From an uncultured Bacteroidia bacterium (GTDB taxonomy: Bacteria; Bacteroidota; Bacteroidia; Bacteroidales; UBA932): DNA of 64,000 nt. The notes under the pieces were generated by a model. That model was given only the letters and a program-made list of their open reading frames with translations, ran no database searches and was not told the DNA's origin. Both the position numbers and the translations under genes were made by a program. This document shows positions 1 through 64,000 of the stretch, in pieces; position 1 is the stretch's first letter, and the number at the start of each line of letters is the position of its first letter. The stretch lies in contig CADAOB010000006.1 in assembly GCA_902789445.1 (NCBI GenBank), positions 26,684-90,683 on the forward strand, given 5' to 3'.

Positions 1-546
1 TTCGAGAAATGGCATCACATAGCTCTTTCGTTCAACAAGCGGGCGTTGAAGGTCTATGTCGATGAGCAGCGGGTTATCAATATCCCCAATATGAATGCCC
101 CGAAGTGGGTTGTCTTTGGAACCAATAGTGATGCGCCCCGAACACACTTCATCAAGAACGTCCGCATCGCCAAGGGAGCCGTGCCTTTGTATGACCGCCT
201 GGCCTCCGACGGGAAGATTGTGACCTATGCCATCACCTTCGACACCGGCAAGGCCACCATCAGGCCCGAGAGTACCGGCGAGATCAACCGCATCACCAAG
301 ATCATGACGGACGATCCTTCGATCAACTTCGAGATCCAGGGCCACTGCGACAACACCGGCTCCGACGCCGTCAACGATCCGCTCTCCCAGAAACGGGCCG
401 AGGCCATCCTGGCCGCTCTCGTGGCGAACGGTATCGACGCCTCCCGCCTGACCGCCGTCGGCAAAGGCGCCCACGAACCCATCGCCGACAACGCCACCGA
501 CGAAGGCCGCGCCAAGAACCGCCGCGTCGAATTCGTAAAGAAATAA
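1..546 (+). CDS. OmpA-family protein, 5'-truncated by window edge
   Basis: The reading frame is open from base 1, so the N-terminus lies outside the window; the TTG at 46 is not a convincing start because homologous-looking sequence continues upstream of it. The first 60 or so visible residues (W-H-H-I-A-L and later K-V-Y-V-D-E) resemble the end of a LamG/concanavalin-like beta-sandwich. The last 110 residues are an OmpA C-terminal domain: a strand with F-D-T-G-K-A-T-I, then G-H-C-D-N-T-G, S-Q-K-R-A-E and a final N-R-R-V-E-F. Such domains bind peptidoglycan from the periplasm. The OmpA assignment is secure; the lectin-like part is inferred from a short stretch. Confidence 0.85.
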   Translation, partial: FEKWHHIALSFNKRALKVYVDEQRVINIPNMNAPKWVVFGTNSDAPRTHFIKNVRIAKGAVPLYDRLASDGKIVTYAITFDTGKATIRPESTGEINRITKIMTDDPSINFEIQGHCDNTGSDAVNDPLSQKRAEAILAALVANGIDASRLTAVGKGAHEPIADNATDEGRAKNRRVEFVKK

Positions 547-556
547 ATGCAGAACC

Positions 557-1156
557 ATGGGAATTCTTGGTAATCTACTTTCTGACGCCTTGAGTGGCGA
601 AAAGAAAGAACTGACCCCCGAAGAGCAGGAACAGGCCACCAAGGCGGCCGAGGTGCTGAAGGGATTCGGTGCTATGTTCTCGGGGGCCGTCGAGATGGCC
701 AAACGGGAGGCGGCCGCCGAGGCCGAGGCACGCAAAGCCGCTGAAGCGGCCATCTTCGACAACTGGGGCGAAAACCTGCCAGCCTATCCGATTTGGGACG
801 TGGGCGGCAGCGCATTCGAACTGGAAGAACGCACGCCGATGAATGGTCACCCGGCCTACAGTTTCCGGCTAACCGGCCGACCGTTCCTGGTGGAGCAGTA
901 TGCCGCCAAACTGCGCGCCGACGGTTTCACCGCCATGCACTGCAGCAATCCGGCCGACCTGAACGCCGACACCTATTTTAAGATGATCGACGGCGTCTGC
1001 CACGCCTTCAACCGCACCGACGCCTGCATGGACGGCCAGATCAGTGTCTCGTTCTACGTAGACAACTATGTCCCCAAACCGAAGATGGAGCCACGCCAAC
1101 CTGCCTCCGACCTGAAGGGCGTAGCCAGAGGCCTCTTCAAGAAATTGCTCGGATAG
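557..1156 (+). CDS. Hypothetical protein with N-terminal helical segment
   Basis: A 199-residue protein that I do not recognise. Residues 15-70 are rich in Glu, Lys and Ala (E-E-Q-E-Q-A-T-K-A-A-E, later A-A-A-E-A-E-A-R-K-A-A-E-A-A) and should form a long helix or coiled coil. The rest is a compact alpha/beta domain with several aromatic residues and three cysteines, ending in a basic K-K-L-L-G tail. There is no signal peptide or membrane segment. It begins ten bases after the OmpA-family gene and is probably co-transcribed with it, so a cell-envelope link is possible but not shown. Confidence 0.6.
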   Translation: MGILGNLLSDALSGEKKELTPEEQEQATKAAEVLKGFGAMFSGAVEMAKREAAAEAEARKAAEAAIFDNWGENLPAYPIWDVGGSAFELEERTPMNGHPAYSFRLTGRPFLVEQYAAKLRADGFTAMHCSNPADLNADTYFKMIDGVCHAFNRTDACMDGQISVSFYVDNYVPKPKMEPRQPASDLKGVARGLFKKLLG

Positions 1157-1179
1157 CTCCCCAGGGAAAGCTATGCTCC

Positions 1180-1218
1180 CCGGGATATTCCGGACGAGGT
1201 TCCGTGCGGAAATCCCGG
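1180..1218. repeat. GC-rich hairpin after the 557-1156 gene
   Basis: Arms at 1180-1192 and 1207-1218 pair over 12 positions with one bulged base (CCGGGAT..TTCCG against CGGAA..ATCCCGG). There is no T-run behind it, so it is not a typical intrinsic terminator. The remainder of the 1157-1347 gap holds only further short GC-rich repeats of the ATTCCGGG kind; I see no gene there. Confidence 0.4.
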
Positions 1219-1347
1219 TCAGGATTCCGGGCTGAGGTCCCAGACGGGCCGTGCTGCTTCCATGGAACGCCCTTACGCTCCTCCTCCCGCCCCCTCTCCC
1301 GCTCACCCTGGCGCGGAAACCACTGGTTATCAAGTGATTAAATGGTT

Positions 1348-1373
1348 CCCCTATACGGTTTTCCGCATAGGGG
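1348..1373. repeat. REP-like hairpin C1 of the RAYT1 family
   Basis: Imperfect palindrome with arms CCCCTATACGG and CCGCATAGGGG around a TTTT loop, one A/C mismatch in an 11-base stem. It is the first of four related hairpins around the RAYT gene at 1612-2535. Confidence 0.7.
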
Positions 1374-1516
1374 AATTACATATTATGCTTACTGATAGAC
1401 AATTAGCCGCCATGAGCCAAAGATATGTCGATCTTAGGCATTCCGCACAATTCCATCCACGCCCATCCCCGGGAATGGCATTTAATCTACTGATTATTAA
1501 AAACTTAACCAAAATA

Positions 1517-1538
1517 CCTATACGGTTACCCGTATAGG
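1517..1538. repeat. REP-like hairpin C2 of the RAYT1 family
   Basis: Perfect 9-base stem CCTATACGG / CCGTATAGG with a TTAC loop. Its centre is about 167 bases from hairpin C1 and it lies 74 bases beyond the 3' end of the RAYT gene. The sequence between C1 and C2 shares blocks with that between C3 and C4 (see findings). Confidence 0.75.
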
Positions 1539-1611
1539 CATTTTCGATAAACAGTTTGTAATCTGATACTTATGTGCCAGCCATCAAAAAAGGCAGAGGT
1601 TAAGGCGGAGG

Positions 1612-2535
1612 TTAAGGCGGCGGCAGATGAAAAAACTTGGCTATTTGGAACCAGGGTGCCCTGGTTTTACGCGCAACGGTAACAGCGATTCGCTTCCGTT
1701 CTCCTTCCTCCAGGAAGAAAATGTCTTTGATGTTCGAAATCGGATAATGTTCCAGCAGGTATTTTGTTATTGTCTGATAGATTGCGTCAGATTCTTTGTG
1801 ATGAACTTCCCTTACGTCATATTCGCTGCCGGTCGTCGTATTGAATGCCGTAACCATTGCATTGTAACTCCCGAAGTATTTGATAACCTCGGGATAGTCG
1901 ATACAATTGTATTGTTGGATGGTATAATCAGTCAACTGTCTTTTCTCCATTGCGGTCAGCGGTTTTGTCATCCGTTCAATAAGCGCGTAGTTCAGCGGAA
2001 TATCCTGTTCCCGGTTGATTCGGATCAATTGCATCGCTTTCCGCATAGGCCGCCTCGCCTTTGCGGAATCAATCGGTGCTGAGAAAGGAGCATTCCGGAT
2101 GGCATATTGAAGGAAATTCCATTGCCCACTTTCTACATCATCCGCCAACTGTTTTTCTACCAAATTGTTGTAGAGATAGGCAATGGCAAAACGGCTCTTT
2201 TTGTCTGTCGTTTTGACAGCACTTCCGAAAGAATGGCGAAAAAACTGGCCTTTGCGGTTTACCGTTGGATTGTAAAGCAGGACAAAGCGGGAAGTATAGT
2301 AACACACAAACTGGCTGAGATCCTGCTTTCGTTCCGCGATTGCCAGAATATGAACATGATCTGGCATCAGGCATACGCCCAGTATCTTGACATTGTATTT
2401 TCGGGCAGCTATGGATAGTAAAGAAAAGAATACCAGATAGTCTCTGACCGAATAAAAGATAAGACAACCATCTACCGTATTTTGATAGATATGTTGGATG
2501 GTACCAACCTTGAAGATCCGTTCGCTCCCTCTCAT
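1612..2535 (-). CDS. REP-associated tyrosine transposase (RAYT), Y1/HUH family
   Basis: A 307-residue single-strand DNA endonuclease of the TnpA-REP/Y1 type. The HUH pair is H60 and H62 in P-D-H-V-H-I-L, and the catalytic tyrosine should be in A-Y-L-Y-N-N (Y120 or Y122). A C-terminal extension of about 170 residues is shared with the paralogue at 24934-25884; the two proteins align from the first residues (I-Q-H-I-Y-Q-N-T-V-D-G) to the end (H-L-P). Such proteins nick and rejoin REP hairpins and are usually single-copy domesticated genes rather than mobile units. The gene and its flanks are more AT-rich than neighbouring genes. Hairpin doublets sit on both sides. The two P-P-P codons at the end run into a short tandem repeat (GAGGTTAAGGCG twice, 1596-1619). 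Confidence 0.85.
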   Translation of the reverse strand: MRGSERIFKVGTIQHIYQNTVDGCLIFYSVRDYLVFFSLLSIAARKYNVKILGVCLMPDHVHILAIAERKQDLSQFVCYYTSRFVLLYNPTVNRKGQFFRHSFGSAVKTTDKKSRFAIAYLYNNLVEKQLADDVESGQWNFLQYAIRNAPFSAPIDSAKARRPMRKAMQLIRINREQDIPLNYALIERMTKPLTAMEKRQLTDYTIQQYNCIDYPEVIKYFGSYNAMVTAFNTTTGSEYDVREVHHKESDAIYQTITKYLLEHYPISNIKDIFFLEEGERKRIAVTVARKTRAPWFQIAKFFHLPPP

Positions 2536-2584
2536 AATCTGTCATCACAATAAAGATGTTCAGGCGGCACTATTGCCTAAAGTG

Positions 2585-2616
2585 CAAAGATAATATGCGG
2601 AACTGCCGTTTTGCAA
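2585..2616 (-). promoter_or_regulatory. Promoter of RAYT1
   Basis: On the minus strand TATCTTTG (2585-2592) is preceded by TTG (2614-2616) with 21 bases between, the Bacteroidota -7/-33 arrangement. The leader to the ATG at 2535 is about 49 bases. Confidence 0.6.
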
Positions 2617-2679
2617 ATTTATTTACTATTTTTTTTGCCTCGGCAGGTATTGCTCTGATATATAACCTATTGCTCGCTT

Positions 2680-2705
2680 TCCCTATACGGTTCCTCGCAT
2701 AGGGA
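2680..2705. repeat. REP-like hairpin C3 of the RAYT1 family
   Basis: Arms TCCCTAT and ATAGGGA, inner ACG...CGC, the same plan and orientation as C1. It lies upstream of the RAYT promoter. Confidence 0.7.
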
Positions 2706-2844
2706 TTCAAGTTAGTAAACTGATGCTGGGAAAGCTATGCGCCAAAGGCTGCTTTGACCGGCTGATCAGTCGTATTATCGTGATTATGGAGATCACGAAG
2801 CGTATAGCAGCCAGACGGCTGATAATCAACGGATCACAAGAAAC

Positions 2845-2868
2845 GCCTATACGATCCATCGCATAGGC
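2845..2868. repeat. REP-like hairpin C4 of the RAYT1 family
   Basis: Arms GCCTAT and ATAGGC around ACG...CGC. The centre is about 164 bases from C3, matching the C1-C2 distance. On its right side (2871-2889) the reverse complement reads TATTAGTCACTTTTCGTAA, resembling the flank of the hairpins of the second RAYT. Between 2869 and 3028 I see no gene. Confidence 0.7.
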
Positions 2869-3028
2869 AGTTACGAAAAGTGACTAATAGCGAGTAACTT
2901 GATTGTCAAGCGGCCATGTAAACATTACGGAGCATCTGGCGAGTTAAAGGGTTTCGGTACGAAGAAGCGAGGTATGCACCGTTGAGATGCCCGGTCAAGC
3001 CGTGCATGACGGCATGAGCATGAGGGAG

Positions 3029-4426
3029 TCAGGCGAGGCCGAGTTCGGCGGCCTTCTGTTCCATGAGGGCGTAGGCGGCGGAGAATTCGTTGGGGATGAC
3101 GCCGTCGAGGATGGCTTCCTTGACCGCTTCCTTGATCAGGCCGATCTCCTTGCAGGGCGGAATATGATACTTCTCCATGACGAGTTCGCCCGTGATCGGA
3201 TTCTTGAAATTGCGGACGGCGTCTTTCGCCTCGACTTCGACCAGTTTTTCCTTGACGTGGTCGTACTGCTTCTTGTAGCGCTCGACTTTCTGCTCGTTGG
3301 CCGAGGTGATGTCGGCCTTGCACAGGAGCATCAGGTCGTCGATATCGTCGCCGGCGTCGAAAAGCAGGCGGCGCACCGCCGAATCGGTAACCTCGTCGGT
3401 CACCAGGGCGATGGGACGCATGTGGAGCGCCACCAGTTTCTGGACATAGCGCATATCGTCGGTCTGCGACATCTTCAGGCGGCTGAAGACAGCCTTGACC
3501 ATCTTCGATCCCACGTATTCGTGTCCGCGGAATGTCCAGCCCGTATCGGGTTCCCAATGTTTGGTCGCGGCCTTGCCGATGTCGTGAAGCAGGGCGGCCC
3601 AGCGGAGCCAGAGCTTGTCGCTGGCGGCAGCCACATTGTCGAGCACCTGGAGCGAATGGCGGAAATTGTCCTTGTGGCCGCGGCCGTCCACCGTCTCGAC
3701 ACCCTTGAGGTTGGCCAGCGCCGGCAGGACATAGGGCAGCAATTCGCACCGGTCGAGCAGATAGAAGCCCACCGAGGGCTTGGGCGCCTTCATGATCTTG
3801 TTCAGCTCGTCGGCGATACGCTCGGCGGAGAGGATCGACAGTCGCTCCTTGTTGCGGCGCATCGATTCGATCGATTCGGGAACGATGGAGAAACCCAGCT
3901 GCGTGGCAAAACGGATGGCCCGCAGCATCCGAAGGGGATCGTCGCTGTAGGTCGTGTCGGGATCGAGCGGTGTACGGATGATCCCGTCGTTGAGATCGCG
4001 GATGCCGCCGAAAGGATCGACCAGGCTGCCATAGTCTTCCTGCTGGAGACTGAAGGCCATCGCATTGATGGTAAAATCGCGGCGGCGCTGGTCTTCTTCC
4101 AGCGTGCCGTCTTCGACGATGGGTTTGCGGGAATCGGCCCGGTAAGATTCGCGGCGCGCGCCCACAAATTCCAATTCGCAGTCTTTCCAGCGCAGCATAG
4201 CCGTTCCGAAACGTTTAAAAACGTTTACCCGGGTGTGCAGTTTCGCCGCAACGGCCTGGGCCAGGTCGATGCCGCTGCCCTCAACCACGATGTCGATGTC
4301 GTTGTTGGGACGCTGCAGGAAGAAATCGCGGACATAACCGCCGATGACGAAGGCGCGCACGCCCTGGGCGCGCGCCGCCTCGGCGACGACGCTGAAGATT
4401 TTGCTGTTGAGCGCCTGATCGATCAT
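3029..4426 (-). CDS. cca: CCA tRNA nucleotidyltransferase with HD domain
   Basis: Adds or repairs the 3'-CCA end of tRNAs. The N-terminal nucleotidyltransferase head has G-G-Y-V-R-D followed by D-I-D-I-V, the metal-binding aspartates, and R-R-D-F-T-I-N-A-M-A-F. The poly(A) polymerase/CCA fold follows (D-P-L-R-M-L-R-A-I-R-F-A), then an HD phosphohydrolase domain (L-L-H-D-I-G-K) in the C-terminal half. At 465 residues it is a normal length. The start at 4426 gives the conserved N-terminus; a longer frame to 4645 would run through its own promoter and into the divergent holA gene. A TATCTTTG box ends only four bases before the ATG. Confidence 0.93.
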   Translation of the reverse strand: MIDQALNSKIFSVVAEAARAQGVRAFVIGGYVRDFFLQRPNNDIDIVVEGSGIDLAQAVAAKLHTRVNVFKRFGTAMLRWKDCELEFVGARRESYRADSRKPIVEDGTLEEDQRRRDFTINAMAFSLQQEDYGSLVDPFGGIRDLNDGIIRTPLDPDTTYSDDPLRMLRAIRFATQLGFSIVPESIESMRRNKERLSILSAERIADELNKIMKAPKPSVGFYLLDRCELLPYVLPALANLKGVETVDGRGHKDNFRHSLQVLDNVAAASDKLWLRWAALLHDIGKAATKHWEPDTGWTFRGHEYVGSKMVKAVFSRLKMSQTDDMRYVQKLVALHMRPIALVTDEVTDSAVRRLLFDAGDDIDDLMLLCKADITSANEQKVERYKKQYDHVKEKLVEVEAKDAVRNFKNPITGELVMEKYHIPPCKEIGLIKEAVKEAILDGVIPNEFSAAYALMEQKAAELGLA

Positions 4427-4430
4427 ACGG

Positions 4431-4438
4431 CAAAGATA
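4431..4438 (-). promoter_or_regulatory. -7 box of cca, almost touching the start codon
   Basis: Minus-strand TATCTTTG, four bases before the ATG at 4426. No clear -33 TTG. Implies a leaderless or near-leaderless transcript. Confidence 0.5.
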
Positions 4439-4459
4439 CAAAAAATGAGCGAAGCGGAT

Positions 4460-4504
4460 GGTATTTCGTGCGACGCAGCTTTTTTGCGAGGAGCACGAAA
4501 TACC
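4460..4504. repeat. Perfect 12-base inverted repeat between cca and holA
   Basis: GGTATTTCGTGC at 4460-4471 and its exact complement at 4493-4504, separated by 21 bases. Just outside are direct repeats GAGCGAAGCGGAT (4447-4459) and GAGCGGAGCGGAT (4506-4518). Lies between the two divergent -7 boxes. Confidence 0.65.
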
Positions 4505-4525
4505 CGAGCGGAGCGGATTTTTTAT

Positions 4526-4533
4526 TATCTTTG
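4526..4533 (+). promoter_or_regulatory. -7 box of holA
   Basis: TATCTTTG, seven bases before the ATG at 4541. No clear -33 element. Confidence 0.5.
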
Positions 4534-4540
4534 TGAGGTT

Positions 4541-5599
4541 ATGGCAAAGGCAACGAGCGATACGATTCAGGAATACAAGGCGCTGCGGCAGGAGATCCTC
4601 GACGGCGACATCAAGCCGTTCTATCTCCTCTTCGGCAAGGAACACTATTATATCGACGAGTTGTGCCGTCTGCTGATGGACAAGGTCGTTCCGCCCGAAG
4701 AACGGGATTTCGGCCAGATCGTCTATTTCGGCGCGGACGTGACCGCCAACCAGGTGGTCAGCACCGCCCGCCAGTTCCCGATGATGGTCTCGCGGCAGCT
4801 GGTCGTGGTCAAAGAGGCGCAGATGATGAAGAAAGTGGAGGACATCGCCGTCTATTTCGAAGGCATCATGCCCACCACGGTCCTGGTCGTCTGCTACAAG
4901 ACCAACAACGACCCGTCCAAGAGCGGCAAGAACATCGACAAGCGCTCCGTGTTCTACAAGCAGGCCAAGAAACTCGGCGTCGCCTTCGAATCGAATCCCA
5001 TTCCCGACTACAAGGTCGCCCGCTGGATCGACAGCTACCTGGGCGAGATGGGCAAACGCATCGCGCCCGACGCCTCGGCGCTGCTGGCCGAATCCACCGG
5101 CACGGACCTGCAGAAACTCTCGCTGACCATCGACAAGCTCTGCAAGCTGCTCCCCGAAGACCGGGCCAGCATCAGCGTCCAGGATGTCGAAGAGAATGTG
5201 GGCATGAGCCGCGACTATTCAGTCTTCGAACTGACCAAGGCCCTTTCGCTGAAAGACAGTGCGAAAGCCTTCCGGATCGTGCACTTTTTCGGAGAGGCGC
5301 CCAAGCGCTTCCCGATCCAGCTCACGCTGGCCGCCCTGACCAGCCACTTCATCCGCCTGCTGCGCTACCACGCCCTGCTACAGGCCGGGCAGAAGAGCAA
5401 TGAAATCCTCGCACAGCTGGGCATCAATCCCTATTTCGGCAAGGAATACGAAACGGCCGTCCGGAACTACCCGGCCCGCAAGACCATGCGGATCATCAGC
5501 CTGCTCCGGGATTACGACCAGCGCTCCAAATCGAACCAGCGCGGCGAGGCCTCCGACGGAGACCTCCTGACAGAACTCACGGCCAAGATCCTGGCCTAG
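4541..5599 (+). CDS. holA: DNA polymerase III subunit delta
   Basis: The clamp-loader delta subunit, which opens the beta sliding clamp during replication. The 352-residue protein begins with a segment typical of HolA (P-F-Y-L-L-F-G-K-E-H-Y-Y-I-D-E), has the AAA-like fold without a Walker A motif, and contains V-E-E-N-V-G-M-S-R-D-Y-S-V-F-E-L in the region linking to the C-terminal collar domain. The much longer in-frame extension upstream to 2987 is antisense to cca and is rejected; the -7 box at 4526 fixes the start at 4541. The gene converges on the HsdR-like gene and the two stops share a CTAG palindrome at 5596-5599. Confidence 0.93.
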   Translation: MAKATSDTIQEYKALRQEILDGDIKPFYLLFGKEHYYIDELCRLLMDKVVPPEERDFGQIVYFGADVTANQVVSTARQFPMMVSRQLVVVKEAQMMKKVEDIAVYFEGIMPTTVLVVCYKTNNDPSKSGKNIDKRSVFYKQAKKLGVAFESNPIPDYKVARWIDSYLGEMGKRIAPDASALLAESTGTDLQKLSLTIDKLCKLLPEDRASISVQDVEENVGMSRDYSVFELTKALSLKDSAKAFRIVHFFGEAPKRFPIQLTLAALTSHFIRLLRYHALLQAGQKSNEILAQLGINPYFGKEYETAVRNYPARKTMRIISLLRDYDQRSKSNQRGEASDGDLLTELTAKILA

Positions 5600-6006
5600 G
5601 AAACAGCTTGCAAGTCTTCCGGAATCTGCTCAAGATAGTCGTAGCCGCGACCGTCCGGACGACGTGCGAGGAAATGCGTCATCGTCCCGTTGGTAACCAG
5701 GATGTAGCGCACATCCAGCACGCGGGTATAGCGTACCACCTGCTCCACGACCGCCGCATCCAGTTTCACGCCGGGCGCCTTGCACTCCACCAGCAGCTGC
5801 GGCTGCAACTGCCGGTTGAAGACCAGGATGTCAGCCCGGTAATGCCGGCGGTTGTAGATAAAACCGTATTCGCTCTCCATCAGCCCTTCCGGAATATGCC
5901 GGGAATCGCGCAGCCAGGCGATGACGCCCTGGCGGACTTCCTCCTCGGGCGTCCGCGCCACCTGTTTGCGGCGCAGCGGATCATAGATTGTGGCGGAAGC
6001 CGTCAT
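5596..6006 (-). CDS. Lone HsdR N-terminal (type I restriction-like nuclease fold) protein
   Basis: A 136-residue protein made up of just the HSDR_N domain. The PD-(D/E)XK-like core is visible as Y-R-A-D-I-L-V-F (Asp) and L-V-E-C-K-A-P (Glu, Lys). There is no helicase domain and no hsdM or hsdS nearby, so it is not a restriction system by itself. Small HSDR_N proteins beside holA are common in Bacteroidota and their function is not known to me. Its start overlaps the stop of the preceding lipoprotein gene by four bases, so it is translated in the M6 protease operon. Confidence 0.8.
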   Translation of the reverse strand: MTASATIYDPLRRKQVARTPEEEVRQGVIAWLRDSRHIPEGLMESEYGFIYNRRHYRADILVFNRQLQPQLLVECKAPGVKLDAAVVEQVVRYTRVLDVRYILVTNGTMTHFLARRPDGRGYDYLEQIPEDLQAVS

Positions 6007-6479
6007 ATCCGCTGCACAATCATGCCGACCTTCTGGAATTCATTCCAGAGCCAAAGGTACTCATCGGTCGTTTTGAGGACGACCAGCTTGACGATCAGCG
6101 TCGTGGATTCCCCGTCCGCCAGCTTGTAGTGGATCTCGCACTCGACTTCGTCACCGACTTGCCGTGGAACATTGTCGTTGTAGCGGATGTTCAGGTAGTG
6201 GGACTGGTCGTCGCGCTGGATGCGGTAGTTGCGCCGCTGGGGATTGACCGCCCGCTGGTAGGTGGCACCGTCGTAGGCCAGGACACAGTTGCCTTTCAGG
6301 TAGAAACCTTCGACGTAAGCGGCTTCCAACTGCCTGCGTTCCGGCGATTTTGTGTCGGGCACCGGCTCGGGCTCGGGGGTCGGATCAGGTTGCGGGCAGG
6401 AAACGGCCATCGTCGTGGCCACGATGAACAGCGCCAGCGCAAAACGCAGGATAAAACCGGGACGGATCTTAGTTGCCAT
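6003..6479 (-). CDS. Putative lipoprotein, unknown function
   Basis: A 158-residue protein with a hydrophobic signal (residues 8-26) ending in a lipobox-like A-V-S-C, then a Pro/Glu-rich linker (P-Q-P-D-P-T-P-E-P-E-P-V-P-D) typical of Bacteroidota surface lipoproteins. The mature domain is beta-rich and I recognise no family. Its start lies 11 bases inside the end of the M6 protease gene and its stop overlaps the HSDR_N gene by four bases, so the three form one operon; it may accompany the protease at the cell surface, which is inference. Confidence 0.65.
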   Translation of the reverse strand: MATKIRPGFILRFALALFIVATTMAVSCPQPDPTPEPEPVPDTKSPERRQLEAAYVEGFYLKGNCVLAYDGATYQRAVNPQRRNYRIQRDDQSHYLNIRYNDNVPRQVGDEVECEIHYKLADGESTTLIVKLVVLKTTDEYLWLWNEFQKVGMIVQRI

Positions 6480-8472
6480 CTTGCACCTCCACGATTTTGG
6501 TCAGGGTCTCCTTCGAACCGTCGGCATAGTCCAGCACGGCGACGATCTTGTAGGAGCCGGCCTTTTCAAAGACATATTGTTCACCCGTACAGGAATCGCC
6601 GTTGATCTGCCAGCTTACGCTGACCAGGTCGTCTTCCTGGTTGAGCAGGAAAAGACGAAGCCGGTCGCCGGCCCGGAAACTCCGGTCGAGTCCGCCGATG
6701 AGCGGATAGTCGCTCAGGCGGTTGAGGGCCCGGAATTCCATGCGGTACACCTTGCCCGTTATATTCCAGCGGGTATAGAAAATTTCACAGAAATACGACT
6801 CGCCCGGCGTGAGGCCTTCCAGCAGCCAGCGGTTCTTGTTGCCGACCACGACGGACGTCTCGTCGAGGCCGTTGACGGCGCCCCAGCGGAGATTCCACTG
6901 GCCGTTGCCGCTCTTGTCGCTCTCCCACTCCAGCAGGGCGCTGGTCTGGGCCGGTTCGATCGACCAGGCGGTCACCACCGGCAAGTCCCAGCTTTGGTCG
7001 AGGACCACGCGGCAGCGGATGCCGTCAGCTTCCCGGGCGATGCCGGAAAGGCCCAGTCCGACACCCCGGCCGTTCCAGCCCATCAGCGGGAAATTGTACG
7101 CGGAATGGATGTTGCGCACATTCTGGGGACCGGGATAGAAGGCCGTGGCGGGCCCGTCGGGGGCGCTGCTGCCGTCGGAAGCGACGAACAGGGCACAGGG
7201 ATGCGACGCACAGGCATTGACGGCATTGGCGCTCCAGCGCTGTTCGGCCGTCATCGAGCCCGCCTGCGAGGCACTATTGTCGATATGGTAAACCACCAGG
7301 CCGGTACCGCCGATATAGGCGTCCCACTTGGAACCGTCCCGGAATTCAAGCCAGTAGTCTTCCCCCGTCGTTCCCGTAGGCAGCAGGACGGCCGTCGAGG
7401 CCTCCTGTACCGGCGGAATGGACAGGGCCTGTTCCTGGCGGACAGGCTGCGTGGTGACCAGCGAGAGCATCTTCCGCTCGAAAATGGTCAGATAGGGCGG
7501 CGTCCGGCCCTCGTTGTTGTAATTGCCGCGGTCCATGATCGAGAGCGTTCCGCCAATCCCGCTGCTCTCTCCTTCTTTGTCGCCATTGACGTCGTAGAGG
7601 TCGGGCAGGCCGAGGAAATGACAGTATTCGTGGCAGATCGTGCCGATGCCGGCGAAACGGTAGCCGCTGGCACCCGTATATTCCGAATAGAGCGAGAAAT
7701 TGGAAATGCGCATCCCGTCGAGGGAAAGGTTCTGGTCGGCAATGTTCCAGGACTGCGGCCAGAGGGTATTGTCTCCGCCGCCCTCGGCCTCGTTGTGGCC
7801 GGCAAACAGCAGGAACACATTGTCCACGAAGCCGTCGCGGTCGAAATCGTAGCGGGCGAAGTCCACGCCGGCGGCATCCGCCGCCTGGCAGGCCTGGACG
7901 ACCAGCTGCTTGAGATTGCGGTCCGTCACACCACCGTCATTGGCACCATACCAGGCCAGGTCGTTGGGCAGCGTGACGACGTCGCAGACATCGAAGGAGA
8001 AGCCGGCATTGGCGCCCAGGTTGTCACGGAACCAGTCGAGCACACTGCCCGTGGCACCGTTCTCGGAATAATATTGCTGGTTGAACAGATTGTAAATGGA
8101 AGCACGCGGCATCGGAACGGTGAATTTCCGGTCGCGGAACTGGACGGGGATGACAATGGTCCGGATATTGACGGGCGCCTTGGTCGCCAGGAACATCGAG
8201 ATGGCTCCCCCCTCGGGCTCGAGGGCCTTCAGGCGGGCGGATCCCCGCGGCGGCAGGGAGTCCGTCAGGCGCCAGTAACCCTGCGCGTCCTGGAAAACCG
8301 GACGGCCGTCGAGGGTGGTCTTCCACGAGCGGTTTTCATCGCCATGGATGCGGATGACCAGCGTCGTGCCGTCGGGCTGCGTGACGGTGACCGGATACGG
8401 CCAGGCCTTCACGGCAAAAAGTTGCAGTGAGAAAGCCAACAGGGCCAGCAGGACGGTAAAAAGCCGTTTCAT
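6469..8472 (-). CDS. M6-family secreted metalloprotease
   Basis: A 667-residue exported protease. After a signal peptide (residues 1-20) comes the M6 (immune inhibitor A-like) catalytic domain with H281-E-Y-C-H285-F-L-G-L-P-D291, the HExxHxxGxxD zinc site, plus a Met-turn region S-I-M-D-R-G. Downstream of about residue 510 there is a fibronectin type III-like segment (W-S-I-E-P-A-Q-T-S-A-L-L-E-W) and a PKD-like end (Y-V-F-E-K-A-G-S-Y-K-I-V-A-V-L-D-Y-A-D-G). No sorting tail is obvious at the extreme C-terminus. The intergenic region before it carries four CGTTT repeats on one helical face. Probably degrades extracellular protein. Confidence 0.9.
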   Translation of the reverse strand: MKRLFTVLLALLAFSLQLFAVKAWPYPVTVTQPDGTTLVIRIHGDENRSWKTTLDGRPVFQDAQGYWRLTDSLPPRGSARLKALEPEGGAISMFLATKAPVNIRTIVIPVQFRDRKFTVPMPRASIYNLFNQQYYSENGATGSVLDWFRDNLGANAGFSFDVCDVVTLPNDLAWYGANDGGVTDRNLKQLVVQACQAADAAGVDFARYDFDRDGFVDNVFLLFAGHNEAEGGGDNTLWPQSWNIADQNLSLDGMRISNFSLYSEYTGASGYRFAGIGTICHEYCHFLGLPDLYDVNGDKEGESSGIGGTLSIMDRGNYNNEGRTPPYLTIFERKMLSLVTTQPVRQEQALSIPPVQEASTAVLLPTGTTGEDYWLEFRDGSKWDAYIGGTGLVVYHIDNSASQAGSMTAEQRWSANAVNACASHPCALFVASDGSSAPDGPATAFYPGPQNVRNIHSAYNFPLMGWNGRGVGLGLSGIAREADGIRCRVVLDQSWDLPVVTAWSIEPAQTSALLEWESDKSGNGQWNLRWGAVNGLDETSVVVGNKNRWLLEGLTPGESYFCEIFYTRWNITGKVYRMEFRALNRLSDYPLIGGLDRSFRAGDRLRLFLLNQEDDLVSVSWQINGDSCTGEQYVFEKAGSYKIVAVLDYADGSKETLTKIVEVQDGN

Positions 8473-8478
8473 CGTATC

Positions 8479-8512
8479 CGTTTTATCCGTTTACAAACGT
8501 TTATACACGTTT
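8479..8512. promoter_or_regulatory. Four phased CGTTT repeats upstream of the M6 gene
   Basis: CGTTT occurs at 8479, 8488, 8498 and 8508, spacings of 9, 10 and 10 bases, so all lie on about the same face of the helix. They fill the start-proximal side of the divergent region between the M6 and glycosyltransferase genes. Candidate operator; binding is inferred. Confidence 0.4.
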
Positions 8513-8537
8513 CAAACCACATAATTACGAATTTTTA

Positions 8538-8569
8538 TTGAAATCACCAAAAACTGTTTCGTATCTTTG
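8538..8569 (+). promoter_or_regulatory. Promoter of the glycosyltransferase gene
   Basis: TTG (8538-8540), 21 bases, TATCTTTG (8562-8569). The ATG at 8577 follows after seven bases. Confidence 0.65.
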
Positions 8570-8576
8570 CAGTCCC

Positions 8577-9311
8577 ATGAACCCGACCGCATCCTATCAG
8601 CTCACCCTCATCGTCCCCGTTTACAACGAACGGGAGAACCTGCAGCGGCTTGAAGAACGGCTTTCCGCCTACCTGGCGAAAAGCGCCGCCGCTCCCGCCT
8701 GCGTCCTCTTCGTGGACGACGGATCGACCGACGGCGGAAGTCCCCTGCTGGCGGAACTCTGCCGGCGGCATGCGGATTTCTTCTACCTGCGTTTTGCGCA
8801 CAACTGCGGACTGAGCGCCGCCCTGAAGGCCGGCATCGACGCCTGCCAGTCGCCGCTGCTGGGCTACATCGACGCCGACCTGCAGACGGACCCGGACGAT
8901 TTCGACCTGCTGATCCCCCATGCGGGTGAATACGAATTGGTGACGGGCATCCGCGTCAACCGGCGGGACGGCTTCGTCAAGCGGATCTCCTCGAAGATCG
9001 CCAACGGCTGGCGCCGGATGATGACCCACGACGGCGTGGCCGACACCGGCTGTCCCCTCAAGATCCTCCAGACCGCCACGGCCCGGAAACTCCCGCTTTT
9101 CACCGGCATGCACCGATTCCTTCCCGCGCTGGTACAGATGACCGGCGGCCGGGTGAAACAAGTGCCCGTCCGGCACTATCCCCGCGTGGCCGGGAAAGCC
9201 AAATACCATCTGCTCAACCGGCTCTGGGGCCCGTTCAACGACTGCTTCGCCTTCCGTTGGATGAAGAAGCGTTACATCGACTATCGCGTCGAAGACGATA
9301 ATCTCCGGTAA
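8577..9311 (+). CDS. Family 2 glycosyltransferase (DPM1/ArnC-like)
   Basis: Transfers a sugar, probably to a polyprenyl phosphate or lipid. The GT2 nucleotide-sugar fold is clear: I-V-P-V-Y-N-E near the N-terminus, F-V-D-D-G-S-T-D-G, then D-A-D-L-Q-T-D-P as the DxD metal site. At 244 residues it lacks the C-terminal membrane segments of larger relatives. The start at 8577 is set by the promoter just upstream and by the conserved N-terminus; an earlier in-frame codon at 8538 lies in the -33 box. Its stop codon overlaps the next start (TAATG), so it is coupled to the LAB_N membrane protein. The real acceptor is unknown. Confidence 0.88.
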   Translation: MNPTASYQLTLIVPVYNERENLQRLEERLSAYLAKSAAAPACVLFVDDGSTDGGSPLLAELCRRHADFFYLRFAHNCGLSAALKAGIDACQSPLLGYIDADLQTDPDDFDLLIPHAGEYELVTGIRVNRRDGFVKRISSKIANGWRRMMTHDGVADTGCPLKILQTATARKLPLFTGMHRFLPALVQMTGGRVKQVPVRHYPRVAGKAKYHLLNRLWGPFNDCFAFRWMKKRYIDYRVEDDNLR

Positions 9312-9949
9312 TGGACAGCCTTTGGATCGTAGCACTGGGCCTGCTGGCGCAGGCATTGTTCTCAGCCCGGACGCTGGTCCAGTGGATCCGGTCCGAGAAG
9401 GAGCGGAAAGTGGTCAATCCCACCATCTTCTGGGTACTCAGCCTGCTGGCGTCCCTGCTGTTTTTCCTCTACGGCTGGCTGCGGAAGGATTTCGCGCTGA
9501 TGCTGGGACAGGTCATCGGATACTACGTCTATATCTGGAACCTGGGGGCGAAAGGCGCCTGGGGAAAGTTGGGCCGGTGGCGGATCCCCGCCATCGCGCT
9601 GCTCGGCGCCGTCCCGGTGGCGGCCCTCGTCGGGATGGCCTTCCACTGGCCGGCCGTAGCTGAAAGCCTGTTCCACAACGACGCCATCCCCCGCTGGCTG
9701 CTGGTCTTCGGTTCCGCCGGGCAGATACTTTTCTCGCTGCGCTTTCTCTATCAGGCCATCTATTCCGCCCGGCGCGGGGCATCGCTCCTGCCCGCCGGAT
9801 TCTGGATTCTGAGCATAGCGGGCGCCAGCATCATCCTCGTTTACGGAATCCTCCGGCGCGACCCGGTCGTCATCCTGGCCCAGTCGTTCGGGCTGGTCAC
9901 GTATATCCGCAACCTGATCCTCTGGAATCGGAGCCGCAGGGCACTCTAG
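9311..9949 (+). CDS. LAB_N (lipid-A-disaccharide synthase N-terminal domain) membrane protein
   Basis: A 212-residue integral membrane protein with two copies of the LAB_N module, around residues 5-75 (A-R-T-L-V-Q-W-I-R-S-E-K) and 135-205 (L-R-F-L-Y-Q-A-I-Y-S-A-R-R), each with about three hydrophobic helices. The module also occurs alone beside GT2 enzymes, as here, where start and stop overlap by one base. It is probably the membrane partner of the glycosyltransferase in lipid-linked sugar modification; this role is inferred from context and not from catalytic residues. Confidence 0.85.
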   Translation: MDSLWIVALGLLAQALFSARTLVQWIRSEKERKVVNPTIFWVLSLLASLLFFLYGWLRKDFALMLGQVIGYYVYIWNLGAKGAWGKLGRWRIPAIALLGAVPVAALVGMAFHWPAVAESLFHNDAIPRWLLVFGSAGQILFSLRFLYQAIYSARRGASLLPAGFWILSIAGASIILVYGILRRDPVVILAQSFGLVTYIRNLILWNRSRRAL

Positions 9950-9995
9950 CGCACATTTTTTTCAAAAAAGCGATATAACATTATCGCCCTTTCCT

Positions 9996-10003
9996 TATTT
10001 TTG
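9996..10003 (+). promoter_or_regulatory. -7 box of alr
   Basis: TATTTTTG, 19 bases before the ATG at 10023. No good TTG at the -33 distance. Confidence 0.4.
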
Positions 10004-10022
10004 TGCTCAAATTCTCAAGAAG

Positions 10023-11132
10023 ATGACACAGAACCCACCTCTTGCGCGGCTCGAACTGAGCCGAAGCGGGATTCAAAGCAATTTCCGCCATTTCCGTTCA
10101 CTTCTTAAACCCGAAACCAAAATGCTGATCCTGGTCAAAGCCAACGGCTACGGTCACGGCGCCGTCCCGTTCGCCCAGGAAATGGAACGTTTTGGGGCTG
10201 ATTATCTGGGTGTCGCGCTTCCCGGCGAGGGCGTAGAACTTCGAAAAGCAGGCATCGACCTGCCGATCCTGGTCCTGACGACCGGAACCGAAGACTATCC
10301 TGAAATCATCCGTTACGGACTGGAGCCGGGCATCCCGGACCTCTATGCGCTGACCCGCCTGCGCGAAGAACTCCGCAAAATCAGGCGGCGGGACTATCCG
10401 GTCCACATCAATATCGACACCGGCATGCACCGCCTCGGATTCATGGAGCGCGAGATTCCCGACCTGATCAATTTCGTCCGCGAAAGTCCCGAAATCCATC
10501 TGGAGGGCCTCTATACGCATCTGGCCGCCTCGGATGAGGCGCAGCACGACGAGTTCACCCTCGGCCAGATCCAACTTTATGAGAAATTGAGTTCGCAGAT
10601 CATGGACGCCCTGCCTTACAAGCCGCTGCGGCACGTGCTCAATTCGGCCGGCATCGAGCGTTTCACCCAGTACCAGTACGATATGGTCCGCCTGGGCATC
10701 GGCATCTACGGCATCAGCGCCATCGGCTCGAAAGACCTCAAACCGGCTGCTTTCTACCGCTGTCCGATCCTGCAGATCAAGGACCTGCATCCGGAAGACG
10801 GAACGGTCGGCTATGGCCGGCACGGCAAACTCCGCCCGGAAGGGACCCGGTCGGCCACGCTCTGCGTAGGTTACGCCGACGGCATCAACCGGCATCTGGG
10901 CTGCGGCAACGCCGCCTTCGAGGTAAACGGTTCCCTGGCCCCCACCATCGGCAACATCTGCATGGACATGTGCATGATCGACGTGACGGGCATCGACTGC
11001 AAGGAAGGCGACACGGTGACAATCTTCGGCGAAAAACCTACGGCGGGAGACCTGGCGCGCATCCTCGACACGATCCCCTACGAGATCTTCACCTCAGTAC
11101 CCCGGCGTGTCAAACGGGTAATTGTCGATTAA
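10023..11132 (+). CDS. alr: Alanine racemase
   Basis: Converts L-alanine to D-alanine for peptidoglycan, using pyridoxal phosphate. The PLP lysine is K39 in L-V-K-A-N-G-Y-G-H-G-A. The TIM-barrel half continues with H-I-N-I-D-T-G-M-H-R-L-G, and the C-terminal beta domain has V-G-Y-A-D-G-I-N-R with the catalytic tyrosine and G-N-I-C-M-D-M. It is 369 residues, a normal length for a free-standing enzyme. In many Bacteroidota the racemase is fused to MurF; here it is separate. It is monocistronic, with its own -7 box and an AT-rich gap to the next gene. Confidence 0.95.
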   Translation: MTQNPPLARLELSRSGIQSNFRHFRSLLKPETKMLILVKANGYGHGAVPFAQEMERFGADYLGVALPGEGVELRKAGIDLPILVLTTGTEDYPEIIRYGLEPGIPDLYALTRLREELRKIRRRDYPVHINIDTGMHRLGFMEREIPDLINFVRESPEIHLEGLYTHLAASDEAQHDEFTLGQIQLYEKLSSQIMDALPYKPLRHVLNSAGIERFTQYQYDMVRLGIGIYGISAIGSKDLKPAAFYRCPILQIKDLHPEDGTVGYGRHGKLRPEGTRSATLCVGYADGINRHLGCGNAAFEVNGSLAPTIGNICMDMCMIDVTGIDCKEGDTVTIFGEKPTAGDLARILDTIPYEIFTSVPRRVKRVIVD

Positions 11133-11145
11133 ATTAAAATATTTA

Positions 11146-11175
11146 TTGTTTTTCAATAATTATTTTCTATATTTG
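11146..11175 (+). promoter_or_regulatory. Promoter of the 11208 membrane-protein gene
   Basis: TTG (11146-11148), 19 bases, TATATTTG (11168-11175). Leader of 32 bases. Confidence 0.6.
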
Positions 11176-11207
11176 CGGCAGAATCATCGATCAAAACCTA
11201 TCTTTCT

Positions 11208-11933
11208 ATGGCAACTGAGAAACTTGACATCATGCAGACCATCAAGGACGGCGTCCAGTATGGCCTGAAGAATTTCTTCCCCCTGCTGCTGATGGTCCTG
11301 CTCTATGTGGTGACCGTCTGGATTCCCTACCTCAACGTCGGAACGACCATCGGCTTCTACAAAGCCATCATCGGCATCGGCCGCGGGGAGACCATCGACC
11401 CTACCGCGATCTTTGCCAAGGAGAATTTTGCGAATATTGGCGGATTCTTCCTGCTGACGGGCTTTATCGCCGTCGGCACCATCGCTGCAGCCTGTTTCAT
11501 GCTGCTCCCCGCCTATGTGATCGGCATCGCCTGGGGTTTCGCCATCTATTTCTACCTCGACAAGAAAGTTTCACCGCTCAAATCGCTTCAGCTGAGCTAT
11601 GATACGACCTTCGGAAACAAGTGGCGGATCTTTTTCACCGAACTGATCTGCGTTCTTTTGATTTGCGTTGTATGCGTAATCCTCGGCGCCATCCCGGAAG
11701 TCGGCGGTGTCCTGGCCGTCATCGCGAGCATTGTCTGCAGCGCGATTGTCGTAGCCATCGAGGGCGTGATGTACGACTTCTTCTCAAAGAAGGCCGACAC
11801 CATCCTGGCCGAAAAACGCGAGCGCTGCCATCGCGGCCCCAGCGGTCCGGATGCCGGTAATCCGGATGCAGGCGAACCCGTCATCGAAGCCGAAGTTGAC
11901 GAAGTCATCGACTTCGTCAGGACCGAGGCCTGA
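11208..11933 (+). CDS. Conserved-looking membrane protein of unknown function
   Basis: A 241-residue protein with about four hydrophobic segments (roughly residues 22-42, 75-115, 140-165 and 170-190). Between the first two is a G-F-Y-K-A-I-I-G-I-G-R-G loop. The C-terminal 40 residues are hydrophilic and acidic with a Gly/Pro/Asp-rich stretch. The overall shape resembles small DUF975-like or glycerophosphoryl diester phosphodiesterase membrane-domain proteins, but I cannot assign it. It is a single-gene unit with a promoter at 11146-11175 and a strong terminator directly after the stop. Confidence 0.6.
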   Translation: MATEKLDIMQTIKDGVQYGLKNFFPLLLMVLLYVVTVWIPYLNVGTTIGFYKAIIGIGRGETIDPTAIFAKENFANIGGFFLLTGFIAVGTIAAACFMLLPAYVIGIAWGFAIYFYLDKKVSPLKSLQLSYDTTFGNKWRIFFTELICVLLICVVCVILGAIPEVGGVLAVIASIVCSAIVVAIEGVMYDFFSKKADTILAEKRERCHRGPSGPDAGNPDAGEPVIEAEVDEVIDFVRTEA

Positions 11934-11945
11934 CGGACTGACGAA

Positions 11946-11980
11946 CGGAAGAGCCCCGCAACCGCGGGGCTCTTCCGTTT
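11946..11980 (+). terminator. Rho-independent terminator
   Basis: Perfect 14-base stem (CGGAAGAGCCCCGC, 11946-11959, with 11964-11977), AACC loop, followed by TTT. It ends the 11208 gene just before the fak operon promoter. Confidence 0.85.
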
Positions 11981-12010
11981 GGAATTGTGAAATAATTAGT
12001 CGTATATTTG
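11979..12010 (+). promoter_or_regulatory. Promoter of the MMPL-fak-plsX-acp operon
   Basis: TTG (11979-11981), 21 bases, TATATTTG (12003-12010); 23-base leader to the ATG at 12034. The -33 box overlaps the tail of the preceding terminator. Confidence 0.65.
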
Positions 12011-12033
12011 CACCTTGATTTAATAGAAGAGAG

Positions 12034-14526
12034 ATGCAACGGATATTTGTTCCGATTTACCGATATTTCAAAAGCCACAAAGTATTACTGTATCTGGTGC
12101 TGGGTATAAGCACCTTGATTTTCGTCTTCTTCGGATCCAAACTCCGGTATGAGGAAGACGTGGCCAAATTACTGCCGAGATCGAGTGTGGAAAGCGAGCT
12201 CGCTTTTAGCGATATCGGCCTGAAAGACAAGATTTTCATCCAGATCACCTCCGCCAGTCCCGACGATACGCTCGATACCTGGACGCTGAGCGGGTACATC
12301 GACGAGTTCACCGCAGCGCTGCAGCAGCGGGACAGCAGCGGGAAATACATCCGCGGCATCCTCAGTACGCTTGAGGTTGAAACGGCCCTCGGTGCGATGG
12401 ATTACGGCTTCGAGCATCTCCCGTCGCTGATTGACACATCATTCTATAAAGCTTTTGCCCAAGCACTTACGCCGGAAGCCATCGAAAGTCGGATGGTAAA
12501 GAACGTCGAACTGATCGAAAGCGACATGACCGGCGAGACGACCCAGATGGTCTGCACCGATCCTTTCGCCCTGCGGGACATCATCCTCGCGCAGCTGATG
12601 CCGGAAGGCGCGGAGGACGGCTCGGTCGGCGATTACACCATCGAAAACGGCCATTTCTTCTGCCCCGACCGCAGTGTGGCGATGGCCTTCCTCTCCCCCA
12701 GTTTCCAGCAGACCGATTCGGGCACCTCGACCCGTTTTGCAAAGATCCTCAACCAGGAACGCAAGATTTTCGAAGCCACCCATCCGGATGCCCGCATCCT
12801 CTTCCATGGCGCGCCGCTGGGCGCTGTCTCGAATGCCGGCACCATCAAGAATGACCTCGTGTGGACGGTCGGTATCTCGCTGCTGATCATCCTGACCATC
12901 CTGCTGCTTGCCTTTCACCGCCTGCGCTTCATCGGTCATCTGCTGCTGCCCGTGGTTTACGGCACCTTCTTCGCCCTGGCCTGCGTGTACTGGATCAAGG
13001 GCTATATGTCGCTCATGGCCCTGGGCATCGGTGCCATCATCCTGGGCGTTGCCCTGAGCTACTGCCTGCACGTGCTGATCCATTACTACTACGTGGAAGA
13101 TATCGAACAGATGCTCCGCGAAGAGTCCACGCCAGTGGTACTGGGCTGCCTGACCACCATCGGCGCCTTCCTGGGCCTGCTGTTCACGGAAAGCGACCTG
13201 CTGCGCGACTTCGGCCTGTTCGCCACCTTCGCCCTGCTGGGAAGTACGTTCTATTCACTGGTATTCCTGCCGCACTTCCTCAAGAAAGAAGATGTCAGCT
13301 ACAAGAAATACAAGGGTTTCCACCTGATCGACCGCATCAACGGCCTGCCCTGGGACCGCAATCCGTGGATTCTGGGAACCATGGTCGTACTGTTGGCCGC
13401 CGGCATCATCCTGAGCCCGAAAGTGGGATTCGACTCCGACCTGCGGAACCTCAACTACGTGGACGGTCCGCTCGATGCAAGCCAGCGGCTTTACAGCGAG
13501 AAGAACGAGAGCGGACACATGAATCTCTACTTTGCAGCCTACGACAACAATTTCCACCAGGCGCTCGCCTACGACAAACTGCTCAGCGCCCGGCTCGATT
13601 CCCTGCAGCAGACCGGCCTGGTGAAACGCTACTCATCGGTCGTATCCCTGCTCTTCCAGTCGGAAGCGGAGCAGCGGACGCGCATCGCCGCCTGGAAGGA
13701 TTTCTGGACGCCGGAGCGCGTGGCCCAGGCGCGGCGCGACCTGTCGGCCGCCGCCCGCCGCCACAACCTCGACCCTGCGCTCTTTGCCCCTTTCTTCGCC
13801 CTTGTGGAGGCTGACTACCAGCCCGATTCGCTCTACGAAGCGGGCGTGGTCCCCGAAGAGTTGCTTTCTTCCTTCATTGAGAAACAGGCCAGCGGACGCT
13901 GGATGATCTTCTCGACCGTCGCTTTCGCGCCGGAAGACCTCGACAAGGTAACCGACGCGCTGGTCGCCGGACCGCAGACGGTTGTGCTCGAACCCTTCTA
14001 CTACTGCCGCGACATGGTGGAAATCGTCCACGACGACTTCCAGAAGACCCTGCTGATCTCCTCCCTTTTCGTGCTGCTCGTACTGCTGATTGCATTCCGC
14101 AACCTCTGGGTCGCGCTGGTGGCATTCTTCCCGATGTTCCTATCGTGGTATGCCCTGCAGGGATTCATGGTCGTCTTCGGCCTTGAATTCAACCTGATCA
14201 ACATCGTCATCGCCACGTTCATCTTCGGCATCGGCGTGGACTACAGCATCTTCGTGATGGAAGGACTGCTACAGGAAGCGCGTACGGGAAGCAGCGACCG
14301 GCTGGAATACCACAAGGTGGCCATCTTCTTCTCCGCCCTGATCCTGGTCATCGTGGTGGCCTCGCTGATCTTCGCCCGCCATCCGGCCATCAGTTCGACC
14401 GGAAGCATCACGCTCATCGGCATGGTCTTCACCATCCTGATGACCTACTCCCTTGAGCCGTTTGTCTTCCGCAAGCTGCTGGGAACAAAATGGTTCCGGC
14501 GCAGCCTCAAACTTGACAAGCAATAA
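12034..14526 (+). CDS. MMPL/RND-family exporter
   Basis: An 830-residue inner-membrane transporter of the MMPL (RND-like) superfamily. After one N-terminal helix there is a large periplasmic domain (residues about 35-270), a block of helices (about 275-420) containing L-G-I-G-A-I-I-L-G-V-A-L-S-Y, a second periplasmic domain, and a final helix bundle with F-I-F-G-I-G-V-D-Y-S-I-F. This duplicated layout is typical of the lipid-exporting class. It abuts fakA with no gap and heads an operon of fatty-acid genes, so its cargo is probably an acyl lipid. The substrate is inferred from context only. Confidence 0.88.
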   Translation: MQRIFVPIYRYFKSHKVLLYLVLGISTLIFVFFGSKLRYEEDVAKLLPRSSVESELAFSDIGLKDKIFIQITSASPDDTLDTWTLSGYIDEFTAALQQRDSSGKYIRGILSTLEVETALGAMDYGFEHLPSLIDTSFYKAFAQALTPEAIESRMVKNVELIESDMTGETTQMVCTDPFALRDIILAQLMPEGAEDGSVGDYTIENGHFFCPDRSVAMAFLSPSFQQTDSGTSTRFAKILNQERKIFEATHPDARILFHGAPLGAVSNAGTIKNDLVWTVGISLLIILTILLLAFHRLRFIGHLLLPVVYGTFFALACVYWIKGYMSLMALGIGAIILGVALSYCLHVLIHYYYVEDIEQMLREESTPVVLGCLTTIGAFLGLLFTESDLLRDFGLFATFALLGSTFYSLVFLPHFLKKEDVSYKKYKGFHLIDRINGLPWDRNPWILGTMVVLLAAGIILSPKVGFDSDLRNLNYVDGPLDASQRLYSEKNESGHMNLYFAAYDNNFHQALAYDKLLSARLDSLQQTGLVKRYSSVVSLLFQSEAEQRTRIAAWKDFWTPERVAQARRDLSAAARRHNLDPALFAPFFALVEADYQPDSLYEAGVVPEELLSSFIEKQASGRWMIFSTVAFAPEDLDKVTDALVAGPQTVVLEPFYYCRDMVEIVHDDFQKTLLISSLFVLLVLLIAFRNLWVALVAFFPMFLSWYALQGFMVVFGLEFNLINIVIATFIFGIGVDYSIFVMEGLLQEARTGSSDRLEYHKVAIFFSALILVIVVASLIFARHPAISSTGSITLIGMVFTILMTYSLEPFVFRKLLGTKWFRRSLKLDKQ

Positions 14527-16128
14527 ATGGACATCCTCGACGGAACACAATACCTGAATCTGGTGCGCGGCGGCGCTGCCCGCCTGGGTGCACACCGCAA
14601 AGCCATCAACGACCTGAATGTGTTTCCGATCCCCGACGGGGACACGGGCGACAATATGTATATGACGATGGAGGCCGGCTGCCGCGCCGCTGCGGGCGGC
14701 CTGGGCCAGACCGCCGCCGCCGTGTCGCAGGGCATGCTGACCGGCGCCCGCGGCAATTCGGGCGTCATTCTCTCCCGCATCTTTGCCGGCATCGCCCAGG
14801 GACTGGCCGCCCAGGCGGAAACCGACATCGCAGGCTTCAAAAAAGCGATGGCTTCGGGCGTCGAATCGGCCTACAAGGCGGTGTCCGAGCCCGTCGAGGG
14901 CACCATCCTGACCGTCTTGCGCGAAGGCGTGCAGGCCGCTGCCGGAAGCCGGAATTTCGACGAGTATTTCGACCGCATCCTCCCGGCGATGGACCGATCG
15001 CTCCAGCATACACCCGAACTGCTCGATGTGCTGAAGAAAGCCGGCGTGGTGGACAGCGGAGGCGCCGGCCTGCTTTATGTGATGGAGGGCATGCGCGCCG
15101 CCCTGCACGGGGAAAGCGAGGCTTTCGAGCCGGACAGCCAGTCCGCTGCGGGGGCCCGGCCCGTCGATCTGTCCGCTTTCACGGAAGACAGCGTCCTGGA
15201 ATTCGGCTACTGCACGGAATTCCTGCTCCGCCTGCAACGCAGCAAAGTTGACCTTGAAAACTTCGACGAGCGCGTCATCGCCGACTGGCTATCCGCCCAC
15301 GGCGACTCGCTGGTCTTCTTCCGCGACGGCTCGATCATCAAAGTCCATGTCCACACCAAACAGCCCGGAGAGATCCTGAACCATTGCCAGCAATACGGAG
15401 AGTTCCTGACCCTCAAGATCGAGAACATGACGCTCCAGCACCACGAAAACCACATGGACGAACGCTTCCATGTCGGCGGCAAGGCGCTTGGCGTGGTGGC
15501 GGTCGCCGCCGGCGCGAAAATCCGGCAGGCCTTCCGGGAAATGGGTGCCGACGAAGTCATCGAGGGCGGCCAGACGATGAATCCGCCCGTGCAGGCTTTC
15601 CTCGAAGCCTTCGAGCGCACCGGTGCCGAAAACATCCTGGTACTGCCCAACAACAGCAACATCATCCTGACAGCCCGGCAGGCCGCAGCGATGTACGGGA
15701 AAGCCCGCATCGAAGTCCTGCCGACACACAACCTGGGCGAAGGCTACTACGCCCTGGCCAGCCTCGACATGTCCGGGACGATCGACCAGATCATCCGGGA
15801 GCTGGGCGAAGCGCTCGAAGGGAGTGCGAGCGGGCTCGTTTCGCGGGCCATCCGAGAAAGCGGTGCCGCCCATACGGGCGATTACCTCGGCCTGAGCGGC
15901 AAGGACATCCTCTGCGGCGATGCCGACCGCGGAAAAGCGCTGCTGGAACTGGCCGGAAAGCTGCATGCCGGAAACTACGACCTCGCCCTGCTCCTGTCGG
16001 GAGCCGACGTCCCCGCCGAAGAAGCAGCCGCAGCGACGGAAACGCTTGCAGCCGCATTCCCGCGCACGGAAATCACCCTGGTCGAAGGCGGCCAGCCTGT
16101 CTATGATTATATCCTTCTGCTATGCTGA
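14527..16128 (+). CDS. fakA: Fatty acid kinase ATP-binding subunit (FakA/DhaL-DAK2 family)
   Basis: Phosphorylates fatty acids bound to FakB, giving acyl-phosphate. The N-terminal DhaL domain (about residues 1-200) shows N-V-F-P-I-P-D-G-D-T-G-D-N-M, the metal and ATP aspartates, and G-A-R-G-N-S-G-V-I-L-S. A central domain follows, and a C-terminal region of the DAK1/DegV-related type has P-N-N-S-N-I-I-L-T-A. The 533-residue length fits FakA. It starts directly at the end of the MMPL gene and its stop overlaps fakB by seven bases. FakA is best known from Firmicutes, so substrate specificity in this lineage is inferred from the adjacent FakB, PlsX and ACP. Confidence 0.85.
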   Translation: MDILDGTQYLNLVRGGAARLGAHRKAINDLNVFPIPDGDTGDNMYMTMEAGCRAAAGGLGQTAAAVSQGMLTGARGNSGVILSRIFAGIAQGLAAQAETDIAGFKKAMASGVESAYKAVSEPVEGTILTVLREGVQAAAGSRNFDEYFDRILPAMDRSLQHTPELLDVLKKAGVVDSGGAGLLYVMEGMRAALHGESEAFEPDSQSAAGARPVDLSAFTEDSVLEFGYCTEFLLRLQRSKVDLENFDERVIADWLSAHGDSLVFFRDGSIIKVHVHTKQPGEILNHCQQYGEFLTLKIENMTLQHHENHMDERFHVGGKALGVVAVAAGAKIRQAFREMGADEVIEGGQTMNPPVQAFLEAFERTGAENILVLPNNSNIILTARQAAAMYGKARIEVLPTHNLGEGYYALASLDMSGTIDQIIRELGEALEGSASGLVSRAIRESGAAHTGDYLGLSGKDILCGDADRGKALLELAGKLHAGNYDLALLLSGADVPAEEAAAATETLAAAFPRTEITLVEGGQPVYDYILLLC

Positions 16129-16991
16129 CACTCTATACTGACACCGACACCGACATCACGCCCGCCGTCGCGGCGGAATATGGCTACAAGCTCATCAGCA
16201 TGCCGTACAGCGTGGATGCGAAAACCGTCTATCCGTATGTGGATTTCGAGCAGTTCGACGCCCGCAGCTTCTACGACCTGCTGCGCAGCGGGGTCCTGCC
16301 CACCACCAGCGCCATTTCGAAAGAACGCTATATCGAATACTTCGAGCCCGAACTGGCCGCCGGAAACGACATCCTCTATGTCCACTTCTCCCGGGCCATG
16401 ACCATCACCTTCGATGCGATGGACCAGGCCGTGGCCGAACTCCGGGCCAGATACCCGCAGCGCCGCTTCGAGGAGATCGACACCAAGGGCATCACCACCA
16501 TCAGCTACGCCGTGGTCCGCGCCGTCGGCGACCTGTTCAAAGCCGGCAAATCGCTCGACGAAGTCCTCGAATGGGCCAAGACCGAGGTGGACCACTACGC
16601 GATGTATTTCTACGCCGACGACCTGAAATTCTTCCGGCGCAGCGGCCGCGTCAGCGGCCTGGCCGCCACGATGGGCACGCTCATCGGCATCCGGCCGATC
16701 ATCTACATGTCCGCCGAGGGCAAGATGGTCTCCTGCGGCAAGGAAAAAGGCCGCCTCAAGGCGATGGAGCACCTCATCGGCAAAGTGGCCGAACTGGGCG
16801 ACGACATCAAGGGACACCGCTTCTATGTGGGCCACACCGACGCCCCGGAACTGGCGAAGGATCTCGGCCAGGCGCTGAAGGCGCGTTTCGGCGAGGACCT
16901 CGACATCGAATATGTGGTCTGCAACCCGACGGCCGGCAGCCATGCCGGTCCCAACGGGGTGGCCGTCTGCTTCCACGCAAAACATCGTTGA
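16122..16991 (+). CDS. fakB: DegV-family fatty-acid-binding protein (FakB)
   Basis: A 289-residue DegV-fold protein expected to hold a fatty acid in a hydrophobic tunnel and present it to FakA. Visible signatures are L-P-T-T-S-A-I-S (usually P-T-T-S-Q-P-S), the central D-L-K-F-F-R-R-S-G-R-V-S and, near the end, H-A-G-P-N-G. The changes in the first and last motifs from the commonest DegV forms may alter lipid preference. It overlaps fakA by seven bases and is followed one base later by the GNAT-like gene, so translation is probably coupled. Confidence 0.85.
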   Translation: MLTLYTDTDTDITPAVAAEYGYKLISMPYSVDAKTVYPYVDFEQFDARSFYDLLRSGVLPTTSAISKERYIEYFEPELAAGNDILYVHFSRAMTITFDAMDQAVAELRARYPQRRFEEIDTKGITTISYAVVRAVGDLFKAGKSLDEVLEWAKTEVDHYAMYFYADDLKFFRRSGRVSGLAATMGTLIGIRPIIYMSAEGKMVSCGKEKGRLKAMEHLIGKVAELGDDIKGHRFYVGHTDAPELAKDLGQALKARFGEDLDIEYVVCNPTAGSHAGPNGVAVCFHAKHR

Positions 16992-16992
16992 C

Positions 16993-18120
16993 ATGATTAC
17001 GGTCCGGGAAGTCAAGACGCGGCGCGAGCAGCGGGAATTCCTGCAATTCCCGCTCCGCCTCTACAAAGGCAATCCGTACTTCGTTCCCCCGCTCTACAGC
17101 GACGAGAAGAAGATGTTCCGGCCCGGCTATGTCTATAACGACTGCTGTGACTGGATCTGCCTGAACGCCTACCGGGACGGGAAGATGGCCGGGCGCATCC
17201 AGGGCATCATCCAGAAGGCCGCCAATGCCAAGAACCAGGAACGGCGCGCCCGCTTTACCCGTTTCGACACCATCGACGACCCCGCCGTATCGAAAGCCCT
17301 GTTCGAAGCCCTGGAGAAATGGGCCCTGCGCCAGGGGATGGACACCCTCTGCGGCCCGCTGAGTTTCTCCGACCTGGAACGCGAAGGCCTGCTGGTCGAA
17401 GGCTTCGACCAGCCCCAGACGTTCGAGGAACAGTACAATGCGGAATACTACCAGCACCACATCGAGCAGCTGGGCTTCGTCAAGGAAACAGACTGGACGG
17501 AATCCCGGATCTACGCGCCCGACCCGACGGAAGACGAAGAAGACCTGGACAAGCTCACCGAGTTCATCTTCCGACGCTACAAGCTTCATTTCGGTCCTTC
17601 CCGGAATACCCGTGACTTCCTGCGCCGCTATACCGACGGCATTTTCGAGCTGATCGACAAATCGTATGACGGCCTCTACGGCACCGTCCCCTTCACCGAA
17701 GGGATGAAAAAACTGATGATCGACAATTTCCGCCTGGTCATCAGCCCGAAATACACGGCCGTCATCCTCGACGAAAACGAGAAGATGGTCTGCTTCGGCT
17801 TCGCCATCCCGAGCCTGGCTTCCGCCCTGGTGGGGACGAGCGGCCGTTTCACGCCGAAAGTCCTGTGGCGTCTGCTGCGCAACATCCGCCACCCAAAGGT
17901 CATCGACCTGTGCCTTATCGGCGTCGATCCCGCGTGGCTCAACCGCGGGGTTTCGGTCGCCTTCTCGTCGGCCATCCTGCACATGCTGCGCGACACCGAC
18001 GTGGAATACGCCGAAACCAACCTCAACCTCGAAGACAACTACGCCATCCAGAACCAGTGGCGCCGCTTCAAGGCCGTCCAGGCCAAGCGCCGCCGCGCCT
18101 ATGTGAAGAAACTGTCATGA
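16993..18120 (+). CDS. GNAT-superfamily-like acyltransferase of unknown substrate
   Basis: A 375-residue protein of a large Bacteroidota family. It opens with F-L-Q-F-P-L-R-L-Y-K-G-N-P-Y-F-V-P-P and contains a duplicated GNAT-like layout with C-G-P-L-S-F-S-D-L-E-R-E-G-L-L in the middle and A-E-T-N-L-N-L-E-D-N-Y near the C-terminus. The start at 16993 is one base after fakB; upstream in-frame codons lie inside fakB and are rejected. Its stop overlaps the plsX ATG (ATGA). Being between fakB and plsX suggests it uses an acyl-CoA-, acyl-ACP- or acyl-phosphate-type donor, but no chemistry can be assigned. Confidence 0.65.
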   Translation: MITVREVKTRREQREFLQFPLRLYKGNPYFVPPLYSDEKKMFRPGYVYNDCCDWICLNAYRDGKMAGRIQGIIQKAANAKNQERRARFTRFDTIDDPAVSKALFEALEKWALRQGMDTLCGPLSFSDLEREGLLVEGFDQPQTFEEQYNAEYYQHHIEQLGFVKETDWTESRIYAPDPTEDEEDLDKLTEFIFRRYKLHFGPSRNTRDFLRRYTDGIFELIDKSYDGLYGTVPFTEGMKKLMIDNFRLVISPKYTAVILDENEKMVCFGFAIPSLASALVGTSGRFTPKVLWRLLRNIRHPKVIDLCLIGVDPAWLNRGVSVAFSSAILHMLRDTDVEYAETNLNLEDNYAIQNQWRRFKAVQAKRRRAYVKKLS

Positions 18121-19136
18121 TCAAGATCCTCATCGACTGCTTCGGCGGCGACCATTCCCCGCAAGCCCCCGTCGCCGGGGCCCTGGCCGCGCTGGCCAGG
18201 AATCCGGAACTGCATCTCATCCTGACGGGCGACGAAGCCCTTCTGAAGCAGGAACTCGCCGGAAAAAGCTACGATGTCGCCCGCCTGGAAATCGTCCACG
18301 CCCCTGAAGTCATCGGCTGCGATGAGAAACCGACCGACGTGATCCGGCTCAAGCGGAACAGTTCGATGATGAAGGCCATCATCCTGCTGCGCGACCGCGA
18401 CGACATCGCCGCGATGGTCTCCACGGGCTCGACCGGCGCCCTGGTGACCGGTGCCCTGGTCCGGCTGGGCCGCATTCCGGGCGTCATCCGCCCGGCCTTC
18501 TGCCCGCTCCTTCCGACCATGAACGGCGGCATCGTGGGCATCTGCGACAGCGGCGCCAATCCGGAAGTGACGGCCGCCCACCTGCGGCAGTTCGCCATCA
18601 TGGCCAGCCTTTACCTGGAAAACGTCTATGACATTCCCCGTCCCCGGACAGCGCTGCTCAATGTAGGGAAGGAAGCGGAAAAGGGCGACGACATCCGGCG
18701 CGAAGCCTACAGGCTGCTGCAGGAGACCCCCTCCGTCAACTTCACCGGCAATATGGAAAGCCGCGACCTGCTCTCAGGCGCCTACGACCTGGTGGTGGCC
18801 GACGGCTTCTCCGGCAATGTCCTGGTCAAAACCACGGAAGGAACGGCCATCGAACTGCTCAAAAAACTCAAGAAAGACATCTATTCCCGCACCCGCTACA
18901 AGCTGGGCGCCCTCCTGATGAAGAAGATGTTCCAGGAGGAAAAAGAATTCATGAACTACCAGAACTACGGCGGCAGCGTGCTGCTGGGCACGGCGAAGGT
19001 CGTGGTAAAGGGGCACGGCAGCAGCAAGGCCGTGGCCGTGGAAAAATGCATCGAACAGGCCTACCGGATGGAAACCAGCCGCCTGTCAGCCAAGATCGAG
19101 GCCGAAATCGCCAAATACGAACACTACGAAGAATAA
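18117..19136 (+). CDS. plsX: Phosphate acyltransferase PlsX
   Basis: Interconverts acyl-ACP and acyl-phosphate at the start of phospholipid synthesis. The 339-residue sequence has the family pattern: D-C-F-G-G-D-H-S-P near the start, V-S-T-G-S-T-G-A-L-V-T-G-A, then D-S-G-A-N, N-V-G-K-E-A-E-K-G and V-V-A-D-G-F-S-G-N-V-L-V-K. The ATG at 18117 overlaps the GNAT stop; the longer frame is antisense-like sequence inside that gene. PlsX usually sits with rpmF and fabH; here it is linked to fakA/fakB and an acyl carrier protein, which gives a complete route from free fatty acid to acyl-ACP. Confidence 0.93.
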   Translation: MIKILIDCFGGDHSPQAPVAGALAALARNPELHLILTGDEALLKQELAGKSYDVARLEIVHAPEVIGCDEKPTDVIRLKRNSSMMKAIILLRDRDDIAAMVSTGSTGALVTGALVRLGRIPGVIRPAFCPLLPTMNGGIVGICDSGANPEVTAAHLRQFAIMASLYLENVYDIPRPRTALLNVGKEAEKGDDIRREAYRLLQETPSVNFTGNMESRDLLSGAYDLVVADGFSGNVLVKTTEGTAIELLKKLKKDIYSRTRYKLGALLMKKMFQEEKEFMNYQNYGGSVLLGTAKVVVKGHGSSKAVAVEKCIEQAYRMETSRLSAKIEAEIAKYEHYEE

Positions 19137-19172
19137 CGTCATACCCGGCGTCGACCGGGTATCTGAAAAATT

Positions 19173-19406
19173 ATGTTTGAAAAAGTACAGGCCATCCTGG
19201 CCAAGCAGCTCCGGAAAGATCCGGCCATCATCACCCCGCAATCCCAGATCAAGAAAGACCTGGGCGCCGATTCCATCGACATCCTCCAGCTCCTGATGCG
19301 GATCGAGGACCAGTACGGCATCGTCATCCCCGACGAGGAACTGGCTACGTTCAACACCGTCGGCGACGTGGTCGCCTTCCTGGAAAAGCAGGAAGAAAAA
19401 GCTTAG
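19173..19406 (+). CDS. acpP: Acyl carrier protein
   Basis: A 77-residue ACP. The phosphopantetheine serine is S34 in G-A-D-S-I-D-I-L-Q-L, with Ile in place of the usual Leu after the serine. The acidic helix II that binds partner enzymes follows. The gene lies 36 bases after plsX on the same strand. The main fatty-acid-synthesis ACP normally sits by fabF, so this is probably a dedicated second ACP for the fak/plsX route; that is inference from location and the D-S-I variant. Confidence 0.85.
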   Translation: MFEKVQAILAKQLRKDPAIITPQSQIKKDLGADSIDILQLLMRIEDQYGIVIPDEELATFNTVGDVVAFLEKQEEKA

Positions 19407-19412
19407 TTTCTT

Positions 19413-19934
19413 CTAGTACTTGAAAAGGTACTCCGTCGAGATGCCGCCGAATTCTTCGAGGATCATCCGGACGGGGAGGCCTCCTTTGGCGTATTCCATC
19501 ATAATCCTGGAATAGCCGCGGGCGGCGGCCTTGCGGGCCTTCATCGAGACGGTCTTGATGCCGTTTTTCTCGGAGACAGACAGCTCGGCATCATTGTCCT
19601 TGGCGGCCTGCTCATATTTGCCGGTAATGCAGTTGAGCAGCGTATTGCGAAGCGTGCGGAAACGTGCGTTCTTGTCGGTGTCAATGGAGATCTGCTGACC
19701 CTGCGTGTTGGAGCGCAGCATCGGGCCGGAAATGACCAGATACTCCCCGGCGGGATCGGTGTAGGTCATCGTGAGCTGGTCGGGAGCCTTGAACGAGACA
19801 ACGCCGGCCGAACGGATTACTTTGCCGGAGGCCTGGATCGTGCGGGCCTGCGTAAATGAACATTCCAGCGGTTCCTGGGCGCCACAGAGAACGGCGCAGA
19901 AAGCGAAGAGTAACAGAAAGAAATTTTTTTTCAT
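19413..19934 (-). CDS. LolA-like outer-membrane lipoprotein carrier protein
   Basis: A 173-residue exported protein with a signal peptide (residues 1-18, F-F-L-L-L-F-A-F-C-A-V-L-C-G-A). The mature part fits the LolA half-barrel: F-T-Q-A-R-T-I near the start, G-V-V-S-F-K-A-P-D-Q-L-T-M-T-Y and Y-L-V-I-S-G-P-M. Such proteins carry lipoproteins, or other lipids in specialised versions, across the periplasm. The start at 19934 is chosen for the signal peptide and the upstream -7 box; a longer frame to 20783 is antisense to the AraC gene. It converges on acpP with a six-base gap. Location near the MMPL exporter suggests a specialised LolA. Confidence 0.8.
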   Translation of the reverse strand: MKKNFFLLLFAFCAVLCGAQEPLECSFTQARTIQASGKVIRSAGVVSFKAPDQLTMTYTDPAGEYLVISGPMLRSNTQGQQISIDTDKNARFRTLRNTLLNCITGKYEQAAKDNDAELSVSEKNGIKTVSMKARKAAARGYSRIMMEYAKGGLPVRMILEEFGGISTEYLFKY

Positions 19935-19952
19935 GGCCAAAGCAAAAAATGC

Positions 19953-19984
19953 TTGCAAATATAGGATAATTATTCCTACTTTTG
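19953..19984 (+). promoter_or_regulatory. Promoter of the AraC-family gene
   Basis: TTG (19953-19955), 21 bases, TACTTTTG (19977-19984); ATG at 20001. Confidence 0.6.
19956..19963 (-). promoter_or_regulatory. -7 box of the LolA-like gene
   Basis: Minus-strand TATATTTG, 21 bases before the ATG. It faces the AraC promoter and overlaps its -33 region. Confidence 0.45.
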
Positions 19985-20000
19985 TAACAAAGATTGAAAA

Positions 20001-20825
20001 ATGACAAAAATCGAGCCGTACTGGAATCCCTCGAAAGATATGAAGGATTTCCGCTTTTCCATCCGCAAGGAGTCGCGAGAAGGCTTTTTTGATGTATCCG
20101 AAGTACCGGAGGTCGTCTTGCCTTTCTTCGCTTTTACCTATGTACTCGAAGGGGAAATCCTGGTGGAAGTCGAAGGTGAGCCCTATCTTTGCCAGGCGGG
20201 TCAGGTGCTGATGATCCCGCGCAACCTGCCCTTCCGCGTGCTCTATTTCAAAGGAAACATCAGCTACGAATGCGGGTTCTCCCTCCACGCCCTCAAAGAC
20301 GTCTCGTACAAATGCCTGCACGACCCGCATCCGCTCAAACAGGCCTTCTGGTTCGACGATGCCGTGTTCACGGCGTCTTTGCTGGAACTGATGCTTAACG
20401 CCTGGAAACGAAAGGATCACATCTTGACCCAAACCGCGCTCGACTTGTTCCTCTGCCGCCTCAAGCTGCAGGAAGGCCATCCCGCCAACAGCACGGTCAG
20501 CAGTTTCCTCGAGAAAGTTTTCGACCGCAGCCGCAAGCCGGGCAAGGTATCGGATTACGCCGACGAACTGTGCATCACGCCCAACTACCTGAACCGGCTC
20601 GTACGCACCCAGACCGGCCACTCGGCCATGGACTGGATCGAGATCTCCCGCCTGAACCTGGCCAAGTCGCTGCTCAAGCAGGGCAGTCTGCAGATTTCCG
20701 AGATCGCCGCAGCCGTGGGCATCGACGACCAGTCCTATTTTACGCGCTTTTTCAAGAAAAACGAAGGCTACACACCCTCTCAATACCGGGACATGGTGTT
20801 AGCCGAAAAAACCGATAAGTCCTAA
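20001..20825 (+). CDS. AraC-family transcriptional regulator with cupin-like N-terminus
   Basis: A 274-residue regulator. The first half is a cupin-type sensor (V-L-E-G-E-I-L-V-E-V-E-G-E-P-Y, then Q-A-G-Q-V-L-M-I-P-R-N-L-P-F). The last 100 residues are the AraC double helix-turn-helix: Y-A-D-E-L-C-I-T-P-N-Y-L-N-R-L-V, then I-S-E-I-A-A-A-V-G-I-D-D-Q-S-Y-F-T-R-F-F-K-K and G-Y-T-P-S-Q-Y-R. It is divergent from the LolA-like gene and shares its promoter region, so it may control that gene. The effector is unknown. Confidence 0.85.
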   Translation: MTKIEPYWNPSKDMKDFRFSIRKESREGFFDVSEVPEVVLPFFAFTYVLEGEILVEVEGEPYLCQAGQVLMIPRNLPFRVLYFKGNISYECGFSLHALKDVSYKCLHDPHPLKQAFWFDDAVFTASLLELMLNAWKRKDHILTQTALDLFLCRLKLQEGHPANSTVSSFLEKVFDRSRKPGKVSDYADELCITPNYLNRLVRTQTGHSAMDWIEISRLNLAKSLLKQGSLQISEIAAAVGIDDQSYFTRFFKKNEGYTPSQYRDMVLAEKTDKS

Positions 20826-20840
20826 ATAGTCTGGACCGGA

Positions 20841-21587
20841 CTAGGATCCGAAGATAAACTCGGCGCAGAAGGACGAACGGTCTTCCACGCGCCCCTCCAC
20901 CACCCAGCCGCCTTCGACCGGGGCCCGGAAGATGGCCACGGATTCCCCCGGCCGTATTTCTTTGTTGAAATTGATCCGAAGGCTGCGCACGCGCCGGGTC
21001 GAGACAGTCTCATAGTCGAGGCAGTCCATCGCCCAGACCACATAGCGCGCGTTGTTGGCGTGACCGACAAAATCCACGTCCGAGTAGGAAACACGGTGCT
21101 CGGCGACTTCTTCCAGCCCTTCCTGGGGCATTACGATCTTGTCGCAGGGCACATCGATGGCGCTTTCGGGGTAGCGCGTATCCATGGGCAGTTTCTCCTC
21201 CAGGTGCTCACGGCGCAGCAGGCGGCGGGCCGCCACGTCGAAGACCAGCCAGGAGGAAGTGGCCAGCACAATCGGCGTGCCGACAGCATCCAGCATCCGG
21301 AAATCACGCACATAGAACGGTCCCTCGAAACCCTTGTGCCAGGTCTGGAGTTCCACGACGTCTTTCCAGCGCGGCAGCGAGCGGAATTCGATGTGCATCC
21401 GCGACAGGACCCAGGCCATTCCATAGCGCTGGAGGTCGTCGAAACCGAAACCGAGGGAATCGGCCGAGACATTGGCCAGTTCCTGTGCCAGGTCCATGAA
21501 GGACCCGGGCTTGAGATAATGCGCCACATCGGTGTCGTAGCAGGCGACCGGAAAGCGGCTGACGGTTTTCTTCTGGGGTTCGGTCAT
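20841..21587 (-). CDS. Acyl-ACP thioesterase
   Basis: Releases free fatty acid from acyl-ACP. The 248-residue protein has two hot-dog folds of the FatA/acyl-ACP thioesterase family. The N-terminal half includes the helix L-A-N-V-S-A-D-S-L-G-F-G-F and W-V-L-S-R-M-H-I-E. The C-terminal half has V-S-Y-S-D-V-D-F-V-G-H-A-N-N-A-R-Y-V-V-W, with the Asp, Asn and His positions expected at the active site. It lies ten bases beyond the following hypothetical gene on the same strand, so the two are probably co-transcribed. Its proximity to fakAB and acpP is suggestive of acyl-chain recycling. Confidence 0.85.
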   Translation of the reverse strand: MTEPQKKTVSRFPVACYDTDVAHYLKPGSFMDLAQELANVSADSLGFGFDDLQRYGMAWVLSRMHIEFRSLPRWKDVVELQTWHKGFEGPFYVRDFRMLDAVGTPIVLATSSWLVFDVAARRLLRREHLEEKLPMDTRYPESAIDVPCDKIVMPQEGLEEVAEHRVSYSDVDFVGHANNARYVVWAMDCLDYETVSTRRVRSLRINFNKEIRPGESVAIFRAPVEGGWVVEGRVEDRSSFCAEFIFGS

Positions 21588-21596
21588 GGCAAGGAA

Positions 21597-22022
21597 CTAT
21601 TTGAGCGAGGCGTCGAGACTGAGGGAGGAACCGTAGAAGGTCAGGCTGTTGACCTGCAGGCGTGCGAAAAGCGCCTTGAGCTGCGGCACGGCGTCGAGGT
21701 TCAGCACAATGCGGCCGCCGGAGAAACTTTCGACCAGGCCGGCCGGCAGCTTTTCGAGCAGTTTCTGGGAAGCCATGTCCAGCGCGAAATTGCCGGCACG
21801 CCCGGCATCGAGCTGCAGCACCGCGCGGGGCAGGGCCAGTTCCACGACGGTCACGTCGGCCGAAACCTTGTGCGTAAGCGGCTTGCTGATGATCGGGATG
21901 GGAATCGAGGCTTCATAAGACAAGGTCAGCGTGTCCGCATCCTTGTACTGGAGGCCGATCTGCTGGCCGCTTTTCTCGCGGACCAGGCGGGTGATTTCTT
22001 CGTATGAGGCGGAAAGGATCAT
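21597..22022 (-). CDS. Hypothetical protein upstream of the thioesterase
   Basis: A 141-residue protein with no signal peptide and no recognised domain. It begins I-T-R-L-V-R-E-K-S-G-Q-Q-I-G-L-Q and has several alternating beta-type stretches (K-V-S-A-D-V-T-V-V-E-L-A-L-P, G-R-I-V-L-N-L-D-A-V-P). The pattern of a bilayer-like beta sheet could fit a lipid-binding fold, but this is a guess. It precedes the acyl-ACP thioesterase by nine bases and is divergent from the DUF3108 gene. Confidence 0.55.
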   Translation of the reverse strand: MILSASYEEITRLVREKSGQQIGLQYKDADTLTLSYEASIPIPIISKPLTHKVSADVTVVELALPRAVLQLDAGRAGNFALDMASQKLLEKLPAGLVESFSGGRIVLNLDAVPQLKALFARLQVNSLTFYGSSLSLDASLK

Positions 22023-22065
22023 GGCGTCAGATGAAAATTTTTCCCAAAAATAACGAATGTTTCAC

Positions 22066-22073
22066 TATTTTTG
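22066..22073 (+). promoter_or_regulatory. -7 box of the DUF3108 gene
   Basis: TATTTTTG, 33 bases before the ATG at 22107; no clear -33 TTG. Confidence 0.4.
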
Positions 22074-22106
22074 TAGAGATAGCTTCCAAAATAACCGCTT
22101 TTACCC

Positions 22107-22823
22107 ATGAAACGCCTCTTACTGACCATACTTTCACTGTATTCCCTTGCGCTGTTCCTGCCTGCCACCGCCCAGACGCAAGCCTTTCTTTCCGGCAACG
22201 AGCAGCTGGACTACAGCATCCGGCACAATGTATTCCCGGGCAATGTGGGCCGGATGTCTTTCGCCGGCAAAGACGGCGGCGGAGACTATTCCGTTGAAGC
22301 GACGCTGCACGCATCGATTGCCGGGGTCTATACCCTCGACTGCGTCTATGGCACGACCTTCCGGAAAGATGAGGCCCTGACGCCGCTCCGGGCCAGCCGC
22401 GACTACAAGGAGAAGAAATACTGGGCGAAGGCCTTCTACGACTGGTCGGCGCCCGGCAAGGTCCACATGGACGTCACAAAAAGCACCCGCCCGCCCCGCG
22501 ACGAGGTTCTGGCCTGGTCCGGGACTGTCCGGGACCTGATCGGCATAATCTGGTGGCTGCGCTCGCTCGACTACAGCGGCGGTGCGCCGGCAGTCGGCAG
22601 CCAGGCGCTGCTGCTCGATCACGACGCGCTCCCGGTCCGGATCGCGTCGGTCCGCAAGGGCACGGCCAAATACAAGAGCCAGGTCGTCCAGACCCTCGAT
22701 GTCTCGCTCGCCCAGGGCGACAAGGATGCGCTGCAGCTGACGCTCATCGACGATGCACGCCGCACCCCGCTGCGGTTCTCCATCACGCTCTCTTTCGGAA
22801 CCATCAAAGGCACACTGAAATAA
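22107..22823 (+). CDS. DUF3108-like exported protein
   Basis: A 238-residue protein with a signal peptide (L-L-L-T-I-L-S-L-Y-S-L-A-L-F-L-P-A-T-A-Q). The mature part fits the DUF3108 pattern: L-D-Y-S-I-R-H-N-V-F-P-G-N-V-G, later a basic R-D-Y-K-E-K-K-Y and D-L-I-G-I-I-W-W-L-R-S-L-D-Y. Function is unknown; members are periplasmic or outer-membrane-facing beta proteins. It converges on ccsA, with an exact 13-base tandem duplication in the junction (22818-22843). Confidence 0.7.
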   Translation: MKRLLLTILSLYSLALFLPATAQTQAFLSGNEQLDYSIRHNVFPGNVGRMSFAGKDGGGDYSVEATLHASIAGVYTLDCVYGTTFRKDEALTPLRASRDYKEKKYWAKAFYDWSAPGKVHMDVTKSTRPPRDEVLAWSGTVRDLIGIIWWLRSLDYSGGAPAVGSQALLLDHDALPVRIASVRKGTAKYKSQVVQTLDVSLAQGDKDALQLTLIDDARRTPLRFSITLSFGTIKGTLK

Positions 22824-22843
22824 AGGCGCTAAATAAAGGCGCT
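22818..22843. repeat. Exact tandem 13-base duplication at a convergent junction
   Basis: The unit AAATAAAGGCGCT occurs twice in a row. The first copy contains the TAA stop of the DUF3108 gene; the second reaches the stop codon of ccsA on the other strand. Confidence 0.7.
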
Positions 22844-23621
22844 AGTATACGTGGACGGAGGTGGCTTTTGCGGATGGAAGGTAATTGATTCCCCACCAGC
22901 ACATCTGTAAGCAGAGGTAGGTGAACAGAAGGAGGAGGAGGGCGGTGCGGACGCTGGCGGGACGGGCCTTGCGGAAGAGGATGTACAGCACGCAGCAGAG
23001 CCAGGTAATGGCAGCCCACGTCTCCTTCGGATCCCATCCCCAGAAAGTTCCCCAGGCCTCCCGGGCCCAGAGCGCGCCGAACAACATGCCGAAAGTCAGG
23101 AAGGCCAGCCCGACATACACCAGGTTGTCTGTCATCGCCATTTCATGGTCCGTCTCCTTCCCGCGGCGGAAGAAGAGCAGGTAGAGCGCCATCAGTGCAG
23201 CAGCACCCAGCAGGGCGTAAGACAGCATATAGACGATCACATGCGGCGCGAACCAGGGGCTCTGCAGGGCAGGCATCAGGTTCTTGCTGTGAATCTCGGG
23301 CTTGAAAAGATTGACGCAGATGAAGACAAGCGCCAGCACCGTGGTAAAAGTCAAAATCCATTTGTAACGCCAGCGGCTGTAAACCAGCACACCCGCCAGC
23401 GGCAGGAAAAAGGAATACCACAGCCGCGTCTCGCCCTGCGTCCGCAGTGGCGGACGCTCCAGGGCCAGCCAGAATCCGACAATGAAACTAGCGTAAACCA
23501 ACAGGCCCAGAACCGAAAAGCCCAGGGCGGGCAGACGGCGGTCCCGCCATGCGAAGAACGAGCCTGCAGCCCAGCATCCGACGGCCGAGAGGGCAAACCA
23601 GGCGAACAGATCCCAACTCAT
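22842..23621 (-). CDS. ccsA: Cytochrome c biogenesis protein CcsA/ResC
   Basis: Part of the system II haem export and ligation machine that attaches haem to c-type cytochromes outside the inner membrane. The 259-residue protein has about seven hydrophobic helices and the tryptophan-rich haem-handling motif W-G-T-F-W-G-W-D-P-K-E-T-W. Conserved histidines include that in F-A-P-H-V-I-V-Y-M. Its start overlaps the end of resB by four bases (ATGA), so the two are translated together. Cytochrome substrates such as nrfHA are not in the window. Confidence 0.9.
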   Translation of the reverse strand: MSWDLFAWFALSAVGCWAAGSFFAWRDRRLPALGFSVLGLLVYASFIVGFWLALERPPLRTQGETRLWYSFFLPLAGVLVYSRWRYKWILTFTTVLALVFICVNLFKPEIHSKNLMPALQSPWFAPHVIVYMLSYALLGAAALMALYLLFFRRGKETDHEMAMTDNLVYVGLAFLTFGMLFGALWAREAWGTFWGWDPKETWAAITWLCCVLYILFRKARPASVRTALLLLLFTYLCLQMCWWGINYLPSAKATSVHVY

Positions 23622-24541
23622 CGCGCAACCTCCTCTCTTTTAGGCCGCGGGGCCATGAACAGGAACAGGCACAAGGCGCCGCAGAGCATCATCAGGATGC
23701 CTGCCAGCACGAAAGGCTGCCAGGGATCGCGGACCAGTTCCAGGACGCTGATCCGGCTTTCGGGCCCGGCCTGTGCATCGTAATCATATTGGTAGATCGT
23801 CCAGCCGGCAGCCTTCAGGGGCTTGTTTACCTCGATGACGGCATCGCAGACCTTGCCCTCGCGGTCAAACAAGGTGATTTCGGAGGCGAAGCGTTTGGGC
23901 ATCTGCATCCGGGCACCCGGCTGGAGCGGATAGAGTTCCATGATAAAATCGTGCAATTCGACGGAAATCCCGGGTGTGTGGACCGCGCCGTCCGCGTCCT
24001 CGGCCGTCGTGGCAAGCGTACCTTCGGTGACTGTCATGAAAAGATCCTGCCTGTCGGGCGAGCCCAGGGCGCCGCAGACCAAGGCCAGAAACAGGCCGGC
24101 ATGATTGAGCAGGAACGGAATCTCCCGCAGGCGGAACAGCAGCAGGTGCTTGACCGAGACCAGCCCCAAAAGCGTCAGCAGCCAGGCATAGCTCAGCACG
24201 AAAGGCCAGAAATCCAGCATCCGGGAAAGCCAGGGGATGCCGCCTCCCTCCCCGCTTTGCCGCACCAGCCCCAGTACAAGGGTCAGGCCCAGACAGTAGC
24301 AGAGGGCCGGGACAGCCGCCTCCAATCGAAGCATCCACGCAACAAAGCGCAGCCTGCTGCGGAAAGCCAGCAGCAGCACGAGCAGCAACAGGAACAACGC
24401 GAGCAGCACCGCATTGACCGGAAAGGCCAGGCGCGCCCAGGGAAAAGGGCCGGCGCAGGCCTGCAGCAGGATGCCTGCCGCCAAGATTCCGCCCCCGAGA
24501 AGGAAACCTGCCAAAAACCCGTGATTCTCCTTGCGTTCCAT
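23618..24541 (-). CDS. resB: Cytochrome c biogenesis protein ResB-like
   Basis: The partner of CcsA in system II. The 307-residue protein has N-terminal transmembrane helices, a periplasmic part with G-I-S-V-E-L-H-D-F-I-M-E-L-Y and G-W-T-I-Y-Q-Y-D-Y-D (the W-x-x-Y-Q pattern common in ResB), and a C-terminal membrane helix. The start at 24541 is chosen because a TATCTTTG promoter box ends eight bases before it; the longer frame to 24667 would read through that promoter. Confidence 0.82.
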   Translation of the reverse strand: MERKENHGFLAGFLLGGGILAAGILLQACAGPFPWARLAFPVNAVLLALFLLLLVLLLAFRSRLRFVAWMLRLEAAVPALCYCLGLTLVLGLVRQSGEGGGIPWLSRMLDFWPFVLSYAWLLTLLGLVSVKHLLLFRLREIPFLLNHAGLFLALVCGALGSPDRQDLFMTVTEGTLATTAEDADGAVHTPGISVELHDFIMELYPLQPGARMQMPKRFASEITLFDREGKVCDAVIEVNKPLKAAGWTIYQYDYDAQAGPESRISVLELVRDPWQPFVLAGILMMLCGALCLFLFMAPRPKREEVAR

Positions 24542-24549
24542 CGATTGGA

Positions 24550-24580
24550 CAAAGATAAGTCGTTTGCGACTTAATTCCAA
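24550..24580 (-). promoter_or_regulatory. Promoter of resB-ccsA
   Basis: Minus-strand TATCTTTG (24550-24557) with TTG at 24578-24580, 20 bases apart; ATG follows after eight bases. Confidence 0.6.
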
Positions 24581-24698
24581 AAAAAGTGACGACAAGGATG
24601 GCGACGGCCGGGGCGATGGTGGGGCGCCAGCCGAGACGCCGCGATGGAAGGGCGCTGGCATGAACAATGGCAGGTCCGACAGCCGGGCACCAGAGGAG

Positions 24699-24809
24699 CG
24701 CTGGAGATTAAATCGATGGTTATTAGCAACTTACGTAATCCTGCCCCACTTGCCAGAGGGCGGGCAGGATTGCATAAGATACTACATAACAGCGCTTTAA
24801 CCTCCAGCG
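24699..24809. repeat. REPIN-like element, copy A of the RAYT2 family
   Basis: Outer inverted repeats at 24699-24711 and 24797-24809 match at 12 of 13 positions (CGCTGGAGATTAA against CGCTGGAGGTTAA). Inside is a perfect 10-base hairpin AATCCTGCCC (24737-24746) / GGGCAGGATT (24762-24771). The left side carries TATTAGCAACTTACGTAA (24721-24738). The rest of the 24558-24933 gap holds no gene that I can see. Confidence 0.75.
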
Positions 24810-24874
24810 GCCGCCGATCAGCCCGTGGCTTGGCTGTCGCATGAGATGGAATGACTGTTTTTTCGCAATTATAT

Positions 24875-24906
24875 TTGGAAACAGGGCGTATCTGATATTA
24901 TCTTTG
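24875..24906 (+). promoter_or_regulatory. Promoter of RAYT2
   Basis: TTG (24875-24877), 21 bases, TATCTTTG (24899-24906), the same spacing as the RAYT1 promoter; 27-base leader. Confidence 0.6.
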
Positions 24907-24933
24907 TAAAAACAAAATGATCATCGAAACGAT

Positions 24934-25884
24934 ATGAGGGGAAGGATTTCTTTTCGGCAGGGAGCCATTCAGCACATTTATCAGAATACGGTCGACGGCG
25001 TCTTGATCTTTTATTCCGTGCGGGACTTCCTGGTTTTCTTTACGACTTTTGCGACCGTATCCCGCCACTACGATATCCGCATTCTGGGTATCTGTCTGAT
25101 GTTCGACCACATTCATCTCCTGGTCGAAGCGCGGAACAAGGCCTGCCTGGACCGCTTCGTCAGCCACTATACCAGCTGGTTTGTCCGGCAATACAACGAA
25201 TGGTATGGCCTGAAGGGGTCTCTGTTCAATCGCGCGTATGGCTTGGCTTCCAAGGTGTCTGACAAAGACATCCGCAGCGCCATCGCGTATCTTTACAACA
25301 ATCCGGTAGAGCGTCGCTTATGCCTGAGGGCGGAGCAGTCCCGCTGGAATTTTCTTGCTTTTGGCGAGCGTCCATACCCGTTTTCATCACCTATACGGCT
25401 GGACAAGGCCCGGGCTCCGATGCGCCGGGCGGTGGAAGAGGTCAAGATCAGCCGTAAAGATGAGCGGCCTCTGAATTATGCCCAGCTCAAGCGGATCACA
25501 CGCCATCTGACGCCCGCAGAGCAGCAGCAGTTGACGGATTTCGCCATCTCGACTTACAATTGCATTGATTATCAGGATTTAATCTATCGTTTTGATGACT
25601 ACGGTTCCCTGCTGACTGCCCTCTCGACAACAACTGGAAGTGAGCATGGCCTGAAGGAAACTTTTGTAGGCCGTTCAGACAAGATATACCAGCAGATGAC
25701 CACTTTTCTGCTGGAATCTCACTGCATTTCCAATCCGGACGATCTGCTCCGAATGCCGCTTGAAAAACGGCGTGAACTGTTCGAACCACTTTGGATCTGG
25801 TCCGGTGTAAGCCGACGCCAGGTTGAGAAATACCTTCATCTGCCCGAGGGGGCTGGAGGCCAAATTACTGACAATCAAAGATAA
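24934..25884 (+). CDS. REP-associated tyrosine transposase (RAYT), second paralogue
   Basis: A 316-residue Y1/HUH protein homologous over its full length to the one at 1612-2535. The HUH pair is H59 and H61 in F-D-H-I-H-L-L and the nucleophile should be in A-Y-L-Y-N-N-P (Y119 or Y121). The conserved C-terminal extension contains T-Y-N-C-I-D-Y and ends R-R-Q-V-E-K-Y-L-H-L-P. Unlike the first copy it is flanked by hairpins with a CCTGCCC stem. The last ten or so codons and the stop lie inside the downstream element, so the C-terminal tail is encoded by repeat DNA. The active site looks intact. Confidence 0.87.
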   Translation: MRGRISFRQGAIQHIYQNTVDGVLIFYSVRDFLVFFTTFATVSRHYDIRILGICLMFDHIHLLVEARNKACLDRFVSHYTSWFVRQYNEWYGLKGSLFNRAYGLASKVSDKDIRSAIAYLYNNPVERRLCLRAEQSRWNFLAFGERPYPFSSPIRLDKARAPMRRAVEEVKISRKDERPLNYAQLKRITRHLTPAEQQQLTDFAISTYNCIDYQDLIYRFDDYGSLLTALSTTTGSEHGLKETFVGRSDKIYQQMTTFLLESHCISNPDDLLRMPLEKRRELFEPLWIWSGVSRRQVEKYLHLPEGAGGQITDNQR

Positions 25885-25960
25885 GCGCAATCCTGCCCTA
25901 CTCGCCGAAGGGAGGGCTGGATCCAGCAAATCGCTACTGATCAGCTGGTTACCCTCCAGC
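25852..25960. repeat. REPIN-like element, copy B of the RAYT2 family
   Basis: Same orientation and plan as copy A: outer GCTGGAGG (25852-25859) / CCTCCAGC (25953-25960), inner hairpin ATCCTGCCCT (25890-25899) / AGGGCTGGAT (25913-25922) with one mismatch. The hairpin segment aligns closely with copy A. The element begins inside the RAYT2 gene. Confidence 0.7.
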
Positions 25961-26025
25961 GGGCGAAAATGGCAGTTGTCTGCCGAAAGAAACGTTTGCT
26001 CCGAAACTGCAAAAAAAAGGACATC

Positions 26026-26058
26026 TTGGAAAAGATCACGATTCTTTCATTAATTTTG
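26026..26058 (+). promoter_or_regulatory. Promoter of the GH3-glsA-glsB operon
   Basis: TTG (26026-26028), 22 bases, TAATTTTG (26051-26058); ATG at 26080. Confidence 0.55.
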
Positions 26059-26079
26059 TGGTTTATACAGAATCACGCC

Positions 26080-27603
26080 ATGAGTTTGACCAAGATTGTC
26101 CGGCTGGCTTTCGTACCGCGGCAGAAGGAACTGGCCCGGCAGGCCCGGGAGGGCGCTCCGGTGCAGCAGAAGATGCTCCGCTACCTGACAGATCAGGCGC
26201 GCAACACCGAATTCGGCCGTCGTTACGGACTGCCGGAGGTGCGCACATACGAAGATTTTGCCGCACGGGTGCCCCTCCATACCTACGAGGAGCTCAAGCA
26301 GGACATCGACCGGATGCGCCACGGCGCGGATGACATTCTCTGGCCCGGCCGCGTGAAATGGTACGCCAAATCATCGGGTACGACCGCCGACAAGTCGAAA
26401 TTCATTCCCGTCAGCCGGGAAGGCCTGCAGAAAGCGCATTACCGGGGCGGATTCGATTCGCTGGCCTACTACCTGCAGAACCATCCGGAAAGCCGCATCT
26501 TCGACGGCAAGGCCCTCATCCTGGGCGGCAGCCACGCGCCGAACTTCAATGTCAAGGATTCGCTGGTCGGCGACGTGAGCGCCATCATGCTCGAGAACAT
26601 CAACCCGATTGCCAATCTGGTCCGTATCCCGAAGAAAGAGACGGCGCTGATCAGCGACTTCGAAATCAAGCGCGACCGCATCGCCCGCGAGACGATGAAT
26701 CAGAACGTGACCAACATCAGCGGCGTACCCTCGTGGATGATGTCGGTGCTCGAGCGCGTGATGGAACTCTCCGGCAAGACGCATCTCGAAGAAGTCTGGC
26801 CCAATCTGGAAGTCTTTTTCCACGGCGGTGTGGCCTTCACGCCCTACCGCAGCCAGTACGAGCGGCTGATCACCTCGCCGAAGATGCACTACATGGAGAC
26901 CTACAACGCCAGCGAAGGCTTCTTCGGCCTGCAGGACGATCCGGCCGACCCGGCGTTGCGCCTGACGCTCGACTACGGCATCTTCTACGAATTCATCCCG
27001 ATGAATGCGTTCGGCCGTACAAATCCGACCGTCGTCCCGCTCTGGGGTGTCGAGACGGGACAGAATTACGCGATGGTGATCTCCACCTGCTGCGGACTGT
27101 GGCGCTACATCATCGGCGACACCGTGCGTTTCACCGCGAAGGATCCTTACAAATTCGTGATTACCGGCCGCACAAAACAGTTCATCAACGCCTTCGGCGA
27201 GGAACTCATTGTGGACAATGCCGAACAGGGGCTGGCCTTCGCCTGCCGCGAGACGGGAGCCGAAGTGCTGGAGTACACCGCCGCGCCCGTGTATATGGAC
27301 GAGGCGGGGCACTGCCGTCACCAGTGGGTCATCGAATTCTCGAAGGAACCCGCCGACCTGCTGCGTTTTACAGCACTGCTGGACAAGCGCTTGCAAACCC
27401 TCAACAGCGACTACGAAGCCAAGCGCTTCAAAGACATCACGCTCCAGCAGCTCGAAATCGTACCGGCCCGGCGCGGCCTGTTCAAAGACTGGATGCGCCA
27501 GCGGGGCAAACTGGGCGGCCAGCACAAAGTGCCCCGCCTGAGCAACACGCGCGACTACATAGACCAGCTGCTAACCCTCAACCAGGAAAACCATGCCCGT
27601 TAA
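26080..27603 (+). CDS. GH3-family acyl acid-amido synthetase
   Basis: A 507-residue member of the GH3 family, adenylating enzymes that join a carboxylic acid to an amino acid through an acyl-AMP. Family features are K-W-Y-A-K-S-S-G-T-T-A-D-K-S-K-F-I-P (ATP-binding loop), Y-N-A-S-E-G-F-F-G (second ATP motif) and R-Y-I-I-G-D-T-V-R-F (third motif), followed by a C-terminal domain with Y-K-F-V-I-T-G-R-T-K-Q-F-I-N-A-F-G-E-E-L. The start at 26080 is preceded by a promoter; upstream in-frame codons lie inside it. The gene overlaps glsA by 11 bases. In bacteria the physiological substrates are poorly known; linkage to N-acyl-glycine synthesis is suggestive. Confidence 0.88.
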   Translation: MSLTKIVRLAFVPRQKELARQAREGAPVQQKMLRYLTDQARNTEFGRRYGLPEVRTYEDFAARVPLHTYEELKQDIDRMRHGADDILWPGRVKWYAKSSGTTADKSKFIPVSREGLQKAHYRGGFDSLAYYLQNHPESRIFDGKALILGGSHAPNFNVKDSLVGDVSAIMLENINPIANLVRIPKKETALISDFEIKRDRIARETMNQNVTNISGVPSWMMSVLERVMELSGKTHLEEVWPNLEVFFHGGVAFTPYRSQYERLITSPKMHYMETYNASEGFFGLQDDPADPALRLTLDYGIFYEFIPMNAFGRTNPTVVPLWGVETGQNYAMVISTCCGLWRYIIGDTVRFTAKDPYKFVITGRTKQFINAFGEELIVDNAEQGLAFACRETGAEVLEYTAAPVYMDEAGHCRHQWVIEFSKEPADLLRFTALLDKRLQTLNSDYEAKRFKDITLQQLEIVPARRGLFKDWMRQRGKLGGQHKVPRLSNTRDYIDQLLTLNQENHAR

Positions 27604-28408
27604 CGAAACCGTCCTGATCGATCTCGACCAGATTGTCAAGAGCCGCTTCGGCGAGAAAAAAGTACCCCAGTTCATCCTGAACTGGCTCAAACGATTCATC
27701 CACCAGGACCACCTCAACGGCTACCTGAAGAAAGGCTACCTCGGGGTGGAATTCGCCGAGAAATCCCTGGAATACTACGATGTGCACGTGGAGGTGGAAG
27801 GCCTGGACAATCTGCCGGACGAAGGCCGCTTCACCTTTGCCGGCAACCATCCGCTGGGCGGGATCGACGCACTGAGTGTCATCGGTTTCGTCGGCAGGAA
27901 ATACCAGGGCAAGATCGTGGTGCCGGCCAACGACTTCCTGATGGCGGTCAAGCCCATCGCCGAATACACCATCCCCGTCAACAAGATGGGCGGCCAGAGC
28001 ACGGACCTGATCCGCCAGATCAACGAGGCCTTCAACTCCGACCGGCAGGTCATCATCTTCCCCGCCGGCCTGTGCTCCCGCAAGATTGACGGCATCGTGC
28101 AGGACCTCCCCTGGAAAAAGACCTTCATCACCAAGAGCCGCATGTCGCAGCGCGACATCGTGCCGGTATGGTTCAGCGGGCAGAATTCCCGACGATTCTA
28201 TTTTCTCGACAAACTGCGCAACTTCCTGCACCTGAAGCTGAATATCGCGATGCTCACGCTACCGGACGAACTCTACAAGTGCCAGCATCGCTCCTACCGG
28301 CTGGTATTCGGGAAGCCCATTCCCTGGCAGACCTTCACCGCCGAAAAGCGGGATGACGCGTGGGCTGCCTGGGTCCGGGAAAAGGTTTATGAACTGGCGA
28401 AAGACTGA
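27593..28408 (+). CDS. glsA: Acyltransferase of glycine-lipid synthesis, GlsA-like
   Basis: A 271-residue PlsC-type acyltransferase. The motif pair is N-H-P-L-G-G-I-D (HxxxxD form, His and Asp) and I-I-F-P-A-G-L-C-S-R. In Bacteroides the adjacent glsB/glsA genes make mono-acylated and then di-acylated glycine lipids; GlsA adds the O-linked acyl chain. The pairing with the GNAT gene immediately downstream, with five bases between them, supports this assignment over lysophosphatidic acid acyltransferase. There is no signal peptide; membrane association is through hydrophobic patches. It overlaps the GH3 gene by 11 bases. Confidence 0.8.
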   Translation: MPVNETVLIDLDQIVKSRFGEKKVPQFILNWLKRFIHQDHLNGYLKKGYLGVEFAEKSLEYYDVHVEVEGLDNLPDEGRFTFAGNHPLGGIDALSVIGFVGRKYQGKIVVPANDFLMAVKPIAEYTIPVNKMGGQSTDLIRQINEAFNSDRQVIIFPAGLCSRKIDGIVQDLPWKKTFITKSRMSQRDIVPVWFSGQNSRRFYFLDKLRNFLHLKLNIAMLTLPDELYKCQHRSYRLVFGKPIPWQTFTAEKRDDAWAAWVREKVYELAKD

Positions 28409-28413
28409 AAACG

Positions 28414-29418
28414 ATGGCAAAAGAAGTCAAAATCATCGAGCCTGTCGACAAAGAACTGCTCAAGGCCGAACTCAATGACAAGCATTTCCTGCGCGACACC
28501 AACCACGCGGGCAACAAACTCTACATCGTCGACAATACCTGCGCGCCCAACGTGCTGCGCGAGATCGGGCGGCTCCGGGAGATCTCCTTCCGGGCGGGCG
28601 GCGGCGGCACGGGCAAGGCGATGGACCTGGACGCCTTCGACCTGGATCCTGCCTTCAAATACAAGCAGCTCGTACTCTGGGACCCGGATGCGGAATGCAT
28701 CATCGGCGGCTACCGCTATGTGCTCTGCGACGAGGTGATGTACGACCGCTTCGGCCAGCCCATCATGCCCTCGTCACACCTGTTCCGCTTCACGAAACGC
28801 TACCTGCACGGGGCCTTCCTGAAGACCATCGAGCTGAGCCGTTCCTTCATCCGTCCCGAATACCAGAGCGCCGAGCGCGGCCGGAAAAGCCTCTTCTCGC
28901 TTGACAACCTCTTTGACGGGTTGGGCGGCCTGATCCTGCTCTACAAGGGGCGTATGGAGTACTTCTTCGGCAAAATGACCATCTACCCCAGTTTCCCCGA
29001 GAAAGGGCTTCAGATGCTCCTCTACTTCCTGCGCAAGCACTTCGGGACGCGACAGAACGGACTCCAGAAGCGCATCGACCGGATGGTCATCCCCAAGAAT
29101 CCGGTCAAGATCAAGATTTCACGCGAACTGGACAAGGTATTCACGGCCGATGACTTCGCGAGCGACTACAAGATCCTCAAGCATGAGATCCAGCAGCTGG
29201 GCGTCAACATCCCGCCGCTGGTCAACACCTACATGAACCTGTCGCCGACCATGAAATCGTTCGGCGCCGGCATCAACGACGAGTTCGGCGACGTCATCGA
29301 GGCAGGCATCCTCATCAAATTCGACGAACTGCACCCCGAAAAATCACACCGCCACCTGGTCTTCCCCAATTTCAAGGACATCCGCCGCCGCCTGCGTCAC
29401 CTCTGGAAAAAGAACTGA
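28414..29418 (+). CDS. glsB: N-acyltransferase of glycine-lipid synthesis, GlsB-like
   Basis: A 334-residue GNAT-superfamily protein of the kind often annotated hemolysin. It has R-L-R-E-I-S-F-R-A-G-G-G-G-T-G-K, G-G-Y-R-Y-V-L-C-D and E-L-S-R-S-F-I-R-P-E-Y-Q, typical of the OlsB/GlsB N-acyltransferases that attach a 3-hydroxy fatty acid to the amino group of glycine or ornithine. Pairing with the GlsA-like gene favours glycine. The gene ends five bases before a strong terminator, closing the GH3-glsA-glsB operon. Confidence 0.8.
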   Translation: MAKEVKIIEPVDKELLKAELNDKHFLRDTNHAGNKLYIVDNTCAPNVLREIGRLREISFRAGGGGTGKAMDLDAFDLDPAFKYKQLVLWDPDAECIIGGYRYVLCDEVMYDRFGQPIMPSSHLFRFTKRYLHGAFLKTIELSRSFIRPEYQSAERGRKSLFSLDNLFDGLGGLILLYKGRMEYFFGKMTIYPSFPEKGLQMLLYFLRKHFGTRQNGLQKRIDRMVIPKNPVKIKISRELDKVFTADDFASDYKILKHEIQQLGVNIPPLVNTYMNLSPTMKSFGAGINDEFGDVIEAGILIKFDELHPEKSHRHLVFPNFKDIRRRLRHLWKKN

Positions 29419-29422
29419 AAAC

Positions 29423-29455
29423 AAGAACGGCCTCCGTGCGGAGGCCGTTCTTTTT
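29423..29455. terminator. Bidirectional terminator
   Basis: Stem AAGAACGGCCTCCG / CGGAGGCCGTTCTT with a very short loop, followed by T residues on the plus strand and preceded by A residues. It serves glsB and overlaps the stop codon of the convergent DUF2795 gene. Confidence 0.85.
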
Positions 29456-29675
29456 AATATTCTTCTTCATCGAAGAAGAAGTCGTCTTTGGTCGGGTAGT
29501 CGGGCCAGATGTCTTCGATGGATTCGTAGACTTCACCGTCTTCCTCGAGATCTTCCAGGTTCTCGATCACTTCGAGCGGCGCTCCCGAACGTGTAGCGTA
29601 GTCGATCAGTTCTTCCCGGGTGGCGGGCCAGGGGGCATCCTCCAGTTTGGATGCAAGCTCAAGTGTCCAATACAT
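29454..29675 (-). CDS. DUF2795 small protein
   Basis: A 73-residue acidic protein beginning M-Y-W-T-L-E-L-A-S-K-L-E-D-A-P-W-P-A-T and containing E-E-L-I-D-Y-A-T-R-S-G-A-P, a well-conserved small Bacteroidota protein with a DUF2795 domain. The C-terminal 25 residues are strongly acidic and aromatic (D-D-F-F-F-D-E-E-E-Y). Function is unknown. It is a monocistronic gene with a TATATTTG box 41 bases upstream (29717-29724, minus strand) and ends in the shared terminator. Confidence 0.82.
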   Translation of the reverse strand: MYWTLELASKLEDAPWPATREELIDYATRSGAPLEVIENLEDLEEDGEVYESIEDIWPDYPTKDDFFFDEEEY

Positions 29676-29716
29676 TGTCTGTATGTTTTAAAATGTTACT
29701 TTCCCAAATGGGGCCG

Positions 29717-29724
29717 CAAATATA
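29717..29724 (-). promoter_or_regulatory. -7 box of the DUF2795 gene
   Basis: Minus-strand TATATTTG; leader of 41 bases to the ATG at 29675. No well-placed -33 TTG. Confidence 0.4.
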
Positions 29725-29760
29725 TAAAAAAAACGATACAACAAAATTTTTTATGACTTT

Positions 29761-30282
29761 TTATGGAAGCCAATAATCGTCATGTCCTCCACACAAGTAT
29801 CTTGCCAATGTGAAAAGGTAGTCACTCAGGCGGTTAACATAGCGGATCGCCGCCAAGTCCTGCTCGCTTTTCGCTTCGATCTGGACCGCGCTGCGCTCGG
29901 CCCGGCGGCAGATGGTACGGGCAATATGGGCCATCGAGGCCGCTTTCGGTTCGCCGGGCAGCACGAATGCGGTCTGCGGCGGGAGGGCATCGGTCATCCG
30001 GTCGATTTCAGTTTCGAGGAAGGCCGTCTCGGCTTCGTCGAGGGGTTTCAACTTCTGGGAACGGCCGTCGTTGGCCAGGTGGGCGCTGGCGTTCATCAGC
30101 TGGATCTGGATGCGCCGCAGCGGCAGGTCCTGCCCGCCGGTCTCGCAGCGGAGAAGGCCCAGCCAGCTGATCAGTTCGTCGAGGTCGCCGTAAGTCATCA
30201 CGCGGGGATGCGCCTTGCTCACGCGCGTCCCGCCGACCAGGGAAGTGGTACCGGCATCACCGGTCTTGGTGTAGATTTTCAT
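29761..30282 (-). CDS. pduO: Cob(I)yrinic acid a,c-diamide adenosyltransferase, PduO type
   Basis: Adenosylates cob(I)alamin to make coenzyme B12. The 173-residue protein starts with the ATP-binding [19 protein letters not shown], and near the C-terminus has R-T-I-C-R-R-A-E-R and [10 protein letters not shown], both diagnostic. Its first 26 bases overlap the end of the ABC ATPase gene, so the two are co-translated. No cobalamin riboswitch is visible upstream. Confidence 0.92.
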
Positions 30283-30952
30283 CGCTCTCTATTTTGCCGT
30301 CGCGCAGGCGGATGATCCGGCAGGCATGCCGGGCGACATCTTCCTCGTGCGTGACGAGTATGATTGTATTTCCTTTACGATGAATGGCATCAAAAAGTTT
30401 CATCACCTCCTCAGATGTTGCCGTGTCGAGATTGCCGGTCGGCTCGTCGGCCAGGATGATCGAAGGATGGGTGACCAGGGCCCGGGCCACGGCCACGCGC
30501 TGGCGCTGCCCGCCCGACATTTCGTCGGGGCGGTGCGTCGCCCGGTCCGCAAGGCCGACCTGCCGCAAGGCATCTGCCGCCCGCTGCAGGCGAGCCGCCT
30601 TACCCACGCCCGCATAGAGCAGGGGCAGCGCGACATTCTCCAGGGCGTCCAGCCGCGGAAGCAGGTTGAACGACTGGAAGACGAAGCCGATCTTCCGGTT
30701 GCGGATTTCAGACAGGCGGTCGTCATCCAGGGCGCGCACATCACTGCCGTCCAGCAGGTAACGCCCTTCCGTGGGCGTATCCAGGCAGCCCAGCAGATTC
30801 ATCATCGTCGATTTTCCGGAGCCCGAGGGACCCATGATGGCGACATATTCACCTTCCTGGATCTGAAGGTCCACCCCGTCAAGGGCCCTTACCGCACCAG
30901 CGCCCGAACGGTAGATCTTCCGGACGGCTTCCATACAGATAATCTCTCTCAT
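30257..30952 (-). CDS. ABC transporter ATP-binding protein, MacB/LolD type
   Basis: A 231-residue ATPase. Walker [10 protein letters not shown], the Q-loop [10 protein letters not shown], signature [10 protein letters not shown], Walker [13 protein letters not shown] and the H-loop V-T-H-E-E are all present. The class works with FtsX/MacB-type permeases. No permease gene is adjacent; the only operon partner is pduO. The start at 30952 ([12 protein letters not shown]) is preferred over the longer frame, whose extra residues have no match to the family. Confidence 0.88.
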
Positions 30953-31025
30953 CAAATGATTCAAAAACAAATAAATTAAGAAATGTGAAATAATATTCGT
31001 AACTTGCAACTCTTTTAAAGAAGCT

Positions 31026-31625
31026 ATGTCTTACCAGAAACTTGAGATATACAACGATCCCGTAACAGACGAGCTCGCGGCCCACTACCGGGAGATCCTC
31101 CGCCTGCTGGGCGAAGATCCCGGGCGCGAAGGGCTGCTGAAGACGCCGCTTCGCGTAGCCCGCTCGATGCAGTTCCTGACCAAGGGATACAACGAGGACG
31201 GCGCGGAAATCCTGCGCTCGGCCATGTTCCGCGAAGAATACCATCAGATGGTGATCGTCAAGGACATCGAACTCTACTCGATGTGCGAGCACCACATGCT
31301 GCCCTTCTACGGAAAGGCGCACGTGGCTTATATTCCGGACGGTTTCATCACCGGTCTGAGCAAGATTGCCCGCGTGGTGGAAACCTTTGCCCGGCGCCTC
31401 CAGGTCCAGGAGCGCCTGACGGTCCAGATCCGCGACTGCATCCAGGATACCCTGCATCCGCTGGGCGTGGCCGTCGTCATCGAAGCCGCCCATATGTGCA
31501 TGCAGGTGCGCGGTGTCCAGAAACAGAATTCCGTGACCACGACCTCGGCCTTCACGGGCGCTTTCCTGAAGGATATCCGCACCCGCAACGAATTTATGAC
31601 GCTCATCGGAGCCAAACTGCACTAG
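31026..31625 (+). CDS. folE: GTP cyclohydrolase I
   Basis: First step of folate or pterin synthesis, converting GTP to dihydroneopterin triphosphate. The 199-residue enzyme has the zinc cysteine and histidine in [10 protein letters not shown], and [23 protein letters not shown] and H-M-C-M-Q-V-R-G-V further on. It ends six bases before trkA on the same strand. Divergent from the ABC ATPase gene across a 73-base AT-rich gap. Confidence 0.95.
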
Positions 31626-31631
31626 AAAACC

Positions 31632-32981
31632 ATGAAAATCGTCATCGCAGGAGCCGGAGAAGTCGGTTGCCACCTGGCCAAGATGCTCAGTGAGGGGTAT
31701 CACGAGATCACCATCATCGACGGTGACGAAGAGCGGCTGGCCATGGTCAGTGAGAGTATGGACGTGCTCACCGTCCAGGGCAACCCGACCTCCATCGGCA
31801 TCCTCAAGGCGGCAGGCGTCCACAAGGCAGACCTCTTCGTGGCCGTCAGTCCGGCCAAGGAACAGGACGTGAACCTGGTGGCGGCCCTTCTCGCCAAGAA
31901 GATGGGAGCCAAGAAGGTGACGGCCCGCATCAACAACGCGGAATACCTCAACTACGAAAACAAGCTGATGTTCACCGAACTGGGCATCGACCTGCTCTTC
32001 TACCCCGAAAAAATCGCGGCGACGGAGATCGGCGACTTGCTCAAGCAGTCCGATGTGTCGGACTTCGTGGACTTCGCCCGCGGACAGCTCCAGATGGTGG
32101 TCTTCCGCATCGAAGAAGGCTCGAAGATGCTCAACAAGTCGGCCGCGGACTTCCCCTACCCGCCCGGCCAGCTGCCCTTCCGCGTGGTGGCCCTCACCCG
32201 GGGCGGCGAGACCCTGATTCCCGACCGCGACACCCTCTTCAAGCGCGGCGACATGATCTATGTCGTCTCCAAACGGGAGAACGTGGACGAACTCCTGTCC
32301 TGGTCCGGCAAGCAGTACCTCGATATCAAGCGCCTCACGATCCTCGGCGGTGGCCGTATCGGCGCCATGGTGGCCGCCCAGTTCGAGAAAACCGCCGAAT
32401 TCGTCAAGGTCATCGAGATCAACCGCGAACGCTGCGAAGTGCTCTCTGAAACGCTCGACAGGACACTGGTCATCAACGGCGACGGCCGGAACTCCGACTT
32501 CCTCTATGAAGAGGACGTCAAGAGCTGCGACGCCTTCGTGGCCGTCACCTCCAGTTCCGAGACCAACATCCTGGCCTGCGTGGCCGCCAAGAAGATGGGC
32601 GTGGCCAAGACCATCGCCGAAGTCGAGAACATCGAATACATCAAACTGGCCGAAGAGATGGGCGTCGATGCGGTCATCAACAAGAAGATCATCACCGCCG
32701 GCCGCATCTTCCGTTTCACGATGAGCACCAAAGTACGCACCGTCAAGGTCATCGGCGGGTCGGACGCCGAGGTGATCGAATACATCGTCAACCCGGACAG
32801 CAAGATCACCAAGGGCGCCGTCCGTGAGCTGGGTTTCCCGAACGATGCCGTCATCGGCGGCATCATCCGCGGCAACGAATCGCTCATCGCCGACGGCGAC
32901 ACCCGCATCAAGCCCTACGACCGGGTGGTCATCTTTGCCCTGCCCTCGGCCCTGGCACGCATAGAGAATTTTTTTGCTTGA
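31632..32981 (+). CDS. trkA: Trk potassium uptake protein TrkA
   Basis: Peripheral, NAD-binding regulatory subunit of a Trk/Ktr potassium transporter. The 449-residue sequence holds two Rossmann RCK-N domains, with G-A-G-E-V-G-C-H-L at residue 7 and I-L-G-G-G-R-I-G-A near 235, each followed by an RCK-C domain. It is full length. The membrane subunit trkH is not next to it in this window, so it must be encoded elsewhere. It follows folE by six bases. Confidence 0.92.
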   Translation: MKIVIAGAGEVGCHLAKMLSEGYHEITIIDGDEERLAMVSESMDVLTVQGNPTSIGILKAAGVHKADLFVAVSPAKEQDVNLVAALLAKKMGAKKVTARINNAEYLNYENKLMFTELGIDLLFYPEKIAATEIGDLLKQSDVSDFVDFARGQLQMVVFRIEEGSKMLNKSAADFPYPPGQLPFRVVALTRGGETLIPDRDTLFKRGDMIYVVSKRENVDELLSWSGKQYLDIKRLTILGGGRIGAMVAAQFEKTAEFVKVIEINRERCEVLSETLDRTLVINGDGRNSDFLYEEDVKSCDAFVAVTSSSETNILACVAAKKMGVAKTIAEVENIEYIKLAEEMGVDAVINKKIITAGRIFRFTMSTKVRTVKVIGGSDAEVIEYIVNPDSKITKGAVRELGFPNDAVIGGIIRGNESLIADGDTRIKPYDRVVIFALPSALARIENFFA

Positions 32982-33014
32982 ATCCATATTATAAACCATC
33001 AATACAACAACAAT

Positions 33015-34441
<1,427 letters not shown>

Positions 34442-34445
<4 letters not shown>

Positions 34446-34807
34446 TCCCCGTCCAGGACTTTCTCCCGCAGAGCGCAGGCCGTCGTGCCTGCGCTTTTTT
34501 TGACGTACCGGTTCATCGTGGCCACGTGGGAGAAGCCGCTCAGTTCGGCAATGTCGGCCGGCGGCGTGTCGCGATGGGCCGGATCGGTCATCAGTTCGAG
34601 GGCATACTGCGCCCGGAACGAGTTGACGAACTGGGAGAAATTCAGGCCGCGTCCCTTGAGCGCCCGGGTGATGTAGGTCCGGTTGGTCATTACCTCCCGC
34701 GCCATCTGGTCGCGGGTAAGGTCTTTTCGCAGGAAAAGGCATCGCTCTGTCATCAGTTGCTTCATCTTCGCATAGATCTCGTCGTCGCTATGTCGCTTTC
34801 GCCTCAT
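34442..34807 (-). CDS. Short AraC-type DNA-binding protein
   Basis: A 121-residue protein consisting essentially of an AraC-type double helix-turn-helix: D-Q-M-A-R-E-V-M-T-N-R-T-Y-I-T-R-A-L-K-G (first HTH), then P-A-D-I-A-E-L-S-G-F-S-H-V-A-T-M-N-R-Y-V-K-K (second). There is no sensor domain. Its start overlaps the end of the upstream AraC-like gene by 20 bases. The last codons contain the aspA terminator on the opposite strand. May act as a second DNA-binding unit with its neighbour; that is inference. Confidence 0.75.
34472..34501 (+). terminator. aspA terminator inside the convergent gene
   Basis: Stem AGCGCAGGC (34472-34480) / GCCTGCGCT (34487-34495) with a CGTCGT loop and a seven-T run ending at 34501. 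It lies 27 bases after the aspA stop and within the coding sequence of the minus-strand AraC-type gene. Confidence 0.8.
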
Positions 34808-35348
34808 TTCTTTTGCGGTACTCTTTACACCATTCGGCGGGTGTGTATCCCGTGTTGCGGCCGAAAGCCGTGTTGAAGGTCGTCATCGAATTGAATCCCA
34901 CCCGGCGGCAGAGCTGCGTGATGGTCAGTTCCGGGTTCTGGGCATAGATGCGCATGGCTTCCCGCACCCGGTAGTAGTGCACAAGCTGGCAGAAGTTCTT
35001 GTTGAGTTTGATCTTGATGGTCTGGGCCAGGTAGCTTTTATTGGTATAAAGGCGTTCGGCCAGGTCGCCGACCCGGATGTCCGGGTTCAGGTAGAGTTTC
35101 TCGCGCTCGAGCACGTTGCACAGCCGGTCCTTGAGTTCTTCCATGTCGGAATCTTTCAGGCTGGGTCCGGCATCTTCCAGAATCCGGTCGGCATTGGGGA
35201 TGGGCCGGGCCTGACGCGGATAATCTTTTGCCGCAGCTTCTCCTTCTTCCGCGTCGGATGCGGCCTTCCGACGTCGAAGATAAAAAAACAAAAAAACCAG
35301 CGCTCCCACCAGGGGCACATAACCAATCAGAAGCAAAATCGTACGCAT
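34788..35348 (-). CDS. Membrane-anchored AraC-type regulator
   Basis: A 186-residue protein with an N-terminal transmembrane helix (L-L-L-I-G-Y-V-P-L-V-G-A-L-V-F-L-F-F-Y-L), a basic/charged linker and a C-terminal AraC double HTH (V-G-D-L-A-E-R-L-Y-T-N-K-S-Y-L-A-Q-T-I, then I-T-Q-L-C-R-R-V-G-F-N-S-M-T-T-F-N-T-A-F). It resembles the cytoplasmic end of Bacteroidota membrane-bound AraC regulators that lack the usual periplasmic TPR part. It overlaps the short AraC gene by 20 bases. Confidence 0.78.
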   Translation of the reverse strand: MRTILLLIGYVPLVGALVFLFFYLRRRKAASDAEEGEAAAKDYPRQARPIPNADRILEDAGPSLKDSDMEELKDRLCNVLEREKLYLNPDIRVGDLAERLYTNKSYLAQTIKIKLNKNFCQLVHYYRVREAMRIYAQNPELTITQLCRRVGFNSMTTFNTAFGRNTGYTPAEWCKEYRKRNEAKAT

Positions 35349-35390
35349 AGTTCCGTTTATTAAGTTTTAAACGAAACTACAAACAAAAAT

Positions 35391-35421
35391 GGCGGTTTTT
35401 GCATATTACTGCATAACCGCC
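35391..35421 (-). terminator. Hairpin after yitT, probable terminator
   Basis: GGCGGTT / AACCGCC arms with an inner TGCA / TGCA pairing, followed on the minus strand by ATTTTTG. It lies between the yitT stop and the AraC-type start, so it could also act on the AraC promoter. Confidence 0.55.
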
Positions 35422-35454
35422 CTATAATAAAAAGTTGAAAGTTCTGACCCTCAG

Positions 35455-36351
35455 TTATTTTTTTATTACATCGAAACCGGAGCCATAAACACCAGTAACA
35501 CTGCCCACGGAAAGGAAAGCCTGCGGGTCTTCTTCCTTGACCATGTTGAGCAGGAATTTCAATTCGTGCTTGCGGGCAACCACCACCAGAACCGTTGCGT
35601 CGGCTTTTGTATACCAGCCTTTTCCATCGAGCGCCGTCACGCCGCGGTGCAATTCGTTCGTAATCCTGTCGGCGATTTTTTCGAAATTCTTCGAGAAAAT
35701 CAAAATTTGCACGGACTGCTTGCTGCCTGAAACAAAGAGGTCGAGGGAATAGCTGAACACGCCGGCCATCACATAGCCATAGACCAGGTTGGCGACCCGT
35801 TCGCCCCAACCGCCTTCGGCCGGGACGATCAGGGAGGATCCGATGATGAAGATATCGAGAATCAGCAGGATCCGGCCCGGCGAGATCGCCCGGTACTTGT
35901 TGATCATCAGCGCAATGATGTCGGTGCCGCCGGAACTTCCCCCCTGCGAGAAAGTCAGGGAGATGCCAAGGGCCGAGACGACACCGCCGATGATCACGCT
36001 CAGCAGCTTCCCGTTCTGGATGGCAATGATGTCGATGAATTCCGGCGGGATCACCATCGGCATGAAGCGAAGCAGCAGGGTATCGACCACCATGGCATAG
36101 ATTGTCTTGACACCAAAGGCAGGTCCCAGGATCTTGAGGGCGATCAGCAGCAGGACGGCATTGATGATGAAGAAGGAGTAGCTCACATGGAAGCCGGTGC
36201 AATACTGGATCACGGCCGACATGCCGGTCACGCCGCCACCCACCAGCTGATGCGGGATGATGAAGACGACCCAGGCCAGCACGTAGAGGATCAGGCCCAG
36301 CGTGATGATCGCATAGGACTTGAGCGTCGCAAAGACTTTGTTCTTTTCCAT
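35455..36351 (-). CDS. YitT-family membrane protein (DUF2179)
   Basis: A 298-residue protein with about six hydrophobic segments in the first two thirds, including a repeated G-G-V-T-G-M-S and G-G-S-S-G-G-T-D-I-I-A motif, and a C-terminal soluble DUF2179 domain of about 80 residues (T-A-L-D-G-K-G-W-Y-T-K-A-D). Widespread in Bacteroidota and Firmicutes; the transport function is not established. It begins directly next to the leuS stop, so it is in the same transcript. Confidence 0.88.
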   Translation of the reverse strand: MEKNKVFATLKSYAIITLGLILYVLAWVVFIIPHQLVGGGVTGMSAVIQYCTGFHVSYSFFIINAVLLLIALKILGPAFGVKTIYAMVVDTLLLRFMPMVIPPEFIDIIAIQNGKLLSVIIGGVVSALGISLTFSQGGSSGGTDIIALMINKYRAISPGRILLILDIFIIGSSLIVPAEGGWGERVANLVYGYVMAGVFSYSLDLFVSGSKQSVQILIFSKNFEKIADRITNELHRGVTALDGKGWYTKADATVLVVVARKHELKFLLNMVKEEDPQAFLSVGSVTGVYGSGFDVIKK

Positions 36352-39063
36352 TTAACAGACGATATTGATGATTTTGCCCGGCACGACGATGACCTTGCGG
36401 ATCGCAGCGCCCTGCAGGTATTTGACGGTGTTGGCGTCGGCACGGACCGCAGCTTCCACTTCCTCACGTCCCAGGCTCTTGGGCAGTTCGATCAGGAAGC
36501 GCATCTTGCCGTTGAACTGCACCGGATACGTCACGCTGTCCTCCACGGTGAAGGCGGGGTTGTAAACCGGATACGATGCGAAGCTGATGCTTTCCTTGTG
36601 GCCGAGCATCTCCCAGAGCTCTTCGGCGATGTGCGGTGCGAAGGGACTGAGCACGATGAGCAGCGGTTCGAGGATCTCCCGTTTGTTGCAACCCAGGTCG
36701 GTCAGCTCGCCGACGGCGATCATGAACGCACTGACGGTGGTGTTGAAGGAGAAGTGCTCGATGTCGTCCTGGGCCTTGCCGATCAGTTTGTGGAGGGCTT
36801 TCAGCTCGGCCGGGGTCGCCTTTTCCTCGCTCACGCAGAAGTCGTCACGGTCGAAGAACAGTTTCCAGAACTTGCGCAGGAAACGGTGGACGCCGTCGAT
36901 GCCCTTGGTGTCCCAGGGCTTGGACTGCTCGAGCGGGCCGAGGAACATTTCGTACATCCGGAGGGTGTCGGCGCCGTAGCGTTCGCACACGTTGTCGGGA
37001 TTGACCACGTTGAACATCGACTTGCTCATCTTCTCGATGGCACTGCCGCAGAGGTAGGCTCCGTCTTCAAGGATGAATTCGGCCGTGGCAAAATCGGGCA
37101 TCCAGCGGCGGAAGGCTTCGGTGTCGAGGCGGTCGCCGTCCACGATGTTCACGTCCACGTGGATTTCGGTGGTATCGTACTGGTCTTTGAGACCGTATGA
37201 GACAAAGGTGTTGGTATTCTTGATCCGGTAGACGAACTTGCTCTGCCCCTGGATCATGCCCTGGTTGATGAGCTTCTTGAACGGTTCCTGTTCGCAAACA
37301 TAGCCGCAGTCGTAAAGGAACTTGTTCCAGAAGCGGGAATAGATCAGGTGGCCGGTGGCGTGCTCGGTGCCGCCGATATACAGGTCCACGTTGCGCCAGT
37401 ACTGGTCCGCCTCACGGCTCACCAGGGCACTGTCGTTGTGCGGATCCATATAGCGGAGATAGTAGGCGCTGCTGCCGGCGAAGCCCGGCATGGTGCTGGT
37501 CTCGATGGGATAACCTTCGTAGGTCCAGTCCTTTGCCCGGGCAAGCGGCGGTTCGCCGCTTTCAGTGGGCAGGAACTTGTCGACCGCGGGCAGCTGCAGC
37601 GGCAGGCAGTCCAGCGGCATCGGCTGCGGAATGCCGTCCTTGTAGTAGATCGGGAACGGTTCGCCCCAGTAGCGCTGGCGCGAGAAGATGGCGTCGCGCA
37701 GGCGGTAGTTGATCTTGCGGCGGCCCAGGCCGTGGGCCTCGATATAGTCGATAGCGGCCGGGATGGCCTGCTTGACGCTCATTCCGTTCAGGAAACCGGA
37801 GTTGCACATCGTGCCTTCCTTGGCATCGAAGCTCGACTCGGAAACGTCGCAGCCTTCGATCAGGGGCACAATCGGGAGATTGAAAGTCTTGGCGAAGGCG
37901 TAGTCGCGGCTGTCGTGGGCCGGAACCGCCATGATGGCACCGGTGCCGTAGCCGGCCAGCACATATTCGGAAATCCAGACGGGCACTTTTTCGCCAGTCA
38001 GCGGATTGACCGCATAGGAGCCGGAGAAGACGCCGGTCACCTTGCGCGTTTCGGCGATGCGTTCGCGTTCGGTCTTTTTCTTGGCCTGCAGCAGATAGGC
38101 CTCGACGGCCGCTTTCTGCGCCGGCGTGGTGAGCTTCTCCACCCATTCGCTCTCCGGGGCCAGCACCATGAAGGTGACGCCGAAGACCGTGTCGGCGCGG
38201 GTGGTGAAGATGGTCATGTCGTACTCCTGCGCACCGTTGGACACGCGGAAGACCATCTCGGCACCCTGGCTCTTGCCGATCCAGTTGCGCTGCATCTCCT
38301 TGAGGGAGTCGGTCCAGTCGAGCTGGTCCAGGCCCGCGAGCAGGCGCTCGGCATAGGCGCTCACGCGCAGCTGCCACTGCTTCATCTTCTTCTGTTCCAC
38401 GGGGAAACCGCCGCGGACGGAATAGCCTTCCTTCACCTCGTCGTTGGCCAGGACGGTCCCCAGCTGCGGGCACCAGTTCACGGAGGTTTCGCCCAGGTAG
38501 GCGATGCGGTACTGCATCAGCAGGTCGGACTGTTCCTTCTCGGAGAGCTTGTCCCAACGGCCTTCGGCCTTGAATTTGGCAATCAGCGTGTCGATGGGTT
38601 CTGCCTTGTCCGTCTCAGGATTGTACCAATGGTTGAACATTTCGAGGAAGGCCCACTGCGTCCACTTGTAATAGGCCGGATCGCAGGTGCGGACCTCGCG
38701 CGACCAGTCGTAGGAGAAGCCGATGCGGTCCATCTGCTGCCGGTAGCGCGCGATGTTCTGCTCGGTGGTCCGGGCCGGGTGCTGGCCGGTCTGGATGGCA
38801 TACTGCTCGGCAGGGAGGCCGAAGGCGTCGTAGCCCATTGGGTGCAGCACATTGAAGCCTTTCAGGCGTTTGTAGCGGCTGTAGATGTCACTGGCGATAT
38901 AGCCGAGCGGATGGCCGACGTGCAGGCCCGCGCCGGAAGGGTACGGGAACATGTCCAGCACGTAATATTTGGGTTTGGAAGGGTCTGTCTGGGCCTGGAA
39001 AGTGTGATGGGCGGCCCAATAGGCCTGCCATTTCTTCTCGATCTGGGCGAAATTGTATTCCAT
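36352..39063 (-). CDS. leuS: Leucine-tRNA ligase
   Basis: Charges tRNA-Leu. The 903-residue class I synthetase shows the HIGH-type signature in L-H-V-G-H-P-L-G-Y, an editing (CP1) domain with [12 protein letters not shown], and K-M-S-K-S near residue 670. The C-terminal anticodon-binding part follows. Length is normal for a bacterial LeuRS. A TATCTTTG box lies 19 bases before the start, although the M28-type gene ends 69 bases upstream, so leuS can be transcribed from its own promoter together with yitT. Confidence 0.97.
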
Positions 39064-39082
39064 TGCGTGTCGTTTTAAGCCG

Positions 39083-39090
39083 CAAAGATA
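39083..39090 (-). promoter_or_regulatory. -7 box of leuS-yitT
   Basis: Minus-strand TATCTTTG, 19 bases before the leuS ATG. No clear -33 TTG. Confidence 0.45.
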
Positions 39091-39132
39091 ACGATTTCCA
39101 GCGAGTTCGCAGCAGAATTCGGGCCCCGCCGC

Positions 39133-40422
39133 TTATTTTTTCAGGCGGAATTCGACCGGAATGACGATCCGGGTGCGGACTTTCCGGCCCTTGATCTGGC
39201 CGGGAATCCATTTGGGCGAGACGGAAACCACGCGCACGGCCTCGTCGTCGAGCCGCTCGTCGATGCCGTGCTCCACCCTGACATCCGTCACGCTGCCGTC
39301 CTGCTCCACGATGAAACTGACCAGGACCTGGCCCTGCACGTTCTGTTCGATGGCCGAGAGCGGATACTTCAGGTACTTGTACACCCAGCTCCGGAGAAAA
39401 TGCTTCTCGTCGGAATGGAAGAACTGGGGACGCACGTCGCAGTCCGAGGCGGCATAGACCCGCTCGCCCCGCGCGGCACGGACAGCTGCATCGTCCTCAC
39501 TGACAATGGCATCCTGGGCGGCAAGCACCAACAGGAAATGATAGAGATAATTGCAGGACGCCTCCATGGCGGAATAGTCGAGCCGCCAGGGCGTATCCTT
39601 GATGGTCCGGTGCTCCCGAACCGGGCCGGTGGTGAAGAGGAACACCGGGATCTGCCGCTCGTAGAAAGGCAGGTAATCCGATGAAATCGGCGGCTCCGCC
39701 GTGAAGACGGGCAGCGTGACCACGGGTTGTTCCCGGGTCTTGTCGAGCAGATAGTTCCGGTCGATGGCCGCGATCTGGCTGAAACACTGCATCGGATTCG
39801 AAAGGCTGCCGCGGCCCAGGCAGTCGAGGTCCACCATCGCCTTGACGGCGCTGAGCGGATCGAACGCCCGGTTGACGAAATACCAGGCACCGGCCATCCC
39901 CTCCTCACCGGCCCCGAAGCCCACGAAGAGAATGGAGCGGCGGAAGAGGCCCCGGTACTGGGAGACCATCCGGGCGAGTTCCACCAGCACGGCCACGCCC
40001 GAGGCGTTCGCATCGGCACCGGGATACAGCTGCACGACGGGTTCCCCGTCAACGGTCAGTTCGTGCGTACCCAGATGGTCGTAGCGGGCGCCCACCACGA
40101 TATACTCGGCCCGCAGCTGCGGATCGGCGCCTTCGACGATGCCCACGATGTTCTGCGAGGCGATTTCCCCCTGTTCCCCGCTGATCCGGAAATCCTGCCC
40201 CAGGCTGTCGGTGAGCATCAGCACGCCGGCATCGCGCAGGGCGTCGTAGAGGTAACGGGCCGCCGCCCGTTCGCCGTCACTGCCTGCCCGCCGGCCTTCC
40301 ATTTCCTCCGAAGCGAGCGCCTCGACATGGCCGCGCAGGGCGGGGGCAACAGCAAAATTCTGTGCGGTGAGGCTCACCGCACAGAATCCGAACAACAAAA
40401 GTATGACAAGTTTACCTTTCAA
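39133..40422 (-). CDS. M28-like peptidase domain (metal site degraded) fused to a TonB C-terminal domain
   Basis: A 429-residue exported protein. After a signal peptide (residues 1-20) comes an M28 aminopeptidase fold to about residue 305, then a TonB_C domain (about 340-429, with G-Q-V-L-V-S-F-I-V-E-Q-D-G-S-V-T-D-V-R-V and W-I-P-G-Q-I-K-G-R-K-V). Metal-site positions differ from active M28 enzymes: G-A-R113-Y-D where His is normal, G-A-D-A138-N-A-S-G where Asp precedes Asn, and S-S-D-Y250 where S-D-H is normal. E173-E174 and D200 are kept. It therefore looks catalytically dead. It follows gcvT directly. The binding role is unknown. Confidence 0.8.
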   Translation of the reverse strand: MKGKLVILLLFGFCAVSLTAQNFAVAPALRGHVEALASEEMEGRRAGSDGERAAARYLYDALRDAGVLMLTDSLGQDFRISGEQGEIASQNIVGIVEGADPQLRAEYIVVGARYDHLGTHELTVDGEPVVQLYPGADANASGVAVLVELARMVSQYRGLFRRSILFVGFGAGEEGMAGAWYFVNRAFDPLSAVKAMVDLDCLGRGSLSNPMQCFSQIAAIDRNYLLDKTREQPVVTLPVFTAEPPISSDYLPFYERQIPVFLFTTGPVREHRTIKDTPWRLDYSAMEASCNYLYHFLLVLAAQDAIVSEDDAAVRAARGERVYAASDCDVRPQFFHSDEKHFLRSWVYKYLKYPLSAIEQNVQGQVLVSFIVEQDGSVTDVRVEHGIDERLDDEAVRVVSVSPKWIPGQIKGRKVRTRIVIPVEFRLKK

Positions 40423-41529
40423 TTATTTCTTGTAGAACGGCATCTTCACCACCTGGGCCTTGAGCAGTTTGCCGCGCACCTCGATGAAGATTTCGCTGCC
40501 GACTTTATTGTAGGGGACATTTACATAACCCATGCCAATCGCCTTCTTGACGCTCGGGCCCATCGTGCCGGAGGTCACGTGACCGATCTTGTTGCCTTCG
40601 GCGTCGCAGATCGGCATCTCGTGGCGGGCGATGCCGCGGTCCACCAGTTCGAAGCCCACGAGTTTGCGGGTCAGGCCGGCCGCCTTCTGGTCGAGCAGGT
40701 ACTGCTTGTCCACGAAGTCGCCCTTGACGTCGTTGAACTTGGTGATCCAGCCCAGGCCGGCCTCCAGCGGGGAGGTCGTATCGTCGATGTCGTTGCCGTA
40801 GAGGCAGAAGCCCATCTCCAGGCGGAGGGTGTCGCGGGCGCCAAGGCCGATCGGCTGGATGCCGTAGGGCGCACCGGCCTCGAAGACGGCTTTCCAGAGC
40901 TGGTCGCCGTATTCATTGGGTGCATAGACCTCGCATCCGCCGCTGCCGGTGTAACCGGTGGTGGAGAGGATGGCACCGGGGATGCCGGCCACTTCCAGTT
41001 CCTTGAAGGTATAGTATTCCATCGACAGGATGTCTTCCTTGCAGAGTTTCTGCATCACTTCCATGGCCTTGGGGCCCTGGATGGCCAGCTGGCAGGTGGC
41101 GTCGGAGGCGTTCACCAGGTCTTTGCCGACTTCCAGGCCGAACTTCGGCGCAAGGCCGCACAAGTGGTTCCAGTCTTTCTCGATGTTGGCGGCGTTGACG
41201 GCCAGCAGGTACTTCTCGGTGCTGAAGCAGTAGAGGATGAAGTCGTCCACGATGCCGCCCTTGCCGTTGGGGAAGCAGGTGTACTGCGCCTTGCCCGGGA
41301 AGAGGACGGAAGCGTCGTTGGAAGAGACATACTGGATGAACGGGAGGGCCTTGGGGCCGCAGACCCAGATCTCGCCCATGTGGGAAACGTCGAAGACACC
41401 GACGCCCTCACGCACGCAGGCGTGTTCCTCATTGATACCTTTGTACTGGATCGGCATATTGTAGCCGGCAAACGGAGCCATCTTCGCACCCAGCGCGATG
41501 TGCTTCTCGGTAAATACGGTATTTTTCAT
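40423..41529 (-). CDS. gcvT: Glycine cleavage system aminomethyltransferase (T protein)
   Basis: Transfers the methylene group of glycine to tetrahydrofolate. The 368-residue protein has [23 protein letters not shown] and [12 protein letters not shown], and near the end [11 protein letters not shown]. gcvH and gcvP are not in the window. The start overlaps the stop of the SPOR-domain lipoprotein gene (ATGA), and the M28-type gene follows with no gap, so a three-gene operon runs from 42008 to 39133. Confidence 0.95.
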
Positions 41530-42008
41530 ATTTCTTTGTGTAGTTTCTGATTCGTGTTGTAAATCCAGGGATCGAGGCCGATCTTCCGGAGGGCCGGCAG
41601 GTCGCGACGGACGACTTCAAGGGTATCGCTGCCTTCGACGCAGACCACTTTCAGGCCGCTCTTGAAATCGAACGTGCGCACCTTGAATCCGTTTTCCCGG
41701 AGCTTGTCCACATAGACCTGCGCGCCGGATTCCTCCTTGAAGGCGCCGGCGACCGCATAGTAGCGCCGGATCACGGCAGCCTCGGCCGCAGCGGCGGCAG
41801 CCGCCTCTTCCGCCGCGATGCGTTCCGCTTCCGCCTTGGCGGCGGCGATGGAATCGCGGACGGCCTGCGCACGGGCTTCCTTCTGCTGGCGGAGCCGGGC
41901 GATGTCGGCGGAGGTGGGTTTGCCCAGCGACGCACGGACCCGGTCGCAGCCGGAGGCCGTAATCAGGACGAGTGCCACCAGGGCAATGAGAACAAGAGGC
42001 TTTTGCAT
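41526..42008 (-). CDS. SPOR-domain lipoprotein
   Basis: A 160-residue protein with a lipoprotein signal (L-V-L-I-T-A-S-G-C at residue 21), an Ala/Glu-rich helical segment (residues 40-82, coiled-coil-like) and a C-terminal SPOR domain ([14 protein letters not shown] to I-G-L-D-P-W-I-Y). SPOR domains bind denuded peptidoglycan at division sites. The start at 42008 is set by the signal peptide and a -7 box seven bases upstream; the longer frame to 42236 is antisense to the capA-like gene. Confidence 0.85.
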
Positions 42009-42015
42009 ATCCGAA

Positions 42016-42023
42016 CAAAGATA
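42016..42023 (-). promoter_or_regulatory. -7 box of the SPOR-gcvT operon
   Basis: Minus-strand TATCTTTG, seven bases before the ATG at 42008. Confidence 0.5.
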
Positions 42024-42072
42024 GCACAAAAAACCCATAAAAAGTGTAACTTTACAATCCAAATTGAAACGA

Positions 42073-43149
42073 ATGCGAAAAAAACGCCTGAAACTGTCCG
42101 CTTTTCTCACAGGCCTGCTCCTTTGGCAGGCCGCGCTGGCGGGCAGCCCGGACACCGCCCGCATCGTGTTCATCGGCGACGTGATGTCGCACGGGCCGCA
42201 GGCCGCCGCGGCGCTCCGCGCCGGCGGCGACCGCAACGACCCGGCCGACTACGACTACAGCGCCTGTTTCCGCCACGTGCAGCCCTATTTCGACGCCGCC
42301 GACTACGTGGTGGCCAACCTCGAATTTCCCTGCGGCGTGAAGCCCTACTCCGGCTATCCGTTCTTCTCGGCGCCCCAGAGCCTGGCCGTCGAGGCCCGGC
42401 GCTGCGGCATCGACCTGTTCCTGACGGCCAACAACCATATCTGCGACAAGGGCCGGATCGGGATGGACAGCACCTATGTGGTCTATTCGCGCCTGGGTGT
42501 CCCCTTCACCGGGTTCTACCGCTCGGAAGGCGAAGAATACCAGACCAATCCGATGCTGGTCAACATCCGGGGCATCGAAGTGGCCTTCATCAATTTCACC
42601 TACGGCACCAACGGAAATCCCGTCCCGCAGCCCTACCGGGTGAACCTGCTCGACTCGACCCACGTGAAAGAAGTCATCACCCGGGCCAAGGACCGGGGCG
42701 CCGAACTGATCGTCGCCCTGCCCCACTGGGGCGAAGAATATCACCAGACACCCAGCCGGGAACAGCAGCGCTGGACCGAAATGCTGCTGCGCTGCGGCGT
42801 GGACGCCATCGTGGGCGCCCATCCCCACGTCGTGCAGCCGGTCCGTTTCGAGCCGCCGCATGCCGTCGCCTGGTCGCTGGGCAACTTCATCTCCAACCAG
42901 AGCGACATCTTCACCCAGATCGGGATGATCTTCGAACTGGTCGTCGTCCGTGACCGGCAGGGCAAGGTCTCCATCGCGGAGGCAAACCCCACCTACACCT
43001 GGTGCAGCCGGCGGCGGATGCTGGAGCAGAACTATACCGTCATCCCCATCCTCGAATGGCTCGGCCGGCGCGAGGCGTGGCTCGACAAGAGCGACTACGA
43101 CAAGATGAGCCGGGAATGGGATGCCTTCAAACTGAAATTCGGACTATAA
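42073..43149 (+). CDS. CapA/PgsA-like metallophosphoesterase-fold protein
   Basis: A 358-residue exported protein of the CapA (poly-gamma-glutamate synthesis) family. After a signal peptide it has V-F-I-G-D-V-M-S-H-G, V-V-A-N-L-E-F-P, T-A-N-N-H-I-C-D-K-G, V-G-A-H-P-H-V-V-Q-P and W-S-L-G-N-F-I-S-N-Q, the binuclear metal-site motifs. The true role of these proteins in Bacteroidota without the other capsule genes is unclear. The ATG at 42073 is preferred to TTG at 42064. It lies 12 bases before phoH. Confidence 0.87.
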   Translation: MRKKRLKLSAFLTGLLLWQAALAGSPDTARIVFIGDVMSHGPQAAAALRAGGDRNDPADYDYSACFRHVQPYFDAADYVVANLEFPCGVKPYSGYPFFSAPQSLAVEARRCGIDLFLTANNHICDKGRIGMDSTYVVYSRLGVPFTGFYRSEGEEYQTNPMLVNIRGIEVAFINFTYGTNGNPVPQPYRVNLLDSTHVKEVITRAKDRGAELIVALPHWGEEYHQTPSREQQRWTEMLLRCGVDAIVGAHPHVVQPVRFEPPHAVAWSLGNFISNQSDIFTQIGMIFELVVVRDRQGKVSIAEANPTYTWCSRRRMLEQNYTVIPILEWLGRREAWLDKSDYDKMSREWDAFKLKFGL

Positions 43150-43161
43150 CAAGTATTCTAT

Positions 43162-44112
43162 ATGGAAAAAACCATCCTCCTCGAAGAAATCGACCCCATC
43201 GACATCTACGGCATCAACAACCGGCTGTTCGACCTGCTCACCGCCCACTACCCCAAAGTCAAGGCCATCGCGCGCGGGGCGGAGATCTATCTGATGGGGC
43301 CCCAGAGCGAACTCGATGATTTCGAGGAAAAGGTGGGCCAGCTCCGGCAGCGGCGGATGACCAAGAGCGTCCTGACGGAATACGATGTGGAAGCCCTCTT
43401 CGAGGGCAGCGGCCGCAGCGCCGTGGAAGGCCCCGTCCAGACCGGGCCCGGCGCCGAGAGCATCATTCTCTACAGCAACGAAGGGCGTCCCATCAAGGCC
43501 CGCACGCCCAACCAGAAGCGGATGGTGGCCGAAGCCGAACGGAACGACCTGGTCTTCGCCATCGGTCCGGCCGGCAGCGGCAAGACCTACACGGCCATCG
43601 CCCTGGCCGTCCGCGCCCTGAAGAACCGGGAGGTGCGCCGCATCATCCTCACCCGCCCCGCCGTGGAAGCCGGCGAACGGCTCGGTTTCCTGCCCGGCGA
43701 CCTGAAAGAAAAGCTCGACCCCTACCTGCAGCCGCTCTACGATGCGCTGGGCGACATGATTCCCGCCAAACGGCTTCAGTCGTTCATGGAAGAAGGCATC
43801 ATCCAGATTGCGCCGCTGGCCTACATGCGCGGCCGGACGCTCGACCGGGCCTTCGTCATCCTGGACGAAGCCCAGAACACTTCACTGGGCCAGCTCAAGA
43901 TGTTCCTTACACGCATGGGCTGCGACGCCAAGTTCATCGTTACGGGCGATGCCACGCAGATCGACCTGCCCAACAAGAGCGACTCCGGGCTGATGCGCGG
44001 CGTACAGCTCGTGCGGGACATCAAGGGGATCAGCGTCGTGGAATTCGGGAAAGAGGATATCGTGCGACACCCGCTCGTCACAAAGATTGTGGATGCGTTC
44101 GAACGCATCTGA
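43162..44112 (+). CDS. phoH: PhoH-family ATPase
   Basis: A 316-residue PhoH protein. An N-terminal KH-like segment (residues 20-75) precedes the P-loop ATPase: Walker A G-P-A-G-S-G-K-T at 135-142, Walker B V-I-L-D-E-A-Q-N-T at about 232-240, and G-D-A-T-Q-I-D-L-P sensor motif. PhoH proteins are linked to RNA processing together with YbeY. Its last 35 bases overlap the 3' end of the convergent FISUMP gene. Confidence 0.93.
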   Translation: MEKTILLEEIDPIDIYGINNRLFDLLTAHYPKVKAIARGAEIYLMGPQSELDDFEEKVGQLRQRRMTKSVLTEYDVEALFEGSGRSAVEGPVQTGPGAESIILYSNEGRPIKARTPNQKRMVAEAERNDLVFAIGPAGSGKTYTAIALAVRALKNREVRRIILTRPAVEAGERLGFLPGDLKEKLDPYLQPLYDALGDMIPAKRLQSFMEEGIIQIAPLAYMRGRTLDRAFVILDEAQNTSLGQLKMFLTRMGCDAKFIVTGDATQIDLPNKSDSGLMRGVQLVRDIKGISVVEFGKEDIVRHPLVTKIVDAFERI

Positions 44113-45076
44113 CGGCGGCGCGCATATCGTTTTTGGACGTGTAGCTCAGCGGGAAATCCGGCCGGTCTTTATAGATATAGCGGTAATAGGCCTGATCCGC
44201 ATTCTTCTCGACGGCACTCCACCAGCAGCCATAGGAAAAGACGTCCGTAAAGTCGCTGGTCAGGGCATTGGCAAAGGTATAGCCCAGCGGCAGGGCATTC
44301 CAGCCGAAATCGTTGGAGTGGACATTATCGGGCGAGTAGGACCACATCCGGGTTCCGTTGAGCCGGGCATCGGCCGAGGCTTTCACGCCCAGGCCCGGCC
44401 AGTTTCCGAAGAAGTCGAGGGGCGTACCGCCGTTCATCGCAGCGGAAAGCGCCTCCCAGTCTTCGCGGGTCGGAATCCGCCAGCCTTCCGGACAGACGTC
44501 CTCGTGCATCGCCTCGTTCCAGGTGTAGAAACTGCCGAACAGCGGGGCGGCCGAGCGGGAAGCCTTGAACGGAACGCCGCTGCCCTGCCAGGCGAGGTTC
44601 TGGCTGAACCAGTCCAGGCCGCCGAGGGTGACATAGCCGTAGCTGCGGCCGTCGCGCTCGTCGGTATAGGAAGCGGCACTGCGCAGCAGGCCGGTGATTG
44701 ACGTGTTCCAGGTGGTGTCGATGGTGGTCACTTCCTGCACGTTGGACAGGCTGTAGAAGCCGTTCGCATAGGAGTGGGCCGAGACGCGGAACACGCCGAG
44801 GCTGTCGGGGAAGCGGACGGTGATGGGATTGCCCGTCAGCGTATCGGAATAGACACCGGTGACAAACCATTTGAAATAGGCTTCCTTGGGATAGACAATG
44901 CCGGAAGCGGACATCGTGACCGTTTCGCCCTTGAGCACATAATAGGGAATGTCATAACGGACGGAACCGTTCATCGATTCCGGTGTCGTTTCTTCTTCCT
45001 CCTCCTTGCAGGCCACAAAGGCGGACAGCAGGACGAGGACAAGGGTCAGCCACGCAAATTTCCGGGTCAGATTCAT
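44078..45076 (-). CDS. FISUMP-domain lipoprotein
   Basis: A 332-residue surface lipoprotein with a signal ending in L-L-S-A-F-V-A-C and a Glu-rich tether. The first part (residues 30-150) is an Ig-like or PKD-like beta domain; the rest is a Fibrobacter succinogenes major paralogous (FISUMP) domain: L-D-W-F-S-Q-N-L-A-W, G-S-F-Y-T-W-N-E-A-M, C-P-E-G-W-R-I-P-T-R-E-D-W-E-A-L and A-A-V-R-C-V near the end. The function of the domain is unknown. It is divergent from apbE; a near-consensus CATCTTTG at 45101-45108 (minus) may be its promoter, overlapping the apbE -33 region. The start at 45076 follows the signal peptide. Confidence 0.85.
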   Translation of the reverse strand: MNLTRKFAWLTLVLVLLSAFVACKEEEEETTPESMNGSVRYDIPYYVLKGETVTMSASGIVYPKEAYFKWFVTGVYSDTLTGNPITVRFPDSLGVFRVSAHSYANGFYSLSNVQEVTTIDTTWNTSITGLLRSAASYTDERDGRSYGYVTLGGLDWFSQNLAWQGSGVPFKASRSAAPLFGSFYTWNEAMHEDVCPEGWRIPTREDWEALSAAMNGGTPLDFFGNWPGLGVKASADARLNGTRMWSYSPDNVHSNDFGWNALPLGYTFANALTSDFTDVFSYGCWWSAVEKNADQAYYRYIYKDRPDFPLSYTSKNDMRAAVRCVRTHPQSL

Positions 45077-45097
45077 TTGTCTAAAGCGTATTACAAC

Positions 45098-45128
45098 TTG
45101 CAAAGATGCACAAATAATCGTAAATTTG
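45098..45128 (+). promoter_or_regulatory. Promoter of apbE
   Basis: TTG (45098-45100), 20 bases, TAAATTTG (45121-45128); the ATG at 45135 follows after six bases. Confidence 0.6.
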
Positions 45129-45134
45129 CAAGAA

Positions 45135-46145
45135 ATGTACCGGAACGCCTTTCTCCTGCTCATCGCTTCGCTCCTGCTCCTGTGCAGCTGCGAAAAAAGC
45201 GGGCGCTACGTCCGCATCGAAGGCTTCGCCCAGGGCGGGACCTACCACGTCATCTGCTCGCCCGTACGCGGCGTCGGGCAGCAGGCGCTCCGCGCAGCCA
45301 TCGACAGCCGGCTCCAGGCCATCGACTTTTCCCTGAGCGGCTACAACAAAGGCTCGCTGCTCTCGCGCCTGAACGCCGGCGAGGACCTGCCGCTCGACAG
45401 CCTGTTCATCGAATGTTTCACCCTTTCGAAAGCCGTCTGGGCCGAGACGGACGGGGCTTTCGACCCCTCCGCCGCCCCGCTGTTCGACCTCTGGGGCTTC
45501 GGCTTCACCAACAAGGAACGGGTCACCGACCGGGCCGTCGATTCGGTCCGCGCCTTCGTCGGGATGGACCGCCTGCGGCTGGAAACACGGGAGGACGGGA
45601 CGCACCTCGTGCGGGAGGATCCCCGGATGAGGCTCAATTTCAACGCCGTCGCCCAGGGTTATTCCTGCGATGTGGTGGCCCGCTACCTCGATTCGCTCGG
45701 TTGCCGCGCCTACCTGGTGGACATCGGCCGGGAAATCATCTGCAAAGGGCTCAATGAATCCGGGACGGCCTGGCGCATCGGCCTGGACAAGCCCACCGAC
45801 GGCAACATGGAGGAGGGCCGCGACCTGCAGGCGATCCTCGAAGTGAGCGACTGCGGCATCGTGACCTCCGGCAATTACCGGAAATTCTACATCGAGAACG
45901 GACAGAAATACGCCCACACCATCGACCCGAAAACCGGCCGGCCCGTATCGCACAACCTACTCAGCGCCACGGTCGTGACAAAAGATGCCGCCACGGCCGA
46001 CGCCTACGCCACCTGGCTGATGGTCGTCGGCGTGGACAAGGCCCGCGCCATCCTCGCCGGACGGCCGGACCTGGAGGCGCTGCTGGTCTATGAAGAAGAC
46101 GGGCAGATGCGCACCTACCAGACAGACAAGATCAAAACCCAATAA
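45135..46145 (+). CDS. apbE: FAD:protein FMN transferase
   Basis: Attaches FMN covalently to subunits such as those of Na+-NQR or Rnf. The 336-residue lipoprotein has a signal with L-L-L-L-C-S-C, then G-G-T-Y-H-V, the helix with S-L-S-G-Y-N-K-G-S-L-L-S, T-D-G-A-F-D-P-S, N-F-N-A-V-A-Q-G-Y and, near the C-terminus, K-Y-A-H-T-I-D-P-K-T-G-R-P-V and the metal aspartate in T-K-D-A-A-T-A-D-A-Y-A-T. The start at 45135 matches the signal peptide and promoter. Four bases separate it from the amidohydrolase gene. Confidence 0.92.
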   Translation: MYRNAFLLLIASLLLLCSCEKSGRYVRIEGFAQGGTYHVICSPVRGVGQQALRAAIDSRLQAIDFSLSGYNKGSLLSRLNAGEDLPLDSLFIECFTLSKAVWAETDGAFDPSAAPLFDLWGFGFTNKERVTDRAVDSVRAFVGMDRLRLETREDGTHLVREDPRMRLNFNAVAQGYSCDVVARYLDSLGCRAYLVDIGREIICKGLNESGTAWRIGLDKPTDGNMEEGRDLQAILEVSDCGIVTSGNYRKFYIENGQKYAHTIDPKTGRPVSHNLLSATVVTKDAATADAYATWLMVVGVDKARAILAGRPDLEALLVYEEDGQMRTYQTDKIKTQ

Positions 46146-46148
46146 ACC

Positions 46149-47828
46149 ATGAACCGTAGAGACTTCCTCAAGACTTCCGTGCTCGGCGCCGCAGCCATCG
46201 GCCTGACCGGCGTGACGGGATGCAAGGTGACGACCAAGTACGCTTTCGACACCATCATCAAGGACGGTGTCATCTATGCCGGCGACGGCAAATCCCCCAT
46301 CCGCGGCGACATCGCCATCCGGGACGGCCGGATCGCCGCGCTGGGCAAAGACCTGGGCACCAATGCCAAGACCCTCGTGAATGCCGACGGACTGACCGTC
46401 TCGCCGGGCTTCATCGACATCCACGTCCACACCGACACCAATCTGTTCGACGCGCCCAAGGGCGACAGCCGCATCTACCAGGGCATCACCAGCGAAGTGG
46501 GCGGCAACTGCGGATACTGTCCCTTCGTTTACTCCGACGAAGCCTGGGAAGGCCGCAAAGACCGGCCCCGCCACGGCGGCCCGGCCTGGCGCAACATCGA
46601 CGGTTTCTACCAGCGCCTGGCCGAAAACAAGATCGGCATCAACTATTCGAGCCTGGTGGGTCACGGCGACGTACGCGAAGCCGTCGTGGGCCCGTACAAC
46701 GTCAAGGCTTCCGACGATGACCTCAAGAAGATGTGCGACATCCTCGACCAGCAGCTTTCGATGGGCGCCATCGGCCTTTCCTACGGACTGGAATACGCGC
46801 CGGGCTGCTACAGCGACACCCGGGAGATGGTGGCCCTCAACAAGATTGTCGCCAAGCACAACGCCCTCTACACCATCCACATGCGCAATGAGGACGACCA
46901 CGTCCTGGAAGCCATGGACGAGGCCATCGAGGCCGCCCGCCGCTCCGGCGCCCGCCTGGAAATCTCCCATCTCAAGGCCCAGAACCCGGCCAACTTCGAC
47001 AAGATTGACCGGATGCTCCGCAAGATTGACGACGCCTACGGCGAAGGCATCGACATCGCCTTCGACCGCTACCCTTACACGGCCTTCTCGACCGGTTTCA
47101 CTTCTTTCATTCCCATCGAACTGCGCGACGGCACTTCGGAAGACATCTACGCCCGCCTCAACGATCCGGAAGCCTGCGAAAAAATCAAGAAATACGCCTA
47201 CAGCCGCCTGGAACGCTTCGGCGGCCCGCAGCAGGTGGTCGTGGCCGGCTGCAACGATCCAGCCAACGCGGTGTATGCCGGCAAGAACCTGGCGGAGTGC
47301 TGCAAGATTTCCGGCATGGACGAATGGGAGATGATCCGCTACCTGCTGATCTCCGAAAAACTGGAGGTCAACCAGGCCACCTTCGCCATGAAGGAGGACA
47401 ATCTGAAGAAAATCTACGCGCACCGGCTCTCGATGCCGGCTTCCGACGGCAGCGTCTATTCGCCGGAAGGCGTGCTGGGCAAGGAGCTTCCGCACCCGCG
47501 TTCCTACGGTACTTTCCCGCGTTTCTTCGAGAAATTCGTCCGGGAGGACAAGGTGGTGGATATGGCCACGGCCATCTGGAAGTGCACCGGCCTGCCCGCT
47601 TCCCGTGCCAAGTTCAAGGAAAGAGGCCTGCTGGTTCCGGGCTACGCCGCCGACATCACGGTCTTCAATCCGGAGACCATCGCCGACCTGGCCACCTATG
47701 CCAAACCGCACACCTTCCCGGCCGGCATCGTCCATGTCTTTGTCAACGGTGTCCACACCATCAAGGACGGCGCCCACACCGGTGTCCTCGCCGGCCAGGT
47801 CCTCGACGGCAGCCAGCTGAACCGGTAA
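46149..47828 (+). CDS. D-aminoacylase / N-acyl-D-amino-acid deacylase-like amidohydrolase
   Basis: A 559-residue metal-dependent amidohydrolase. It starts with a Tat-type signal M-N-R-R-D-F-L-K and a lipobox-like V-T-G-C, so it is exported folded and probably lipid-anchored. The metal site begins with G-F-I-D-I-H-V-H-T-D; E-V-G-G-N-C-G matches the cysteine metal ligand of D-aminoacylases, and later S-H-L-K-A and F-D-R-Y-P-Y complete the pattern. Likely removes acyl groups from N-acyl-D-amino acids or cleaves D-aminoacyl peptides. It is downstream of apbE in one operon ending in the terminator at 47844-47879. Confidence 0.85.
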   Translation: MNRRDFLKTSVLGAAAIGLTGVTGCKVTTKYAFDTIIKDGVIYAGDGKSPIRGDIAIRDGRIAALGKDLGTNAKTLVNADGLTVSPGFIDIHVHTDTNLFDAPKGDSRIYQGITSEVGGNCGYCPFVYSDEAWEGRKDRPRHGGPAWRNIDGFYQRLAENKIGINYSSLVGHGDVREAVVGPYNVKASDDDLKKMCDILDQQLSMGAIGLSYGLEYAPGCYSDTREMVALNKIVAKHNALYTIHMRNEDDHVLEAMDEAIEAARRSGARLEISHLKAQNPANFDKIDRMLRKIDDAYGEGIDIAFDRYPYTAFSTGFTSFIPIELRDGTSEDIYARLNDPEACEKIKKYAYSRLERFGGPQQVVVAGCNDPANAVYAGKNLAECCKISGMDEWEMIRYLLISEKLEVNQATFAMKEDNLKKIYAHRLSMPASDGSVYSPEGVLGKELPHPRSYGTFPRFFEKFVREDKVVDMATAIWKCTGLPASRAKFKERGLLVPGYAADITVFNPETIADLATYAKPHTFPAGIVHVFVNGVHTIKDGAHTGVLAGQVLDGSQLNR

Positions 47829-47843
47829 GCGTGGCAATAAGCC

Positions 47844-47879
47844 AAAAAAGGAGAAGTCCTTCCGGGCTTCTCCTTTTTT
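47844..47879. terminator. Bidirectional terminator
   Basis: Arms AAAAAAGGAGAAG (47844-47856) / CTTCTCCTTTTTT (47867-47879) form a 13-base stem; A-tract on one side and T-tract on the other serve both the amidohydrolase and the convergent fumarase genes. Confidence 0.85.
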
Positions 47880-47894
47880 AGATTGCCAATACTG

Positions 47895-49511
47895 CTATTT
47901 GAAGCGGGCGAAGAAGTCGTTGCCTTTGTCATCGACCAGGATGAAGGCGGGGAAATCTTCGACGCGGATCTTCCAGATGGCTTCCATGCCGAGTTCCGGG
48001 TATTCCACGCACTCGATGCTCTTGATGTTGTTCTGGGCCAGGATGGCGGCCGGACCGCCGATCGAGCCGAGGTAGAAACCGCCGTGCTTCTTGCAGGCAT
48101 CGGTCACAGCCTGGCTGCGGTTGCCCTTGGCCAGCATGATCATGCTGCCGCCGTGATCCTGGAACAGATCGACATACGGGTCCATACGGCCGGCCGTGGT
48201 CGGGCCCATCGAGCCGCAGGCCATTCCCGCCGGCGTCTTGGCCGGACCGGCGTAGTAGATGGGGTGTTCTTTCAGATACTGCGGCATCGGTTCGCCCTTG
48301 TCGAGGCGTTCCTTGATCCGCGCGTGGGCGATGTCGCGGCCCACGATGATGGTGCCGTTGAGGCTCAGCCGGGTGCCGATGGGATACTTCGTCAGGATCT
48401 TGCAGACATCGGCCATCGGCTGGTCGAGGTCGATCTTGACGGCATTGCCTTCGCCGGCCTGGCGGAGTTCCTCCGGAATCCAGCGGCCCGGGTTGTCGTC
48501 GAGTTTCTCGATCCAGACACCGTCCGCATTGATCTTGCACTTGATGTTGCGGTCAGCCGAGCAGCTGACGCCCAGGCCCACGGGGCAGCTTGCGCCGTGA
48601 CGCGGCAGGCGGATGATCCGCACGTCGTGCGCCATGTATTTGCCGCCGAACTGGGCGCCGAGGCCGATCTTGCAGGCCTCTTCCCAGACCTGCTTCTCGA
48701 GTTCGATGTCACGGAAAGCGCGACCGGTCTCATCGCCGGTGGTCGGCAGGCTGTCGTAGTACTTGCAGGATGCGAGCTTGACCGTCAGGAGGTTCCGCTC
48801 GGCGGAGGTGCCGCCGATGACAAAGGCGATGTGGTACGGCGGGCAGGCTGCCGTACCGAGCGTCTTCATCTTGCCCACCAGGAAGGGAACGAGCGTGCCG
48901 GGGTTCAGGATGGCTTTGGTCTCCTGGTAGAGATAGCTCTTGTTGGCGCTGCCGCCGCCCTTGGTCACGCAGAGGAAGCGGTATTCCATGCCCTCGGTCG
49001 CCTCGATGTCGATCTGGGCGGGCAGGTTGCACTTGGTATTGACCTCTTCATACATCGTCAGCGGTGCATTCTGGCTATAGCGGAGGTTTTCTTCGGTATA
49101 GGTCTTGAAGACACCCTTCGAAAGGGCTTCTTCGTCGCAGTAACCGGTCCAGACCTGCTGGCCTTTCTCGCCGTGGATGATGGCCGTGCCGGTATCCTGG
49201 CAGAACGGGAGCTTTCCCTTGCAGGCCACTTCGGCGTTGCGGAGCATCGTCAGGGCGACATATTTGTCGTTCTCGGAAGCCTCGGGATCGCTGAGGATCT
49301 TGGCCACCTGGGCGTTGTGGGCCGGACGGAGCATGAAGGAGACATCGCGGAAAGCGGTGTTGGCCATCACGGTCAAGGCTTCGGGCTTGACTTTGAGCAT
49401 GGGTTTCCCCTCGAAATCGCCGACAGAGACCCAAGCTTCGGAACCGGGAATCTTGTAGTATTCAGTGGTGTCTTCACCCAGCTGAAACATCGGAGCGTAT
49501 TTGAATTCCAT
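47895..49511 (-). CDS. fumA: Fumarate hydratase, class I (iron-sulfur)
   Basis: Interconverts fumarate and malate with a 4Fe-4S cluster. The 538-residue single-chain enzyme has the alpha part with [11 protein letters not shown] (cluster cysteine) and [10 protein letters not shown], and the beta part with G-P-T-T-A-G-R-M-D and [15 protein letters not shown]. With aspartase at 33 kb and two DcuC-like carriers it fits a fumarate-centred anaerobic metabolism. A TATCTTTG box with TTG 22 bases away lies upstream. Confidence 0.93.
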
Positions 49512-49538
49512 ATCGTGAAATTAAATGATTCTATCCTG

Positions 49539-49571
49539 CAAAGATACAATAAAATCGTCAAACCCTATCAA
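49539..49571 (-). promoter_or_regulatory. Promoter of the class I fumarase gene
   Basis: Minus-strand TATCTTTG (49539-49546) and TTG (49569-49571), 22 bases apart; 27-base leader. It reaches into the 3' end of the regulator gene. Confidence 0.5.
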
Positions 49572-50914
49572 CCGGAGATTATCTCGGAATACTCGCGGGA
49601 GAAGGGCTCGCCGTAAACGGCCTGGTATTCTTTCTGGAAACTGGCGAAGACCTGGCGGGAGAGGATGTTGTTGCCCTTTTCCCGATACACCTTGCAGCGG
49701 ACCGCCAGCGCCGTTTCGTTCAGCGGATCGAACTTGGCGATGGCGTCGCAGACGTCGAGCAGCAGTTCTTCGTGCCCGCGGATTTCCAGTCCAAAGGCGA
49801 AATGGGTCAGGACCGTGAGGATCGAGTCGGTGACTTCGGCCTTGAGCGGATCGGCCCACAGTTCGTCGAACCCGACGAGAAGCGGTCCGGGGCCGACGAT
49901 GGAAAGGAGCTCTTCCACCTGGCTACGCGTGAGCACGCCCGCCCGGGCCAGTTCGACGAAACGGTAGTAGTCGACCAGGGCGGGACCGGCCTCGAGCGTC
50001 CAGCGGCCCTGGTTGTTGAGGATATCGAAATTTCCGACATCGCGAAGCAGGGCGCGGAGCTTGAAGAAGGAGACGGAGCGGTTGTTGAGGGCGCTCTTCT
50101 CGTCCTTGTCGAACCAGAGGATCATCCGCATCTGCTCCCAGCTGATGCCGCCTTGGGGCGTATGGCAGGCCAGCAGCAGGAGCAGTTCCTTGAGTATAGG
50201 AGAAAAGCGTGCCGTGACGTCGCTGCCGTCGGCAGCCAGGACACGGAACCCGCCGAACAGGTAGATGCCGCTACGGCCCGACGGCCCGGTTGCGGCATAG
50301 CGCCGCGAGGAGATGACGACAGGCTCCTCAGACCTGCCTGCACTGCGGGCCCGCCGCCTACGGACATGGAGGGCGGCAAAGACCGACAAGTCCGCCAGGA
50401 GGATGGCGGCCACCAGCGCGACGACGGCTCGGGACGTACCGGACGGTTTCTCCCGGCTGACCGTCAAGGCCCGCAGCTGAAGGTTTTCCCAGTCGCCTGG
50501 CAGCGGGTTGAACACAATGTTCCGCTGGTCCAGCAGGACACCGTCGAAGCGGCAGCTGTCCGCGCCCGTCCGTACGACACAGCTGGAGTCGGCCGCACGG
50601 AAACAGAAGTGAAAGTCAAGCGGACTCCCGGCCGGGAGACCGTCCGGCAGGGTCAAGGGCCGGCGCTGCAGCGAAGCGGCATTCAGAAGCGTAAGACTTG
50701 TCGCTCCTCCGCGTTCCCGGTGGAGCAGGAACGCGCAGCGGACATAGTCGTTGCAGGTGACATTCAGCAACTGGCCGTCGAGCGCCGGATCCGGCGCCTC
50801 GCCGGTCACGACCGACAGCAGGACGTCCACCGGTTCCTGGGCCCGCAGCGGCAGCAGGAACGCCAGCAAGGCGGTAAATGTCAAAAACAAGGCTTTCAAG
50901 GAAAAATTTTTCAC
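49568..50914 (-). CDS. Membrane-anchored winged-helix regulator with BTAD-like domain
   Basis: A 448-residue protein. It starts at a GTG (50914) with a signal peptide, followed by an extracytoplasmic beta domain (residues 27-160), one transmembrane helix (about 164-185, V-V-A-L-V-A-A-I-L-L-A-D-L), a basic stretch, and a cytoplasmic OmpR/SARP-type winged helix (about 215-300, F-S-P-I-L-K-E-L-L-L-L-L-A-C-H ... W-E-Q-M-R-M-I-L-W) with a helical BTAD-like C-terminus. It is likely a one-component sensor regulating the divergent DcuC-SusCD operon. An AT-rich inverted repeat (50928-50969) separates the two and could be its operator. A TAACTTTG sequence (50914-50921, minus) overlaps the GTG itself, so the true start or promoter needs care. 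Confidence 0.75.
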   Translation of the reverse strand: MKNFSLKALFLTFTALLAFLLPLRAQEPVDVLLSVVTGEAPDPALDGQLLNVTCNDYVRCAFLLHRERGGATSLTLLNAASLQRRPLTLPDGLPAGSPLDFHFCFRAADSSCVVRTGADSCRFDGVLLDQRNIVFNPLPGDWENLQLRALTVSREKPSGTSRAVVALVAAILLADLSVFAALHVRRRRARSAGRSEEPVVISSRRYAATGPSGRSGIYLFGGFRVLAADGSDVTARFSPILKELLLLLACHTPQGGISWEQMRMILWFDKDEKSALNNRSVSFFKLRALLRDVGNFDILNNQGRWTLEAGPALVDYYRFVELARAGVLTRSQVEELLSIVGPGPLLVGFDELWADPLKAEVTDSILTVLTHFAFGLEIRGHEELLLDVCDAIAKFDPLNETALAVRCKVYREKGNNILSRQVFASFQKEYQAVYGEPFSREYSEIISG

Positions 50915-50927
50915 AAAGTTAAAAAAT

Positions 50928-50969
50928 AAAGTAAAATTAATCGAATTGTTAATGGATTAATTTACTTTG
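50928..50969. promoter_or_regulatory. Inverted repeat between the regulator and the DcuC operon
   Basis: AAAGTAAAATTAATC (50928-50942) and GATTAATTTACTTTG (50955-50969) are complementary apart from one inserted A, with a 12-base spacer. It lies between the divergent start codons just upstream of the dcuC -7 box and is a good candidate operator. Confidence 0.55.
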
Positions 50970-50975
50970 TTAAGG

Positions 50976-50983
50976 TAAATTTG
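50976..50983 (+). promoter_or_regulatory. -7 box of the DcuC-SusCD operon
   Basis: TAAATTTG, seven bases before the ATG at 50991. The expected -33 position (about 50952) has no TTG and falls in the inverted repeat, which suggests activator dependence. Confidence 0.5.
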
Positions 50984-50990
50984 TCCTGCC

Positions 50991-52373
50991 ATGCAAGTTG
51001 CCGCCATCCTCATCGCCCTCAATTTCATCGCAGCGACCGTCTGGTTGCTGCTCAAGAACCGGAACGCCGCACTCATCCTGATCGTGTCGGGCGTGCTGAT
51101 GACGCTCGCGGCCTGGCTGCTGGACGTCCCGGGCGTCCGCCAGGAATTCGGCGGCTTCATCTTCTTCGAACTGCAGGAATGGGTGACCCGCGCCTTCTCC
51201 TCCCGGCTGGCCGGCAGCGGCCTGATGGTGATGCTCCTGTTCGGCTATCTGGCATACATGAAAAGCCTGAAAGCCGACCGGGCCTTCGTCTATGTGATGC
51301 TGCAGCCGCTGTCGGTGCTGCGGAACTATCCGAACCTGGCCGGCCTCGTCCTGATTCCGATCGGCGTGCTGCTGTCGTATGCGTTGCCGTCCGCTTCGGC
51401 CGTCGGCCTGCTGCTGGTGGCTACGCTCTATCCTGTACTCCGCAGCATCGGAATGGGCAAGATGAGCATCCTGTCGATCATCGTGGCCTGCACCCTGCTC
51501 GACATCGGCGTCAATTCGCCCAATACCATCCGTGCGGCCGCGCTGCTGGGCATGGACGTCGTATCGTATTCGGCCTACCAGCTGCAAGTCTTCCTCCCGA
51601 TCCTGGTCATCATCCTGGCCGTGTATTATTTCTTCATCCGCAGGGTTTCCCGCCGGCAGTCCGACAGGACGGCGGCGGCAAGCGTGGCCGCCGAGGAGGA
51701 GGTCCTGAGCTGGAACCACGACACACCGCTCTATTACGCCCTGCTGCCCGTACTGCCGCTGCTGCTGTCGGTCATCTTCTCCGCCAGCCTCCCGCTGGTC
51801 GGCGAACGATATTACCTGAGCCTGAACGCTGCGATCTTCCTGTCGTTCGTGATCGCCGGCCTGATGGACGGCATCCGCGTCCGCTCCTTCCAGAAAGCCG
51901 TCGCTTCGATGACGGTCTTCTGGCGCGGCATGGGCAACGGCTTCACCTCGATCGTGGTGATGATCGTCGCGGCCGACATTTTCGCCCAGGGACTGATGAA
52001 GATGGGGGTGATCGACTCGATGGTGTCGCTGGCACAGTCTGTCCGCATCGGCCGCACGGGCATCACCGCGATGCTCTCCGTCCTGACAATGCTGTCCACC
52101 GTCATCACCGGCAGCTCGACCGCCACGTTCGCGGCCTATGGCCAGATCGTGCCGGAAGTAGCCTTCAGGTTCGGCGCCGATCCGCTCCAGCTGATGCTTT
52201 CCGTCCAGCTGCTGGCGGGCTTCGCGCGCGCCATCTCCCCGATCTCCATGGTTATCATCGTCGTGGCGGAAGCCGTGGACGTCCAACCTTTCAAACTGGT
52301 CCGTTTCCACCTCATCCCGATCGGCATCATCACCCTGCTGACATTGATTTATCTTATGACCATCACATTATGA
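50991..52373 (+). CDS. dcuC: DcuC-like anaerobic C4-dicarboxylate transporter (first copy)
   Basis: A 460-residue integral membrane protein with about 12 hydrophobic segments. Features typical of DcuC-type carriers are G-L-L-L-V-A-T-L-Y-P-V-L, the helix-breaking S-P-N-T-I-R-A-A-A-L-L-G, and near the C-terminus G-S-S-T-A-T-F-A-A-Y-G and F-A-R-A-I-S-P-I-S-M-V. These carriers exchange or export succinate, fumarate and aspartate under anaerobic conditions. Another frame (50981-52384) is open on the same strand but has no membrane pattern and is a shadow. It heads the operon and is paralogous to the gene at 58706. Confidence 0.85.
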   Translation: MQVAAILIALNFIAATVWLLLKNRNAALILIVSGVLMTLAAWLLDVPGVRQEFGGFIFFELQEWVTRAFSSRLAGSGLMVMLLFGYLAYMKSLKADRAFVYVMLQPLSVLRNYPNLAGLVLIPIGVLLSYALPSASAVGLLLVATLYPVLRSIGMGKMSILSIIVACTLLDIGVNSPNTIRAAALLGMDVVSYSAYQLQVFLPILVIILAVYYFFIRRVSRRQSDRTAAASVAAEEEVLSWNHDTPLYYALLPVLPLLLSVIFSASLPLVGERYYLSLNAAIFLSFVIAGLMDGIRVRSFQKAVASMTVFWRGMGNGFTSIVVMIVAADIFAQGLMKMGVIDSMVSLAQSVRIGRTGITAMLSVLTMLSTVITGSSTATFAAYGQIVPEVAFRFGADPLQLMLSVQLLAGFARAISPISMVIIVVAEAVDVQPFKLVRFHLIPIGIITLLTLIYLMTITL

Positions 52374-52390
52374 AACAGATATAAGCCCTT

Positions 52391-53932
52391 ATGAAAAAAA
52401 CGTTCCTGACCGCCCTGCTCTCATTTCTGGCAGGCGGTCTCGCCCTGGCGCAGCCACCGCACGCGGACCTGCAGCGGAAGGTCTATCCGGATCCCGCCGG
52501 CGTCACATTCCGTACGCCCACGCTCGCCCTTGCCGAAGCGCGTTTCGCCACGCTGGAAGAAATCAATGCCTGGCTCGCCGCCCGTGCGGAAGATCCCCGG
52601 ATGCAGCAGACAACCATCGGCACGACCACGAAGGGCCGCGCCGTCCCGATGTACCGCCTGAGCAACGGGAAAAAAGGCCGGAAGGTCAAGGTCTGGCTCC
52701 AGGGAGCGATCCACGGCAATGAACCGGCCGCCACCGAGGCCCTCTTCCAGCTGACCGATTATATCCTGGGCAGCGAAGAAGGCGCACGGCTGCTCGAGCG
52801 GATGGATGTCTATATCCTGCCGATGGCCAACCTGGACGGCTATCTGGCGAACAAGCGGGTTTCGGGCGACGGCTTTGACTTGAACCGCGACCAAACCAAG
52901 TTCGCCGACCCGCAGAGCGTGCTCATCAAACAGGCGTTCATGCAGGTCAATCCGGACGTAGCCGTCGATTTCCACGAATTCCAGCCGAACCGTCCGGTGA
53001 AAGTCCGTTCCGACAAGCCCGACGCCATCCTCTATCATGATGCGCTCTTCCTGCCGACGGGCCATCCTAACGTGCCGCAGCCGCTTCGCGATGCGACGAT
53101 CCGGCTTTTCGAGGAGCCGTGCGGTGCAGCGCTGGACGCCATCGGCTATTCGCATTTCGAATACTTCACGATGAGCGAGACGCTCGGGGAACTGACGCTC
53201 GCCCTCAACGCCCGCAGTCCGCAGTCCAGCTCGACTTCCTACGCCCTGTCGGGCGCCATCTCCTTCTTCGTGGAGCTGCGCGGCATCGGACTGGGCCGCC
53301 TCTCGCTGGCGCGGCGGACCTGGTGCGGCTTCACGGTCGCAAGGGCCGTGCTGGAAAGCACTTATGCCCACCACAAGGAAATCCGGCGCATCGTCCGGGA
53401 GGCTGAGCGGCAGACCGTCCGCCGGCAGAACCCGGTCACGGTGCTGTTCCATTCCAAAGAGAAACGGCTGCCCGTCACCTTCCTGGACATCAACGAGGCG
53501 GCGCCGGTCGTCCTGGAGAACGCCCGGGTGCTGGACGCGCGGGAGCCGCAGGCCGACCTGGTGCGCGAGCGCCCGAAGGCCTATCTGCTTGATGCGTCCC
53601 AGACGCGGGCCGTGGCGAACCTCCGCACGCTGGGCTTGAAGGTCGAACAACTGAAAGCCCCCAAGAAGTTCAACGTGGAATGCTACCGCGTGACCGAGCG
53701 AACGGAGGCCGAAAAAGCCTGGGAGAAGATCCACCGGGTGACGGTCCGGACCGAAGTCACGGCCGCCAGGCGGGAATTCCCGGCCGGGACCTGGCTGGTC
53801 CGCCTCGACCAGGAAAACGCGAACTATGCCGTCTCGGTCCTGGAACCGGAATCCGAGAACGGCTTTGTCTCCTTCCGCGTGACCGAGGCGCAGGAAGGAG
53901 AGACACTCCCCATTTACCGGGTATGCAAATAA
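52391..53932 (+). CDS. M14-family zinc carboxypeptidase
   Basis: A 513-residue exported metallocarboxypeptidase. A signal peptide (F-L-T-A-L-L-S-F-L-A-G-G-L-A-L-A) is followed by the M14 fold. The first zinc ligands are H108 and E111 in A-I-H-G-N-E-P, the substrate arginine is in D-L-N-R166-D, the third ligand is H195 in V-D-F-H-E-F, and the catalytic glutamate is E295 in F-F-V-E-L-R-G. All key residues are present. A C-terminal beta domain (about 400-513) is typical of secreted Bacteroidota members. Likely trims peptides at the surface or in the periplasm for import by the SusC/SusD pair next to it. Confidence 0.88.
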   Translation: MKKTFLTALLSFLAGGLALAQPPHADLQRKVYPDPAGVTFRTPTLALAEARFATLEEINAWLAARAEDPRMQQTTIGTTTKGRAVPMYRLSNGKKGRKVKVWLQGAIHGNEPAATEALFQLTDYILGSEEGARLLERMDVYILPMANLDGYLANKRVSGDGFDLNRDQTKFADPQSVLIKQAFMQVNPDVAVDFHEFQPNRPVKVRSDKPDAILYHDALFLPTGHPNVPQPLRDATIRLFEEPCGAALDAIGYSHFEYFTMSETLGELTLALNARSPQSSSTSYALSGAISFFVELRGIGLGRLSLARRTWCGFTVARAVLESTYAHHKEIRRIVREAERQTVRRQNPVTVLFHSKEKRLPVTFLDINEAAPVVLENARVLDAREPQADLVRERPKAYLLDASQTRAVANLRTLGLKVEQLKAPKKFNVECYRVTERTEAEKAWEKIHRVTVRTEVTAARREFPAGTWLVRLDQENANYAVSVLEPESENGFVSFRVTEAQEGETLPIYRVCK

Positions 53933-53951
53933 CAACCATTACAAAATACCT

Positions 53952-56882
53952 ATGAAAAAAATCTTATGTGCACTCCTCCTGTCGCTGGCCGTGCTGCCGG
54001 TGATGGGACAAGTCAAGGGAACGGTCATCGACGGGGCCACCGGCGAACCGTTCTTCGGCGCCAGCGTGCTGGTCAAGGGTACCACCATCGGTGCCGATAC
54101 GCAGGCAGACGGCACCTTCTCGCTCCCGGCCAAGGTCGGCGACATCCTGCAAATCTCCTTCATCGGCTATGTGACCCAGGAAGTCACGGTCGAGAACCTG
54201 CAACCCATCCAGATCATCCTGCAGGAAGACGTGAATCTCCTCGAGGAGATCGTGGTCGTGGGCTACGGTTCCCAGAAAAAGAGCGACGTGACCGGCGCGG
54301 TGGCCTCGTTCAGTGCCAAACAGCTGGAAGAACGCCCGACCACCAACCTCATCCAGTCGCTGCAGGGCGCCGTGGCCGGCCTGAACATCACGATGACCGG
54401 TTCCGATGCGGAAGGGTCCAATTCCGTGACCCGCATCCGCGGCAACAACTCCATCTCGGCCTCCAACAAGCCGCTGATCATCCTCGACGGCATTCCGTTC
54501 GACGGAAGCTGGTCGGAGATCAATACCAATGACGTGGAGTCGATTGAGATCCTTAAGGACGCCTCCTCGGCCGCCATCTATGGCGCCCGCGGTGCCAACG
54601 GCGTCATCCTGATCCAGACCAAGAAAGGAAAGGCCGGCGACAAGACCGTCGTCTCCTACAACGGCTACTGGTCGTTCAACAAGGCCATCAACATCCCCAA
54701 GATGATGGACGGGGAGACTTTCTACCGGATGAAGACCTCCGCCGGCTGGACGACGGCCGCCACGGAAGAGCAGATGCATGCCGCCGGCAAGAGCACCGAC
54801 TGGCTCGACCTGGCCCTGCGCTACGGCCACAAGATGCAGCACAACCTTTCAGTCCGCGGCGCCGGCAAGACGACGCGTTACTATCTGTCGGCCAACATCA
54901 CGGACAACAAGGGTATCGCCATCGGCAACAAGTTCCAGCGCTATTCCTTCAACATCAACTTCGAACAGGACCTGGGCAAATGGGTGAAATACGGTACCAA
55001 CACCCGCTACGGCTATTTCGACCGGAGCGGCAGCTACGTCAACTTCAGTGACGCCTACCTGATGAACCCGCTGGGCGTCCCCTACAACGAAGACGGCTCC
55101 ATCCGCCTGCTTACCTGGGAAGACAACAACTATGCGAACAACCCGCTGAGCGCCCTCAACGAGATCAGCAGCAACGTGGGCCAGAGTTTCACGACCAACA
55201 ACTACATCGACGTGACCTTCCCCGTCAAGGGCCTGTCCTACCGCCTGAACACCGGTTACACCTTCGGCACGCGCCTCTCGCAGAACTATCAGGGCCTCGA
55301 CACGGTGGACGGCAGCAAGAACAGCGGCGTCCTGTCCATCTCGAACCGCTATTCGAAGGACTGGCTGATCGAGAACATCCTCTCCTTCACCCGTGACTTC
55401 GGCAAACACACGATCTTCTTGACGGGCCTTTATTCCGCCCAGTTCGCCAATACGACGACCAACAGCATCAATGCGTCGGGATTCCCCAACGACGTGATGA
55501 CCTACTGGCAGCCGAACAAGGCTTCCGCCCTATCCGCGTCAGCCGGCAGCGTGACCACGACGCACATCTCCCAGATGCTCCGCGCCAACTACAGTTACGA
55601 CTCGCGCTACCTCTTTACCGCGACGGCCCGCCGCGACGGTTTCTCCGCCTTCGGCAACGACCGCAAATACGGTATCTTCCCGTCCGTGGCCCTGGGCTGG
55701 AACCTCGCCAAGGAGCCTTTCCTGCACGAGACCGCCTTCGCCCGCACCTTCAACAACTTCAAGTTCCGCTTGTCCTGGGGCAAGAACGGAAACGAGGCCA
55801 TCGATGCCTATGCGACGCTCCCGGTGCTCAACGGCAAGAACTACCTGACCGACGACTACAATCCGATCTACGGCTTCTATCCCAACCAGCTCGCCTCGCC
55901 GACGCTGGGCTGGGAGACGACCACCTCTTTCAACGCCGGTATCGACTTCGGCCTGTTCAAGGACCGGATCAAGGGTACCCTGGACGTCTATACCTCGCAG
56001 ACCGTCGACCTGCTGCTCGAGCGGACCATCCCTTCAATCAACGGTACGAACTCCCTGCTGCAGAACATCGGCAAGACCAAGGGCAGCGGCATCGAGTTCC
56101 AGATCTCCTCGGTCAACGTGGCCACGAAGAATTTCACCTGGAGCACGGACTTCAACATCGTCCACTACCAGAATGAGATCGTGGACGTCGGTTTGTATGA
56201 CGAAGCGGGCAAACCCATCGACGACGTCGCTTCGGAATGGTTCATCGGCCATCCGGTCTCCGTCAACTACGACTACACCTTCGACGGCATCCACCAGGTG
56301 GGCGAGACGGTGTCCTACACCTCACCGCTCTCCCAGCCGGGCTATGTGAAATACAAGGACCTGAATACCGACCAGATCATCGACTCCGAAGACCTGTCGG
56401 TCATCGGCAGCCGGGTCCCGCTGTTTACCTTCGGCCTGAACAACACATTCTCCTACAAGAACTTCTCGCTGTCCTTCTTCTTGAACGGCCAGTTCGGCGC
56501 CCTGTATCCCAACTTCCTGATGTCCACGCACACGCTGTCGTACCGCCAGAACCAACTCAACAAGGAATTCTGGACCGAGAGCAACCCCATCAACACCTAT
56601 CCGATGAATGCCGGCGACGGCTCGGAGAACACCAAACGCGTACGCTTCTACGAGAAGACCGACTACATCCGCGTGAAAGACATCAACGCCGCCTACCTCC
56701 TGCCGTCGAAGTGGGTGAAGACCGTCGGGCTGAGCCGCGCCGAAGTCTATTGCAACGTCAAGAACCTCTACACCTGGACCACCTGGTCCGGTCTCGACCC
56801 TGAATTCGTGACCTCGGGCAACAACCAGCGGGCCATCCCGCAGACCTTCGAGGTCCTTTTCGGACTTAAACTGGACTTTTAA
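53952..56882 (+). CDS. SusC/RagA-family TonB-linked outer-membrane transporter
   Basis: A 976-residue outer-membrane importer. A signal peptide ending M-G-Q is followed by a carboxypeptidase-regulatory-like beta domain (V-K-G-T-V-I-D-G-A-T-G-E-P), a TonB-box region (L-L-E-E-I-V-V-V-G-Y-G), the plug (G-A-V-A-G-L-N-I, I-R-G-N-N-S-I, D-A-S-S-A-A-I-Y-G-A-R-G-A-N-G) and a 22-strand barrel ending in phenylalanine (L-K-L-D-F). With the SusD-type lipoprotein two bases later it forms the lidded import complex. The flanking peptidases, absence of glycoside hydrolases and neighbouring amino-acid genes suggest a peptide substrate rather than a glycan; this is inference. Confidence 0.95.
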   Translation: MKKILCALLLSLAVLPVMGQVKGTVIDGATGEPFFGASVLVKGTTIGADTQADGTFSLPAKVGDILQISFIGYVTQEVTVENLQPIQIILQEDVNLLEEIVVVGYGSQKKSDVTGAVASFSAKQLEERPTTNLIQSLQGAVAGLNITMTGSDAEGSNSVTRIRGNNSISASNKPLIILDGIPFDGSWSEINTNDVESIEILKDASSAAIYGARGANGVILIQTKKGKAGDKTVVSYNGYWSFNKAINIPKMMDGETFYRMKTSAGWTTAATEEQMHAAGKSTDWLDLALRYGHKMQHNLSVRGAGKTTRYYLSANITDNKGIAIGNKFQRYSFNINFEQDLGKWVKYGTNTRYGYFDRSGSYVNFSDAYLMNPLGVPYNEDGSIRLLTWEDNNYANNPLSALNEISSNVGQSFTTNNYIDVTFPVKGLSYRLNTGYTFGTRLSQNYQGLDTVDGSKNSGVLSISNRYSKDWLIENILSFTRDFGKHTIFLTGLYSAQFANTTTNSINASGFPNDVMTYWQPNKASALSASAGSVTTTHISQMLRANYSYDSRYLFTATARRDGFSAFGNDRKYGIFPSVALGWNLAKEPFLHETAFARTFNNFKFRLSWGKNGNEAIDAYATLPVLNGKNYLTDDYNPIYGFYPNQLASPTLGWETTTSFNAGIDFGLFKDRIKGTLDVYTSQTVDLLLERTIPSINGTNSLLQNIGKTKGSGIEFQISSVNVATKNFTWSTDFNIVHYQNEIVDVGLYDEAGKPIDDVASEWFIGHPVSVNYDYTFDGIHQVGETVSYTSPLSQPGYVKYKDLNTDQIIDSEDLSVIGSRVPLFTFGLNNTFSYKNFSLSFFLNGQFGALYPNFLMSTHTLSYRQNQLNKEFWTESNPINTYPMNAGDGSENTKRVRFYEKTDYIRVKDINAAYLLPSKWVKTVGLSRAEVYCNVKNLYTWTTWSGLDPEFVTSGNNQRAIPQTFEVLFGLKLDF

Positions 56883-56899
56883 TCTTGGAGGAAAACACC

Positions 56900-58684
56900 A
56901 TGAAAAAGAATATCTGCATCTTTCTGCTTTCCGTACTCAGCCTCCTGGCTTTCACCGCCTGCTCCGAGGAATTCCTGGTGGAACATCCGGTCACGGACAT
57001 TTATGCGGACAATCTGCTGACCAACTATACAGGCTTTGAAAGCATGAACTACGCCCTGCTGAGCATGGTCCGGGACGAATACGGCCGCATGGACATCAAC
57101 TACGGCAGCACCTCCTTCGGCTCCCTGCCGTTCGCCAAATCCACGATGTGGAGCTGCGGCACCGACAATGCCTGGGGCAACAACCGCCACACGAGCTTCC
57201 GCTTCTTCAATTATCCGAAAAACATCGTTTCGATGGCCAACGAACCCTGCTTCCTCTCGCTCTTCGAATGGCTCTACAAAGTGGTCAACACGGCCAACAT
57301 GGTGATCGGCCGCGCTGAAAACGAGGACGTGGACTGGGAAGGCGGCTCGGCAGCCGTCGACCAGCAGCACAAGGAGCTGGTGATTGCCGAGGCGCGTCTC
57401 TATCGGGCCTGGGCCTACCGTCACCTGACCTATTCCTTCGGCGCCGTCCCGCTCAGCACGGAAGAGATCACGGGCGCCAACTACCGGGTGGACTGGGAGC
57501 GCAACTCCGTGGATGAGATCCGGGCCCTGATGGAGGAAGACCTCAAGTATGCCGTGGAGAAGCTACCCTGGCGCCAGGGCAACAACAACACGAAACCGAA
57601 CCAGGCCGTCGCCCGCCATTACTTGGGCGAACTCTATCTGGCCATGGGCAAGCCGTCCGAGGCCAGGAGCGTGCTCCAGCCGCTCGTGGAAGGCAGCAAT
57701 TTCAGCCTGATGACCAGCCGCTTCGGCAAGAATGCCGCCAATCCGGGCAGCGCCTTCATCGACGTGTTCCGCGCCCCGCTCTACTCAGACGGCAACAACG
57801 AAGTGCTCTGGGCCTTCCTCAACACCGAGGAGGAGAACACCAGCTACGGCAACTCGACGGTGATGTTCATGCGCAACATGTGGGTGAACTACTACTCCAG
57901 CAACTCGACCATCTCGAAACTGACCTGCGCCCTCTACCCGGGCCAGACGGCCGTGCTCTTCTGGTCGCTCAACGGCGGCAAGGGCGCCGGACGCTGCGCC
58001 ATCTCGCTGGGCGCCCACAAGCTGTGGAACTATGACAACCAGCAGGACAACGACGTACGCTACGACGAGAACTCGATGATCTGGCACGTCTATTTCCTGG
58101 ATGACGACGGGGAGCAATACGAGGTCAAGAACTTCATCAACCTCAAGACCAATGCGGCGATGAGCAACGACAACGACCCGACCATCAAGCAGTACAACCT
58201 GCCTTCCACCCGCAAGTGGCAGTATGTCAATCCGGTTTTTGAGAAGGCGAGTGCCGACAACCAGTTCAACAACCTGGTCTATCTGCGCCTGGCCGAGACC
58301 TACCTGCTCTATGCCGAAGCCCTCTACAAACTGAACGACGCCAGCGGTGCCGCCGAGTGGATCAACAAGGTGCGCCGCCGTGCCAACTGTTCCGAGATTC
58401 CGGCCAGCGTGGTTTCTATCGATTTTATCCTCGATGAACGCAGCCGCGAGCTGATCACCGAAGAGCAGCGCCGCGAGACGCTGATCCGTCTCAGCCAGGA
58501 AAACGGCGGCGACGAGCGTCTGGCCAGCAACATCTTCAAGAGCCGGGTCCGGGCCCACAACGAGGTCTCCGGCCGTGAGGTGCGCGGCATGCACGACGAC
58601 GTGACGCCCGTGCTCTTCCCGCTTCCGCAGGAATTCATCAACTCTAACACGGGCAGAAAGATCGAGCAGAATCCGGGTTATTAA
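56900..58684 (+). CDS. SusD/RagB-family lipoprotein
   Basis: A 594-residue surface lipoprotein: signal with lipobox L-A-F-T-A-C-S-E-E-F-L, then a TPR-rich SusD fold with V-I-A-E-A-R-L-Y-R-A-W-A-Y-R-H-L, Y-L-G-E-L-Y-L-A-M-G-K, R-L-A-E-T-Y-L-L-Y-A-E-A-L-Y-K and I-L-D-E-R-S-R-E-L. It acts as the ligand-binding lid of the SusC transporter upstream. The ATG at 56900 with an upstream GGAGG-like sequence is preferred over TTG at 56885. Sequence beside the SusC stop shows the two are translated in series. Confidence 0.93.
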   Translation: MKKNICIFLLSVLSLLAFTACSEEFLVEHPVTDIYADNLLTNYTGFESMNYALLSMVRDEYGRMDINYGSTSFGSLPFAKSTMWSCGTDNAWGNNRHTSFRFFNYPKNIVSMANEPCFLSLFEWLYKVVNTANMVIGRAENEDVDWEGGSAAVDQQHKELVIAEARLYRAWAYRHLTYSFGAVPLSTEEITGANYRVDWERNSVDEIRALMEEDLKYAVEKLPWRQGNNNTKPNQAVARHYLGELYLAMGKPSEARSVLQPLVEGSNFSLMTSRFGKNAANPGSAFIDVFRAPLYSDGNNEVLWAFLNTEEENTSYGNSTVMFMRNMWVNYYSSNSTISKLTCALYPGQTAVLFWSLNGGKGAGRCAISLGAHKLWNYDNQQDNDVRYDENSMIWHVYFLDDDGEQYEVKNFINLKTNAAMSNDNDPTIKQYNLPSTRKWQYVNPVFEKASADNQFNNLVYLRLAETYLLYAEALYKLNDASGAAEWINKVRRRANCSEIPASVVSIDFILDERSRELITEEQRRETLIRLSQENGGDERLASNIFKSRVRAHNEVSGREVRGMHDDVTPVLFPLPQEFINSNTGRKIEQNPGY

Positions 58685-58705
58685 TCGCTGCGGCTGTTGT
58701 ACGCT

Positions 58706-60079
58706 ATGGGTCTTTTATCCTTCCTGATCTGTGTGGCAGTCATCGCCCTGACGGCGGTCCTGCTCTACAAGAAATACAATCCGCAAGGCGTCCTGCTGCT
58801 TTCGGGGCTGTTCATGGTGGCCCTGGCCGCCGTCATCGGGCTGCAAGCCCCTGACGTGGCCAGGACCACCGGGTCCCGACTGTTCGATGTATTCCATTTT
58901 GCTGAAGAGAAATTTGTATCGAATTTTGCCCGGGCAGGACTGATGATCATGGTCATCGGCGGGTATGTGGCTTTCATGAACAAGATTCAAGCGACCAATA
59001 TGCTGGTTTACCTGGCCATCAAGCCGCTGGCTTTTCTGAAGAAAAGCCCCTATCTGGCGGCGGCGCTGGCCATTCCCATCGGGCAGCTGCTGTTCATCAC
59101 CACACCCTCGGCAGCGGGCGTGGGCCTGCTGCTGGTCGCTACCCTCTATCCGATCCTGATCAATCTGGGCGTGAGCAAGATGACGGCCCTGACCGCCATT
59201 TCAGCCGCCACGCTCTTCGACCAGGGGCCCGGCTCGGCCAATACGGCGGCCGCTTCTTCCCTGGTCGGCCTCAGCCCCGTGGAGTATTTTCTGAAGTTCC
59301 AGATGCCCAACGTAATCCCGACGACTTTGATTCTGATGCTGGTCTTTTTCCTTTACAACCGCTGGTGCGACAAGCGCGACCTGGCAGCCGGGAAACAGAT
59401 CTACAGCACGGAAAAAGTGGATGAGGCCGGCCGGCCTGACGTGCCGGGCGTTTTTGCACTTCTGCCGCTGGTGCCGATCCTGATCCTGGTCATCTTCTCA
59501 GAATATATCGGCTTGTTCAACGTCTCACTCTCGACGACGGTGGCGATGCTCATCTCTTTCTTCATTGCGCTGATCTTCGTCGCCATCCACCAGCGCAGCG
59601 TCAAGAAGGTCTTCCCGCTCTTCACGACGTTCTGGCAGGGAATGGGAAATGTATTCGCCTCGGTCATCACACTGATCGTGGCAGCCGAGATTTTCTCGGG
59701 CGGCCTGATCAGCCTGGGCTTTATCGAAAGCCTGGTGTCCGGCACGACCGGCATCGGTTTCGGGGGCGTATCGATCTCCATCGTCATCACGGCGGTCGTC
59801 TTCTTCGCCGCAATGCTGATGGGCAGCGGCAATGCAGCCTTCTTCTCCTTCGGTCCCCTGATTCCCGACATCGCGGCCCGGATCGGCATGCCGGCCGTGC
59901 AGATGATTCTTCCGATGCAGCTGGCAGCCAGCATGGGTCGCGCCACCTCGCCGATCGCCGGTGTGATCGTGGCCATCTGCGGCGTGGCGGGCGTTTCGCC
60001 GCTGGAATTGGCCCGCCGCAACATGGTGCCGTTGATCATCGGCGTCATCTGCCTGACTGTCATTCATTTCTTTATTTAA
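58706..60079 (+). CDS. dcuC: DcuC-like anaerobic C4-dicarboxylate transporter (second copy)
   Basis: A 457-residue membrane protein paralogous to the carrier at 50991. It keeps the same signatures: I-P-I-G-Q-L-L-F-I-T-T-P-S-A-A-G-V-G-L-L-L-V-A-T-L-Y-P, the D-Q-G-P-G-S-A-N-T helix break, G-S-G-N-A-A-F-F-S-F-G-P and M-G-R-A-T-S-P-I-A-G-V. Two such genes in one operon around a SusCD pair may serve different substrates or directions, for example aspartate uptake against succinate export. The ATG at 58706 is chosen over TTG at 58697. Confidence 0.86.
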   Translation: MGLLSFLICVAVIALTAVLLYKKYNPQGVLLLSGLFMVALAAVIGLQAPDVARTTGSRLFDVFHFAEEKFVSNFARAGLMIMVIGGYVAFMNKIQATNMLVYLAIKPLAFLKKSPYLAAALAIPIGQLLFITTPSAAGVGLLLVATLYPILINLGVSKMTALTAISAATLFDQGPGSANTAAASSLVGLSPVEYFLKFQMPNVIPTTLILMLVFFLYNRWCDKRDLAAGKQIYSTEKVDEAGRPDVPGVFALLPLVPILILVIFSEYIGLFNVSLSTTVAMLISFFIALIFVAIHQRSVKKVFPLFTTFWQGMGNVFASVITLIVAAEIFSGGLISLGFIESLVSGTTGIGFGGVSISIVITAVVFFAAMLMGSGNAAFFSFGPLIPDIAARIGMPAVQMILPMQLAASMGRATSPIAGVIVAICGVAGVSPLELARRNMVPLIIGVICLTVIHFFI

Positions 60080-60089
60080 TTGAAACACA

Positions 60090-61199
60090 ATGGAATTATT
60101 CTATAACTGCAAGATATATGCACCGGAGCGGCTCACTCAGACCCAGGTCCTCACGGCGACCGGCAAGATTCTGGCCATTGGCGACGATCTCAGCGTAACG
60201 GGCGTCCCGCTCAAGGAATTCGATCTCGAGGGACGTTGCCTCGTCCCCGGTTTCATCGACCAGCACGTCCACGTGACCGGGGGCGGCGGTCAGTTCGGCT
60301 TCGCCTCCCTCATTCCAGAGGTCACGCTTGCCGAACTGGCCGCCACCGGTACGACCACCGTCGTCGGGCTGCTGGGCACCGACGGTTTTGTCAAGGACCT
60401 GCCCACGCTTTATGCGAAGGTCAAGGCGCTCGATGCGGAAGGTCTTTCAGCTTATATGCTGACCAGTTACTACGGCCTGCCGGAGCGGACGCTCACCGGC
60501 TCGGTGGCGGAGGATTTGATCTACATTGACAAAGTCATCGGTTGCAAGCTGGCCTTGAGCGACGACCGCTGCTCCTTCCCCACGGAACTGGAAATCCTGC
60601 GGCTGATCAACCAGGTGCGCCTGGGCGGCTTCACCTCGGGCAAACACGGTATTTTGCACATCCACCTGGGAAACCTCAAGACCCGGATCGACGTGCTTCA
60701 CCATATCGTGGACCAGTACCCGTCCCTGATTTCCTATCTCTCGCCCACACACTGCATCCGAACCCGGCCGCTTTTCGACACTTGCGTCGAATTTGCAAAA
60801 AAAGGCGGTATGATGGATATCTCCACGGGAGGAACGCGCTTTGTCGAAGCGCATCAGGCAGTTGCCCTGGCACTGGAAGCCGGTGTACCGCTGTCGAATC
60901 TGACGTTCTCCAGCGACGGCCACGGCGGTGTGCGCCGGGAAGACCCAGCCACAGGTGAGGTCAGCTACACCCCCGCACCGCTGACGCTCAATTACAAAGA
61001 GATGGTCGCACTGGTCCGCGACGGAATCCTGCCGCTGGAATCGGCCCTGCAACTGTTGACGACCAATCCCGCCCGCAATCTTTCACTGCGGTGCAAGGGA
61101 CGCATCGCCGCCGGCTGTGACGCCGACTTTGTAGCCCTCAATGAGGACCTTTCCATCCACAGTGTCTACGCAAAAGGAAAAAAAGTCTATGCATCGTAA
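60090..61199 (+). CDS. iadA: Isoaspartyl dipeptidase (beta-aspartyl peptidase)
   Basis: Hydrolyses beta-aspartyl dipeptides, releasing aspartate. The 369-residue amidohydrolase has the first metal histidines in F-I-D-Q-H-V-H-V-T-G-G-G-G, the carbamylated lysine in V-I-G-C-K-L-A-L-S-D-D-R, the further histidines in G-I-L-H-I-H-L-G-N, and the catalytic aspartate in F-S-S-D-G-H-G-G. No signal peptide, so it acts in the cytoplasm after peptide import. Ten bases after the second dcuC gene; its end overlaps the start of the hydrolase gene by 11 bases. Confidence 0.9.
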   Translation: MELFYNCKIYAPERLTQTQVLTATGKILAIGDDLSVTGVPLKEFDLEGRCLVPGFIDQHVHVTGGGGQFGFASLIPEVTLAELAATGTTTVVGLLGTDGFVKDLPTLYAKVKALDAEGLSAYMLTSYYGLPERTLTGSVAEDLIYIDKVIGCKLALSDDRCSFPTELEILRLINQVRLGGFTSGKHGILHIHLGNLKTRIDVLHHIVDQYPSLISYLSPTHCIRTRPLFDTCVEFAKKGGMMDISTGGTRFVEAHQAVALALEAGVPLSNLTFSSDGHGGVRREDPATGEVSYTPAPLTLNYKEMVALVRDGILPLESALQLLTTNPARNLSLRCKGRIAAGCDADFVALNEDLSIHSVYAKGKKVYAS

Positions 61200-62088
61200 T
61201 CATAAAGTATTTGCACTTGCGGCCATTGTTCTTTCGGCCACAATCCTGCTTTGCTGCTGCAAAGGCAAGGAGACATTCTTTGAGGAAGGAAGCGGCATGG
61301 TACCCTATGCCTGCCAGGGTATCCATGCCGGCAAGACGATTGAAATCTACTATCACGTTCCGGCCGGCGACATCCGTTCCATGCCTGTCTGGATCGTGAT
61401 GCACGGAATGGGACGCAACGCCGACGACTACCGCGACCACTGGAAGACCCTGGCCGACCGGTATGGATTTATCGTGCTGGCACCGCACTTCACCGACGAA
61501 GCGTTTCCTGAAGCCGCCTATCAACAGGGGAATGTCAAGGATGAAGCCGGATACTTCAATGAAAAGTCCGCAATGACCTATCCGCTCATCAGCGAAGTCT
61601 TCCATTTCTTCAAAGAGCACAGCGCTTCCCGGGTGAAGAAGTACGACATCTACGGACATTCGGCCGGCGGACAGTTCGTTCACCGCTACCTGCTGTTCAA
61701 CGACACGCCGGAAGTGGAACGGGCCGTGGCCGCCAACGCGGGCTGGTACACCTTCCCGACCGATACCATCGATTATCCCTACGGGATCGGTGACAGTGCC
61801 GAGAAAATCGGAACAGACATAGCGGCTTATTATGCTAAACGGCTGACCATCCTGCTGGGAGATGCCGACACTTTGCGGTCGGGCTCCCTGCGCAAGACAC
61901 CCGAAGCGGACGCGCAGGGCCTTAACCGCTTCCAGCGAGGCGAAGCATTCTTCGAATTCTGCAAAGCCGATGCGGCTCGTCGCGGCGTGCCGTTCAACTG
62001 GGACAAGGCCTATGTGCCCGGTTCCGGCCACTCGGACGAAAAGATGTCCACCGGGGCAGCGGAATATCTGTACGAAAACGGCTTATAG
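61189..62088 (+). CDS. Exported alpha/beta-hydrolase (esterase/peptidase-like lipoprotein)
   Basis: A 299-residue protein with a signal and a cysteine cluster (L-L-C-C-C-K-G-K) that can serve as lipobox. The fold is alpha/beta-hydrolase: oxyanion region I-V-M-H-G-M-G-R-N, nucleophile elbow Y-G-H-S-A-G-G, and a late histidine in P-G-S-G-H-S-D. Relatives are esterases or peptidases with a PHB-depolymerase-like appearance; the substrate is unknown. It is the last gene of the operon, ends 23 bases before the convergent barrel gene, and its start at 61189 overlaps iadA; codons upstream lie in the iadA frame region and are rejected. Confidence 0.75.
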   Translation: MHRNHKVFALAAIVLSATILLCCCKGKETFFEEGSGMVPYACQGIHAGKTIEIYYHVPAGDIRSMPVWIVMHGMGRNADDYRDHWKTLADRYGFIVLAPHFTDEAFPEAAYQQGNVKDEAGYFNEKSAMTYPLISEVFHFFKEHSASRVKKYDIYGHSAGGQFVHRYLLFNDTPEVERAVAANAGWYTFPTDTIDYPYGIGDSAEKIGTDIAAYYAKRLTILLGDADTLRSGSLRKTPEADAQGLNRFQRGEAFFEFCKADAARRGVPFNWDKAYVPGSGHSDEKMSTGAAEYLYENGL

Positions 62089-62111
62089 GTCGTTTCGCAT
62101 CAGGAACTCTT

Positions 62112-64000
62112 TCAAAAGTTTACAGCGAAATGCATATTGACTGTAAACGGTCGAAGCGGTTGTGAAAAAACGATTTGAGACAGGGGCGACTCGAGACGGT
62201 ATCGGTATGTCTGATGATTCAGGATGTTATTGCATTGAACGCCGAATCTGGTTTTTCCAACCAGGAAATCAAAATGAACATCCCAAAATAGGATCACTTC
62301 GCGACTGACGGTATTCCAATTGCCGTCCAAGATGTTATCAATCTGAAGCCAAGGAACAGGCGTAGCTGAGACAGATGCCTTCTGGATGATTTGCTTAGTC
62401 GTTTCGGCTGTCTTCGCCCCGTCAATCTGGATGCGGGACAAAGATGCCGATTCTTGCAAATCGAACTTGATGATTTCCCCGATGCTTCCAATCCATTGGA
62501 CGTTGGCACGGACATGGTCGGCATCATACTCGGAGACAGCACCTTTTTGTGCCAAAGAAGACGAATGACGAAAAGCCTCTATTGAAAACGAGAGGTGCTG
62601 CCGAAAGTCGAACAATGATTTATTCAAACGGAAATTAGTCCCGAACCGCGTAAATGGTACAGTTATATCGGAAGTTTGTGTCAAAACAAAATTATCATCT
62701 GAGCGTAATTCTCTGTCGATCCTCCATTGTCTTCCGTGTTGAATATGGAAAGAACTTGTCATGGAGAGGCCTTTCAACGGCTTCTGTCCACTGAGTGAAA
62801 TCCTTCCTATAAAATAGCCCGGATCCTGTTTTAGGATTGGCCGGCTTACAAGGCTATGATAAGATTCCATAAGCAGAAAAGGGTTTAGTGCCTGCTCGTC
62901 TATTGTACCGGTTCTATGAGACAAAGACAGATCTGCCAACCATTCTGGTGAAAAATGCCAACTGAAGGACGCATGGGTGTTAAAACTCAAATGACTCAAA
63001 TTTTGCTCTTTTAAAGAGCTCATGATCAGTGGGATTGCGAACTCTTCCTGTCCTGTGAACCGAAAACGGCCATTCTTGTACTGGACTCGCAAGTCTTCTG
63101 CAGGGCGGAATGAAAATAGACGGAACAGGCCCCTTTGGGGCATTGTAGATGAAAAGCGTGGAATACCCTGCAAGTCGGATTGGAATTGTTTAAGAAAGAA
63201 TGGGACTATTGTATGCGCCTCCAGTGTCCATAGTCTTGACAGGTTCATGCTGATCGAACCATCCATTCTATTGTACAGAAACCGTGTGTGTGTCTGTTGG
63301 AATGCCGTTCCCTCGCCAGGGGTTGTGTCAGCTTCAAAGACATTTAATTGCTCATCTCTGTCAGAATACTGGCTGAACAGTGAAAACGAGCGAACTTTAT
63401 TCCGGCCATTTCTTTTAATAAATGAAAACGCATTCAATATCTCAAAATCCATCATTGAGAATCGTTGCCCGATTCTGTTTTTGCTTTCTGATTCGGCGTC
63501 ATACGAAGAATAATTATTACGGATACGAAAATGGTCATTGACGAAGCGCGTCGTATCATTGCGGGTAAACCGGATTTCCAACGCGGGGAGCCGTGTCCAA
63601 TGCCTTCCCGATGACAATTCATCTATGGAGAGTTGTGTTGTACCGGTTTTGTCAAAGAATTCCTGTTGTATTTGGCTGTTATACAGAAGTCGTTCCTGCT
63701 CATAGTCCGCGGAGACGGAGAAACTGTAGTTTGGAGAAATAGCCGATTTAGAATAAAACGAGGAACTTAACGATTGATTGAAAGCAGAACGTCCATATCC
63801 CATGACGGATCCCGTTTCCGAGAAAGCATGCAAGTAACTCTGTGGCCGGAGGCGGTTCAGGAAATCTATTTCGTCCATCTTGACAACGATCTCATCGGGA
63901 TGGAATTCTTCCATATTACGGATTATATCTCTGCCGGAAGCGTCAAATTTCGCCACAGCCATCAGTTGCGATTTTCTAGATAGCCTGGATAGGAACATAT
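62112..64000 (-). CDS. Outer-membrane beta-barrel protein, N-terminus beyond window
   Basis: At least 628 residues of a barrel protein, running off the right edge; the methionine at 63998 is not a credible start. The sequence is full of alternating aromatic beta-strands (Y-S-F-S-V-S-A-D-Y-E-Q, S-L-F-S-Q-Y-S-D-R-D, F-N-T-H-A-S-F-S-W-H-F) and ends in an outer-membrane C-terminal signature H-F-A-V-N-F. It resembles the barrel half of carboxypeptidase-regulatory-like/TonB-dependent receptor-type Bacteroidota proteins, but the plug and N-terminal domains are not seen. The DNA is clearly richer in A and T than the preceding operon. Confidence 0.8.
   Translation of the reverse strand, partial: MFLSRLSRKSQLMAVAKFDASGRDIIRNMEEFHPDEIVVKMDEIDFLNRLRPQSYLHAFSETGSVMGYGRSAFNQSLSSSFYSKSAISPNYSFSVSADYEQERLLYNSQIQQEFFDKTGTTQLSIDELSSGRHWTRLPALEIRFTRNDTTRFVNDHFRIRNNYSSYDAESESKNRIGQRFSMMDFEILNAFSFIKRNGRNKVRSFSLFSQYSDRDEQLNVFEADTTPGEGTAFQQTHTRFLYNRMDGSISMNLSRLWTLEAHTIVPFFLKQFQSDLQGIPRFSSTMPQRGLFRLFSFRPAEDLRVQYKNGRFRFTGQEEFAIPLIMSSLKEQNLSHLSFNTHASFSWHFSPEWLADLSLSHRTGTIDEQALNPFLLMESYHSLVSRPILKQDPGYFIGRISLSGQKPLKGLSMTSSFHIQHGRQWRIDRELRSDDNFVLTQTSDITVPFTRFGTNFRLNKSLFDFRQHLSFSIEAFRHSSSLAQKGAVSEYDADHVRANVQWIGSIGEIIKFDLQESASLSRIQIDGAKTAETTKQIIQKASVSATPVPWLQIDNILDGNWNTVSREVILFWDVHFDFLVGKTRFGVQCNNILNHQTYRYRLESPLSQIVFSQPLRPFTVNMHFAVNF

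Follow-up and report, generated by a model that had tools for sequence, protein, structure and literature searches.

Within the 64-kb stretch of uncultured Bacteroidia DNA analysed here (the window) a RAYT gene, RAYT1, lies between two pairs of hairpins. Each hairpin is the centre of a longer repeat unit, and solitary copies of this unit are present elsewhere in the genome. RAYT1 and the units probably constitute a system of the RAYT/REP kind, in which a RAYT, diverged and present as one copy, persists between its own repeats while solitary copies of these are dispersed. The best reading is a new form of such a system, lacking the GTAG foot. The first-pass annotation of the window had already assigned the repeats to the RAYT system; the partnership is supported by the present analysis, while the pair of hairpins is not supported as the element.

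The four hairpins (C1 to C4) have the arms CCTATACG-N6-CGYATAGG, located at 1350-1371, 1517-1538, 2682-2703 and 2846-2867, i.e. two on each side of the gene, as annotated. The start-to-start distances are 167 nt (C1-C2), 1165 nt (C2-C3) and 164 nt (C3-C4), so that the pair spacings of ~167 and ~164 given in the annotation are confirmed by measurement. The hairpin pattern did not occur in 100 shuffles of the 64-kb window. When folded as single-stranded DNA the plus strands of C1 to C4 were equalled by 0, 0, 5 and 0 of 200 shuffled sequences respectively, and the minus strands by 0, 0, 3 and 0. The pattern, the shuffles and the folding all confirm the four hairpins as genuine and beyond chance. 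The stems of C1, C3 and C4 contain an A.C mismatch (G.T on the other strand), by which these three are seen to read in the same direction. C2 is symmetrical, with fully palindromic arms, and the flanks leave orientation undecided; the claim that all four hairpins have one orientation is thus based on the mismatch in the other three.

Each hairpin is the innermost of three nested dyads in a unit of ~105-135 bp, the others being the outer inverted ends and the inner CTGATNNTCAG-like arms. Moving outward from the hairpins in the window there are arms like CTGATNATCA and then outer ends resembling TGGCGC...GCGCCA. The four units at RAYT1 are named U1 to U4 (Table 1). U1 comprises an outer end CTGGCGC, an inner arm, the hairpin (1346-1375), a second inner arm and an outer end CCGCCA; it is followed by a second GAGCCAAAG that reaches 1422. 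U2 has a TGGC end, an CTGATTATTA arm, a hairpin with perfect arms (1511-1544), the mirror arm and a GCCA end. In U3 a CGGCAGG end and CTGATATATA arm precede the hairpin (2680-2705), which is followed by the mirror arm and an GCGCCAAAG end. U4 is made up of an CCAGACGG end, an CTGATAATCA arm, the hairpin (2845-2868), an TTGATTGTCA arm and a GCGGCCA end.

Table 1. RAYT genes and repeat units in the window. E values for U1 to U4 are those obtained with the DNA model built from the solitary copies.
Feature	Coordinates	Strand	Remarks
Unit U1	1308..1413 (ends approximate)	+	E 5e-9
Unit U2	1475..1580 (ends approximate)	.	E 2.2e-12
RAYT1	1612..2535	-	307-aa Y1 (IS200-like) transposase; single-strand recognition and cleavage are predictions
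Unit U3	2641..2747 (ends approximate)	+	E 2.1e-7
Unit U4	2811..2915 (ends approximate)	+	E 1.1e-8
RAYT2 upstream unit	24692..24811	+	in the training set of another unit model
RAYT2	24934..25884	+	316 aa, ~47% identical to RAYT1
RAYT2 downstream unit	25846..25969	+	found by that other model, absent from its training set

It had been proposed that each side of the gene carries a diverged copy of one composite element of ~190 bases. Ungapped comparison of the flanks of U1 to U4 gives identities of 42-49 of 110 positions; the corresponding values for random window pairs have a mean of 28.4 (sd 5.3), with 49 the largest of 5000. Taken together, the identities between units on the same side (47 for U1-U2, 43 for U3-U4) do not fall below those across the gene (46 for U1-U3, 49 for U2-U4, 47 for U1-U4, 42 for U2-U3). 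The four units are thus about equally related, and the copying of one doublet to both sides is unsupported. Given this, and the single unit per side at most RAYT loci (see below), the doublet was rejected as the repeated element, which is instead the single unit of ~105-120 bp with the hairpin at its centre; judged by their flanks, the pairs at RAYT1 appear not to be two copies of one doublet. The matching words on which the composite had been based are real, and are explained as parts of units. ATGAGCCAAAG and ATGCGCCAAAG are located at outer ends of U1 and U3, while in U2 and U4 the words CTGATTATTAA and CTGATAATCAA form inner arms.

The genome containing the window (G000) is represented by 2.26 Mb and is 84% complete. 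The strict hairpin pattern occurs at the four places in the window only. On freeing the innermost base pair (CCTATRC N6-12 GYATAGG) eight places were found, four of them new, compared with one for the reversed pattern. The four new, solitary copies are on contigs C3, C8, C31 and C54, and all have a spacer of 8 although 6-12 was permitted. Outer ends and arms can be seen by eye, being weakest in C3, and the hairpin is intergenic in all three of the four solitary loci for which open reading frames were listed. A DNA model constructed from these four copies alone recovers U1 to U4 with E values between 2e-12 and 2e-7, the next match having E 0.45. After masking of the hairpin, U1 to U4 and both RAYT2 units were still the six top-scoring places of the window, the last three scores being weak (E 0.09 to 0.2). 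The hairpin is absent from 37 of the 39 other genomes of the genus, with two places in one genome and one in another; these three places compare with 11 for the reversed control. A search allowing three mismatches was uninformative, the pattern being no more common than the control (15/13 versus 21/18). The first-pass annotation had named two results that would speak against it, namely hairpins found nowhere else and hairpins equally common in genomes without the RAYT. Neither was obtained for the RAYT1 hairpin.

RAYT1 matches the Pfam family Y1_Tnp (PF01797) with E 1.8e-8 and 35 bits (cut-off 23), and scores 36.1 bits against the NCBIfam model REP_Tyr_transpos, under its cut-off of 80. It has a DHVH motif at residues 59-62, and D59, H60, H62 and Y120 are invariant across five aligned relatives, the tyrosine lying within YLYNN. 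No Pfam family matches the ~150 C-terminal residues, and a sequence search of solved structures returned nothing significant (best E 0.085, an unrelated protein). The structure model has a mean pLDDT of 63.4, falling below 50 for residues 98-139. Because of this low confidence the fold search is given weak weight; its top matches are IS200/IS605 transposases, none with an E value better than 0.26, and the E. coli RAYT 4er8 ranks 49th.

The genome contains four further matches to RAYT1, three of which are long (47, 41 and 38% identity) and one weak. RAYT2 has an upstream unit with an CGCTGGAG end, an AATCCTGCCC hairpin and an CTCCAGCG end. We note that the last residues and stop codon of RAYT2 are encoded by the left arm of its downstream unit (window 25851-25884); at locus L060 (~1955-1984) the outer arm of a unit provides the last codons and stop of another gene. 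One of the long matches has an internal TGA in frame (G000:C1:140464-141378, L042), and units of its type outnumber all others seen in the genome. At the third RAYT (L039, contig C16, 1599-1952) four TCTTTCTG-type hairpins are arranged in tandem on one side with a spacing of ~108 nt. More widely, RAYT1 matches were found in 57 of 149 sampled genomes of the same family at E 1e-3, and in 23 of 40 genomes of the same genus at E 1e-20. The three nearest named hits are uncultured Bacteroidales/Bacteroidia, which suggests that the host belongs to Bacteroidales.

When the upstream flank of each of 38 strong RAYT loci was compared with the downstream one, 22 loci shared a repeat scoring more than 32.8 bits; 2 of 190 mismatched pairings did so, both between members of one RAYT subclade. 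In this plain comparison the RAYT1 locus scores 31.9 bits, within the range of the controls (best 32.8). The layout recurs with the other outer ends CTGGAG, CGTGGC, CGCTGCAACGGACGCA, TTGGC and GTGCAC, and with different hairpins. From 62 loci 118 hairpins were drawn, some of them surely unrelated; an outer-end complementarity score of at least 9 was reached by 46 of these (83 of 1180 shuffles), and an CTGATNNTCAG arm motif sum of at least 14 by 35 (11 of 1180 shuffles). Units were counted using four unit models in 40 hand-typed loci, within at most 650 nt. The numbers upstream and downstream were (1,1) in 27 loci, (1,0) in four, (0,1) in three, (2,1) in two, (1,2) in one, (0,0) in two and (2,2) in one; the unit type of the two (0,0) loci is one that none of the four models represents. 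The only locus with two units on each side is that of RAYT1. In the 27 loci with one unit per side the pair is direct in 20, inverted in six and not comparable in one by model strand, where the strand calls of near-palindromic units are weak. The tetranucleotide GT[AG]G was sought 5' of the hairpin, within 14 nt, in three unit families, and not one of the 110 strand views contained it (0/16, 0/66 and 0/28).

The type of unit matches the clade of the RAYT. Outer ends were typed by hand in 40 of 61 RAYT loci (21 being untyped), with labels given after seeing the flanks. On a quick maximum-likelihood tree of the RAYT proteins the five outer-end types require four changes, which is the minimum possible; on shuffling the labels the mean was 22.3, and none of 200 shuffles was as low as four. 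RAYT1 itself is on a long branch (0.81) apart from the other four TTGGC-type rows, a placement without strong support.

Two hairpins were followed through the 40 genomes of the genus. The hairpin GTTGAYCCCC N GGGGRTCAAC was found at 59 places in nine genomes (19, 15, 7, 5, 5, 3, 2, 2 and 1 per genome), all 31 nt in length, and the hairpin AATCGGTTGCG N CGCAACCGATT at 37 places in seven (12, 9, 6, 6, 2, 1 and 1), all 30 nt; the control gave 0/40 in each case. All five genomes with the RAYT subclade cognate to the first are among its nine carriers (chance 126/658008 = 1.9e-4), and all four with that cognate to the second are among its seven (35/91390 = 3.8e-4), where both values are too small as probabilities because the genomes are related and incomplete. 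Four carriers of the first hairpin (G174, G158, G160 and G052) and three of the second (G160, G158 and G000) are without the cognate subclade. Among the matches listed, units with outer-end type C are present at ~15 places in G158 and ~6 in G052, and homology searches at E 1e-3 and E 1e-20 detected no RAYT of the family in either genome. These units may be relics, or the RAYT may fall in assembly gaps. For these two hairpins, the genomes with the cognate RAYT subclade are all carriers. G052 and G158 carry units of another type with no RAYT detected, so that for the family as a whole it would go too far to say that only genomes with the RAYT carry units.

One family of units is present in high copy. 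Used as a query, a unit of this family identifies at least 32 distinct places in the genome of the window, and two of the places listed lie at the TGA-containing RAYT. An alignment of 33 units (19 from G034, nine from G103, one from G161 and four from G000) is gap-free over 121 bp, with ends of ~20 bp, TGANNNTCAG arms, a TTAYGCAA-like foot and the hairpin. Pairing in these units is 88.2%, compared with 40-44% when slid; covariation was not beyond that of shuffles, 77 of 500 reaching the score. The flanks of the aligned units are C/T-rich on the left and A/G-rich on the right (A2 columns 25-35 and 147-158), which may mean that the dyad extends further or that a certain target is preferred.

At one intergenic site a unit is present in G103 and absent from G000 and G052, and following the same gene in G158 and G160 there is a unit of the AATCGGTTGCG family; this comparison does not yield a junction exact to the nucleotide. 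Elsewhere an inversion between the sister genomes G103 and G174 covers exactly the 121-bp unit (L201 1456-1576 versus L206). Around L196/L197 these two genomes are too rearranged for comparison, and there is no usable orthologous site for L202 in G174 or G161. G161 also has the RAYT block of G103 in place; in the incomplete G174 it was not found. In none of the 29 other loci examined does a RAYT lie next to the downstream neighbour gene, and in three relatives for which the comparison was extended there is no match to a unit model at the RAYT1 site. In G052, where no RAYT was detected, a solitary CTGGAG-type unit (L148) lies beside the same neighbour gene, in the position occupied by RAYT1 in the window. 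We also note that in the gene pair at window 1-1156 and 2987-4438 (L261-L264) one gene has the opposite orientation to that in G174, G103 and G067. The RAYT block is located at the junction of this inversion. We take the inverted gene to be OmpA-like, and its neighbour is presumably tRNA nucleotidyltransferase-like.

The units might instead be binding sites with a regulatory or chromosome-organising role, the RAYT being a domesticated DNA-binding protein that regulates itself through its flanking units and has no present mobility. This would be consistent with RAYTs that are single and diverged (other full-length copies in the genome are 38-47% identical), with the closeness of the upstream unit to the start of the gene in most typed loci, and with the conserved places of some units in G103 and G174. 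However, the presence or absence of a unit and its replacement by one of another family at an orthologous site, together with at least 32 places for one family in a single genome, indicate past spreading, and we regard this explanation as rather improbable. A size of ~121 bp with inverted ends of ~20 bp would also suit MITEs that an unrelated DDE transposase mobilises through their outer ends, the RAYT having been captured between two of them. No more than 4 of 33 units match at any tested boundary and length, never consistently beyond controls, so there is no excess of target duplication; moreover, the type of outer end tracks the RAYT tree, which makes this origin very unlikely. An insertion sequence of the IS200/IS605 type, in which the RAYT and its units would move together as a block with hairpins of the same orientation at both ends, is similarly very unlikely, since for all the excess of direct over inverted units (20 to 6 in the one-per-side loci), the weak structural matches to IS200/IS605 transposases and the lack of the RAYT block at the RAYT1 site in relatives, the genome has no near-identical RAYT copies (the best other is 47% identical) and the strand calls are weak.

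A system of the RAYT/REP kind thus remains the preferred reading, and it can be compared with those already described. In the RAYT/TnpAREP systems (REPtrons, such as E. coli group 2 and Stenotrophomonas group 3) a Y1 HUH-type gene likewise lies between its own palindromic repeats, which differ for each RAYT and have copies dispersed in the genome. According to the accessible parts of the sources, REP sequences are defined by GT[AG]G beside the hairpin (PMC6006769), and this is used by the E. coli and group-3 enzymes (PMC8266576). By contrast the foot of the present hairpins is without GT[AG]G and the protein has a long C-terminal part; whereas a REP is a hairpin of 20-65 nt, the unit here measures ~105-135 bp and has inner arms and inverted outer ends in addition. 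Nearer in taxonomy is the Bacteroidetes TnpAY1 subclass 2.6, corresponding to RAYT group 5 in the numbering of the 2017 classification as cited in PMC6006769. In the portion of that paper available, 'atypical secondary structures' are reported on the flanks of its genes and again at other places, which resembles the situation here, and the proteins have the motifs NH[LIV]H, WQ and YIH[QN]NP and a mean length of 179 aa. The two RAYTs of the window differ in having DHVH or DHIH, F or L for the expected W, YLYNN, and 307-316 aa. The flanking structures of subclass 2.6 were compared by their description in that text alone, and the same plan is possible there.

In other taxa RAYT-like genes have been described with long flanking repeats unlike GTAG REPs, some self-complementary and some forming dimers or clusters (TIRYT/TIRtron; PMC3733652). 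The present genes similarly lie between repeats unrelated to GTAG REPs, but there is mostly one unit on each side, mostly direct, with the three-layer plan. Taking the long inverted repeat that characterises a TIRtron, the units here are near-palindromic, and direct in 20 and inverted in six of the 26 comparable loci. REPIN/BIME elements also place two REP-like palindromes close together beside a RAYT, but in a REPIN the two REPs are inverted, whereas C1, C3 and C4 have the same orientation, and the dispersed form here is a single unit rather than a pair. IS200/IS605 elements share a Y1 transposase with hairpins on both sides, but multiple near-identical copies are not found here and the dispersed form is the solitary unit. 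The literature search, which covered some sources in part, found no system nearer than these.

We infer that the RAYT recognises, cleaves and mobilises the units. The unit in single-stranded form would be recognised via its central hairpin, and the RAYT would cut and rejoin it; solitary units would thereby spread into intergenic gaps. The outer ends and arms could provide a second layer of specificity. A more specific proposal, which we put forward tentatively and which may well prove wrong, is that these proteins form a class of RAYT with two readings and no GTAG guide. The HUH core would read the clade-specific single-stranded hairpin, and the C-terminal part the outer ends and CTGATNNTCAG arms, creating lock-and-key pairs of which several could exist in one genome without cross-talk.

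In the accessible part of PMC8266576, the choice and spread of repeats by RAYTs is known from few proteins, experimentally in proteobacteria. Here a single genus of another phylum has several RAYT clades, each with its own outer ends and hairpins. These therefore offer natural swaps for finding out which portion of the protein reads which portion of the repeat, and GTAG seems not to be used in this system.
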